Origin: a virus
Reading direction: 5' to 3' (one strand)
DNA length: 38,126 nucleotides
IMG/VR virus record: IMGVR_UViG_3300021138_000086
Span: 1-38,126 of that record
Within the stretch, counting starts at the first letter, position 1, and each line of letters begins with the position of its first letter. Below, one piece after another: positions 1-38,126 of this stretch. The translations under genes were made by a program, and so were the position numbers. Below the pieces are notes generated by a model, which saw only the letters and a list, made by a program, of their open reading frames with translations, made no database searches and had not been told where the DNA came from.

Positions 1-225
1 GTTTATTTCTTTTACTTCTTTATGTGATTCCATTAGTCTTGCGCTTAGCATATCTAGCTTTTCTTCATATACTTCGAGCATCTCAGTTACTGCCCACAAT
101 GCCGCACTTTCTAAGTTACTAGACTCTCGTTCAGCAAGTATCTCTACTACACTTTTAATACTGCTTATCTTATATCCTATTTCCTCAACGGCACAGCTTG
201 CTTCCCAATATCCGATAACACTCAT
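1..225 (-). CDS. Partial small helical protein, cut by the window edge
   Basis: The frame is open for 75 codons from an ATG at 225 to the window edge, so the C-terminus is missing. The start overlaps the stop of the upstream gene as ATGA, the junction style used throughout this operon, which is the main support that it is real. The visible part is rich in Glu, Ser and Lys with no Pro, and looks alpha-helical. It starts MSVIGYWEAS and contains ALWAVTEMLEVYEEKLDML. No family recognised and no function proposed. Confidence 0.6.
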   Translation of the reverse strand, partial: MSVIGYWEASCAVEEIGYKISSIKSVVEILAERESSNLESAALWAVTEMLEVYEEKLDMLSARLMESHKEVKEIN

Positions 226-638
226 TTTGCCACCTCATCACAGCGTTCAATCAAGGCGGCATAGCCACACACATCAACCAAGTTATCACGATGGCTAGGG
301 TCATTGGCAAAGCGTGCAACCTTAACTAGCATCATCATTGCGGCTACATCTTTAGCAGTAACATTAAAGTTACCATCGTCCATGTTGTTCATATAGGCAG
401 TCCACATAGCGGCTATTGTCTTAAGGTTCTTAGCGGGATGTCCATAAGTCTTTTCCCTATCGCCATATACAATGGTTTGCGCTTCTTCTAATACAGATAC
501 CTTAGGCTTCATAACCTTAGGTTTTTTATTTACTTCTACCTTTGGTTTATTTATTTCTTTGGTTAGCAACTCTCCTATTTCAACTACTTTTGCTTCTGTT
601 GCTTGTGTCGCATCAACTTCTACTTGTGTCCAACTCAT
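222..638 (-). CDS. DUF6378-like phage protein
   Basis: A 138-aa protein. Residues 1-50 are a low-complexity Lys/Val/Pro linker (KPKVEVNKKPKVMKPKV). The remainder matches what I know of the DUF6378 phage family: an EEA..IVYGDREKTYGHP segment, then a helix around AAMWTAYM, then DVAAMMMLVKVARFAN followed by HRDNLVDVCGYAAL. The biochemical role of the family is not established. An all-helical nucleotide-pyrophosphatase-like fold is sometimes suspected from the acidic residues, but that is inference. It overlaps both neighbours by 4 nt (ATGA), so it is translationally coupled to the VRR-NUC gene upstream. Confidence 0.75.
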   Translation of the reverse strand: MSWTQVEVDATQATEAKVVEIGELLTKEINKPKVEVNKKPKVMKPKVSVLEEAQTIVYGDREKTYGHPAKNLKTIAAMWTAYMNNMDDGNFNVTAKDVAAMMMLVKVARFANDPSHRDNLVDVCGYAALIERCDEVAK

Positions 639-979
639 TTTAACTCTCCTGTATTTAACAACATATCAAACAACGCCCCTTGCGTTGGCAAACCTACTTC
701 TAACAACAACTGCAAATTTTCCAGCCCACTTTCATTTACGATGACAGCAACCCCACCAGCGTTCATAATTTGAGTAAGGTTCTTGTCTTGTAATGCAGTG
801 GTCTTTCCTTTACCAGCTTTAGCTTCGATACCTATAAACTTACCCTTAATACAAGCGACAAAATCAGGTACTCCGCTACTCCCAAAACCACTCGTAACTG
901 GTGTAAAATAATACGCCCCATGTTTTTCAAGTAGTGCTTTAATCTTTTTCTTGACGGCTACTTCAGGCTTATCTGCCAT
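635..979 (-). CDS. VRR-NUC domain nuclease
   Basis: A 114-aa single-domain protein of the VRR-NUC branch of the PD-(D/E)xK nucleases. The catalytic core is visible: GVPD at residues 36-39 and IEAK at 51-54, followed by GKGKTTALQ, where the Gln is the usual trailing polar residue. An N-terminal helix (about residues 5-20) precedes the fold, as in family members. Stand-alone phage VRR-NUC proteins are generally regarded as Holliday-junction or structure-specific endonucleases acting in DNA replication and recombination. Which substrate this one cuts cannot be read. It overlaps the upstream gene by 11 nt and the downstream gene by 4 nt. Confidence 0.88.
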   Translation of the reverse strand: MADKPEVAVKKKIKALLEKHGAYYFTPVTSGFGSSGVPDFVACIKGKFIGIEAKAGKGKTTALQDKNLTQIMNAGGVAVIVNESGLENLQLLLEVGLPTQGALFDMLLNTGELK

Positions 980-1397
980 ATGCTTTCTCCAAATCAGGTG
1001 TTTCCAAGATATAAAAAATATCTTCAGTTATTTTCTTTCCAAGCCCCTCAACTGTCGTTCCTTGGTCTACAATCATGAGTACGGAGAGCGAGTCTTGTAC
1101 CCACAATGGCAAATCCTCCTGCTTAAAAGTTTCCCTTATTTTACCACTACCACTTGGCAATGTGAAGTCATTTAGTTCAACTAAACCAGTAGGTAACATA
1201 TGGACTCGCCATACATTAGTTAAGGGTAGATTGAATTGTTCTTGAACCATCTTTATAGCAACTTCTTCTATACCACCCCCAAGATTACCCGAAAAATACT
1301 TACGACCCCCCCCAAAAAGTACATCATCTAAGTGCATCCAACCCCAATTTTTTGTTTCCTCTGCCGTATGCACGTACAGCTGTCCAACTGTTGTCAT
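969..1397 (-). CDS. Hypothetical protein, 142 aa
   Basis: I do not recognise this protein. ATG at 1397 is chosen over the GTG directly before it because AGGAG lies 5 nt upstream of the ATG but only 2 nt from the GTG. The sequence is mixed alpha/beta with a Gly-rich stretch (LFGGGRKYFSGNLGGGIEE). The pattern GGGIEEVAIKMVQEQFNL resembles the helix of Nudix-type proteins (GGGIE..), but the full Nudix box (GX5EX7REUXEEXGU) is not present, so I do not assign it. It lies between a 267-aa unknown and the VRR-NUC gene in the same operon. Confidence 0.65.
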   Translation of the reverse strand: MTTVGQLYVHTAEETKNWGWMHLDDVLFGGGRKYFSGNLGGGIEEVAIKMVQEQFNLPLTNVWRVHMLPTGLVELNDFTLPSGSGKIRETFKQEDLPLWVQDSLSVLMIVDQGTTVEGLGKKITEDIFYILETPDLEKAYGR

Positions 1398-1406
1398 CAC
1401 TTCTCC

Positions 1407-2210
1407 TCAAAGTAGCACCCAGTAGATGCCTGTATCTTGTTTAATCCCAACATCCTCAACGAATTGCCCCTTGTCGGTTACATCTAATACAAACAACTTT
1501 CCACGCAGTTCTTCGGGTAACTCAGCAGTACTATTAACTTGGTTTAATACCTTATCAATCTCATACACTACATTGTTAGGTCTTACCCATATCATAACCT
1601 TTTTTGGTTTATAGTCATAGTACTTTTCAATTTCTTCTTTATTCTCTATGGCATACGCAATAGCCTCAGCCATTTTGGGGGTAGCTGGGGTATACCCTAT
1701 GTTGTGCATATGTAACAGTTCAGGAAAAATATCGGTAAAATTCATACGAACTTTTTGGTTTGTTCTAGATACAGTCTGATTACCTCTAGCAGTAATGGCT
1801 CTATCTACCCCACCTTCTTTCTCAGCTTTTATTTCTTCATAGCTTAGTGGCTTTAAATGTTTGCCAGCTTCCTTAACTATGTTCTTCATATGCTTGGAAA
1901 ACTTAGACTCGAACTGACTTCTGTTCCAATGCCCATACTTTTCGTTCTGAATCAATCGACTACGCACCCAATACTTCTCATCTGTGTCATAGCCAATACT
2001 ACCAATCTCTGCTTCGGGGTCGCTAGTGTGAAAGACTTTTAAAGACATCTTTACTTCTATTCGATTAGGCGGTGTCGCATCATCAAAAAAGCTAGTCCTG
2101 TTACCACCTAGTTGGAATGTAAGCAAGGGGTTTTTAAGTTTGATTGCTTCCATTAAATCTAGGACTTGTACTGCTACATTCCCATCTAGAAATTCTTTAT
2201 ATTTAATCAT
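1407..2210 (-). CDS. Hypothetical phage protein, 267 aa
   Basis: A well-formed gene with an RBS (GGAG, 6 nt before the ATG) inside the 3' end of the upstream gene. I do not recognise a family. It is a soluble, charged, mixed alpha/beta protein without Cys clusters, membrane segments or an obvious nucleotide-binding loop. Residues 95-125 are Lys/His-rich and helical (SKHMKNIVKEAGKHLKPL). The C-terminal third alternates hydrophobic strands (KVMIWVRPNNVVYEI, GKLFVLDV). Its position in the early operon suggests a DNA-metabolism or host-takeover role, but this is inference from location only. Confidence 0.7.
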   Translation of the reverse strand: MIKYKEFLDGNVAVQVLDLMEAIKLKNPLLTFQLGGNRTSFFDDATPPNRIEVKMSLKVFHTSDPEAEIGSIGYDTDEKYWVRSRLIQNEKYGHWNRSQFESKFSKHMKNIVKEAGKHLKPLSYEEIKAEKEGGVDRAITARGNQTVSRTNQKVRMNFTDIFPELLHMHNIGYTPATPKMAEAIAYAIENKEEIEKYYDYKPKKVMIWVRPNNVVYEIDKVLNQVNSTAELPEELRGKLFVLDVTDKGQFVEDVGIKQDTGIYWVLL

Positions 2211-2402
2211 TTAGAACTCCCATGTTTTAGTAATGGTTATTTGTTGTCCATCTGTGTCAGCATCTACCTCGATTTGCAAGTCATCGGGTTTCTTTTCTTC
2301 CTTTTTACCAAAAATAGCATCAAAATTAGCATCAAACTGCTCCAAACTTACACCTAATGGGCGGGGCGTATCACCCTTACCACCATCACGATTGCTTGTC
2401 AT
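2211..2402 (-). CDS. Small phage protein with GGKGDTPRP motif, 63 aa
   Basis: The N-terminal segment RDGGKGDTPRPLGVSLEQFD followed by NFDAIFGKK is a pattern I recall from many small phage proteins of unknown role. The C-terminal half is acidic (QIEVDADTDGQQITITK). Start and stop abut the neighbours: the stop directly precedes the ATG of the next gene, and the start overlaps the 54-aa gene upstream as ATGA. No membrane segment or catalytic motif. Confidence 0.7.
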   Translation of the reverse strand: MTSNRDGGKGDTPRPLGVSLEQFDANFDAIFGKKEEKKPDDLQIEVDADTDGQQITITKTWEF

Positions 2403-2563
2403 AACTCCATTCCTTTCCCAAATGCTCTAGATATACCCTCCGCAAATCCTAATGATTTACCAGCATTAAACCTTTCTTGTAGCTCAGCTTTTAATGCTTC
2501 TATTTCCGCTTCGAGTTCTTTTATTTTTGCTTCTAAGCGGTCTTGTGTAGTAAACGTAGTCAT
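2399..2563 (-). CDS. Short coiled-coil protein, 54 aa
   Basis: A 54-codon gene read from ATG at 2563 to TGA at 2399-2401. Both ends form 4-nt ATGA overlaps with flanking genes, which is strong support for so short a frame. Residues 8-32 (DRLEAKIKELEAEIEALKAE) form a clean heptad coiled coil. A Gly-containing tail (NAGKSLGFAEGISRAFGKG) follows. Probably oligomeric; function unknown. Confidence 0.7.
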   Translation of the reverse strand: MTTFTTQDRLEAKIKELEAEIEALKAELQERFNAGKSLGFAEGISRAFGKGMEL

Positions 2564-2736
2564 TCCTCAACTCCTTTCATTTTCCATGCGCATATAGCAA
2601 CTGCTATACACAATACATTACCAAACTCATGATTCCATAACTGAATACCACAGATAACCCACAAAAACATCAGTACCCACCAATGGAATGTCATATACCA
2701 ATCTACATCTGCTAACGCTTCTTTAATCTCATTCAT
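2560..2736 (-). CDS. Small membrane protein, 58 aa
   Basis: Two ATGs lie next to each other (2739 and 2736). The second is 6 nt from AAGGAG, so 2736 is chosen. After a short amphipathic N-terminus come two hydrophobic segments, roughly residues 17-31 (HWWVLMFLWVICGIQ) and 37-50 (NVLCIAVAICAW), predicting a two-pass inner-membrane protein with a short charged tail. Its early position could fit host-envelope or superinfection functions, but nothing in the sequence proves that. A late holin role seems unlikely in this operon. Confidence 0.65.
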   Translation of the reverse strand: MNEIKEALADVDWYMTFHWWVLMFLWVICGIQLWNHEFGNVLCIAVAICAWKMKGVEE

Positions 2737-2746
2737 CATCTTCTCC

Positions 2747-3670
2747 TTATAACCAACTACGATATGGGTCTTGTGATAACTCACCTAACGGCACAACTTC
2801 TGTATCAAACGGCTTCTCTACACGATACGCTTCCTTCTGAATCTTAGGAATCAGCCCAGCTTCGTTGTAGTCATATGCTTTTGTAGTCCAGTTCCAACGA
2901 TTTAGCTTTTGCTTGTAGTTAGCAACTGCGGTCAGCCATGACTCAGGAATCTCATCAGGATTCTTAAGCGTTACAAAGTCTTTCCAATGCGTATCTAATA
3001 CAGTACCCCATGAAGCACCTTTAGGTTCAACCAATGGAAACATTACTTTGGCATAATCAATAAAAGTTTTGAGCTTCTCACGAATCTCTTTAGTTTTAGT
3101 GCGATTTAGCTTGTGCTTGACCTCACGAAATACATGAAGTGGTGTCCATATTGTTCCACCTTTAGGGCGATAGAAAGTAACATCACCTTTGTCTAGTGTG
3201 TAGTGGCTGTATCTACCTTCTTCGTTTTTTAAGCTGACATAAGTAGTTCCCCGATGTTTGGTCATGCTCATGCTTGTTGGCAAATTAAAATCGTAAAAAT
3301 TATAAACTGATGGACTCATAAACCCAAAGCGATTGCGGTGAACGATGATAGTTTCCACTTTTCCTTCTTGCTTGAGCGTGATTGCTCGAGGGTGGCGGTC
3401 ATCTCCATCTTTACCCGTTAATATTTGAGTATCATTCCAGTTCCAATGCGTGCATGATAAGTAATACTCTGTGTCGCTAACCTTAACAATGCGTTCATGC
3501 GCTCTGTTGCGGTCATGCACACCAAGGGGTCTGACATCTAACGCTTTGCGTTTACCAATCAACGGCTTGATGCTCTCGTACCTTTGAACTGCCGTAGCAA
3601 AGTCTGTTGGTTTACCATTTTGACGCTGAACTTCATAAGGACTGCGTGCATTCCAATTTCCGTAACTCAT
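2747..3670 (-). CDS. Hypothetical phage protein, 307 aa
   Basis: A soluble basic protein without a recognised domain. It is rich in aromatic and basic residues (WNWNDTQ, HWNWND, RWNWTTKAYDYN) with several His/Trp-containing segments in the first 140 residues. It is the first gene after a 42-nt gap that holds a perfect copy of the dispersed palindrome (3698-3712), so it may begin a transcriptional sub-unit. The RBS is AAAGGAAAC before the ATG. Function unknown; the high Trp/Tyr content and basic charge would suit a nucleic-acid binder (inference). Confidence 0.7.
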   Translation of the reverse strand: MSYGNWNARSPYEVQRQNGKPTDFATAVQRYESIKPLIGKRKALDVRPLGVHDRNRAHERIVKVSDTEYYLSCTHWNWNDTQILTGKDGDDRHPRAITLKQEGKVETIIVHRNRFGFMSPSVYNFYDFNLPTSMSMTKHRGTTYVSLKNEEGRYSHYTLDKGDVTFYRPKGGTIWTPLHVFREVKHKLNRTKTKEIREKLKTFIDYAKVMFPLVEPKGASWGTVLDTHWKDFVTLKNPDEIPESWLTAVANYKQKLNRWNWTTKAYDYNEAGLIPKIQKEAYRVEKPFDTEVVPLGELSQDPYRSWL

Positions 3671-3697
3671 TTTGTTTCCTTTCAGTTTAGTTTATAT

Positions 3698-3712
3698 TCG
3701 GGACAGTCCCGA
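3698..3712. promoter_or_regulatory. Operator-like palindrome, perfect copy
   Basis: TCGGGAC-A-GTCCCGA, seven-base arms around one central base. It lies in the 42-nt gap between the gene starting at 3670 and the gene ending at 3713. It belongs to a set of eight such sites between 3.7 and 11.6 kb. Either a repressor site or a short RNA hairpin (6-bp stem, 3-nt loop). Confidence 0.75.
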
Positions 3713-4099
3713 TTAAGCCCAATCACATATTACTTGTCTACTAATACGCACCATATCGTAAGGGTCTGTGCCAAAGTATTTCTCCTCGTTATCATCTGAC
3801 TCCTCACCTATACGACACCATGCGCCCTCTACTTCTACACCTTCATCATCTCGTTCACTTGCCTTATCCCATAATGCTCCATGGCATTTAACTTCGGGGT
3901 ATTCGTCATACCATTTCCAACCCTCTGCAAGAAAACGAATCTCGTAACCAATTTCATCTACTTCAAACTTATCTTCGTTCTCCTCACTGTCAAAACATAA
4001 AGCTGTTTCAGGGTCTAACTTAGCTTCCGCTATGAACCCCCAAAAGTCCTCCTTCTTAGCGAACTTAATCTTGTATGCAATGTCTGACCTATATCCCAT
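3713..4099 (-). CDS. Hypothetical acidic protein, 128 aa (MGYRSD type)
   Basis: Starts MGYRSDIAYKIKF, a beginning I recall in phage proteins of unknown role. It is strongly acidic (EENEDKFEVDEIGYE, ERDDEGVEVEG, EESDDNEEK), with beta-strand-like segments and no catalytic signature. Highly acidic small phage proteins can mimic DNA or inhibit host nucleases, but there is no specific evidence here. The stop codon directly abuts the palindrome at 3698-3712. Confidence 0.7.
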   Translation of the reverse strand: MGYRSDIAYKIKFAKKEDFWGFIAEAKLDPETALCFDSEENEDKFEVDEIGYEIRFLAEGWKWYDEYPEVKCHGALWDKASERDDEGVEVEGAWCRIGEESDDNEEKYFGTDPYDMVRISRQVICDWA

Positions 4100-4101
4100 A
4101 A

Positions 4102-4359
4102 CTACCTCCTTATATCTTGAACTGCTTTAAACTCTTTTAATATATGCGGATAAACTTCTTCTATCCACCCCAATACTTCTTCCATCTCATTTATTTCGGA
4201 CTTCAAGTTATCACGCTGATTCTCTAGGTCATTCTCTCGTTCATATGCTAGGTCAAGCTGTAAGTCCTTATCGTTTACTAAGTCCTCTAAATGTTTGACC
4301 TCATCTTCTAATTCATAAACCTTTTGTTCTAAATTACCTATCTGTTCAACATCACTCAT
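4102..4359 (-). CDS. Coiled-coil protein, 85 aa
   Basis: Nearly the whole protein is one continuous heptad pattern, from about residue 5 to 65 (NLEQKVYELEDEVKHLEDLV and onward). It ends with a short aromatic/hydrophobic tail (LGWIEEVYPHILKEFKAV). It is probably a dimer or oligomer. It sits directly downstream of the metallopeptidase/VWA gene (the ATG follows that gene's stop in the order of transcription), so it might be an accessory of the ATPase/VWA module; this is inference from proximity. Confidence 0.7.
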   Translation of the reverse strand: MSDVEQIGNLEQKVYELEDEVKHLEDLVNDKDLQLDLAYERENDLENQRDNLKSEINEMEEVLGWIEEVYPHILKEFKAVQDIRR

Positions 4360-5547
4360 TTAATCCTCCATATGAATTGATTGACCTACACTTGGTACAT
4401 CCTTACAACCACCGACAATGCACCACAACACAGGGCTAGACCATGTACCGCCCCAATCACCGCCTACATAACCATCGGTAAGCACAACGACACACTCGGG
4501 GACAATGTTGTTGTCTTTTAAGTATTTGGTTATGCAACTAGGTGATGTACCGCCACCGCCCTTAGGTTTAGTAGAAGCCATTAGCTTATCGCCATCGCCC
4601 TGACCATAGACCTCATGACCTGCAACCTCGCCATCCCAATACAATAGATCAACTAGTTCGGGGTTCACATTGTTCATGATGCCTACTACTTCAGATAGAA
4701 AGCGATTGATTGCATCACCAGTAATAGAACCTGATGTATCTACCGCAACCACTAACCTACCCATCGTTTCGCTAATAGTGCTAGGCATATAGATGTCATG
4801 CTGTAACCATCTACGATTAGGCTTAGCCCATGTCGAATCATCTTTACCTTTACATACTGACGATACGAATTCACGCAAGGCATCTTTCCAATTAACCTTA
4901 GCACTCATCAAGTCGGTAAAGCATCGGTCAATATCACCGCCTACCTTACCAGCTAGGATTGCACCTTGTCGTATGGCTTGGTCTATCTGCTTACCCAACT
5001 CTTGCTTTTCTTCCTCGGACATAGAGTCGGCATCTTCCCAACCATGCTGGTCGATACCTTCACCTGACCCCCCGCTACCTCCATCATCGTCGTCAAGTAA
5101 CGCAAAGACTTCTGCTGAATTAAGACCTCGATACTTCTCGTCATAGAGTCCACACTTGGGTAGTTTGACAAACCCATTCGACTTCTTGTCCTCATCTGCA
5201 ATCTCCAAGTTAATAACATAATCACACGCACGATTTGCTTTACTAGCATCTTGCTTCCATAAGTGTTTCCATGTAGCAATATGCCTATACATCTTGTGCT
5301 TGTTCTCATGTAGGATAACTGCACGCAACTCAGCATCGGTCAGCGTAGATATAAAGTCCCGACTATAAACAACATCACGCCCATTGGTATATGCTGTCGG
5401 ACACTTCATCGGGTTATCTTCAACCTTCACGCTACCCACCATAAGCACACCACTATACGCAACGAATTGCGGGGACTTCATCAAGTCAATATGGCATCTC
5501 TCGATGCGTTGTTCTTGTGTAAGGTTTTTTACTGTTGTTAGGCTCAT
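4360..5547 (-). CDS. DUF2201-type metallopeptidase-like / VWA domain protein
   Basis: A 395-aa protein with two domains. The N-terminal domain carries HENKH (residues 80-84), an HExxH zinc motif typical of DUF2201_N (putative metallopeptidase). After an acidic, Gly-rich linker (about 150-165), a C-terminal VWA-like domain carries the MIDAS motif DTSGS at 270-274, a GGGGTSP loop near 330-335 and TDG at 357-359. ATG at 5547 is preferred over the GTG two codons before it because it makes an ATGA overlap with the upstream gene and follows GAGAG. VWA proteins of this type work with MoxR AAA+ ATPases, and such an ATPase is encoded just upstream (5775-6842). Confidence 0.88.
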   Translation of the reverse strand: MSLTTVKNLTQEQRIERCHIDLMKSPQFVAYSGVLMVGSVKVEDNPMKCPTAYTNGRDVVYSRDFISTLTDAELRAVILHENKHKMYRHIATWKHLWKQDASKANRACDYVINLEIADEDKKSNGFVKLPKCGLYDEKYRGLNSAEVFALLDDDDGGSGGSGEGIDQHGWEDADSMSEEEKQELGKQIDQAIRQGAILAGKVGGDIDRCFTDLMSAKVNWKDALREFVSSVCKGKDDSTWAKPNRRWLQHDIYMPSTISETMGRLVVAVDTSGSITGDAINRFLSEVVGIMNNVNPELVDLLYWDGEVAGHEVYGQGDGDKLMASTKPKGGGGTSPSCITKYLKDNNIVPECVVVLTDGYVGGDWGGTWSSPVLWCIVGGCKDVPSVGQSIHMED

Positions 5548-5765
5548 AAACACTCTCTTTCTATTATGTCGTGGTATGTTGCATTTAATATATCGGCAAT
5601 CGGTTTATCTACTAGGGTAAGACCTTTTGGGTTATAAGACCTACATTCATTTGGGTTAAAGAAATATAGGTAACAATTACCCGCCATATTTGGGTCGTCG
5701 TCTATAAATCCTACATACCCATACTTCTTACCTTTGGTCATTACCCAATCACCTTCCTTAAACAT
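5544..5765 (-). CDS. Small SH3-like protein, paralogue of the 6845-7045 product
   Basis: A 73-aa protein beginning MFKEGDWVMTKGK and ending with DKPIADILNATY. The same frame (KGDWVLTNG near the start, KKPVADILTAV near the end) occurs in the product of 6845-7045, so the two are diverged paralogues lying on either side of the MoxR gene. The GDWV..KG start suggests a small beta-barrel of SH3/KOW type (inference). It overlaps the VWA gene as ATGA, so its translation is coupled to that gene. Confidence 0.7.
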   Translation of the reverse strand: MFKEGDWVMTKGKKYGYVGFIDDDPNMAGNCYLYFFNPNECRSYNPKGLTLVDKPIADILNATYHDIIERECL

Positions 5766-5774
5766 ACTCCCTCC

Positions 5775-6842
5775 TTATTGTGCAAACAAATAGTTATTAG
5801 CAGTAGCCCACTTAACGAACTCGGTACTCGTACCTACTACTGACTTCTTCTGAGTACGCATTACGCTAGTAGCGAATAGACCTTGTGCTTCCTTGCTGAT
5901 ACGGGACATATACTTAATCCACTTGTTGATAGTGTCCTTCTCGACACGCTGAACTGCTGAATACACAAGCATACATACAGCCGCAGGTGATTCAGGTAGC
6001 TGAGCCTTTTCGGGACTGTCCATAATAGATTCCCACGATGGTAAGTCTGAAGAAAGTTTGACTATGTTTAACATATCGTAGCAAGCCCTAGCACCTATCG
6101 TACCCTTGATCGCACAACCAATAACATCTTCGGGTAAGTGGCGAGTAGCCTTGAGGATTGCCGATGCCTTGTCTAATGAACGAGGGGTAACGAATGATGG
6201 TCGAGGTGTACGAGGGTCATAGATATACTCATTGTCCTTGCTGTCTGTATACTCCTCAAACGATGCAAGCATCATAGGGAATTCTTTTACAGTCATGATT
6301 ACCTCGGGTGCTACATCATTATCCAACGCCCACTCAATCCACTCATCACTACTAGGCTTGCGTACTTTCACTACCGACATACGATTGCGTGCATGGGGTG
6401 GCAACATATCACCGATACCCTCGCTTGCTAAGTTTGTTGTAGCGAATACGATAGAGCCTTCGGGCAATGAGTAAGTACCTAGCTTGCGTTCTAACATTAA
6501 GCGTAAGCAAGCATTCATGACACCTTTGCTAGCTTTGCCGATCTCGTCAAGCATTAAGACAATAGGCTTGTTATGGTGAAAGCCAAACTCCTCATTAGGT
6601 ATAAAGCTAGTTACCTCTGTGCCATTGATGTCTTTGATCTTAGGTACTAAGAAGTCGCCCACATCTTTAGTAGTCATATCGCCATAGCATACAAAATGCT
6701 GAGGGAATTTAGCCTGTAACATCTTTAGCATTGACGATTTGCCAATACCCATTTCGCCTTGCGCTAAGACTGTAACCTCGCTACCTACTGCGCCGATTAA
6801 GTTTGCACACTCTTGTAGTGATACTGATTTATATAATTCCAT
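5775..6842 (-). CDS. MoxR-type AAA+ ATPase
   Basis: A 355-aa ATPase. Walker A GEMGIGKSS is at residues 29-37, Walker B VLMLDE at 95-100, and sensor-1 ATTN at 134-137, followed by an arginine-containing helix (PPHARNRMS). The layout and short N-terminus are typical of MoxR/RavA-class AAA+ proteins, which remodel or activate a target together with a VWA-domain partner. That partner is the next large gene downstream, and a DUF3150-like gene lies upstream, giving the order DUF3150-like, MoxR, VWA. The target of this module in phages is unknown to me. Host-protein remodelling or metal insertion into a cofactor are both possible. Confidence 0.9.
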   Translation of the reverse strand: MELYKSVSLQECANLIGAVGSEVTVLAQGEMGIGKSSMLKMLQAKFPQHFVCYGDMTTKDVGDFLVPKIKDINGTEVTSFIPNEEFGFHHNKPIVLMLDEIGKASKGVMNACLRLMLERKLGTYSLPEGSIVFATTNLASEGIGDMLPPHARNRMSVVKVRKPSSDEWIEWALDNDVAPEVIMTVKEFPMMLASFEEYTDSKDNEYIYDPRTPRPSFVTPRSLDKASAILKATRHLPEDVIGCAIKGTIGARACYDMLNIVKLSSDLPSWESIMDSPEKAQLPESPAAVCMLVYSAVQRVEKDTINKWIKYMSRISKEAQGLFATSVMRTQKKSVVGTSTEFVKWATANNYLFAQ

Positions 6843-6844
6843 GT

Positions 6845-7045
6845 TTACTCTCCTTGTTTTACTGCGGTTAAAATGTCTGCTACTGGTTTTTTTATTCGGG
6901 ACATTCCCGATTCACTTCTTAATGATGCAAAGGGTAGACTGGATACCTCAACCAAGTGCCAACGACCTGTTCCGTCGTTGATGTAATCAATCATGGTTAT
7001 CTGACCAATCTCCCCATTTGTTAATACCCAATCACCTTTGTTCAT
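6845..7045 (-). CDS. Small SH3-like protein, paralogue of the 5544-5765 product
   Basis: A 66-aa protein starting MNKGDWVLTNGEIG and carrying KKPVADILTAV near the C-terminus, matching the product of 5544-5765 at both ends. The start overlaps the stop of the DUF3150-like gene as ATGA. The coding sequence also contains a copy of the dispersed palindrome (6896-6910), read here as the residues around ESGMSR. Function unknown. The paired arrangement around the ATPase gene suggests a role linked to the module. Confidence 0.7.
   Translation of the reverse strand: MNKGDWVLTNGEIGQITMIDYINDGTGRWHLVEVSSLPFASLRSESGMSRIKKPVADILTAVKQGE
6896..6910. promoter_or_regulatory. Operator-like palindrome inside a coding sequence
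   Basis: TCGGGACATTCCCGA, one mismatch from the perfect palindrome. It lies within the 66-aa gene, about 55 nt upstream of the MoxR start. No promoter is evident at the matching upstream distance, so if bound it would act on elongation or as an RNA hairpin. Confidence 0.6.
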
Positions 7046-7947
7046 ATTGCAAACTTCTTGAGCATCTCATCTACTGCTCTTTTGGTATTAGTTCTCAAAG
7101 CATCATCCTCCCTAAAATCTTCTGCGGTTACACCCAACAACCTACCCTCTAAGTCCTTACGCATCTGTTCTAATTGCAAGTCATTGGTTAAGTTAAGGTG
7201 TTTGAGTAGTCCTGTGAGTTCTTGTGCGTTCTCAACTAGGCTATCCCTAAATATCTTTTTAGTGCCTGAGCCATCGTAGTCAAAGCGTTCGGACATCTTG
7301 CTTAGCGCATCATGTAAGCGTTCCCATACATCTTTCATTGCGCCATCAAGTCGGGTTTTATAGGCTTGGCTGTATCTATCTTGCAATTCCTTCATGCCAG
7401 CTTCACCAATATCCACCCTAAAATCACCCGCTTCGGGGACAGGGCTGAATGTATAGTACATACCGAATTTACTTTGTATCTTTTCTACAACAGGGTAATC
7501 CTCCCTGTTAAATAGGTCGCCTAGCTGAAAAGCTGCTTTAGAAACAAGGACATCGTACTCAGCTAGAAATTCTGTAACCTTATCGGTAAACATCTTTTCG
7601 TATTCTGATAGCTTCGATTTGTATTCAAAGAATAAAGTAGATGGAAGCAACCGAGTGCCAGCGTCTGACCAAGGACTTGTTTGGGAATAGCTCCAGTTAC
7701 GGATTGTTGATGATAGTTTCCCTATCTCCGCAAGTTTCTCCGAGCCCGCCAAAAGATTCTTGTGGTAATTGCCAGCCCGACCCTTTGTGTTCTTGCTTGC
7801 ATCTACCTCTGCGCTGACAGTCTTATCTAGCTTGCGCCCTGTCCATACAGATAAAGATAAGTCTACGAGCATCGCACTACTGCTAATTTTTGAGTAGGCA
7901 TAATCGCTTGGTACTTCTAGGTTTAATTGCATTTGATTTGTTTCCAT
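7042..7947 (-). CDS. DUF3150-like protein
   Basis: A 301-aa protein. ATG at 7947 is chosen (GGAGAG, good spacing) over an upstream TTG. The N-terminal MLVDLSLSVWTGRKLDKTVS resembles the start of DUF3150 proteins, where a short strand with S.WTGR precedes a long helical body. The rest is predominantly helical and charged, with few Cys and no membrane segment. In plasmids and phages, DUF3150 genes commonly sit next to a MoxR ATPase and a VWA (CobT-like) gene, exactly as here, which supports the call. The molecular role is not established. Transcription probably starts at the promoter at 8023-8051. Confidence 0.65.
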   Translation of the reverse strand: METNQMQLNLEVPSDYAYSKISSSAMLVDLSLSVWTGRKLDKTVSAEVDASKNTKGRAGNYHKNLLAGSEKLAEIGKLSSTIRNWSYSQTSPWSDAGTRLLPSTLFFEYKSKLSEYEKMFTDKVTEFLAEYDVLVSKAAFQLGDLFNREDYPVVEKIQSKFGMYYTFSPVPEAGDFRVDIGEAGMKELQDRYSQAYKTRLDGAMKDVWERLHDALSKMSERFDYDGSGTKKIFRDSLVENAQELTGLLKHLNLTNDLQLEQMRKDLEGRLLGVTAEDFREDDALRTNTKRAVDEMLKKFAI

Positions 7948-7968
7948 GATTCTCTCCAAATAATAAAG

Positions 7969-7983
7969 TCGGGACTGTCCCGA
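7969..7983. promoter_or_regulatory. Operator-like palindrome, perfect copy, downstream of promoter P2
   Basis: TCGGGACTGTCCCGA lies 21 nt upstream of the DUF3150-like ATG. Taking transcription to start 7 nt after the -10 box at 8023-8028, it covers about +33 to +47 of the leftward transcript. The same spacing recurs at promoter P1. Confidence 0.8.
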
Positions 7984-8022
7984 ATAGGTTTAACTACATT
8001 AAACATCTACTACTTATACTAC

Positions 8023-8051
8023 ATTATAACAGCTTACACTTACTTAGTCAA
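8023..8051 (-). promoter_or_regulatory. Sigma70-type promoter P2, leftward
   Basis: On the minus strand, TTGACT (8046-8051), a 17-nt spacer and TATAAT (8023-8028). One base from full consensus. It drives the DUF3150/MoxR/VWA operon and lies over the 3' end of the 8040-8327 gene. The initial transcript (TGTAGTATAAG) resembles that of promoter P1. Confidence 0.85.
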
Positions 8052-8327
8052 CCAAAAAAATAATAATGCGGGTATGGCTATAAACATACCTACCATCCAA
8101 AACCCGTAGATCGCTTCGCCCAAGAACTCAAGGCTTAATTGCCAATCATTCTTAAACTTAGTAATCGAGCAAGCATACTCCGCATCTCTGAACGCTTCGC
8201 TTACTGTGCGGTGTGTCTTGTTGCTATGGATAATAACTGCGGGGTCAATCTCGGATTGATAGATAAACTCAGTCCGTTTTGTTATTGGTTTTGTTTTTAC
8301 TACTGGTTTAACTGGTTCTACTTTCAT
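8040..8327 (-). CDS. C-terminally anchored membrane protein, 95 aa
   Basis: The N-terminus is Pro/Lys/Val-rich (VEPVKPVVKTKPITK), the middle is soluble, and the last 25 residues are one hydrophobic segment (IYGFWMVGMFIAIPALLFFW) ending LTK. This predicts a tail-anchored or single-pass inner-membrane protein. The RBS is AGGAAAATAAA before the ATG. No family recognised. The gene's 3' end contains promoter P2. Confidence 0.65.
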   Translation of the reverse strand: MKVEPVKPVVKTKPITKRTEFIYQSEIDPAVIIHSNKTHRTVSEAFRDAEYACSITKFKNDWQLSLEFLGEAIYGFWMVGMFIAIPALLFFWLTK

Positions 8328-8328
8328 T

Positions 8329-8481
8329 TTATTTTCCTGTCGGTGTATGTTCAGGGTTATGTGTTACTAGGCTAGGTATATCTCTGATTGCATCAATCCT
8401 TGCCTGTTGTGGATGTGGCTGTGGCACATAGGGTTTATCTGTGTGCATGGCTGTCGTGGTTTGTTTAATTTTCTTAGTCAT
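8329..8481 (-). CDS. Short hydrophilic protein, 50 aa
   Basis: Read from ATG at 8481 (ATGA overlap with the gene upstream) to TAA at 8329-8331, 1 nt before the next ATG. It contains KPYVPQPHPQQARIDAIRDI, a Pro/His/Gln-rich stretch without predicted structure. The tight packing at both ends supports it. Function unknown. Confidence 0.55.
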   Translation of the reverse strand: MTKKIKQTTTAMHTDKPYVPQPHPQQARIDAIRDIPSLVTHNPEHTPTGK

Positions 8482-8717
8482 TTGATTCTCCCAATGTAGT
8501 TGCGGTTAATAAAATCTTCATACGACTCGTTGTACTTCCTTACTCTTAAATAATCACCAAACATATAGTGCAAGGGATTGCGCTCAGCTATCAAGTCCAC
8601 CTTCTCTTGCCTTGTTGCTAAGGTCTTGATTAGATGGGTAATACTGTTCTTTTCTGCTTGTGCGTGTTCTTTCACAGTCATGCGACTGCGTTCATCTCTC
8701 AATATTTTTATAGTCAT
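8478..8717 (-). CDS. Hypothetical protein, 79 aa
   Basis: A basic, mostly helical protein (VKEHAQAEKNSITHLIKTLA) ending in an aromatic-rich segment (YMFGDYLRVRKYNESYEDF). ATGA overlaps link it to both neighbours. No recognised domain; the size, charge and operon position would suit a small host-interacting or nucleic-acid-binding protein, but this is not shown. Confidence 0.6.
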   Translation of the reverse strand: MTIKILRDERSRMTVKEHAQAEKNSITHLIKTLATRQEKVDLIAERNPLHYMFGDYLRVRKYNESYEDFINRNYIGRIK

Positions 8718-8911
8718 TTCACCAACCCACCTTTCTGATTAACGCCGATTAAGTCGGCTTGGTTTGTTACCAACATATAGTTGGACTTGTGCATCGGGAC
8801 TACGCAACGAACTACTCGGCTCGCTACTTCGTCACCACAATCTAGGCATAGGCGATAACCCAATGCCCAACGCTTCTTTGCTACGAACTCATCACAGCGA
8901 TGACATCTCAT
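8714..8911 (-). CDS. Zinc-ribbon protein, 65 aa
   Basis: Four cysteines in two CxxC pairs (Cys3/Cys6 and Cys22/Cys25; MRCHRC and CLDCGDE) predict a zinc ribbon of about 30 residues with a hydrophobic linker. The C-terminal 35 residues look beta-rich (SRVVRCVVPMHKSNYMLVTN). Small zinc ribbons in phage early operons usually bind nucleic acid or host polymerase, which here is inference. Both ends are ATGA overlaps. Confidence 0.7.
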   Translation of the reverse strand: MRCHRCDEFVAKKRWALGYRLCLDCGDEVASRVVRCVVPMHKSNYMLVTNQADLIGVNQKGGLVK

Positions 8912-9006
8912 AAGATACCCCCAATAAAGTTTCCAAGCATAATAAAAAAGACAGCTAGGATGACCCAGCTACCACCCAACAACATAATAAAAACTAAGCC
9001 TTTCAT
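8908..9006 (-). CDS. Single-pass membrane miniprotein, 32 aa
   Basis: A 33-codon frame from ATG at 9006 to TGA at 8908-8910, with ATGA overlaps at both ends. The product is almost entirely hydrophobic (MKGLVFIMLLGGSWVILAVF and onward), a single transmembrane helix with Gly-rich faces. The double overlap in an unbroken chain of coupled genes is the main evidence that so short a frame is translated. Role unknown. Confidence 0.6.
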   Translation of the reverse strand: MKGLVFIMLLGGSWVILAVFFIMLGNFIGGIL

Positions 9007-9179
9007 TTTTTCTCTCCTTGTAGTGCTGTTAGTTTCGCCTTAGCTATGGCGATTGTTGTATATGCTAGTGCTAGTTCAGGCGATGCGCCCTCTACTCCTA
9101 AATCGTTTAATTTCTTTTCTGCTTGTGCTACTTGGTTTAGTAGCTCGGTGATTCGTTGTCCTTTGTAATACTCTGGCAT
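9003..9179 (-). CDS. Small helical protein, 58 aa, first gene of the P1 operon
   Basis: ATG at 9179 is chosen because AAAGGA lies 7 nt upstream. The longer frame begins with TTG and would read through the palindrome at 9215-9229. The protein is helical with a Leu-heptad character (LLNQVAQAEKKLNDLG, IAIAKAKLTALQG), suggesting a helical hairpin. It is the first gene after the long leader from promoter P1 and is coupled to the 32-aa membrane gene by ATGA. Confidence 0.65.
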   Translation of the reverse strand: MPEYYKGQRITELLNQVAQAEKKLNDLGVEGASPELALAYTTIAIAKAKLTALQGEKK

Positions 9180-9214
9180 TGTGTGTCCTTTTTGTAATTG
9201 ATTTAGTTGGGTAT

Positions 9215-9229
9215 TCGGTACAGTCCCGA
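9215..9229. promoter_or_regulatory. Operator-like palindrome upstream of the 9179 start
   Basis: TCGGTACAGTCCCGA, one mismatch from the palindrome. It sits 35 nt before the ATG of the first gene of the operon, at the distal end of the leader. No convincing promoter lies just upstream of it. Confidence 0.7.
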
Positions 9230-9497
9230 AAGGATTTCTCAAACACCCAGTAAACCTACTATCTATTTTGTTTGCCGTCTGCTAGTTTCTTGCAGTCCTT
9301 GTCAGGGGTTAGGGCATGGGATAAGTTTATCGTGAGTGGCATTAGGTTTGATAGCTAGGGTTTTCCCGACGCACTTTGGCGCACTAAGTAATTACCCTTA
9401 CATAACCTACACACATAAACAACCTTAGAGATACTGCTCGGTCTTAGAAACTAACCGCCCGCTTAAATGGGCTTCATAAGCCTACGCCTACTCTAAA

Positions 9498-9540
9498 CTC
9501 ACTCTGTATTCGTGAGCATTTACCAAGTTGTTAAAGAACG
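9498..9540 (-). promoter_or_regulatory. nut-like element: boxA plus stem-loop
   Basis: On the minus strand CGTTCTTTAACA (9540 to 9529) is very close to the bacterial rrn boxA (TGCTCTTTAACA). Twelve bases later a stem-loop CTCAC/GTGAG with a 9-nt loop follows (9516 to 9498). BoxA followed by a small hairpin is the layout of lambda nut sites and rrn antitermination leaders. It sits about 115 nt into the P1 transcript. Confidence 0.55.
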
Positions 9541-9604
9541 AATGGAAAGTTGTAGATAAGTGAAGGGGTGAAACCCATGCCTCTCGGTACATCATTCGCA
9601 ACAA

Positions 9605-9619
9605 TCTGGACTGTCCCGA
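9605..9619. promoter_or_regulatory. Operator-like palindrome downstream of promoter P1
   Basis: TCTGGACTGTCCCGA, one mismatch. It covers about +34 to +48 of the P1 transcript, the same position as the perfect copy downstream of P2. Confidence 0.7.
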
Positions 9620-9659
9620 ATACCTCTTACCTACAACCTAATACTCCATCTATAACTAC

Positions 9660-9688
9660 ATTATACGCCCTTATACTATGTTTGTCAA
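9660..9688 (-). promoter_or_regulatory. Perfect-consensus sigma70 promoter P1, leftward
   Basis: On the minus strand TTGACA (9683-9688), a 17-nt spacer and TATAAT (9660-9665). Both hexamers and the spacer are exactly the consensus, which predicts a very strong early promoter if not repressed. It overlaps the 3' end of the 9671-9985 gene, and the next leftward genes are the chain starting at 9179. Confidence 0.9.
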
Positions 9689-9985
9689 GTCATCTTTTGG
9701 TGTGCGGTTTGATGGTCTGATGAGTAGCTTGCCCCGATTGCCTACTCGGTAGCGTGCATATACTGTATGTGGTTTGAGATTATAAATTTGGGCTATGCGA
9801 GAAAGTGACAGTTCCCGCCCCTCGACAATAGTTTTAATCTGCTCATGCTTTTTCTTTACAATCTTTTGCTTTTTCTTGACAATCTTTTCTTTTTTCTTGA
9901 CAATCTTTTGCTCCACCATGCGCTTGGGTTTTCGTCTAATTTGATACAGGGTTTGTTTAAGTTGTTTAATAATACTGAGTTCCAT
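9671..9985 (-). CDS. Helix-turn-helix protein with lysine-rich repeats
   Basis: A 104-aa basic protein. Residues 27-47 are three perfect-length heptads KIVKKKE/KIVKKKQ/KIVKKKH. A helix-turn-helix follows at about 58-82 (ELSLSRIAQIYNLKPHTVYA), with the usual A-x3-x5-T spacing of a DNA-recognition motif. The RBS AGAGGG precedes ATG 9985. It follows the ribbon-helix-helix gene in a likely two-gene operon and ends inside promoter P1. It is a good candidate regulator of the nearby operators (inference). The Lys-repeat arm could strengthen nonspecific DNA binding or form a short basic coiled coil. Confidence 0.75.
   Translation of the reverse strand: MELSIIKQLKQTLYQIRRKPKRMVEQKIVKKKEKIVKKKQKIVKKKHEQIKTIVEGRELSLSRIAQIYNLKPHTVYARYRVGNRGKLLIRPSNRTPKDDLTNIV
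9845..9907 (-). repeat. Three tandem 21-bp repeats in the HTH gene
   Basis: Three consecutive 21-nt units encode KIVKKKx. The DNA copies are nearly identical, so the array may vary in length by slippage or unequal recombination. Confidence 0.8.
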
Positions 9986-9994
9986 ATTGCCCTC

Positions 9995-10267
9995 TTAATA
10001 ATCCCACTCGTTATCGTATGCTTGGCGTTGTGATGGGGACATGATTGCACTAGGTTGGTTTGGTCTGGCAGTTGTAGATGTAGTTGGTGTTGCACCGATC
10101 AATGCGTTGGGTGCTTCATCTCTGAGGTAGTCTATAAGAGCCATCCTTGCCATCGTAGAAGTTCCGACACCTTTGGCTAATGCGAGTGCGTTTAGCTGGT
10201 CTAGTAGCTTTTTAGGCATGCGGATAGCGAGAATTTCATCGTTTTGTTGCTGTTTCTTGTTTAACAT
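9995..10267 (-). CDS. Ribbon-helix-helix (CopG/Arc-type) DNA-binding protein
   Basis: A 90-aa protein. Residues 11-50 show the RHH pattern: a beta strand EILAIRMP, then helix KKLLDQLNALALAKG, a turn, and a second helix TSTMARMALIDYLRDE. The C-terminal 40 residues are Ser/Thr/Pro-rich and probably disordered. RHH proteins bind short palindromes as dimers of dimers, so this is a leading candidate to bind the TCGGGACwGTCCCGA sites or the GTATA/TATAC cluster just upstream of its own start (inference). The RBS is AAAGG before the ATG. Confidence 0.82.
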   Translation of the reverse strand: MLNKKQQQNDEILAIRMPKKLLDQLNALALAKGVGTSTMARMALIDYLRDEAPNALIGATPTTSTTARPNQPSAIMSPSQRQAYDNEWDY

Positions 10268-10317
10268 TGTTGTACCTTTGTTAGTTGTGTGTTGTAACGG
10301 GCTTAGGTGATCTGTTG

Positions 10318-10342
10318 GTATAAAGTATACACGATGTTATAC
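10318..10342. promoter_or_regulatory. GTATA/TATAC inverted-repeat cluster upstream of the RHH gene
   Basis: GTATA at 10318 and 10325, TATAC at 10326-10330 and 10338-10342. The arms at 10325 and 10342 form an inverted repeat with an 8-nt centre. The cluster lies 50-75 nt upstream of the RHH ATG and overlaps a TATACT-type -10 candidate with no good -35. It is a possible autoregulatory site. Confidence 0.4.
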
Positions 10343-10379
10343 GAGATGGAGTGAGAATTGAGTTTAATTTGCGTAGTAA

Positions 10380-10394
10380 TCGGTACTGTCCCGA
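10380..10394. promoter_or_regulatory. Operator-like palindrome upstream of the regulator genes
   Basis: TCGGTACTGTCCCGA, one mismatch, about 113 nt upstream of the RHH ATG. It could link the regulator operon to the same circuit as the early genes. Confidence 0.65.
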
Positions 10395-10784
10395 ATAGCG
10401 TGGTGTATTTGGTTATAAGGTTGTAATTTGCATATTTTGGGGAACTGGAAAAATACCCCCTTGATTCTATTGATTTGGCGGGAATATTCTTCTTTTCAAA
10501 GGTTTTCAAGTAGCCAAAGCTGGAGCGAAATCTCTGTTACACAATGTAATACGGCTCTACTACTATAACCTTTTCTTAAATATATTTATATAAGAATAAT
10601 ACAAAATAATCCCCTGCGAGCCTTATAAACAAAGGTCTGCAGATTTTTCCAAGTGTCTGGAATATTTGCGCTAATTGCGCTAATTGCGCTTTTACATTAA
10701 GTTACACTAGCCTGACAATCCCACCTTCTCAACATCTCAACTTCCCAAAAATGATAGTTCCCACAAAATCAGGACAAAATAAAA
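10395..10784. other. Non-coding AT-rich region with a 9-bp iteron array
   Basis: About 390 nt with no supportable gene. The stretch near 10570-10610 is very AT-rich (runs of TTTATATAAG type). It is followed at 10666-10690 by an exact 9-bp periodicity, TTGCGCTAA repeated. AT-rich DNA beside short iterons is compatible with a replication origin or regulator-binding array, but no replication protein gene is visible in the window. Confidence 0.45.
10666..10690. repeat. Tandem 9-bp iterons (TTGCGCTAA), 2.7 units
   Basis: TTGCGC begins at 10666, 10675 and 10684, separated by TAA, giving a perfect 9-bp period just under one helical turn. Each unit contains the palindrome GCGC. Origin or operator use is inferred only. 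Confidence 0.7.
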
Positions 10785-10802
10785 CCCGCAAGAAATTGCG
10801 GG
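10785..10802 (-). terminator. Distal terminator of the 10862-11413 gene
   Basis: Stem CCCGCAA/TTGCGGG with a 4-nt loop, followed in the leftward direction by a T-rich run (AAAATAAAA on the plus strand). Confidence 0.75.
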
Positions 10803-10804
10803 CA

Positions 10805-10830
10805 ATAAAAAACCCCGCACAAGGCGGGGT
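10805..10830 (-). terminator. Proximal terminator of the 10862-11413 gene
   Basis: Stem ACCCCGC/GCGGGGT (10812-10818 and 10824-10830) with a 5-nt loop and an adjoining A-run at 10806-10812, which gives a U-run for leftward transcripts. It is in tandem with the next hairpin. Confidence 0.85.
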
Positions 10831-10839
10831 CTAAGTGAA

Positions 10840-10854
10840 TCGGGATTGTCCCGA
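10840..10854. promoter_or_regulatory. Operator-like palindrome between gene and terminator
   Basis: TCGGGATTGTCCCGA, one mismatch, in the short gap between the stop codon of the 183-aa gene and its terminator. In this location it is unlikely to control initiation of that gene. Confidence 0.65.
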
Positions 10855-10861
10855 ATCGTTT

Positions 10862-11413
10862 TTATTCCTCGATGCAACCTTCACGCTTCAAGATGTCGAG
10901 AATCTCGTCTTTCACTTCGTCGCTAAGCGTATCGTCAAAATCAGAATGATTGTATAGCTTAACTAAGATATTGATAATAGCGGATTCGGTTTTCTCGGTC
11001 TTAGCACCTTTGCCCGAATTGCGGGATTTGTTTAAAGTCTTTAATGCTTTACCCGAATTAACCGCTTTAAAGTATAGCTCCCAAATATCTTGCTTATAAG
11101 ACTTGCTAAGATTACCAAGTGAATCGAGAAAAGCGGATTTTGCTGTCGCTGTTGCTTGGTCTTTCTTTCTACCATCTTCAAAGCGTACCCCGCCGTTATG
11201 TAAGCAAGCAATAGATTTGTTTAGGTTTTCTAATGCTGATGCCATTCCATCACTTGACGCTTTATAAGCAACGACGAACTTCGCTGAATCGTGGATAAGG
11301 TCAAGGGTTTCGCTACTGGTAAGACTAGGTTTAGTAGATTGAACCTTGACAATAGCTCCCGCCGATGTCTTAACGATTGAATTGATTACTTTAGATTGTG
11401 TTGATGTAGTCAT
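10862..11413 (-). CDS. Hypothetical protein, 183 aa, single-gene transcript
   Basis: Not recognised. It is rich in Ser, Lys and Ala, mostly helical, without membrane segments. A basic low-complexity stretch lies near residues 125-140 (LNKSRNSGKGAKTEKTES) and an acidic C-terminus follows (DEVKDEILDILKREG). The gene has its own strong promoter (11463-11491) and two tandem terminators, so it is transcribed alone and probably strongly. It lies next to the divergent switch, where phages often place an immediate-early or immunity gene. A DNA-binding or host-takeover role is possible but not shown. Confidence 0.75.
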   Translation of the reverse strand: MTTSTQSKVINSIVKTSAGAIVKVQSTKPSLTSSETLDLIHDSAKFVVAYKASSDGMASALENLNKSIACLHNGGVRFEDGRKKDQATATAKSAFLDSLGNLSKSYKQDIWELYFKAVNSGKALKTLNKSRNSGKGAKTEKTESAIINILVKLYNHSDFDDTLSDEVKDEILDILKREGCIEE

Positions 11414-11462
11414 GATGTATTACCTTTCTTAAATAGGATAGAACCATTCCATCCATAACTAA

Positions 11463-11491
11463 ACTATATCAAAGTTTTTAAACCCCGTCAA
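11463..11491 (-). promoter_or_regulatory. Sigma70-type promoter P3, leftward
   Basis: On the minus strand TTGACG (11486-11491), a 17-nt spacer and TATAGT (11463-11468). The bases after the -10 (TTAGTTATGGATGGA) resemble those after P1 (GTAGTTATAGATGGA). It drives the 183-aa gene whose ATG is at 11413. Confidence 0.75.
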
Positions 11492-11590
11492 ATTATAAAT
11501 ACATCAATCGTAAGTCATTGTTTTATATAGGTTTAATACTTGACTAAGTTATAAGGTTATTACTTGGTTTATCCATTCAATCAACCCTTT

Positions 11591-11605
11591 TCGGGACTGT
11601 AACGA
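11591..11605. promoter_or_regulatory. Degenerate copy of the operator-like palindrome
   Basis: TCGGGACTGTAACGA, two mismatches in the right arm, about 100 nt upstream of promoter P3. Confidence 0.45.
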
Positions 11606-11929
11606 ATGACTAATTGTTTTAAATAGTTCTAAAAAGGTTTTTTTGCGCCACGATTTTTTTATTTTTTAAATTGATTTTGACGACCCCCACCCCCAAAATT
11701 TTGAATTGGGACTCCGACGGTTCTACTAATACTCGAATTTGCACAGCCAACTATAGATTTTCTAGCCGATGCCCCCCTATCAAAATCAAATTCAATACCC
11801 CCGGGGGGTATATATTTTTTATAAAACCACCTCAAAAAAATAATACTGTAACCCTATGATTACAAATAAAAAACCCGTGCAAACATGTGACATCGACCGG
11901 CATAAAGTGCATGAAATTTCAATAAAACT

Positions 11930-11945
11930 GATACCCATAGGTATC
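11930..11945. promoter_or_regulatory. Palindrome GATACC-CATA-GGTATC in the switch region
   Basis: A perfect 6-bp inverted repeat around CATA. The right part (CATAGGTAT) recurs alone at 11969-11977, 33 nt on, giving one full and one half site. It is a candidate binding site for a late activator or repressor. Confidence 0.5.
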
Positions 11946-11985
11946 AAAACATGCGCATAATTAATACACATAGGTATAAAAAAGT

Positions 11986-11999
11986 TTCCCGAACGGGAA
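11986..11999. promoter_or_regulatory. Palindrome TTCCCGAACGGGAA, copy 1
   Basis: A perfect inverted repeat (TTCCCG/CGGGAA around AA), identical to the copy at 12035-12048. It lies about 110 nt upstream of the putative late -10 box. Confidence 0.7.
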
Positions 12000-12034
12000 T
12001 AAATGCCTAAAAAATAAGCAAAAACAACTAAATC

Positions 12035-12048
12035 TTCCCGAACGGGAA
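12035..12048. promoter_or_regulatory. Palindrome TTCCCGAACGGGAA, copy 2
   Basis: Identical to copy 1 and 49 bp downstream of it, near 4.7 helical turns, so the two sites face roughly opposite sides. It is immediately followed by the inverted repeat at 12051-12076. Confidence 0.7.
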
Positions 12049-12050
12049 AT

Positions 12051-12076
12051 ACTAGACAAATAAAAAACTGTCTAGT
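12051..12076. promoter_or_regulatory. Inverted repeat ACTAGACA/TGTCTAGT
   Basis: Perfect 8-bp arms with a 10-nt A-rich centre, just upstream of the rightward -10 candidate. It could be an operator or an RNA hairpin that ends stray upstream transcripts; there is no T-run directly after it. Confidence 0.55.
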
Positions 12077-12082
12077 AACAAT

Positions 12083-12111
12083 GCTGCACTACAACAAATG
12101 TATCGTATAAT
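12083..12111 (+). promoter_or_regulatory. Rightward late promoter candidate with weak -35
   Basis: TATAAT at 12106-12111 is a perfect -10. The region 17 nt upstream (GCTGCA) matches the -35 poorly. A strong -10 with a poor -35 directly after paired palindromes suggests an activator-dependent promoter. The start would be near 12118, followed by the RBS AGGAGA at 12132-12137. Confidence 0.5.
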
Positions 12112-12143
12112 ATACATTATTAACCCCTATTAGGAGAAACCCT

Positions 12144-12272
12144 ATGTATGACTTTTTTAAACCAATTGAATTAAACAAGACCTATCAGCAAACCGAAAAA
12201 GCAATTAAAGACGCATACCATTTTTGGTTAGACGTTGCGATTGATACCCTCAAGCTATACAAAACTAAGTAA
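12144..12272 (+). CDS. 42-aa leader protein of the late region
   Basis: A 43-codon frame from ATG 12144 to TAA 12270-12272 with a strong AGGAGA RBS and a strong terminator 6 nt after the stop, which makes it a self-contained unit. The product (MYDFFKPIELNKTYQQTEKA, then IKDAYHFWLDVAIDTLKLYK) is one amphipathic helix rich in aromatic residues. It faintly recalls small phasin-like helical proteins, but I do not assign that. A control peptide or membrane-surface protein is conceivable. Confidence 0.65.
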   Translation: MYDFFKPIELNKTYQQTEKAIKDAYHFWLDVAIDTLKLYKTK

Positions 12273-12277
12273 TACCT

Positions 12278-12298
12278 AGGGCCTTCGGGCCCTTTTTT
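12278..12298 (+). terminator. Rho-independent terminator after the 42-aa gene
   Basis: Stem AGGGCC/GGCCCT with a TTCG tetraloop and six T residues. The UUCG loop and U-run make this a textbook strong terminator. It separates the short gene from the terminase operon, so the late genes need either readthrough (antitermination) or another promoter. Confidence 0.92.
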
Positions 12299-12398
12299 GT
12301 AGTTACAAGTACCCCCCGGAAATAACGTTATAACTACACGTTAAAAAATCTTTGTGTTACACTTCACATAACCGGAGTGCACCCAAACTTTTCCTCCT

Positions 12399-13046
12399 AT
12401 GACAACTGAGATACATGTATCACCAGAATTAACTGTTCCTATTCCAGTGGATCTAACTCCGCAGGAAGCTAAGTCATTGTATGAACAGGCTAAAGCCGCA
12501 TTTAATACGGCAGAGTTTCTATACTCCAATGGTTTAAAGCTAAGACCCGATAAAAAAGAAGACCAGGCTGCGCAACGTGAAGCGGCTAAACAAGCAACGG
12601 GCAGTCCAGATGCACAACGCCGACCATTTAATGCCAAAACAGCTTTGTGGTTGAATGATCTGTTGGATAAATACAACAATGCTGTAGTAGAAGATACGAT
12701 TCGCCTCAAAACCTACGTAACTACACGCTTAGTTGAGGAATCAGACCCCGTTTCGTTGGGTCAAAAGGCTGGAGACAGGCTAAGAGCGCTAGAAAGTCTA
12801 GGCCGACTCACACAATTGGGTATGTTTGCAGACAAACTAGAAGTAAATGTGTCCCATAAGAGTACAGATGAGCTAAAACAAGAGCTTGCTAAGAAATTAA
12901 ACAGGTATATGGGCCTAGCAGAAGAAGTTCCAGCGCAGGAAATTAAACAAATAGAAGAAAAAAAGCCGATAACTATTGATCTGAACAAGAAATTAGGTAA
13001 AGTTGAGCTAGGTGGCGGTGATGATATTGTGGAATTAGATGACTGA
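12399..13046 (+). CDS. terS: Probable terminase small subunit
   Basis: A 215-aa protein encoded immediately before, and overlapping by 8 nt, the large terminase gene, the normal place for the small subunit. The body is helical (SLYEQAKAAFNTAEFL; GDRLRALESLGRLTQLGMFA) and the C-terminus is acidic (GGGDDIVELDD). I do not see a clear N-terminal HTH, so the call rests mainly on position, size and helix content. No SD sequence lies directly before ATG 12399; the nearest (CCGGAG) is 23 nt upstream, so the start is somewhat uncertain. Confidence 0.7.
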   Translation: MTTEIHVSPELTVPIPVDLTPQEAKSLYEQAKAAFNTAEFLYSNGLKLRPDKKEDQAAQREAAKQATGSPDAQRRPFNAKTALWLNDLLDKYNNAVVEDTIRLKTYVTTRLVEESDPVSLGQKAGDRLRALESLGRLTQLGMFADKLEVNVSHKSTDELKQELAKKLNRYMGLAEEVPAQEIKQIEEKKPITIDLNKKLGKVELGGGDDIVELDD

Positions 13047-14601
13047 TACCGTTATCCAAGCTGAATTAGACCCGATTGAGATTCTAAAAAGTCTATCTCC
13101 GGAAGAACGTGCCCGTTTTTTAAAGGACATGCCGGCTGAAGAAGCTGCATCTACGTTAGAAATACTAGAAGAACTAGATACTCGGGATGCAAGGGAAGAA
13201 GTCCAGCAAGACTTCATGAAATTTGTTAACAGCGTCTGGCCTGAGTTTATTCATGGAAGGCACCATGAGAAAATGGCAAAGGCTTTTGAGGATGTAGCCA
13301 ATGGTACATGTAAACGTCTCATCATTAATATGCCTCCCCGTCACACTAAGTCTGAGTTTGCTTCTTATTTGCTACCAGCTTGGTTCCTCGGGAAGTTTCC
13401 TCAGAAGAAAGTTATCCAAACTTCGCACACCGCTGAGCTGGCTGTGGGCTTTGGCCGTAAAGTTAGGAACCTGGTGGACAACCCTCTGTATAGACGCCTT
13501 TTCCCTGCTATTGAACTCCAGTCAGACTCAAAGGCGGCAGGCCGTTGGAATACTAATTTTGGCGGTGATTATTTCGCTATCGGTGTGGGCGGTGCTGTTA
13601 CTGGTAAGGGAGCTGATCTTCTCATCATTGACGATCCACATTCTGAGCAAGAGGCTGCCATAGCTGCATTCAATCCAGAAGTCTACGATAAAGTTTATGA
13701 GTGGTTTACCTCTGGTCCTCGTCAGCGTTTACAACCTGGAGGCTCTATTGTAATCGTGATGACCCGCTGGTCGATGCGGGACTTGACTGCTCAGGTAGTA
13801 AAAAGTGCAGCCCAGCGTGGTGGGGATGAATGGCGTGTGATTGAGTTGCCAGCCATTTTGGATAGCGGCAAACCGCTTTGGCCAGAGTTTTGGTCCCTTA
13901 AAGAACTTGAAGCCCTACATACTGAATTACCTAACGCCAAATGGATGGCACAATATATGCAACAGCCGACGAGCGATAGCTCGGCGATTGTGAAGAGAGA
14001 GTGGTGGAAAATTTGGGAAGCCGAAAGACCTCCCGCTTGTGAATATATTATTCAGTCTTGGGATACGGCCCACGAAAAGAAAACCGTAAATGACTTCTCA
14101 ACTTGCACAACCTGGGGTGTTTTCTACAATGAGGAAGACCACAACCTACCAAACATTATCCTTTTGGACTCCTATAAGGAGCGCTTGGAATTTCCGGACC
14201 TCAAGGCGAAAGCGTATGAACTATACGAAGCGTATGAGCCGGACTCTCTTATTGTTGAGAAAAAGGCGGCTGGTGCGCCTCTCATTCAAGAACTTAGAAG
14301 GATGGGAATCCCTGTCGGGGAATTTAGTCCGGGGAAAGGTCAGGACAAGATTTCGAGGTTAAATTCAGTTGCAGATTTCTTTGCATCTGGTAAAGTATGG
14401 GCTCCAGCTACACGCTGGGCAGAAGAGCTGATAGACGAGGTTGCGGCATTCCCTTCGGGCGAACACGACGACTTAGTGGACTCAATGACATTAGCGCTAA
14501 TGAGATTTAGGCAGGGGGGCTTTTTGCGCTTACCTACCGACGAACCAGAAGAGATTAAATGGTTCAAATCTAAAAGAGGCGCTGGGTATTATAACGTTTA
14601 A
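13039..14601 (+). CDS. terL: Terminase large subunit
   Basis: A 520-aa packaging motor with both domains. ATPase: Walker A variant PPRHTKS at residues 99-105, Walker B LLIIDDP at 194-200, and a coupling-type motif in VMTRWS near 240. RNase H-like nuclease: Asp342 in QSWDTAH, Glu407 in LIVEKKAAG, and Asp478/Asp481 in EHDDLVDS. The lengths and motif order match T4-like/phage gp17-type large terminases, indicating that concatemeric DNA is cut and pumped into procapsids. It starts inside the end of the small-subunit gene, so the two are co-translated. Confidence 0.95.
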   Translation: MTDTVIQAELDPIEILKSLSPEERARFLKDMPAEEAASTLEILEELDTRDAREEVQQDFMKFVNSVWPEFIHGRHHEKMAKAFEDVANGTCKRLIINMPPRHTKSEFASYLLPAWFLGKFPQKKVIQTSHTAELAVGFGRKVRNLVDNPLYRRLFPAIELQSDSKAAGRWNTNFGGDYFAIGVGGAVTGKGADLLIIDDPHSEQEAAIAAFNPEVYDKVYEWFTSGPRQRLQPGGSIVIVMTRWSMRDLTAQVVKSAAQRGGDEWRVIELPAILDSGKPLWPEFWSLKELEALHTELPNAKWMAQYMQQPTSDSSAIVKREWWKIWEAERPPACEYIIQSWDTAHEKKTVNDFSTCTTWGVFYNEEDHNLPNIILLDSYKERLEFPDLKAKAYELYEAYEPDSLIVEKKAAGAPLIQELRRMGIPVGEFSPGKGQDKISRLNSVADFFASGKVWAPATRWAEELIDEVAAFPSGEHDDLVDSMTLALMRFRQGGFLRLPTDEPEEIKWFKSKRGAGYYNV

Positions 14602-14612
14602 GGACAAACGAC

Positions 14613-17141
14613 ATGGCAATAGATAAAGGCATTTACCAAGCCCCGGCAGGGATCGCAGATACACAAGAGCCAGCACTCGAGATTGAGATTCTTGGCCCAG
14701 GTGATGAAATCGGTGACACCGAGAGTGGTATCGAAGAAGAGGACACAGGTTCCGACAAGTTTAATGAAAACCTTGCTGAGGACATGGATGAACGTGAACT
14801 TCAGTCTATTGCTAGTGAATTAATTGGTTTGTTTGATGCAGACGTGTCTGCTCGTAAAGATTGGGCTGATACCTATGTCGAAGGTCTAAAACTATTGGGA
14901 TTAAAGTATGAGGAAACTACTGAACCATGGGCGGGTGCCTGCGGGGTGTACCATCCAATGCTTGCTGAAGCGGTGGTCAAGTTCCAGTCCGAAGCTATTA
15001 TGGAGACCTTTCCGGCGATGGGTCCCGTTAAGACAAAAATTATTGGAAAAGAGACTACGAGCAAGAAAGAGGCATCATACCGTGTATCGGAGGATATGAA
15101 TTATCGCTTGACTGAGCAGATGAGCGAGTATCGCCCAGAGCATGAAAAGCTTTTATGGAATTTGCCTTTAGCTGGTTCAGCATTTAAAAAGGTGTATTTT
15201 GACCCAGCCCTTGGCCGTCAAGTAGCAATGTTTATACCTGCAGAAGATTTAGTTGTTCCTTATGGCGCATCAAACTTAGATAACGCTGGTCGCATCAGCC
15301 ACGTAATGCGCAAGACCAAGAATGATGTGAAAAAGCTTCAGGCTGCTGGCTTTTGGCGTGATATTGATTTGGGCGAGCCAACAAACATTCTTGATGACAT
15401 CGAGAAACGCAAAGCAGAAGAGCAAGGATTTACTGCAACTACAGATAATCGTTTCAGAATTATTGAGATGCACGTGGACTATGATCTACCCGGGCACGAA
15501 GATGAGGACGGAATTGCACTACCTTACATCATTACTATAGAAAAGAGCACCGGAAGAGTGCTTGCGATTCGCCGCAACTGGTATGAGGGTGATAACCTTA
15601 AATTGAAACGTACACATTTCGTGCACTATCAATACGTACCGGGATTTGGATTTTATGGATATGGACTCATTCACCTCATTGGCGGTTATGCTCGTTCCGC
15701 TACTACTATTATTCGCCAGCTCGTCGACGCAGGGACCCTCAGCAATTTACCGGGCGGTCTCAAAGCACGAGGCTTACGGGTTAAGGGAGACGACACCCCA
15801 ATCAGCCCAGGAGAATTCCGAGATGTAGACGTACCATCAGGTGTCATTAAAGACAACATTATGCTCCTGCCGTATAAGGAGCCTAGCCAAACTTTGATGG
15901 CGTTATTCAATCAAATAGTTCAAGAAGGTCGTGCATTTGTTTCCGCCGGAGATCTCCAGGTATCTGATATGGGTGGTAATGCACCTGTTGGAACTACTTT
16001 GGCTATTTTGGAGCGCACCCTCAAGGTAATGTCGGCTATCCAAGCCCGTTTGCATTACTCAATGAAGCAGGAGTTCAACCTCCTCAAAGTAATTATTGCG
16101 GACTACACAGATGAGGATTATGAATATGAACCTGAAGATGGTACTCCAGCAGCTAAAAAATCGGATTACGATGATGTTGAGGTTTTACCGGTTAGCGACC
16201 CTAATGCGAGCACGATGGCGCAGAAAATCGTACAGTATCAAGCTGTGCTCCAACTGGCTCAATCGGCACCGCAACTCTACAACCTCCCGCTCCTCCACCG
16301 CCAGATGATTGAAGTTCTTGGTATCAAGAATGCTCAAAAACTTGTACCAATGGCAGAAGACCAAAAACCTGCTGACCCAGTCACAGAGAATCAAAATATT
16401 CTCATGATGAAGCCGGTTAAGGCGTTTAGCTACCAAGACCATGAAGCGCATATCCAGGTCCACATGGCGGCAATGCAAGATCCTAAGATCCAAGCGTTAC
16501 TACAAAATAACCCACAAGCTCAGCAGATTGGCTCGGCTATGATGGCTCACGTCAATGAGCACTTAGGTTATGCGTATCGTGCACAGATTGCACAACAGAT
16601 GGGTATGCCAATGCCTCCACAGCAACTTGATGATAGGGGTGAAGAGGAAGATGTTGAATTTACTCCAGAGATGGAAGCTCAGTTAGCTCCGATGATGGCC
16701 CAAGCTGCACAGAAATTGCTACAGCAAAACCAGCAAGCTCAACAAGCCCAGCAAAATGCTCAGCAACAACAAGATCCGATTATCCAGATCCAAATGCAAG
16801 AGCTGCAAATCAAGCAACAAGAGCAACAGCGTAAAGCTACTAAAGACCAACAGGACTTCCAGCTCAAGCAAGAACAGTTACGTATCGAAGAAGAGCGTAT
16901 CAAGTCTCAGGCTTTGATTGCTGCAGGTAATGCTATTAATCAGGCAGGCATGAGCCAGGCTAAACTTAAAGCCCAACGTATCCAAAAAGGTGGCGAGATT
17001 TTAGGTAAGGCAGTAGAAAAAGATGCCCAGCTTAGACATGAGAAAAACGCTCAAGGACGCCAACACCTCCACGAGATGATGAAGACTGAACAACTAGCTG
17101 AGATGCAACCAGCACAACCAAAAAAGGAAACTAAAGAGTGA
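14613..17141 (+). CDS. Portal protein
   Basis: An 842-aa protein directly after the large terminase, with the large size typical of podoviral portals. Acidic N-terminus; core segments such as EEDMNYRLTEQMSEYRPEHE and IRQLVDAGTLSNLPGGLKAR fit portal proteins of aquatic podovirus-like phages. From about residue 690 it becomes a long Gln-rich coiled coil (QQNQQAQQAQQ and on), probably the barrel or crown that extends into the capsid in P22-like portals. It ends with a GTGA overlap to the next gene. It forms the dodecameric DNA channel at one capsid vertex. Confidence 0.88.
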   Translation: MAIDKGIYQAPAGIADTQEPALEIEILGPGDEIGDTESGIEEEDTGSDKFNENLAEDMDERELQSIASELIGLFDADVSARKDWADTYVEGLKLLGLKYEETTEPWAGACGVYHPMLAEAVVKFQSEAIMETFPAMGPVKTKIIGKETTSKKEASYRVSEDMNYRLTEQMSEYRPEHEKLLWNLPLAGSAFKKVYFDPALGRQVAMFIPAEDLVVPYGASNLDNAGRISHVMRKTKNDVKKLQAAGFWRDIDLGEPTNILDDIEKRKAEEQGFTATTDNRFRIIEMHVDYDLPGHEDEDGIALPYIITIEKSTGRVLAIRRNWYEGDNLKLKRTHFVHYQYVPGFGFYGYGLIHLIGGYARSATTIIRQLVDAGTLSNLPGGLKARGLRVKGDDTPISPGEFRDVDVPSGVIKDNIMLLPYKEPSQTLMALFNQIVQEGRAFVSAGDLQVSDMGGNAPVGTTLAILERTLKVMSAIQARLHYSMKQEFNLLKVIIADYTDEDYEYEPEDGTPAAKKSDYDDVEVLPVSDPNASTMAQKIVQYQAVLQLAQSAPQLYNLPLLHRQMIEVLGIKNAQKLVPMAEDQKPADPVTENQNILMMKPVKAFSYQDHEAHIQVHMAAMQDPKIQALLQNNPQAQQIGSAMMAHVNEHLGYAYRAQIAQQMGMPMPPQQLDDRGEEEDVEFTPEMEAQLAPMMAQAAQKLLQQNQQAQQAQQNAQQQQDPIIQIQMQELQIKQQEQQRKATKDQQDFQLKQEQLRIEEERIKSQALIAAGNAINQAGMSQAKLKAQRIQKGGEILGKAVEKDAQLRHEKNAQGRQHLHEMMKTEQLAEMQPAQPKKETKE

Positions 17142-17326
17142 CCGAGTATGAATACCTAGTCCGAGAGTTAAATCTAATGATCGAGTCTAGAGCACAATCC
17201 GTTGCCGATGGCAGCTGCAAAGCGTACGATGAGTACAAACACACAACAGGGATTATCCGTGGTCTTGCCCTGGCTGTGGATTTTATTAAAGACCGTGAGC
17301 AAAAAACAAAGGATGAAGATGAGTGA
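17138..17326 (+). CDS. Small hypothetical protein, 62 aa
   Basis: Starts at GTG 17138, overlapping the portal stop (GTGA), and ends overlapping the GroES-like start by 8 nt. The product is helical and charged (YEYLVRELNLMIESRAQSV; GIIRGLALAVDFIKDREQK). The fully coupled arrangement portal, this gene, GroES-like supports translation. Its size and place between the portal and the cochaperonin recall small accessory proteins of the head module, but no specific function is supported. Confidence 0.65.
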   Translation: MTEYEYLVRELNLMIESRAQSVADGSCKAYDEYKHTTGIIRGLALAVDFIKDREQKTKDEDE

Positions 17327-17720
17327 CATCATTATCAGCGATGCCTTGGGGAATCTCTCAAAGCTACCTGAAAAACCTGAAGCAAAAGCAACACAACTTC
17401 CAAAAGCTGCTGGCTACCATATCTTGTGTATGGTTCCACAGGTTGAAGAAGAGTATGAAAGCGGTTTATTAAAGTCAGCGGTAACACAGCAACACGAAGA
17501 AGTCCTAACACCCGTGCTTTTTGTTATGGACATTGGACCTGATGCTTATGCCGACAAAGAGCGTTTTCCCAGCGGTCCGCTGTGCAAAGTTGGTGACTTC
17601 GTGTTGATTCGCCCTAGTTCTGGTTCACGCCTCAAGATTCATGGCCGTGAGTTCAGAATTATCAACGATGATTCCGTAGAAGCCGTAGTAGAAGATCCTC
17701 GTGGCATTACGAGAGCATAA
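17319..17720 (+). CDS. GroES-like co-chaperonin
   Basis: A 133-aa protein. ATG at 17319 is chosen (AAAGG 6 nt upstream); a longer frame overlaps the upstream gene extensively and lacks an RBS. The GroES fold is visible: strand GYHILCMVPQVEEEY, a mobile-loop region at about 48-60 (SGLLKSAVTQQHEE), strand VLFVMDIGPDAY, then CKVGDFVLIRPSSGSRLKI, and EFRIINDDSVEAVVED at the end. These align with the VKVGD.VLF...G..VKI.G.E..I....DI.AVIE signature of Cpn10. As with T4 gp31, it would cap host GroEL to fold the capsid protein, whose gene lies in the same operon. Confidence 0.85.
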   Translation: MSDIIISDALGNLSKLPEKPEAKATQLPKAAGYHILCMVPQVEEEYESGLLKSAVTQQHEEVLTPVLFVMDIGPDAYADKERFPSGPLCKVGDFVLIRPSSGSRLKIHGREFRIINDDSVEAVVEDPRGITRA

Positions 17721-17731
17721 AGGAGGTTTAC

Positions 17732-18781
17732 ATGTCTGAAGAATTTGGGGCTGTAACTTTTGGTAAGGGCGGTAAGGTTATCCCTCTAGGTGGTACTGAG
17801 GGCGATACTTTTGAGTTCCCTGACGAAATTGCAGCCAGAGAAGAAGTACAAAAAGAAGCAAAGGCGGCGCCTGAGGTAGATATTGAGATTGTTGATGATA
17901 CTCCTCCAGAAGACCGTGGTCGTGAACCAATGGAAGCTGATGCAGCAGCTATTGATGATGAAGATGAACTACTTAGTTATGACAAGAAAGTTCAAAAACG
18001 CATTAAGAAGCTAACCAAAGGCTACCATGACATCCGTCGTGAGAAAGAAGAAGCTCTCAAAATGCGTGAAGAAGCGCTTAGAGTGGCTCAATTCTTGGTT
18101 GATGAGAACAAACGCATCCAAAATACCCTGCATGAAGGTAGTAAAGTATTCATTCAGCAAGGTCAAGAAGGTGCCGAAGCAGCTCTTATTTTGGCTAAAA
18201 AGGCGTACAAAGAGGCTTATGAGGCCGGAGATAGCGACGCCCTAGTAGATGCACAACAAGCAATGGCAGAAGCAACGCTAAAGCTTGATCGTGCTAAAAC
18301 TATGCAGCCAATTCAACCAAAAGAACAGGAATTCCAGCTTCCAACGTATGCACCAGAAGCACCAGCACAGGATCCTAAGCTAACAAAATGGCTAGATGCT
18401 AACGACTGGTACGGTGGTGAAACAGCTGAAGAAGATGAAATGACTGGTCTCGCTATTACGATCCATAACCGTCTTGCAAAAGAATTTGGTGAAAAATATG
18501 TTGGATCCGATGAGTATTACTCAAAAATCAGTGATACAATCCGGAAAAGATTCCCCGATTATTTCGGGAGCGACGATCAAGAAGTTGAAGAAGTACAAGA
18601 AACAAAACCGGTTAAGACCCGTGCCAAACCCGCTGCCAGTGTTGTAGCTCCTGCTACTCGCTCAGTTGCCCCCAAGAAAGTACAACTTACGCCTACTCAG
18701 GTACAGATTGCGAAGCGCTTAGGTGTGCCTCTAGATCTTTATGCCAAGAAGGTTGCCGAACAAATGAATGGAGATAGATAA
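17732..18781 (+). CDS. Probable scaffolding protein
   Basis: A 349-aa protein between portal and capsid genes. Acidic N-terminus (EVDIEIVDDTPPEDRGREP), a long charged helical/coiled-coil centre (about 95-215; KKVQKRIKKLTKGYHDIRRE and following), a Pro/Glu-rich linker and a short basic C-terminal helix (RLGVPLDLYAKKVAEQM). This composition, acidic and helical with a basic terminal capsid-binding helix, and its location are typical of podoviral scaffolding proteins, which guide procapsid assembly and then leave. An AAGGAGG RBS precedes it. Confidence 0.8.
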   Translation: MSEEFGAVTFGKGGKVIPLGGTEGDTFEFPDEIAAREEVQKEAKAAPEVDIEIVDDTPPEDRGREPMEADAAAIDDEDELLSYDKKVQKRIKKLTKGYHDIRREKEEALKMREEALRVAQFLVDENKRIQNTLHEGSKVFIQQGQEGAEAALILAKKAYKEAYEAGDSDALVDAQQAMAEATLKLDRAKTMQPIQPKEQEFQLPTYAPEAPAQDPKLTKWLDANDWYGGETAEEDEMTGLAITIHNRLAKEFGEKYVGSDEYYSKISDTIRKRFPDYFGSDDQEVEEVQETKPVKTRAKPAASVVAPATRSVAPKKVQLTPTQVQIAKRLGVPLDLYAKKVAEQMNGDR

Positions 18782-19227
18782 TGGTTAAGAAAACCCGTGA
18801 ATTAGAAAGTCGTGAAACTGAAGTACGTCCAATTGATAGTTGGGCACCGCCTCAGTTGTTACCAACGCCAGATCCTCGTGAAGGCTGGGCACATCGTTGG
18901 GTTAGAACTTCTACTATGGGCTCTGCTGATCCCATGAATGTCTCAGCTAAGCGTAGGGAAGGTTTTGAGCCTGTTAAGGCTGAGGATTATCCTGAACTTA
19001 TGAGCCATGCTTCCGTTGATGGACAGTTTAAAGGCTCAATTGAAATTGGTGGTTTAGTTTTATGTCGTGCTCCAAAAGAGTTTATGGAACAACGTGCTGC
19101 TTATTACAGCAAGTTAAATAATTCTCAAATGGAGTCCGTAGACAATAACTTCATGGCCCAGAATGACCCACGTATGCCGATGTTTAAAGAGCGGTCTACT
19201 AAAGTTACTTTTGGAAAAGGAAGTTAA
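18781..19227 (+). CDS. Conserved head-module protein, 148 aa
   Basis: Starts on the scaffold stop (TAATG). Early motif SWAPPQLLPTPDPREGWAHR and later FMEQRAAYYSKLNNSQMES are patterns I associate with unnamed proteins between scaffold and capsid in aquatic phages. Mixed charge, no membrane segment. Probably virion- or procapsid-associated; the role is inferred only from position. Confidence 0.7.
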   Translation: MVKKTRELESRETEVRPIDSWAPPQLLPTPDPREGWAHRWVRTSTMGSADPMNVSAKRREGFEPVKAEDYPELMSHASVDGQFKGSIEIGGLVLCRAPKEFMEQRAAYYSKLNNSQMESVDNNFMAQNDPRMPMFKERSTKVTFGKGS

Positions 19228-19254
19228 TTTTTAATTTAATTTAAGGAGCTTTTT

Positions 19255-19935
19255 ATGAGCACAGTATCGGCCCCATACGGGCTTAAACCAATCAGTTTGA
19301 TTGGCGGTCAATCCTTTACTGGCGGCACAATCCGTGAGTATTTATTGACCACAAATAACACCGCACCTATTTTTAATGGTGACTTGGTGCAATTAGGCGC
19401 ATCTGCTGCTGGCCAACCTACAGTCGTTACAGCTACTCCAGTAGTTGGTACACAAGTTGGTTTGGTTGGTGTTTGCGTAGGTGTTCGTTATCAATTGGCT
19501 GGCCAACAACTCGGCTATCCTTTGTATGCGCAATACTTGCCAGCTAACGCTGTAACAGCAGGCTACACAAACATTTTCATTCGTGTAGTTGAAGACCCAG
19601 ATCAGTTGTATCAAGTTCAAGCCGCTGGTTCCGTAGGTTACGGTTCTATTGGTAAGACAGCAGCATTGGGTAACTTCACAGGCGGCACAGGTTCTACAAC
19701 TGGTTCTACAACTACAGGTAACTCTGTAATTAACGTAACTGGTACATTATCTAGTGGCGCTTTGACTGTAAGCAATGCTAATACAGCAGCAGTAAAAATC
19801 GTTGACTTGGTTAACTCCAGCTCAACATTCGGTGGTAACTTCCCATCGAACCCAGGCGATGCATACACAGATTTGATCGTTAAGATCAACTTTGGTGCGC
19901 ATTCTTATTATCAAGCTGCTGGTACAGCTAACTAA
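19255..19935 (+). CDS. Probable capsid decoration or minor head protein
   Basis: A 226-aa protein directly before the major capsid gene, with the same strong TAAGGAGCT ribosome site. The sequence is beta-rich and low in charge, with Gly/Ser/Thr-rich segments (GNFTGGTGSTTGSTTTGNSV) that look like surface loops. It begins SAPYGLKPISLIGGQ, a start I recall from structural proteins next to capsid genes in environmental phages. A capsid-surface or head-stabilising role is inferred; it could also be a head-closure protein. Confidence 0.7.
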   Translation: MSTVSAPYGLKPISLIGGQSFTGGTIREYLLTTNNTAPIFNGDLVQLGASAAGQPTVVTATPVVGTQVGLVGVCVGVRYQLAGQQLGYPLYAQYLPANAVTAGYTNIFIRVVEDPDQLYQVQAAGSVGYGSIGKTAALGNFTGGTGSTTGSTTTGNSVINVTGTLSSGALTVSNANTAAVKIVDLVNSSSTFGGNFPSNPGDAYTDLIVKINFGAHSYYQAAGTAN

Positions 19936-19950
19936 TTAAGGAGCTAAATA

Positions 19951-20868
19951 ATGGCTATTTCACGTTCACAACTCCTTAAAGAGTTACTCCCAGGTCTGAA
20001 TGCATTGTTCGGATTAGAATACGCACGCTACGGCGAAGAGCACAAAGAGATTTACGAAACTGAATCTTCTGAGCGTTCTTTCGAAGAAGAAACCAAGTTG
20101 TCCGGTTTCTCTGCAGCCCCTGTTAAAAACGAGGGCGGCGCTATCTCTTACGATAATGCACAAGAAGCATGGTCCACACGCTACTCACACGAAACCATCG
20201 CTTTAGGTTTCTCAATCACTGAAGAAGCGATTGAAGATAACTTGTACGACAGCTTGTCTGCTCGTTACACTAAAGCATTGGCTCGTGCTATGGCTTACAC
20301 CAAGCAAGTTAAAGCTGCATCTGTATTGAATAATGGTTTCAACACCTCTGGTTCGTACAACGGCGGCGACGGCGTATCTTTGTTCAACACTGCTCACCCA
20401 TTGGTTTCTGGCGGCACAAACAGCAACACTGCTGCTGTACCTGTCGACTTGAATGAAACTTCTTTGGAAGCTGCTGTTATTCAAATTGCTGCTTGGACTG
20501 ACGAGCGTGGTCTTTTGATCGCTGCTAAACCACGTAAATTGGTAGTTCCACCTGCTTTGATGTTCGTTGCAACTCGTTTGCTCGAAACTAAATTGCGTGT
20601 TGGTACAACTGATAACGATATTAGCGCTATCAACAACAACGGTACAATTCCTGAAGGTTACACAGTTAACCACTTCTTGACCGACACAAACGGCTGGTTC
20701 TTAACTACCGACGTTCCAAACGGTTTGAAGCACTTCGAGCGTACACCACTCCAGAATTCTATGGACGGTGACTTCGACACAGGTAACGTACGTTACAAAT
20801 CCCGTGAGCGTTACAGCTTCGGTTGGTCAGACCCACTCGGTGTCTGGGGCTCTTCCGGTTCTAACTAA
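19951..20868 (+). CDS. Major capsid protein, Mu gpT-like
   Basis: A 305-aa protein with the features of Mu gpT-like major head subunits. N-terminal LLKELLPGLNALFGLEYARY, a glutamate-rich segment (SERSFEEETKLSGF), then helix TIALGFSITEEAIEDNLY and RYTKALARAMAYTKQVKAA, followed by the LFNTAHPL segment typical of this family, and a C-terminal RYSFGWSDPLGVWGS. The strong RBS (TAAGGAG) and codon use rich in GCT/GGT/TCT fit high expression. It is followed by a terminator 22 nt after its stop. The shell is built from hundreds of copies. Confidence 0.92.
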   Translation: MAISRSQLLKELLPGLNALFGLEYARYGEEHKEIYETESSERSFEEETKLSGFSAAPVKNEGGAISYDNAQEAWSTRYSHETIALGFSITEEAIEDNLYDSLSARYTKALARAMAYTKQVKAASVLNNGFNTSGSYNGGDGVSLFNTAHPLVSGGTNSNTAAVPVDLNETSLEAAVIQIAAWTDERGLLIAAKPRKLVVPPALMFVATRLLETKLRVGTTDNDISAINNNGTIPEGYTVNHFLTDTNGWFLTTDVPNGLKHFERTPLQNSMDGDFDTGNVRYKSRERYSFGWSDPLGVWGSSGSN

Positions 20869-20889
20869 AATAGAACTAGAGTCAATGAG

Positions 20890-20916
20890 AACCCCGCTCA
20901 CAAGGCGGGGTTTTTT
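20890..20916 (+). terminator. Terminator after the capsid gene
   Basis: Stem AACCCCGC/GCGGGGTT with a 7-nt loop, then TTTT and more Ts. It would end or attenuate the packaging/capsid transcript. Its upstream arm overlaps the 3' end of the antisense HNH gene. Confidence 0.9.
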
Positions 20917-21251
20917 GTTTCTTCGTAGTGATGTACCCTATGGCAGTTAGCGCATAAGACTACGCACTTTTTAACCTCTTCCATTGCAGCAGCGTAACAA
21001 CCACTGCTGACTAGTTTACTGACTAGGTTTTCTTTTTCGTTTGGGTTTGTGTGGTGGAAATCTAGGGCTGCAATATGGGAAAACCCACACTGCGTGCACT
21101 TAAGGGAAGTTTTAAAATCTACCCATTTTGCTTTTCCTATAGCTCTACTAGCTTTGCTTACGGCTATTACTTTTTCTTTATTAGCTAAATAATATTCACG
21201 GCTGCGTTGTTGATGATACGCTTTTCTTACGCTCTCGTCTTTGTACGGCAT
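20898..21251 (-). CDS. HNH endonuclease, antisense to the late operon
   Basis: A 117-aa HNH-type nuclease. A basic N-terminal helix (RSREYYLANKEKVIAVSKAS) is followed by CTQC, then DFHHTNPNEKENLVSKL and CVVLCANCHRVHH. The two CxxC pairs hold the structural zinc and the HH...N...H core is the beta-beta-alpha-metal site. ATG 21251 is chosen for RBS spacing; ATG 21257 is also possible. It overlaps the 3' end of the GNAT gene and converges on the capsid terminator. It is probably a homing-type or transferred nuclease. Confidence 0.85.
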   Translation of the reverse strand: MPYKDESVRKAYHQQRSREYYLANKEKVIAVSKASRAIGKAKWVDFKTSLKCTQCGFSHIAALDFHHTNPNEKENLVSKLVSSGCYAAAMEEVKKCVVLCANCHRVHHYEETKNPAL

Positions 21252-21684
21252 CAGCATTTACCTTATATTTCCAATATATTGCGTTTCTGAAAGACCACTT
21301 ATTTGCAGGAGTATATATCTTAAAGCCAGCATTAATCAAAGAGTTGCTTGATGCGGGGTTATTTGTTGTATCTGTGATACACCAGTTCCAACCAAGTCGT
21401 TTTGCTTGGGATAGTCTAGCTTTAATTAAACGCAATTGAAGTCCATGACCAGTAAAGCCACCCATTACACCAGCCCTGCATAAGTACCCTGTATCGGTCC
21501 ACTTGATCGAACGCACCAGACCCGCAAAAGCCACGGGCTTCCCACACTCTGCGTAGGCTATCCACCAATGGCCCCGAGTCGGTTGGTAAGGTTGGTCTTC
21601 CGGCAAAATCTTTTTCTGAAGAAAGAGAAGTAGACTCTGAATTGCTGGGTTTCTTATATCGACTTTTTTCACTGTGAATTTCAT
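21196..21684 (-). CDS. GNAT-family N-acetyltransferase, antisense
   Basis: A 162-aa protein. ATG 21684 follows GGACGGGG; a TTG 18 nt upstream has no RBS. The GNAT core is visible: strand WWIAYAECGKPVAFAGLVRS, then motif A RAGVMGGFTGHGLQLRLIKA (acetyl-CoA pyrophosphate loop GxxGxG) and the C-terminal SNSLINAGFKIYTPANKW, where the N..SLxxxGF pattern is typical of motif B. The acceptor is unknown. Together with the HNH gene it forms a minus-strand island inside a plus-strand late operon. Confidence 0.85.
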   Translation of the reverse strand: MKFTVKKVDIRNPAIQSLLLFLQKKILPEDQPYQPTRGHWWIAYAECGKPVAFAGLVRSIKWTDTGYLCRAGVMGGFTGHGLQLRLIKARLSQAKRLGWNWCITDTTNNPASSNSLINAGFKIYTPANKWSFRNAIYWKYKVNADAVQRRERKKSVSSTTQP

Positions 21685-21741
21685 TGCCCATACCCCGTCC
21701 AAATTATTTATCTGATTTTGGATATTTTACCTAAAAAGGGT

Positions 21742-21853
21742 GTTGCAAAAATTAAAAATAGGGTAAACTACAGGAAACCGGGAAACCCGGCTTATTAGAC
21801 TGCCCCGGCAGATACCATACAAACTAGTAAGCCTTATCGTATGGAGATTTATT
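21742..21853 (+). promoter_or_regulatory. Leader with hairpins before the post-capsid genes
   Basis: A weak promoter candidate (GTTGCA, 16-nt spacer, TAAACT, 21742-21769) is followed by two short hairpins, CCGGG-AAA-CCCGG (21778-21790) and CTGCC-CC-GGCAG (21800-21811), and inverted arms CCATAC/GTATGG near the RBS. As the capsid gene ends in a strong terminator, a new start here would be needed for the downstream late genes. Confidence 0.45.
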
Positions 21854-22333
21854 ATGGGATTTGCTACACATTTAGGCCCTTGGCTATTAGGTACTGTTAA
21901 AAACACAACTGGCACTACAGCTGGTACTGTTCGTAATACAGGCGCAACGGTAGTTGCACAGACTATTCCTTTCACATATACTGGTATTAATACCGCATTG
22001 ACTGGCACAATTGGTGCTATTCCTGCAGGTGCTTGTGTTACTGGTGTTCAAATCATCACTTCTACAGTATTTAGCGCTGCTACTACTTTGAAGATTACTA
22101 TTGGTGGTGTTGATTTTGCTGCTGCCTCAACTATTACTTCTGTTGGTTCTATTACCCAGGCTTTATCTGCTGGTTTTGCTCCTACATCTGTAAACGTTGG
22201 CACAACCGATGCGTTAATTACTTACACAGCTACTGAAGCTTCTGCTTTGACAACTGGTGCTGCTACTGTTGTTATCACTTATGTAGTTCGTGATTCAAAC
22301 GGTAACGCTAATCCAACAACATATCAGGCTTAA
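21854..22333 (+). CDS. Beta-rich structural protein, 159 aa
   Basis: Low charge, rich in Thr, Ala, Gly and Val, with alternating strands (GACVTGVQIITSTVFSAATT; AATVVITYVVRDSNGNAN). This composition is typical of phage head or tail surface proteins of Ig-like or jelly-roll fold. It has a GGAG RBS and sits first after the leader. A terminator-like hairpin follows it. Probably a virion protein, possibly capsid decoration; no family named. Confidence 0.7.
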   Translation: MGFATHLGPWLLGTVKNTTGTTAGTVRNTGATVVAQTIPFTYTGINTALTGTIGAIPAGACVTGVQIITSTVFSAATTLKITIGGVDFAAASTITSVGSITQALSAGFAPTSVNVGTTDALITYTATEASALTTGAATVVITYVVRDSNGNANPTTYQA

Positions 22334-22341
22334 TCTCTGAT

Positions 22342-22363
22342 GGGGGGCTTGTCCCCCTTGTTT
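22342..22363 (+). terminator. Short GC hairpin with T-rich tail
   Basis: GGGGG/CCCCC with a 5-nt loop, followed by TTGTTT, in the gap between two late genes. The stem is short and the T-run broken, so it is probably an attenuator more than a full stop. Confidence 0.6.
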
Positions 22364-22383
22364 AACTTTATTGGAGATTAATT

Positions 22384-22662
22384 ATGGCAATGCAAACTGA
22401 TGTATTATCAACATCATTAAGTTCTAGTGGTTCAGTATATGGCGCTAGAACTAGAGTACGTGGTTTAGTTATAACACCTGGAGCTTCTGCAGGAAGTGTA
22501 ACTTTACTAGACGGTGGTTCTGGTGGTACAAGCAAAATGGTTATTAATACACCAGCAGCTGGGCAGCCCTTTAATGTACTGATACCTGGAGAAGGCGTAT
22601 TATTTTCTACTACTATTTACGCTACTTTATCTAACGCCACGGTTACAGTATTCTATGGCTAA
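22384..22662 (+). CDS. Small structural protein, 92 aa
   Basis: Beta-rich and uncharged (RGLVITPGASAGSVTLLDGG; GEGVLFSTTIYATLSNATVT). The pattern of short strands with Gly/Ser loops suggests a virion protein. It overlaps the DUF6321-like gene by 8 nt at the stop. No family assigned. Confidence 0.65.
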   Translation: MAMQTDVLSTSLSSSGSVYGARTRVRGLVITPGASAGSVTLLDGGSGGTSKMVINTPAAGQPFNVLIPGEGVLFSTTIYATLSNATVTVFYG

Positions 22663-22912
22663 GAAAAAAGGTGTCTCGCTTGCAGTTGGTCGTGGTGAAA
22701 AGTTGCCTGTATCCAAGGGCGCTGGGCTTACTGCCAAAGGTCGTGCTAAGTATAATGCGGCTACTGGCAGCAATTTAAAAGCTCCACAACCCGAAGGGGG
22801 TCCTCGCAAAAAGTCGTTCTGCGCAAGAATGTCTGGAATGCCAGGTCCGATGAAAGATGAAAACGGCAAGCCTACAAGGAAGGCTGCTAGTTTAAAGCGG
22901 TGGAAATGCTAA
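22655..22912 (+). CDS. DUF6321-like small basic phage protein
   Basis: An 85-aa Lys/Arg-rich protein. GLTAKGRAKYNAATGSNLKA, then RKKSFCARMSGMPG and PTRKAASLKRWKC match the DUF6321 pattern as I know it. Its role is unknown; the charge suggests contact with DNA or packaging inside the head. It starts in the gene before and is followed by TAATG into the next, the first of a chain of about ten genes joined this way. Confidence 0.8.
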   Translation: MAKKKGVSLAVGRGEKLPVSKGAGLTAKGRAKYNAATGSNLKAPQPEGGPRKKSFCARMSGMPGPMKDENGKPTRKAASLKRWKC

Positions 22913-23160
22913 TGAATGATATAGACCCAATTTCAACTGCTAGGGAACTAGCAACTCACGCTAACGATATTGAACACCTGCAAGCGGATATGGATAAGAT
23001 GGTTAACGAGATGAAAGAAATCAAAGAAGCCATTCAAGCTATCCAAAAGACGCTTGCTGAGGCTCATGGCGGTTGGCGACTATTACTAGGCGTAGGCGGT
23101 GCAGCAGCACTTATTGGCGCTATTATGGCTAATCTGTTTCAAGGTTTTTGGAGCAAATAA
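22912..23160 (+). CDS. Coiled coil plus one transmembrane helix, 82 aa
   Basis: ATG 22912 sits on the stop of the gene before (TAATG); longer starts lack an RBS. A coiled coil (NDIEHLQADMDKMVNEMKEI) is followed by a hydrophobic segment (LLLGVGGAAALIGAIMANLF) ending FWSK. This is the layout of haemolysin XhlA-like or holin-associated proteins, so a role in lysis is possible. It could equally be a virion protein that inserts in the membrane during DNA entry. Confidence 0.6.
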   Translation: MNDIDPISTARELATHANDIEHLQADMDKMVNEMKEIKEAIQAIQKTLAEAHGGWRLLLGVGGAAALIGAIMANLFQGFWSK

Positions 23161-23594
23161 TGCCAAGCACATCAAAGAAACAGCATAACTTAATGGAAGC
23201 CGTGGCACATAGCCCTGCTTTTGCTAAGAAAGTCGGAATTAAACAATCCGTAGGTAAAGATTTTGTTGCTGCGGATAAAGGTAAAAAGTTCGGTGTAGGC
23301 GGTGGTATTCGTGAAGATTTACAGACTATTAATAAAAAGAAAACAGATCACGGTGATACAAAGCTATTTAAAAAAGGTGGTAAAGCTATGGAAAAAGAAT
23401 CTAAAGCGGAAATGCGTAAAGAAATGGCAGAAGACAAAAAGCAAGACGTTGCCATGATTAAAAAAGCATTTAAAGAACATGATGCCCAAGAACATAAAGG
23501 TGGTAAAGGTACTAAGATTACTCTTAAAAAGGGCGGTAAAGTACGTGGGGATGGTATCGCCCAAAAGGGTAAAACTAAAGGACGGATGTGCTAA
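23160..23594 (+). CDS. Basic KGG-motif protein, 144 aa
   Basis: Starts on the previous stop (TAATG). Lys makes up a large share. The N-terminus KKQHNLMEAVAHSPAFAKKV is seen in other phage proteins of unknown role; the C-terminus is KKGGKVRGDGIAQKGKTKGR, which recurs in the next gene. Charge and position suggest a nucleic-acid or capsid-interior protein. The middle is a Lys/Glu-rich helix (AEMRKEMAEDKKQDVAMI). Confidence 0.75.
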   Translation: MPSTSKKQHNLMEAVAHSPAFAKKVGIKQSVGKDFVAADKGKKFGVGGGIREDLQTINKKKTDHGDTKLFKKGGKAMEKESKAEMRKEMAEDKKQDVAMIKKAFKEHDAQEHKGGKGTKITLKKGGKVRGDGIAQKGKTKGRMC

Positions 23595-23858
23595 ATGGCT
23601 ACTAAACCACTACAACAAGACGAAAACGGTAACATTATTAATGATACTGAAACCCAAAAAAATCAAAAGGGTTATGCTAATTACGAAAAGCAACAACAAT
23701 CAGCTCAAAAAGCTATGGAAGATAAAGATACTAAGTTTAAAGAGTCTATTAAAACTGGTGTTGAAAAAGTCCGTGGTGTACTAGGTTTGAAAAAAGGCGG
23801 TAAAGTACGTGGTTGCGGTATTGCACAAAAAGGTTTAACTAAAGGAAGAATAGTATGA
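23595..23858 (+). CDS. KGG-motif protein, 87 aa
   Basis: The N-terminal half is Gln/Lys-rich and hydrophilic (NQKGYANYEKQQQSAQKAME). The C-terminus KKGGKVRGCGIAQKGLTKGR is nearly the same as in the product of 23160-23594, so the two share a C-terminal tag. It directly abuts the gene before and overlaps the gene after as ATGA. No function known. Confidence 0.75.
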   Translation: MATKPLQQDENGNIINDTETQKNQKGYANYEKQQQSAQKAMEDKDTKFKESIKTGVEKVRGVLGLKKGGKVRGCGIAQKGLTKGRIV

Positions 23859-24049
23859 AAAAGACAGGTCCAATCGAAGCTGGCGTAGAGCCAATTATCC
23901 ATAAAACATTAGCCGAGTCTGTAGCTATGCACGCATCTGGTTATAAGCCTCATGCTACAGTATATGGCGAACATGCTGCTAGCTTTAAAAAACATGACGA
24001 CCATATCAAGTCGTTTTGTACTGGTGGCGCTATGAAGGCTAAGAAGTAA
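23855..24049 (+). CDS. Small His/Lys-rich protein, 64 aa
   Basis: ATGA and TAATG overlaps on the two sides. His-rich middle (MHASGYKPHATVYGEHAASF) and C-terminal FCTGGAMKAKK. No recognised family. It belongs to the chain of small basic proteins. Confidence 0.65.
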   Translation: MKKTGPIEAGVEPIIHKTLAESVAMHASGYKPHATVYGEHAASFKKHDDHIKSFCTGGAMKAKK

Positions 24050-24273
24050 TGAAGGCTTCCCGTGGAATGGGCGCTATTAGTCCTAAAAAGGTTCCAAAAG
24101 GTTCCGAATCCGCCGTCCTTGCAAAAGGCGGTAAAGTTGGGCTATACGAAAATATTCATAAAAAGCAAGCTCATATTGCAGCTGGTTCTGGTGAAAAAAT
24201 GCGTAAGCCTGGGGCTAAAGGGGCGCCTACTAAAGCGGACTTTATTAAATCAGCTAAGACTGCGAAAAAATAA
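24049..24273 (+). CDS. Small basic phage protein, MKASRGMG type, 74 aa
   Basis: The N-terminus MKASRGMGAISPKKVPK, a central KGGKVGLYENIHKKQAHI and C-terminal GEKMRKPGAKGAPT followed by KADFIKSAKTAKK are patterns I recall from many phages with this gene order. Very basic. Role unknown; packaging or internal virion protein is plausible. Confidence 0.75.
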   Translation: MKASRGMGAISPKKVPKGSESAVLAKGGKVGLYENIHKKQAHIAAGSGEKMRKPGAKGAPTKADFIKSAKTAKK

Positions 24274-24449
24274 TGGCTACTAAAAATTGGATTAAAGATG
24301 CAATTAAAAAACCTGGCTCCTTGAAAAAGGCGTTGGGTGTTGCTGCTGATAAAAAGATTCCGTCAAGCAAACTAGCTGCAGCTGCAAAGAAACCCGGCAA
24401 GATGGGTAAGCGGGCTAGGCTTGCGGAAACCCTTAAAGGATTTAAATAA
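24273..24449 (+). CDS. Small basic phage protein, 58 aa
   Basis: Starts on the stop of the gene before (TAATG) and ends into the ATG of the next (TAATG). The product begins MATKNWIKDAIKKPGSLKKA and ends GKMGKRARLAETLKGFK, a small helical basic protein of a type I recall from phage structural regions. Its overlaps leave no doubt that the frame is used. Confidence 0.75.
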   Translation: MATKNWIKDAIKKPGSLKKALGVAADKKIPSSKLAAAAKKPGKMGKRARLAETLKGFK

Positions 24450-24655
24450 TGCCATTACTAGCTAGTCGTAAAAAAAGTGACCGTACAGCAGCTATGCAGG
24501 CAGTCCAAACAGTACCTACCCCAAAGCTAAGTGCTTCGCCTTCTACAGCAGCGCCAGTAGCCGGAGATACTCCTATGGTTTCCCCGCAGGCTATGAAAAA
24601 AGGCGGTAAAGTAGCAGGTAAACTTGCTAAACGTGGATATGGAATCTCTAAATAA
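24449..24655 (+). CDS. KGG-motif protein, 68 aa
   Basis: A Ser/Pro/Ala-rich linker (LSASPSTAAPVAGDTPM) with a C-terminal MKKGGKVAGKLAKRGYGISK, a variant of the KGG tag. TAATG couplings on both sides. Probably virion-associated; unknown function. Confidence 0.7.
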   Translation: MPLLASRKKSDRTAAMQAVQTVPTPKLSASPSTAAPVAGDTPMVSPQAMKKGGKVAGKLAKRGYGISK

Positions 24656-25401
24656 TGACTACAACAGGTACCTCATCGTTTAATCTAGACCTAAATGACC
24701 TCGTAGAAGAGGCGTTTGAGCGTTGCGGAAAAGAGCTGCGCACTGGATATGATTTGCGTACTGCACGTCGTTCTTTAAACTTATTAACTATTGAGTGGGC
24801 TAACCGGGGTATCAACCTGTGGACTATTGAACAGGGCGTTATTCCTTTGATTCAAGGTGTAAATACTTATGACTTACCTGATGACACAATTGACTTACTT
24901 GAACACCAAATTAGAACTAATTCTGGTCAAACTAACAACCAAACTGATATCACCATCAGTCGCATCAGTGTATCTACCTACTCTACAATCCCTAATAAGC
25001 TAAGCCAAGGGCGCCCTATTCAAGTATGGATTAACCGTCAAAGTGGCGCCTTATACCCTACTGGTAATAACCCTGATAGGCACCCTCAAATCACTGTTTG
25101 GCCCACTCCAGACCAAGGTACGGTAGGTAACCCTTACTATAACTTCGTTTACTGGCGTATGCGCCGTATTCAGGATGCTGGACAGGGCGTTACTACCCAA
25201 GATATACCTTTCCGTTTCTTAAACTGCATGGTGGCTGGACTGGCTTACTATTTGTCTATTAAACTACAAGGTGTTGACTTACAGCGTATTGCTGGACTTA
25301 AAGCAGATTATGAAGAGCAGTTTGACTTAGCAGCGCAAGAAGATAGAGAAAAGGCACCGATTAGGTTTATCCCTCGTCAAACGTTCTTAGGTAGTAAATA
25401 A
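24655..25401 (+). CDS. Head-to-tail adaptor (P22 gp4-like)
   Basis: A 248-aa protein with an N-terminal helical region (LNDLVEEAFERCGKELRTGY, LRTARRSLNLLTIEWANRG) then WTIEQGVIPLIQGVNTYDLP. The four-residue pattern of a helical bundle plus the VNTYDLPDD strand is typical of the tail-accessory/adaptor proteins that close the portal after packaging. A C-terminal segment carries FRFLNCMVAGLAYYLSIKL. Position after the capsid genes agrees. The exact family name is inferred. Confidence 0.75.
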   Translation: MTTTGTSSFNLDLNDLVEEAFERCGKELRTGYDLRTARRSLNLLTIEWANRGINLWTIEQGVIPLIQGVNTYDLPDDTIDLLEHQIRTNSGQTNNQTDITISRISVSTYSTIPNKLSQGRPIQVWINRQSGALYPTGNNPDRHPQITVWPTPDQGTVGNPYYNFVYWRMRRIQDAGQGVTTQDIPFRFLNCMVAGLAYYLSIKLQGVDLQRIAGLKADYEEQFDLAAQEDREKAPIRFIPRQTFLGSK

Positions 25402-25817
25402 TGACAACTCAGTTTGCATCCGGCCGGTTCGCAATTGCTGAATGTGACCGTTGCGGGTTTCGTTATAAGTTAGTTACACTCAAAAAGCTGACTATTAAGA
25501 CCAAGAATGTTAGTATTAAAGTATGCCCAGAATGTTGGGAAATGGATCAACCTCAGTTACAATTAGGGATGTATCCGGTCAATGACCCACAAGCTGTACG
25601 GGAGCCACGCCGAGATAATAGCTACTACCAATCAGGCAACAATGGTTTGGATGTAAATGTAAATGGGGGTACTAGCGTACTAGCAAATGGTACTCCTAGT
25701 GGTGGTAGCCGAGTGTTTCAGTGGTCTTGGAATCCCGTAGGAATGAAGTACGATTTTGGGGAAACTCAAAATTATTTAAGAGCTGTAGGTAATGTAGGCC
25801 AAGTAACAATTAATTAG
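25401..25817 (+). CDS. Zinc-ribbon virion protein, 138 aa
   Basis: Cys15/Cys18 (CDRC) and Cys42/Cys45 (CPEC) form a zinc ribbon with a basic beta hairpin between them (KLVTLKKLTIKTKNVSIKV). The C-terminal half is Gly/Asn-rich and hydrophilic. Coupled to the adaptor by TAATG. Possibly a connector or plug component; function not known. Confidence 0.7.
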   Translation: MTTQFASGRFAIAECDRCGFRYKLVTLKKLTIKTKNVSIKVCPECWEMDQPQLQLGMYPVNDPQAVREPRRDNSYYQSGNNGLDVNVNGGTSVLANGTPSGGSRVFQWSWNPVGMKYDFGETQNYLRAVGNVGQVTIN

Positions 25818-25826
25818 GAGTAGGAC

Positions 25827-26024
25827 ATGGCAAAATTTGATGGTGTTATTAGCAAGGGTGCAACCAAAGGTAAAAACCTAGGTGACTCAGGCCCTAATGC
25901 AAAAATTGATAAGGCAAATAAAAGCCTTGGTAAAACTAATGAAGAAATGAAGGCCGATGGTCGTAACCGTGCTAAGTTAGCTAACCAGTTTGGTTCAGTT
26001 AACCTCAAAGGTAAAGGACGCTAA
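25827..26024 (+). CDS. Small basic Gly/Lys protein, 65 aa
   Basis: Hydrophilic, rich in Gly, Lys and Asn (FDGVISKGATKGKNLGDSG). The ISKGATKGKN stretch is reminiscent of the tag found in neighbouring genes. It has a good AGGAGTAGG RBS. No fold assigned. Confidence 0.65.
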   Translation: MAKFDGVISKGATKGKNLGDSGPNAKIDKANKSLGKTNEEMKADGRNRAKLANQFGSVNLKGKGR

Positions 26025-26026
26025 TC

Positions 26027-26269
26027 ATGGCTATTAACAATAAACCTGCTGAAGTATATGCTAAACCTCATACAATGAGTGGCAAAGCTGTTAGTAATGA
26101 ACTACCTGCTATGTCTACAGAAACTGGTGTTGAGTTTATTAATAAGTCAAATATTGCTGTTGGTAATGTCAGCAAAACTGGCCGTGCTACAGTTAAAACT
26201 GATGGCGTTAAACAACGTGGATCTGGCGCTGCTACTAAAGGCTTCACTTCACGTGGGCCGATGGCTTAA
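26027..26269 (+). CDS. Small protein with a KGG-type C-terminal tag, 80 aa
   Basis: Hydrophilic N-terminal part, then VKQRGSGAATKGFTSRGPMA. The RGSGAATKGFTSRG segment lines up with RGDGIAQKGKTKGR and RGCGIAQKGLTKGR of the 23160 and 23595 products, giving a shared RGxGxAxKGxT pattern. Function unknown. Confidence 0.68.
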   Translation: MAINNKPAEVYAKPHTMSGKAVSNELPAMSTETGVEFINKSNIAVGNVSKTGRATVKTDGVKQRGSGAATKGFTSRGPMA

Positions 26270-26284
26270 TAAAGGTATACCCTA

Positions 26285-27253
26285 ATGGATTACACAACTT
26301 TATTCAACACTATTAAGACCTATACGGAGAATGATTTTCCGACTACGGTTTTTACTGGTGACGATAACCAAAGTACTATTAATTCGTTGGGGTCAACCCA
26401 GATTAACACCTTTATTCAGCAGGCTGAAGAGCGGATTTATAACACCGTTCAGATACCTTCTTTGCGTAGAAACGTAACGGGCACACTTACTATTTCTAAT
26501 CCGTATTTATCTTGCCCATCAGACTTTTTATCTAGCTATTCTTTAGCAGTTGTAGATGCTACTGGTAACTACACATATTTGCTAAATAAAGATGTTAACT
26601 TTATTCGTGAGTCATACCCAACACAGTCATATACCGGTACTCCTAAGTACTATGCATTGTTTGGTCCACAGCTTAGCTATCCAAATGAGTTGTCTTTCCT
26701 TTTAGGACCAACTCCAGACCAAAACTACCAAGCTGAACTGCATTATTTCTTCTACCCGCCTTCAATCGTTAAAGGTATTATTACTGCCTATAACGTAACC
26801 CAAGCAGGTAGTGGGTATGTAAATGGTATCTATTACAACGTATCTCTTACAAATGGTAATGGTACCGGTGCAGTTGCAGATATTACTATTAGCGGTAATG
26901 CTATTACAGCGTTTACTCTTGTAGATGGTGGGTCTTTATATCAAGTAGGAGACCAATTAAGCGCTCCTGCTACTAGCCTTGGCGGTACTTCTACAACTAA
27001 TTTCTATATTACAGTAGAAGGTGTAAATAACGATACTGGTACTAGCTGGCTTGGCGATAATTATAGCCCTGTTCTGTTATACGGAACACTAGTAGAAGCA
27101 TATACATTTATGAAGGGTGAACAAGATATTATTGCCCAATATACTGCCAAATACCAAGAAGCTATGGGTCAATTGAAACGTTTGGGCGATGGCCTGGAGC
27201 GTGGCGATGCTTACCGTGGTGGCCAAACTAAACTTAATTACAACACTCTATAA
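26285..27253 (+). CDS. Second adaptor protein (gp6-like) with an inserted beta domain
   Basis: A 322-aa protein. Residues 1-160 (FIQQAEERIYNTVQIPSLRR, then FLSSYSLAVVDATGNYTYLL) and 248-322 (LLYGTLVEAYTFMKGEQDII) form the helical adaptor I recognise from phage connectors. Residues about 163-247 are a separate Gly/Thr-rich beta domain (QAGSGYVNGIYYNVSLTNGN) not needed for the fold. TAATG joins it to the next gene. It probably bridges portal and tail. Confidence 0.75.
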   Translation: MDYTTLFNTIKTYTENDFPTTVFTGDDNQSTINSLGSTQINTFIQQAEERIYNTVQIPSLRRNVTGTLTISNPYLSCPSDFLSSYSLAVVDATGNYTYLLNKDVNFIRESYPTQSYTGTPKYYALFGPQLSYPNELSFLLGPTPDQNYQAELHYFFYPPSIVKGIITAYNVTQAGSGYVNGIYYNVSLTNGNGTGAVADITISGNAITAFTLVDGGSLYQVGDQLSAPATSLGGTSTTNFYITVEGVNNDTGTSWLGDNYSPVLLYGTLVEAYTFMKGEQDIIAQYTAKYQEAMGQLKRLGDGLERGDAYRGGQTKLNYNTL

Positions 27254-27690
27254 TGTCTATTGCACAGACCCAGACAACGGTATTTAAGCAAAACTGCCTT
27301 AGCGGGTTAGAAAACTTTGCTATTGGTACCCCATATACATATAAGATTGCCCTATATACAAGCCTGGCAAACCTAAACGCATCTACCCTAACCTATACAA
27401 CAACAGGGGAGATTACAGGTACTGGGTATACAGCTGGGGGTAAAGTTCTGACTATTTCTCAACCCCCAATAGCTGACAATGCTAGTAATACGGCTTTTAT
27501 TTCATTTGCTAATGTAACTTGGAACCCAGCAGTCTTTACTGCAGCAGGGGCTTTAATATACAATAGCACTACAAATGCGGCTGTAGCGGTCTTAGATTTT
27601 GGCGGTCCTAAGACTCAAAATGGGTTAAATACATTTACAATTACATTTCCAACGGCGACTTCAAATACCGCCATTTTAAGCATTAGTTAA
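27253..27690 (+). CDS. Virion protein, 145 aa
   Basis: Beta-rich, low charge. The pattern YTYKIALYTSLANLNASTLT and ADNASNTAFISFANVTWNPA is common in tail-tip or capsid proteins of environmental phages. It starts on the stop of the adaptor gene. No enzyme motif; the exact role is unknown. Confidence 0.7.
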   Translation: MSIAQTQTTVFKQNCLSGLENFAIGTPYTYKIALYTSLANLNASTLTYTTTGEITGTGYTAGGKVLTISQPPIADNASNTAFISFANVTWNPAVFTAAGALIYNSTTNAAVAVLDFGGPKTQNGLNTFTITFPTATSNTAILSIS

Positions 27691-27699
27691 GGAACTTTT

Positions 27700-28278
27700 A
27701 TGAGCAATGAAAAATCGTTATTTGGAGACAGCGTAGAAGCGACTGTAGCCCGTGGCGCTGGATCCACCGAAATGTTTGGCCTAGAAGGTGTTTATACAGC
27801 CGAATGCCGTGATGCCCAAGGCAACTTAAAATGGTCTGATAGCATTAATAATTTGACCACCAACGTAGGGCGCCAAAGCCTTTTAAATTCATACTTTGCT
27901 AACACTGGTGGTGGCGCAATTGTTATGGGTTTAATGGGGACAGGTACCCCTGCCTACACAGATACGCAATCTAGCCATACTACTTGGTTAGAAGTTGGCG
28001 GTGCTAATGCCCCTACTTATTCTGGAACCCGCCCAACCCCAACATTTAGCGCTGCTACTAATGCTAATCCAGCTGTTTTATCTACAAGCGCCGCAGTAAT
28101 TTTTACAATGACTGGTTCTGGTACTGTTGCAGGTGCATTTATTAATATTGGTGGTTCTTCTACTATTGATAGTACAACAGGCGTGTTATTTAGTGCTGGT
28201 GACTTTACTGCTGGTTCTAAAACAGTTACTGCTGGCGATACTATTAACGTAACCTATACATTGTCTGCAGCGGGTTAA
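27700..28278 (+). CDS. Virion protein, 192 aa
   Basis: Acidic N-terminus, then a sequence (AECRDAQGNLKWSDSINNLT) resembling the start of phage tail-tip proteins, and a Gly/Thr/Ser-rich beta domain (FTMTGSGTVAGAFINIGGSS). It has an AAGGAA RBS. Probably a tail or minor structural protein. Confidence 0.68.
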   Translation: MSNEKSLFGDSVEATVARGAGSTEMFGLEGVYTAECRDAQGNLKWSDSINNLTTNVGRQSLLNSYFANTGGGAIVMGLMGTGTPAYTDTQSSHTTWLEVGGANAPTYSGTRPTPTFSAATNANPAVLSTSAAVIFTMTGSGTVAGAFINIGGSSTIDSTTGVLFSAGDFTAGSKTVTAGDTINVTYTLSAAG

Positions 28279-28281
28279 TAG

Positions 28282-28668
28282 ATGACCTTTGTAGTCTCAG
28301 ATAGAGTCCGAGAAACCACTAGCACAGGCGGTACAGGTGCTATGACTTTGGGGGGGGCATTCCCCGGGTTTACCACTTTTACCGCCGCTATCGGCGGTGG
28401 CAATACTACTTTCTATACAATTTCTGATTCTACTAATAATACTTGGGAAACAGGTGCTGGTACATTAGATAGTACTGGTTTAGTGTTGAACAGAGATACA
28501 GTATTTAAAAGTTCAAACAGTAATGCATTAGTTAACTTTGCTACTGGACCAAAAGATATATTTTGTGACTTACCCGCTGAAAGAGCAGTATATAATAATG
28601 TAGATGGGTCTTTGGTGTACGACCCAGCAGGGTCAGCTTTAATTTACGCAATTGCATTGGGCGGCTAA
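28282..28668 (+). CDS. Virion protein, 128 aa
   Basis: The segment MTFVVSDRVRETTSTGGTGA followed by GGGNTTFYTI is one I have seen in many phage tail proteins. It is beta-rich and uncharged, with DLPAERAVYNN near the C-terminus. It follows the previous gene by 3 nt. Confidence 0.72.
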   Translation: MTFVVSDRVRETTSTGGTGAMTLGGAFPGFTTFTAAIGGGNTTFYTISDSTNNTWETGAGTLDSTGLVLNRDTVFKSSNSNALVNFATGPKDIFCDLPAERAVYNNVDGSLVYDPAGSALIYAIALGG

Positions 28669-28669
28669 T

Positions 28670-28999
28670 ATGGCAACATTTACCAGCATACAAACTCAAG
28701 GTCTAGGCACGACACCCCAGACTATTTTTACCGCCCCTGGAGGTAGTAATTGCGTTATTATTGGTTTAAATGCAGCCAATACTTACTATACAAATTTACC
28801 TATAACTATTAATTTAGTTCGAGGCGGAACAACAACGGCTGTGGTATCTAATTATTATGTTGCTGGTGGGGCCGCAGAAGCACTGCTTCCAGGCAATAAA
28901 TTAGTACTTTTAGGTGGTGACACATTAACTGCATCCACGTATACTAGTGGAATTACTAACGGTTTTGATATAATCGTTTCAGCTCTGGAAGGACTATAA
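28670..28999 (+). CDS. Virion protein, 109 aa
   Basis: ATG 28670 lies 1 nt after the stop of the preceding gene (TAATATG), preferred to a longer start in the overlapping frame. Beta-rich (TSIQTQGLGTTPQTIFTAPG; NCVIIGLNAANTYYTNLPIT). Probably structural; no family named. Confidence 0.65.
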   Translation: MATFTSIQTQGLGTTPQTIFTAPGGSNCVIIGLNAANTYYTNLPITINLVRGGTTTAVVSNYYVAGGAAEALLPGNKLVLLGGDTLTASTYTSGITNGFDIIVSALEGL

Positions 29000-29000
29000 A

Positions 29001-29246
29001 ATGTCAGCAGATGGCGGGTTCTATTTAGGTACGGATTTAAAAAATAAAACTTTTTACGGTTTTAGGCTAATTAATGCAACGGGTCAATTAGATATTGATA
29101 CCATAAAAAATGGAGATGGTGTAGTATCTATACCTGATCCGACTTATATTACAGGCCCAAACGAGTATCAAGCTTGGATCTGGTCAACTGATACATATCA
29201 GTTCCAGTGGGGTGATGATGGACATTTACTAATGGTGATGGTATGA
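29001..29246 (+). CDS. Small tail-associated protein, 81 aa
   Basis: Compact, mixed strands and aromatic residues (NKTFYGFRLINATGQLDIDT; WIWSTDTYQFQWGDDGHLLM). It overlaps the large fibre gene as ATGA, so the two are made together. It could be a fibre chaperone or a tail-tip component; unknown. Confidence 0.6.
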   Translation: MSADGGFYLGTDLKNKTFYGFRLINATGQLDIDTIKNGDGVVSIPDPTYITGPNEYQAWIWSTDTYQFQWGDDGHLLMVMV

Positions 29247-32200
29247 CAACAATTCTTGACTTAGGCAAACTACGGTTCTATTGGGCCGGCGACTATGTAA
29301 TTACAACTCAATATGAACTTAATGACGTTGTTAAATATGGTGGTAACGTATACGTATACACTAATGTTGTAAAAACTATTGGTAACCTACCTACAGACAC
29401 TGCCTACTGGGCATTAATGGTAAAGGGCGTTAACTTCGTTGGTGTATGGGATCCTGCTGTTCAATACCACATTGGCGATGCTGTTGCTTATGGCGCTGTA
29501 GTTTACGTTTCTTTATCGGATAATATTAATAAAGAACCTGACTTATACCCTGCTATTTGGTCTACGTTTGTAACTGGTATTCAATATAATGGGGTTTATA
29601 GCAATACTACGGCCTATCAACCGGATGACGTTGTAACGTATGGCCCATCTGCCTATATTGCAATCCAAACAACAACCGGCCATGATCCAACAAATGCTAC
29701 TTATTGGTCCCCATTTGTTTCTGGTATTGCTGCTAGTGGTGTATATAACTCCGCTACTGCATATGTACCTAATAATATCGTAGCCTATGGCGCAAACCTA
29801 TATATTGCAACTGCTAATACTACAGGTAATTTACCTACTAATACTGCTTACTGGCAGCCGTTTATCTCCGCCTTTCAAAACCGTGGTGCATGGGTTACAT
29901 CAACTACATATTACGTAAACGACCTTGTTCAGTATGGCGCTAATACTTACGCTTGCCAAGTACAAAACGTTTCAGGTGTATTTGCTACTGACTTAGCCGC
30001 TGGTAAATGGTCTATCTTTGTATCAGGATTACGTCAACGTGGTGCTTGGACAACTGCTACTCAGTATCTACCATACGATATTGTTGTTTATGGCGGTAAT
30101 ACTTATTCTTGCGTAACACTAAATACATCTGGTGTATTTGCTACTGACTTAGCTGCTGGTAAGTGGCAGATCTTTAACGGTGGTATTCGTTGGAGAGGTA
30201 CTTGGGCTGCAGCTACACAATATTTAGTTAATGATGTAGTTTATAACTTAACATCTTCTTATATTTGCTTACAGGATAATACATCTAGCTCAAACTTTAA
30301 TACCGACTTGACTGCCGGTGAGTGGCAGATTTTTGCTGCTGGTAATAATGTATTCCCCGCAATTACTTCTGGCCAAAATGGATACTCATTATCAATCGCT
30401 AATGATGGCATTAACTTAGCTTGGCTTAATGCTACTAGTGGTGTAAATATTCTTTATGTTGCTAAAAATGGTAGCGATTCAAATCCAGGAAATAGCTTAG
30501 CCCTTCCAAAGCTAACTATTCAAGGCGCAATTGCGGCTGTTCCATCTGGTCAAAAGACTGCAATTTTTGTTAAATCTGGTACTTACCAAGAAGCATTATT
30601 GCCAATGGTTGTTCCTCCTAACTGCGCTATCGTAGGTGATGCAACTCGTACTACAATTGTTCAACCTGGCTCTGGCCTTGCTGCAGATGGTGTAACACCA
30701 AACAACCAAGCAACTATGTGGGCGTTATCGGATGGTTCTTTGCTAAATAAGTTATCGTTCCAAGGCATGACTGGCTGGGTTCCTGGAGCAACACCTTCAG
30801 ATATTACTACATCTACGCCAAAAGGTATCTACTGCGCATTAAACCCAGCGTCCCCAATTATTGTTAAATCACCTTATGTTATTGAGTGTGCTTGCTTCTC
30901 TTCTGGTGGTATTGGCGCATACGTTAATGGTAGCGTACACTCATCTGGTAATCGCTCAATTCTTTTCCATGAGTTCACAGGTATTCACGATAATGGTGTA
31001 GGTATTTGGGTTGATAACAATGGTAAATCTGAGTGCGTCGGCGTATTTACTTACTACGCTTATTTTGGATATGCAACTACTAATGGTGGTCAGTTACGTT
31101 CTATTAGCGGAAATAACTCATATGGTACATACGGATCAGTATCATCTGGATATAGCGCTGCTGAGACCGCAATTACTGGTTCTTTATATGGTACTTTAAT
31201 TACTTTTACCGGTAATTACACAGGTACTATTAATCCAGGAGATACGGTATCTAACGGTGCTGGTGTAACTGCAACTGTAACTAACGTACAGATTTCTTCT
31301 GTCTATGTAACTAACGTTACTGGTGGTACATTTACTGCTGGCCAAACTATTACTGCTACAAGCGGTGGTGTTGGTATAGTATCTACATATGGTGGGCAAC
31401 AAGGTTATGTACTTGTATTGAACAATTTGATAGCAGCACCTCAAGTCGGTCAGTCAGTTCAAGTCGCTGGAGATTCTTCTGCATATATTATTAACGCAAC
31501 CTCTGGCTCTTGGGTTAATAGCTCTAGTGTTATTTCTGTTGTATTAGCGCAACAAAAAGCTACGGCTTCAGCATCGGGTTCTACAGTTACGATTCGTTCT
31601 AACTTTAGTCTATGCCGTATTACTGCCCATGACTTTTTAAATATTGGTACTGGTGGTATTACAACTACAAACTACCCTAATACCCCAACACAAGCACCTA
31701 ATCCGGCTAACCAAGTTCTTCAAACATTGCCTGGTCGTGTTTACTATATTTCTGCTGACCAAGCAGGTAACTTCCAAGTTGGTTCATACTTTGCGGTTAA
31801 CCAAGCAACTGGTGCCGCAACACTGAATGCTAACTCGTTTAACCTGTCTGGTTTGACATCTTTACGTTTGGGTTCGATTGGCGCTCAGTTAGGCGCTCAG
31901 ATTAATGAGTTTAGTACTGACGGTACAATGGCTCAGAACTCTCCAGTCAAGGTTCCTACCCAATCTGCGGTTGTTACTTATGTTGGTACTCAAGTTAGTG
32001 CGGCTGTTCCAAGCCAAACTGGAAATAGTGGTAAGTATTTAACTACAAACGGCACAGTTACTTCTTGGGGTACTGTATCTGTTACACCACAATGGACAGT
32101 TACAACAGCGGCAACTACTGCAGTAGCAGGAACCAATTACCTATGCAATACTGCTTCTAGCCCATTTACAATTACTTTACCAGCATCGCCTAATAACAAT

Positions 32201-32368
32201 GACTCGGTAAAGATTGCAGATGCAAATAGCACTTTTGGGGTAAATCCTGTAACTGTAGGATATAATGGCGCAAGTATTCAAGGTTCTGGTCAAAACTTAA
32301 TCCTGAACGTTTCAGGCGCATCAGTCAATTTAACTTATAATTCTTCTTTTGGATGGAGGCTCGTTTAA
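29243..32368 (+). CDS. Tail spike/fibre with seven carbohydrate-binding-like repeats and a beta-helix
   Basis: A 1,041-aa protein. Residues about 12-370 contain seven repeats of 45-55 aa of the type GVYNSATAYVPNNIVAYGAN..Y..........YW. The G.W....Y...D.V.YG...Y pattern matches CBM5/12-like (ChiC-type) carbohydrate-binding modules. From about residue 405 (LYVAKNGSDSNPGNSLALPK) a parallel beta-helix domain follows, then a C-terminal region with Gly/Thr-rich inserts. It is likely the main receptor-binding or polysaccharide-processing spike. Confidence 0.85.
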   Translation: MTTILDLGKLRFYWAGDYVITTQYELNDVVKYGGNVYVYTNVVKTIGNLPTDTAYWALMVKGVNFVGVWDPAVQYHIGDAVAYGAVVYVSLSDNINKEPDLYPAIWSTFVTGIQYNGVYSNTTAYQPDDVVTYGPSAYIAIQTTTGHDPTNATYWSPFVSGIAASGVYNSATAYVPNNIVAYGANLYIATANTTGNLPTNTAYWQPFISAFQNRGAWVTSTTYYVNDLVQYGANTYACQVQNVSGVFATDLAAGKWSIFVSGLRQRGAWTTATQYLPYDIVVYGGNTYSCVTLNTSGVFATDLAAGKWQIFNGGIRWRGTWAAATQYLVNDVVYNLTSSYICLQDNTSSSNFNTDLTAGEWQIFAAGNNVFPAITSGQNGYSLSIANDGINLAWLNATSGVNILYVAKNGSDSNPGNSLALPKLTIQGAIAAVPSGQKTAIFVKSGTYQEALLPMVVPPNCAIVGDATRTTIVQPGSGLAADGVTPNNQATMWALSDGSLLNKLSFQGMTGWVPGATPSDITTSTPKGIYCALNPASPIIVKSPYVIECACFSSGGIGAYVNGSVHSSGNRSILFHEFTGIHDNGVGIWVDNNGKSECVGVFTYYAYFGYATTNGGQLRSISGNNSYGTYGSVSSGYSAAETAITGSLYGTLITFTGNYTGTINPGDTVSNGAGVTATVTNVQISSVYVTNVTGGTFTAGQTITATSGGVGIVSTYGGQQGYVLVLNNLIAAPQVGQSVQVAGDSSAYIINATSGSWVNSSSVISVVLAQQKATASASGSTVTIRSNFSLCRITAHDFLNIGTGGITTTNYPNTPTQAPNPANQVLQTLPGRVYYISADQAGNFQVGSYFAVNQATGAATLNANSFNLSGLTSLRLGSIGAQLGAQINEFSTDGTMAQNSPVKVPTQSAVVTYVGTQVSAAVPSQTGNSGKYLTTNGTVTSWGTVSVTPQWTVTTAATTAVAGTNYLCNTASSPFTITLPASPNNNDSVKIADANSTFGVNPVTVGYNGASIQGSGQNLILNVSGASVNLTYNSSFGWRLV

Positions 32369-32369
32369 T

Positions 32370-33734
32370 ATGCCACAACTTCTTACAACAGTTCTTAACG
32401 GTGGTGTCAACCCAGGTGTTTCGGGTACTGGAGCCAGATTTAGCTATGCACTATGTAGCTATAACCCATCTAACGGAAACGGTGGCTTTGCTTTTTACGA
32501 TCAAAACTTTGCGCAGCCAATAAACTTGAGTTACCCAAGTAACTATAATAGCTATGGCCCCTCTAACATAGTTTATTTAACTAGCGGAACATACCAAAAC
32601 TATTCTTCTCAGTTTAGCTGGGTATCAGATACTAGTAACCAAGCGTCTTCAACCAGTACGTCTAACTATATGAATGCAACTAATTCACAAGGCGAATTTG
32701 GAAATTCTTGTATTGATATTTATAGTGATGGTACTTTTGGTAGTGCTAGAAGGGCTACTAGTTCTAACTACAATAAATACTATTTAAATGCTTATGCAAT
32801 TAATAGTGACCACTCAAACAAAAGAATTGTATACCTTTTAAACGGCGGTAAAATTACTGCTGTAGATCGTTTATTCGGAAATTATACTGCTCCATTAGAT
32901 GGTACTTCTGCATATACCGTTTCAAGTTTAAATACAACAATGCAGGGTAGTGCGTCATATAACTACGCTCGTAAAGAGTTAACTATTCTAAGTTATGCTA
33001 GTACAGGTGGTAACTTTAACGTAATTACATTCCAAAACGTAGATTTTAACTTGTACCCTGACCCATCAGTTGCATTAACACAGTCTGGCGTAGTTAGAGT
33101 TAACTCAACCGTTGCATTGACTAGCAGTTGGGGTGTTAATAATAACGAGTCATATTACAACTTAAAACCAATTGTAACTGCTAACGGAACTGTATATGTT
33201 ACCGTAATGTTTACTAGTTCTAGCTTTGCTTTGTACTCATTTACTAGAAGTGGAACAAGTGCAATTACAGGTACTTATGTAACTGCTTTGTCAATTACAA
33301 CTTCTTATGGTTTTGACCAAGGTTTTTATTATGGCCAACGTCAAATAACATCTCGTGACGGATCAACTGTCTGCACATTTTGCCCATACTACTATTATGG
33401 TTCTGGTGTGGAGGCTTTCATGATTGATAAAAATAATAATACATACTCTACTTATTCAAATACAGATAGTAGTGCTGGTTATGGCGTTGTTCCTTATGGC
33501 AACAATGGTTGGGCATTTGGTTTTAATGGTAATGGTTATGCAGGTAACTATCCAGGAGATTATGTTTCTGCTGTATATACTAAAAACTCTGCTGGTGGAT
33601 TTACACAAACAGGTACAACCCTGTATTACCCATCATTCCCGGCCCCAAATACAACAAACTATCCAGGTCTTGCTATGACAACAGATTATATGTTATTAAC
33701 AGGTGGAACTTCTGGACCTAAATTAGCTGCTTAA
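32370..33734 (+). CDS. Probable tail-associated or receptor-binding protein, 454 aa
   Basis: ATG 32370 is chosen (TAATATG junction, GGAGG upstream). Rich in Ser, Tyr, Asn and Gly with regular short strands (YALCSYNPSNGNGGFAFYDQ; GSASYNYARKELTILSYAST), suggesting a beta-propeller or beta-sandwich fold. It lies between the large spike and further fibre genes. Function is inferred from place and composition. Confidence 0.65.
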   Translation: MPQLLTTVLNGGVNPGVSGTGARFSYALCSYNPSNGNGGFAFYDQNFAQPINLSYPSNYNSYGPSNIVYLTSGTYQNYSSQFSWVSDTSNQASSTSTSNYMNATNSQGEFGNSCIDIYSDGTFGSARRATSSNYNKYYLNAYAINSDHSNKRIVYLLNGGKITAVDRLFGNYTAPLDGTSAYTVSSLNTTMQGSASYNYARKELTILSYASTGGNFNVITFQNVDFNLYPDPSVALTQSGVVRVNSTVALTSSWGVNNNESYYNLKPIVTANGTVYVTVMFTSSSFALYSFTRSGTSAITGTYVTALSITTSYGFDQGFYYGQRQITSRDGSTVCTFCPYYYYGSGVEAFMIDKNNNTYSTYSNTDSSAGYGVVPYGNNGWAFGFNGNGYAGNYPGDYVSAVYTKNSAGGFTQTGTTLYYPSFPAPNTTNYPGLAMTTDYMLLTGGTSGPKLAA

Positions 33735-33745
33735 AAGGATTAAAA

Positions 33746-34006
33746 ATGAAAATTTATTTTACTACTCCAACGGATTGTTTTATTGCGGATTTTACGAACC
33801 AATCTGACGAACCAGAGCATCTTGCTTCTTTTGATTTGAAAGAAGGTCAATCTACTTTTGCTCCTAGATATTCACTAGTTAACGATGAATTAGTTGATAA
33901 CTATGTAGGAAAAAAAGATGAAGAAGTTGCTGCTGCTATTTTAAAAGCAGAAAACGATGCTGCTGCTGCTTTGGTCGCTGCCGCTGCCGCTGCCGATAAA
34001 AAATGA
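33746..34006 (+). CDS. Small tail-region protein with Ala-rich C-terminus, 86 aa
   Basis: The N-terminal half is compact and acidic (KIYFTTPTDCFIADFTNQSD); the last 25 residues are a helical, Ala-rich tail (AAAALVAAAAAADKK). Good AAAGGA RBS. Its stop overlaps the start of the heme oxygenase gene (ATGA), so HO translation is coupled to this gene. Function unknown. Confidence 0.65.
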   Translation: MKIYFTTPTDCFIADFTNQSDEPEHLASFDLKEGQSTFAPRYSLVNDELVDNYVGKKDEEVAAAILKAENDAAAALVAAAAAADKK

Positions 34007-34536
34007 GCCTTAAAGACCTGATTAAAGATAACCACGATAAGGCGGAAAACCACCGTTTTGTTAAGGTTCTTTTATCAGGTGAAATTCCAGTACCGGTCTA
34101 TGCAGACCTTTTATATAACCAGTTGTTCTGTTATACAAAATTAGAAGAGCGTGCTTGGAAAGAAGGTTTATTAGAAGGTATTGAAAGTATTTGCCGTGGC
34201 CCTAAGATTGAGATGGACTATATTGAGTTAGTAACTCCGGCTAAGGTATACCAATCTACTGCAGACTACGCAAAGTACATAGAAGACATACCTGCAGATA
34301 AGATTATGGGGCATATATACGCTAAGCATTTTGGCGATTTATACGGTGGCCAGATGATTAAAAAGGTTGTACCTGGCTCTGGATTAATGTACCAATTTGA
34401 AAACCGCAAAGAGTTAATCGACAAAGTTCGTGAGCGTCTATCTGATGATCTAGGTGATGAGGCTAATATAGCTATAGAATTCAATCTAAGACTATTTGAT
34501 GAGATTGCCGATGCCCACGATATTCCAGCAGCTTGA
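34003..34536 (+). CDS. ho: Heme oxygenase
   Basis: A 177-aa all-helical protein of the canonical HO family. The proximal heme ligand is His11 in LIKDNHDKAENHRF, matching the E/NxHxxAEN helix of HO-1 type enzymes. The distal helix HIYAKHFGDLYGGQMI (104-119) carries the GDLxGGQ signature. HO opens heme to biliverdin IXalpha, CO and iron using reduced ferredoxin or similar donors, the substrate for the gene that follows. At 177 aa it is shorter than the usual 200-240, as if trimmed at the C-terminus. It lies within the tail genes, so it is expressed late. Confidence 0.93.
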   Translation: MSLKDLIKDNHDKAENHRFVKVLLSGEIPVPVYADLLYNQLFCYTKLEERAWKEGLLEGIESICRGPKIEMDYIELVTPAKVYQSTADYAKYIEDIPADKIMGHIYAKHFGDLYGGQMIKKVVPGSGLMYQFENRKELIDKVRERLSDDLGDEANIAIEFNLRLFDEIADAHDIPAA

Positions 34537-35158
34537 AAACTTCGCTGACTACCTCCAAAAGCGGTTTAAGTACTATGAGGAAGTAGACGAAGGACATAAA
34601 TTTACTTGGCCTAATTATGTCTATAAAGGTCATAATTTTCGTAGGGCGCATTTGGACATAGTAGACGCTAGGGAAACCAAAAAGCTCTATATGCTCCATT
34701 TGTGCGTATTCCCACATTTAGACTGCCCTGCCCCCATATACGGCTTTGATATTATTGCTGGAGCTAATAAGGTTACTGGTGCTTTCCATGACTTTAGCCC
34801 AATAGGTGAACACCCATTAAACGACTGGTTTAAAGATAAAGTAGCTGGCTACCAGTGGAGTAGAGAGCGAGAACTTCCAGAATGGGCACGTAATATATTT
34901 AGCCCTAGTATGGTAGCTGCCGGAAACATCAACACAGAAGAAGAGTTAGCTAAAGTACTTAGCCTAGCCACAGCAAATCTTAACCAGTATCTTGACTATA
35001 TGGGTATGGGTGAGAAAGGCGACTATAAGGACAAGCAAAATTATTACTGCCAGAACCAAAAGAAAAACCCACATACCCCTAGAGTAATGGCGTCTTTAGG
35101 GTTAGACCCAGATGAAGTTTCATTGTTTATTAACAAATGCTTATTCCCTGAGGTGTAA
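34511..35158 (+). CDS. pcyX: Ferredoxin-dependent bilin reductase, PcyX-like
   Basis: A 215-aa reductase overlapping the HO gene by 26 nt (ATG 34499 would add 4 residues). The family core is visible: FRRAHLDIVD (Asp49), LYMLHLCVFPHLD (His63), IYGFDIIAGANKVTGAFHDF (Asp80). In PcyA these three positions are Glu, His and Asp; PcyX keeps the His-Asp pair and has Asp for Glu, exactly as here. PcyX reduces biliverdin with four electrons from ferredoxin to phycoerythrobilin, so HO plus this enzyme would make phycoerythrobilin from heme. The subfamily call rests on these residues and length; family membership is firm. Confidence 0.9.
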   Translation: MPTIFQQLENFADYLQKRFKYYEEVDEGHKFTWPNYVYKGHNFRRAHLDIVDARETKKLYMLHLCVFPHLDCPAPIYGFDIIAGANKVTGAFHDFSPIGEHPLNDWFKDKVAGYQWSRERELPEWARNIFSPSMVAAGNINTEEELAKVLSLATANLNQYLDYMGMGEKGDYKDKQNYYCQNQKKNPHTPRVMASLGLDPDEVSLFINKCLFPEV

Positions 35159-35159
35159 A

Positions 35160-35207
35160 ATGACGTTCCTGCTAGAGCTTCTATCTAATTACGGATATAC
35201 CAGATGA
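35160..35207 (+). CDS. 15-aa linking ORF
   Basis: ATG 35160, 1 nt after the reductase stop, to TGA 35205-35207, which overlaps the ATG of the next gene as ATGA. The product is MTFLLELLSNYGYTR. It has a weak RBS (GAGG) at usable spacing and may only serve to couple the next gene. Confidence 0.3.
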   Translation: MTFLLELLSNYGYTR

Positions 35208-36235
35208 CCTTTGGGTTTTCACCATTTGCACAGGCTCCCTGGTGTACTATTCCGGGGGGTAGTATCTATTCGATTTCTGTATCTGAAAGCTTTACAACAA
35301 CCGATTCTTTTTCTAGTTTAGCTAAATTTAACGTATTAAATGCTGAGTCTTTTGCATTATCTGATAGAGATGTATCCCAATTTAACTTCCGTGAAACTGT
35401 AGCAGAAAGCAGTTCCCTTGCTGACGCCTACGCTGTTAAATTTGGTGCAAGTGGTGCAGTATATGAAATGTTCACTATTAGTGATAGGTTAGCGTCTTCT
35501 TTTGCTTATATTGTATTGGCAGCAGAAAACGTAACCCTAACAGATACAGAACGAAGTAATAATACTTATTACGTATTTACAAGTGAAGCAGCCACAATTA
35601 ATACCCTAGTTTCAGCAAAAGCTGCCTTTGCTGGATTATCTGCTAATACTCTTTCTTTAAGTGATAGAGAACAATCCCAATTTAATTTCCGTGAAACCGT
35701 AGCTGAAAATAGCTCTTTTTCCGATGTCGAAGCCGGTAAATTAAACGCCCGGGTAACTGTACCAGAGTCAGTAATTTTAGTTGAAGCCCTTATTGCCCGA
35801 GCTAAATTTGTGGTTTCCGTACCAGAAACAGCTAGGTTTACTGATGTAGAAAACGTATTCCAAAGCTTTCCAGTACGAGTCCAAGAATTAGCTACCTTTA
35901 CAGATGCCGTAAATGGTCGTAGATTTGCATTTGTAACAGCTGCTGAAAACTTTAACTTAGTCGATACCGATACCGCAAAAGCCAATTTTGTAGGTTTAAC
36001 CCAAGAAATAGTATCGGCTATAGACTCCCCTTTTGCTCGTGGATGGGTTAAAATAAACGATAATCAGGATACAACTTGGAACGGTGTCAATAATAACCAG
36101 GTCCAAATGTGGCAGGCAGTAGGTAATAACCAGACATCTAACTGGACAGGAATAAATGATGCACAAAACCCTGGATGGGATAGCGTAGGCGATAACCAAA
36201 ATCCGGGCTGGATAGACATAGACGATAATCAGTAA
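35204..36235 (+). CDS. Repetitive tail protein with two kinds of repeat
   Basis: A 343-aa protein. About 13 units of 19-21 aa with an E..x.sD..... pattern (AESFALSDRDVSQFNF; AENVTLTDTERSNNTYY) form a regular beta structure; two units about 100 aa apart are almost identical at DNA level. The last 60 residues are six short units ending in NxQ (VKINDNQDTTWNGVNNNQ), with one Trp each. The repeats suggest an elongated fibre or adhesin element. Confidence 0.75.
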   Translation: MTFGFSPFAQAPWCTIPGGSIYSISVSESFTTTDSFSSLAKFNVLNAESFALSDRDVSQFNFRETVAESSSLADAYAVKFGASGAVYEMFTISDRLASSFAYIVLAAENVTLTDTERSNNTYYVFTSEAATINTLVSAKAAFAGLSANTLSLSDREQSQFNFRETVAENSSFSDVEAGKLNARVTVPESVILVEALIARAKFVVSVPETARFTDVENVFQSFPVRVQELATFTDAVNGRRFAFVTAAENFNLVDTDTAKANFVGLTQEIVSAIDSPFARGWVKINDNQDTTWNGVNNNQVQMWQAVGNNQTSNWTGINDAQNPGWDSVGDNQNPGWIDIDDNQ

Positions 36236-36244
36236 GGAATATAA

Positions 36245-38126
36245 ATGGCCTCAACATACTCACCGAATTTACGTATCGAACTAATCGGTACAGGCGACCA
36301 AGCTGGTACTTGGGGAAATACAACCAACGGTACTGACCAGTACGTACTTGAGAATGCCGTCAGTGGGTACCAAGCTATCCCTATTAATTCATCAAATCAA
36401 GCGCTAACCTATGTTTATGGTTCTACAACCTCAGCAGCGTCTAATCAGTCAGTCTTTGCATTTTTACAATTAACTACTGGTACGGTAACTACGGCGTTTA
36501 ACCTATATGCACCGCCTACACCAAAATCCTATGTTGTCTATAACAATACCACATATACTGCGACTATCTATAATAGTACAGCTATCGGTAATACCATCCC
36601 TGCAGGTGCGGGTGTAGTTATTGCTGCTGGTGCGACAATTACTGTTTGGTCTGATGGTCAAAATTTCCGTGCGGCTAATACTGCGGCTGGTAACTTCCTT
36701 GTAGAGGGTAATTTAACTGTACTTGGTAACGACACAGAAATTGGTAATTTTTCAGCTGCTAACGTTTTTGCTGCCTTTGAACAGGCTACGTTTACAGGTA
36801 GTATTTCTGGTAATACTTTAACCGTACCAACAGGCGGGGTTTCTGTAGGATCTGTTTTTGTTGGTCAAATTATTTCCGGTACAGGTATTGCCGCTGCCAC
36901 ATCCACTAACTTAACTAATCCCCTATCTACTACAAACGGCAGCGCTACTGTAACAGTAACCCAGGCGGGTCATGGGTTTTCAAATGGTACTCCTGTAACT
37001 ATTGCTGGAGCTTCTGCAACGGGTGGCATTCCAAGTACAAGCTTAAACGGTACATATTCAATTACCTATATTAATGCTAATAGTTATTCATTTACTGCTG
37101 GTGCAGCAGCTTCTTCGACAGTATCCGGCGATGGCGGTGCTGTTACAGTTACTACTCCTTCTACCCAAATTACAGCATTAGGTTCTGGCACAGGTGGCGC
37201 AGGTACATACCTTGTTAATATTTCACAGACTGTAGGTTCTACAACTATTACTGGTTCTCCTGCGGCTATTGCTACAACCCCTGCTACTACTGATAACTCA
37301 AATAACGTAGCTACAACAGCATTTGTTAAGAACGCATTATCTGCAAGCGGTAGCTTTGTATACCCTAACGTTGGTATTCCTAATTCAACAGGTGCTGCAT
37401 GGGGTACATCTTATAATTCTTCAAATCCAATTCCAGTAAGTTTTGGGGGTACAGGCTTAGCGACTTTAACTTCGGGAGCTGTATTAGTTGGTAATGGTAC
37501 AAGTGTACCAACAGCTATTTCTCCAAGCTTTGCAAATAACGTACTAGCTTCTAATGGTTCTGTATGGTCTTCAACCCCGTTTAGTACACTACTAGGTACA
37601 AGCGCAGTAACTTCTTTTAATGGTCGTACTGGACCAGTAACTCCTTCTTCAACAGACTATAGTTCTTACTACTATCCGCTTAGCTCAAACCCGTCAAACT
37701 ATGTAACTTCATCTGCGCTTTCTGGGTATGCTCAATTAAGTGGCACAAATAACTTTACTGGAGCAAATACCTATAGTTCTACAGCTAGCATAACCGCAAC
37801 AGGAACCAGCGCAGGTAACCTGCGTATTGGTGTAACTTACAGCACTTATAGTTCTGGACTTTCAGCTACATCATTGCAACTTGCTGGTAATGGTGTTGGG
37901 GTTTTATTTGACCCAACTACTAATACCGTGGGTTTTCTAAATGGTTTTGGAGGTGGTAGTGGTACATATTTATCAATAACTCCTACAAGCGGCACTGTAG
38001 GTTTAGCTAATAATACTCTATATACAACCGCTGTTGATGCTATTAAAGGTGGTAGTTCTACTGCGTGGATTGCTACGTCAGACATTCGCCTTAAAAATAA
38101 TATCCAAGACTATACAAAAGGTCTTG
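36245..38126 (+). CDS. Tail fibre with Peptidase_S74 chaperone domain, partial at the right edge
   Basis: The frame is open from ATG 36245 (TAAGGA RBS) to the window edge, 627 codons. The N-terminus YSPNLRIELIGTGDQAGTWG is typical of phage fibre anchors. Residues 182-340 hold a nested pair of beta domains with an FCCH-like unit inside. The visible end, SDIRLKNNIQDYTKGL, is the start of the Peptidase_S74 intramolecular chaperone, which trims itself after trimerisation. The stop is beyond the window. Confidence 0.9.
   Translation, partial: MASTYSPNLRIELIGTGDQAGTWGNTTNGTDQYVLENAVSGYQAIPINSSNQALTYVYGSTTSAASNQSVFAFLQLTTGTVTTAFNLYAPPTPKSYVVYNNTTYTATIYNSTAIGNTIPAGAGVVIAAGATITVWSDGQNFRAANTAAGNFLVEGNLTVLGNDTEIGNFSAANVFAAFEQATFTGSISGNTLTVPTGGVSVGSVFVGQIISGTGIAAATSTNLTNPLSTTNGSATVTVTQAGHGFSNGTPVTIAGASATGGIPSTSLNGTYSITYINANSYSFTAGAAASSTVSGDGGAVTVTTPSTQITALGSGTGGAGTYLVNISQTVGSTTITGSPAAIATTPATTDNSNNVATTAFVKNALSASGSFVYPNVGIPNSTGAAWGTSYNSSNPIPVSFGGTGLATLTSGAVLVGNGTSVPTAISPSFANNVLASNGSVWSSTPFSTLLGTSAVTSFNGRTGPVTPSSTDYSSYYYPLSSNPSNYVTSSALSGYAQLSGTNNFTGANTYSSTASITATGTSAGNLRIGVTYSTYSSGLSATSLQLAGNGVGVLFDPTTNTVGFLNGFGGGSGTYLSITPTSGTVGLANNTLYTTAVDAIKGGSSTAWIATSDIRLKNNIQDYTKGL

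Follow-up and report, generated by a model that had tools for sequence, protein, structure and literature searches.

This locus raises the question of why a phage would carry a pathway that turns heme into a phycobilin. The retention of such a pathway by phages that probably infect non-photosynthetic bacteria is an acknowledged puzzle (PMC11480375). The window considered here, that is, the whole 38,126-nt stretch of viral DNA that was analyzed (IMG/VR record IMGVR_UViG_3300021138_000086), holds one such gene pair. With a probability of roughly 0.75, the pair is a functional hemO–pcyX auxiliary metabolic cassette of a tailed, probably podophage-like virus, which would convert heme to biliverdin and then to the pink pigment phycoerythrobilin (PEB) late in infection.

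The reading frames of hemO and pcyX both lie on the + strand, at 34003-34536 and 34511-35158, and they sit among the following features.

29243-32368, + strand: tail-fiber protein of 1041 aa with a carbohydrate-binding module, CBM_5_12 (phrog_9851, E 2.3e-201; PF02839).
32349-33734, + strand: protein of 461 aa between the tail-fiber gene and the cassette; no match in Pfam or PHROG searches.
33746-34006, + strand: protein of 86 aa with an Ala-rich C-terminus, directly 5' of the heme oxygenase (HO) gene; no match in Pfam or PHROG.
34003-34006, + strand: ATGA stop/start overlap of the 86-aa gene and the HO gene, read from the sequence.
34003-34536, + strand: heme oxygenase (HemO), 177 aa, with H11 and with D112 in GDLYGGQ (PF01126, invariant residues, AlphaFold, dN/dS).
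34511-34536, + strand: 26-nt overlap of the HO and reductase genes, read from the sequence.
34511-35158, + strand: PcyX-type ferredoxin-dependent bilin reductase (FDBR), 215 aa, with D49, H63, and D80 (PF05996, PDB 5owg, tree, AlphaFold).
35160-35207, + strand: micro-ORF of 15 codons directly 3' of the reductase, overlapping the gene that follows by ATGA, read from the sequence.
35204-36235, + strand: repetitive protein of 343 aa, 3' of the cassette (weak PHROG matches only; 78% identity in contig L003).
36245-38126, + strand: S74-autochaperone tail fiber, truncated by the window end at 38126 (contig L001 7735-9900, PF13884, tail-fiber PHROGs).

The first-pass annotation had described two pigment-enzyme genes back to back with a 26-nt overlap, inside a tail-fiber operon, with HO coupled by ATGA to a tail gene. 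The overlap is exact, and the cassette does lie in a tail-fiber region, with the 1041-aa fiber on its 5' side and the S74 fiber, complete at 721 aa in L001, a contig that overlaps the window at 100% identity, on its 3' side. The ATGA coupling is also real, but the status of its 86-aa partner as a tail gene is unproven. Because neither the 86-aa nor the 461-aa gene has a family match, the label “tail operon” fits the neighborhood but is unproven for the individual genes. In L003, a 2OG-Fe(II) oxygenase takes the place of the 86-aa gene. The reductase length is counted from the ATG common to its relatives, and alternative in-frame starts lie upstream (TTG at 34496, ATG at 34499).

The micro-ORF encodes the peptide MTFLLELLSNYGYTR and is also in frame in L003 (from 6650) and L004 (from 4325), the window and L004 differing by six synonymous and two non-synonymous codons. 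A similar peptide forms the C-terminus of the reductase itself, as a fusion, in L005 and L006.

What the two genes encode is the next part of the question. Both products score above the curated cut-offs of their Pfam families, with 49.6 bits against 23 for HO (PF01126, Heme_oxygenase, E 5.5e-13) and 70 bits against 31 for the reductase (PF05996, Fe_bilin_red, E 3.1e-19), and the PHROG matches of the pair are 17328 and 7278. The HO-1 type motifs pointed out earlier hold up across 20 phage HOs, none of which departs from the proximal His (H11) or from the distal Asp112 of GDLYGGQ. The AlphaFold model (pLDDT 95) has the all-helical HO fold and matches solved HOs from Synechocystis, Corynebacterium, and mammals with Foldseek TM values of 0.77-0.85; the window protein is shorter than the cellular HOs. 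Sequence and model together support an HO-1-type heme oxygenase, predicted to convert heme to biliverdin IX-alpha.

The second gene had been called PcyX-like on the basis of its bilin reductase core, and this call is borne out. Its best sequence match in the PDB is 5owg, PcyX_EBK42635 (E 1e-62; 53.5% identity over 185 aligned residues), and the same entry is the top fold match of its AlphaFold model (pLDDT 93.8). The fold also matches PcyA, PebA, PebB, and PebS. In a tree of 82 FDBR sequences (built without PebS; rooting on PebS gave a long-branch artifact), the window protein falls inside the family and with PcyX, and a 97/97 branch parts the phage reductases, including the window and 5owg, from a PcyA side made up of cyanobacterial, cyanophage, and alphaproteobacterial sequences, with ten PcyAs. 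His63 and Asp80, which correspond to PcyA His88 and Asp105, are invariant in all 82. The PcyA catalytic triad of Glu76, His88, and Asp105 is incomplete in the window, where His and Asp are present and Glu76 aligns with Asp49. This position is Asp in 70 of the sequences and Glu in 12, the latter being the ten PcyAs and the second, tandem reductase of two large phages. A monophyletic clade of Asp-type sequences alone was considered as well; the tree did not recover it, nor was it rejected (AU p 0.456).

The residue probably matters for the product. Asp55 has been named as PcyX-specific, and the freshwater phage CB_2, whose enzyme lacks it, is suggested to make phycocyanobilin (PCB) for that reason (PMC11480375). 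The window's Asp49 is equated with Asp55 because the Asp aligned with it is, by counting, residue 55 of the protein of Pelagibacter phage Mosig. The evidence supports a PcyX-type member of the FDBR family; the window reductase falls in a PcyX clade that is divergent yet bears the diagnostic Asp, an addition to the known set. PcyX-type tree placement and Asp49 together make PEB the expected product.

In the proposed course of events, HemO would open host heme to give biliverdin IX-alpha, Fe2+, and CO. PcyX would then reduce the biliverdin with four electrons, presumably drawn from host ferredoxin, and the product would most likely be PEB rather than PCB. The genes are probably expressed late because the cassette shares its direction with the tail-fiber genes. 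The benefit could be heme breakdown (to release iron or keep heme in check), with the biliverdin cleared by PcyX, or the provision of a bilin for a biliprotein of the host; the two are about as likely as each other, and both had already been proposed in the literature before the first-pass annotation named them.

Both genes also evolve under constraint. Against L003 and L004, dN/dS is 0.05-0.10 for each, with HO at about 0.09, a rough value since the synonymous sites are near saturation. With intact catalytic residues, confident folds, and strong purifying selection, both enzymes are apparently functional. A search of IMG/VR found at least 284 related reductase loci, a lower bound set by the search patterns, of which 80 were kept for analysis. 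HO is detectable in 69 of the 80, with overlapping genes in 66 of the 69. The distances among the HOs and among the reductases correlate (r 0.68, against a null maximum of 0.14), so the two mostly travel together, with exceptions. For example, the window reductase is 94-95% identical to those of L003 and L004, compared with 75-76% for HO, and the asymmetry is stronger between L037 and L057 (95% for the reductase, 41% for HO). This suggests that, in close relatives, HO has been swapped by recombination close to the gene junction.

The kind of phage that carries the cassette can be judged from the rest of the genome. The window is a linear record, and a contig overlapping it at 100% identity adds about 25 kb, which points to a genome of about 63 kb or more. 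Besides more structural genes, the added part has genes for a DUF927 primase-like protein, a helicase, an exonuclease, and a sigma-like protein. HTVC027P, 023Pt_psg01, DSL-LC04, and the Planktothrix phage Pag-Yong1 each have matches to between 14 and 19 of the 81 predicted proteins, mainly in a TerL–portal–GroES–capsid–adaptor block whose order is that of HTVC027P. TerL is 46-58% and the capsid 60-71% identical to those of the HTVC023P-type pelagiphages, DSL-LC04, and Pag-Yong1. Among the replication genes, the helicase is 27% identical to that of HTVC027P, and the PolA and primase of HTVC027P have no match among the predicted proteins of the two contigs, which may be less than the whole genome. 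The carrier is probably a tailed, podophage-like virus.

Some of the genes in this backbone deserve mention in their own right. The GroES-like co-chaperonin (17202-17720, + strand) has an N-terminal extension and lies in the head block, as it does in HTVC027P, DSL-LC04, and Pag-Yong1. The proteins at 4360-5553 and 222-638 (both - strand) carry the PHROG labels “HNH endonuclease” and “phosphofructokinase,” and these names look wrong, as Pfam gives DUF2201 metallopeptidase/VWA-like and DUF6378.

In this phage group, the cassette keeps its place. Its slot among the tail genes is unchanged in L128 (collar gene 91% identical) and L130 (capsid 63% identical), a finding that covers all examined contigs of the group that reach the slot; the cassette is thus at one locus in three lineages with capsid identity down to 63%. 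TerL was found in one of 30 other cassette-bearing contigs, many of them fragments possibly too short to include it. In L003-L006, genes for 2OG-Fe(II) oxygenases lie beside the cassette or interrupt it, and oxygenase genes of this type are also found in the tail regions of HTVC027P, 023Pt_psg01, and DSL-LC04. This pattern suggests that the tail region takes up cargo genes and that hemO–pcyX has been kept there long-term.

How new is such a cassette? In kind it is not, since hemO–pcyX is known from many aquatic phages, and the cassette itself, its biochemistry, and freshwater examples have been published; the marine PcyX makes PEB, and a freshwater phage HemO is active (PMC11480375). The marine cassette with PcyX_EBK42635, credited to Ledermann et al. 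2018 in PMC13197396 and discussed in PMC11480375, shares with the window the HemO and PcyX gene pair and the PcyX-type Asp, but the window differs in its separate PcyX clade, its phage type, and its probably freshwater origin. Pelagibacter phage Mosig EXVC030M (MT647606), the sole deposited phage genome with a close PcyX next to HO, likewise has adjacent, overlapping genes for HO and a PcyX-type reductase (34% and 52% identical to those of the window). Unlike the window, it is a 141-kb myovirus whose cassette lies beside neck genes, behind a run of 2OG-Fe(II) oxygenases. The freshwater phage CB_2 (valaS–hemO–pcyA/X) also pairs hemO with a bilin reductase, but it has valaS, lacks the PcyX Asp, and makes PCB (PMC11480375). 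The window and the scanned proteins beyond it showed no AlaS-like gene, and the cassette is bordered by the 86-aa gene, the micro-ORF, and genes of the tail; this is not the three-gene valaS cassette. The HTVC023P-type pelagiphages, DSL-LC04, and Pag-Yong1, which share the TerL–portal–GroES–capsid–adaptor block, have no match to hemO or pcyX in their genomes. What is new is a podophage-like backbone of ~63 kb together with what appears, from gene order and divergence, to be long-term retention of the cassette between tail-fiber genes.

The functional PEB cassette is supported by the protein families and motifs, the 5owg match, the tree, Asp49, dN/dS, the co-variation of the two genes, the slot, and the published activities of marine PcyX and a freshwater phage HemO. 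Counting against it, the PcyX known to form PEB is only 53.5% identical, the related CB_2 cassette makes PCB, and no ferredoxin, acceptor protein, or lyase was found in the sequence examined.

The alternatives mostly keep the enzymes and change the pay-off. In the one that survives best, the gain would be iron or heme control, PcyX merely clearing biliverdin and the bilin having no receptor; the Fe2+ freed from host heme would go to phage-directed Fe(II) enzymes or to metabolism. This is a credible alternative, though it falls short of an even chance. In related loci, the gene most often lying upstream is one for a 2OG-Fe(II) oxygenase, and such genes flank or split the cassette in close kin. 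2OG oxygenases are, however, common in aquatic phages generally, and none lies beside the cassette in the window itself. The non-photosynthetic host of Mosig would fit an iron role, as would the absence of a bilin acceptor from the sequence examined: no Cys-cluster or CxRD motif, as a sign of a ferredoxin or a bilin acceptor, was found among the 81 predicted proteins, nor was a lyase found. An iron role has also been discussed before (PMC11480375). On the other hand, iron as the sole goal would seem to leave the reductase without a purpose. The idea of iron carried in the tail was rejected, as the tail proteins have no HxH motif.

Another possibility, only slightly less likely, has a freshwater cyanobacterium as the host, whose phycobilisomes would be fed with PEB in the course of infection, a role proposed for the PebS of cyanophages. 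The capsid is nearest that of the Planktothrix phage Pag-Yong1 (70.5% identical), with which 19 proteins are shared, and PcyX can feed PEB into the phycobilisomes of Synechococcus 7942 (PMC13197396). However, TerL is closer to those of DSL-LC04, with its predicted gammaproteobacterial host (PMC10611076), and the pelagiphages, and Pelagibacter is the host of the only cultured phage with PcyX. Also, the earlier remark that no other photosynthesis gene is visible extends beyond the window, as neither psbA nor any other was found in the window or among the scanned proteins of the 25-kb extension. Comparisons of TerL, of the capsid, and of whole contigs were tried as a guide to the host and set aside because the signals contradict one another. 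The window has no tRNA gene and no Rfam match. Three phage records (OL906435, PP438419, and OQ594354) have the same length of 65,014 bp and equal match scores and may be one phage, with Planktothrix, Planktothricoides, and Synechococcus as their listed hosts.

That the reductase is in effect a PcyA, making PCB for a host phytochrome, is improbable: CB_2 offers a precedent (PMC11480375), but the window has the very Asp whose absence was offered as the reason for the PCB of CB_2, and the tree puts it with 5owg and the other phage reductases instead of PcyA. Least probable by far is a newly acquired or decaying, non-functional pair, for which one could cite the different flanking cargo of its kin (the 86-aa gene or 2OG oxygenases), since dN/dS is low for both genes, the active sites are intact, and three lineages keep the cassette at one locus.

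The functional PEB cassette remains the preferred reading, and its setting gives it some significance. Samples 3300000177 and 3300020718 are, we assume, from Trout Bog Lake, and the habitat of the window is probably fresh water. PMC11480375 reported PcyX from marine viruses alone up to then, and the contigs of that study clustered with myovirus-type pelagiphages. If the window is indeed from fresh water, it would extend PcyX proper to that habitat. A more speculative and rather doubtful proposal is that a non-photosynthetic freshwater host cell, or the virion, makes use of the PEB or of the iron freed en route; if true, and given the stable tail-fiber slot, the phycobilin pathway would have a role outside light harvesting. 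The group offers a compact genome with the pair at one site across divergent lineages and is therefore well suited to expression, to telling PEB from PCB as the product, and to identifying the host. The first-pass annotation overstated the rarity of such contigs, as some of the related loci lie on contigs of 115-229 kb, Mosig is an isolate with the pair, and the cassette and its biochemistry were already in print.

The related loci show several other arrangements. Tandem reductases follow HO in L041 (5869-7250, on a 193 kb contig) and L047 (5965-7346, on a 229 kb contig), the first with Asp (PcyX-like) and the second with Glu (PcyA-like), and a beta-ketoacyl synthase gene lies upstream. Another gene is inserted between HO and the reductase in L005 (5368-5997), L006 (4639-5268), and L079 (5342-5962), and in L005 and L079 it is a 2OG-Fe(II) oxygenase. 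PcyX-type cassettes are also present in L087, L088, L089, and L090, from MAGs named Halobacteroidaceae, Arcticimaribacter, Neomarinimicrobiota, and Rickettsiales; a cellular origin was rejected in view of phage-type neighbors or an adjacent phage-type HO, and these contigs are probably misbinned phage DNA. Lastly, in L021, L024, L038, L039, L050-L052, and L077, a gene of 394-409 aa overlaps the 5' end of the reductase by 4 nt, with no HO detected nearby; in L021 and L038 it encodes a class I/II aminotransferase, probably AlaS.
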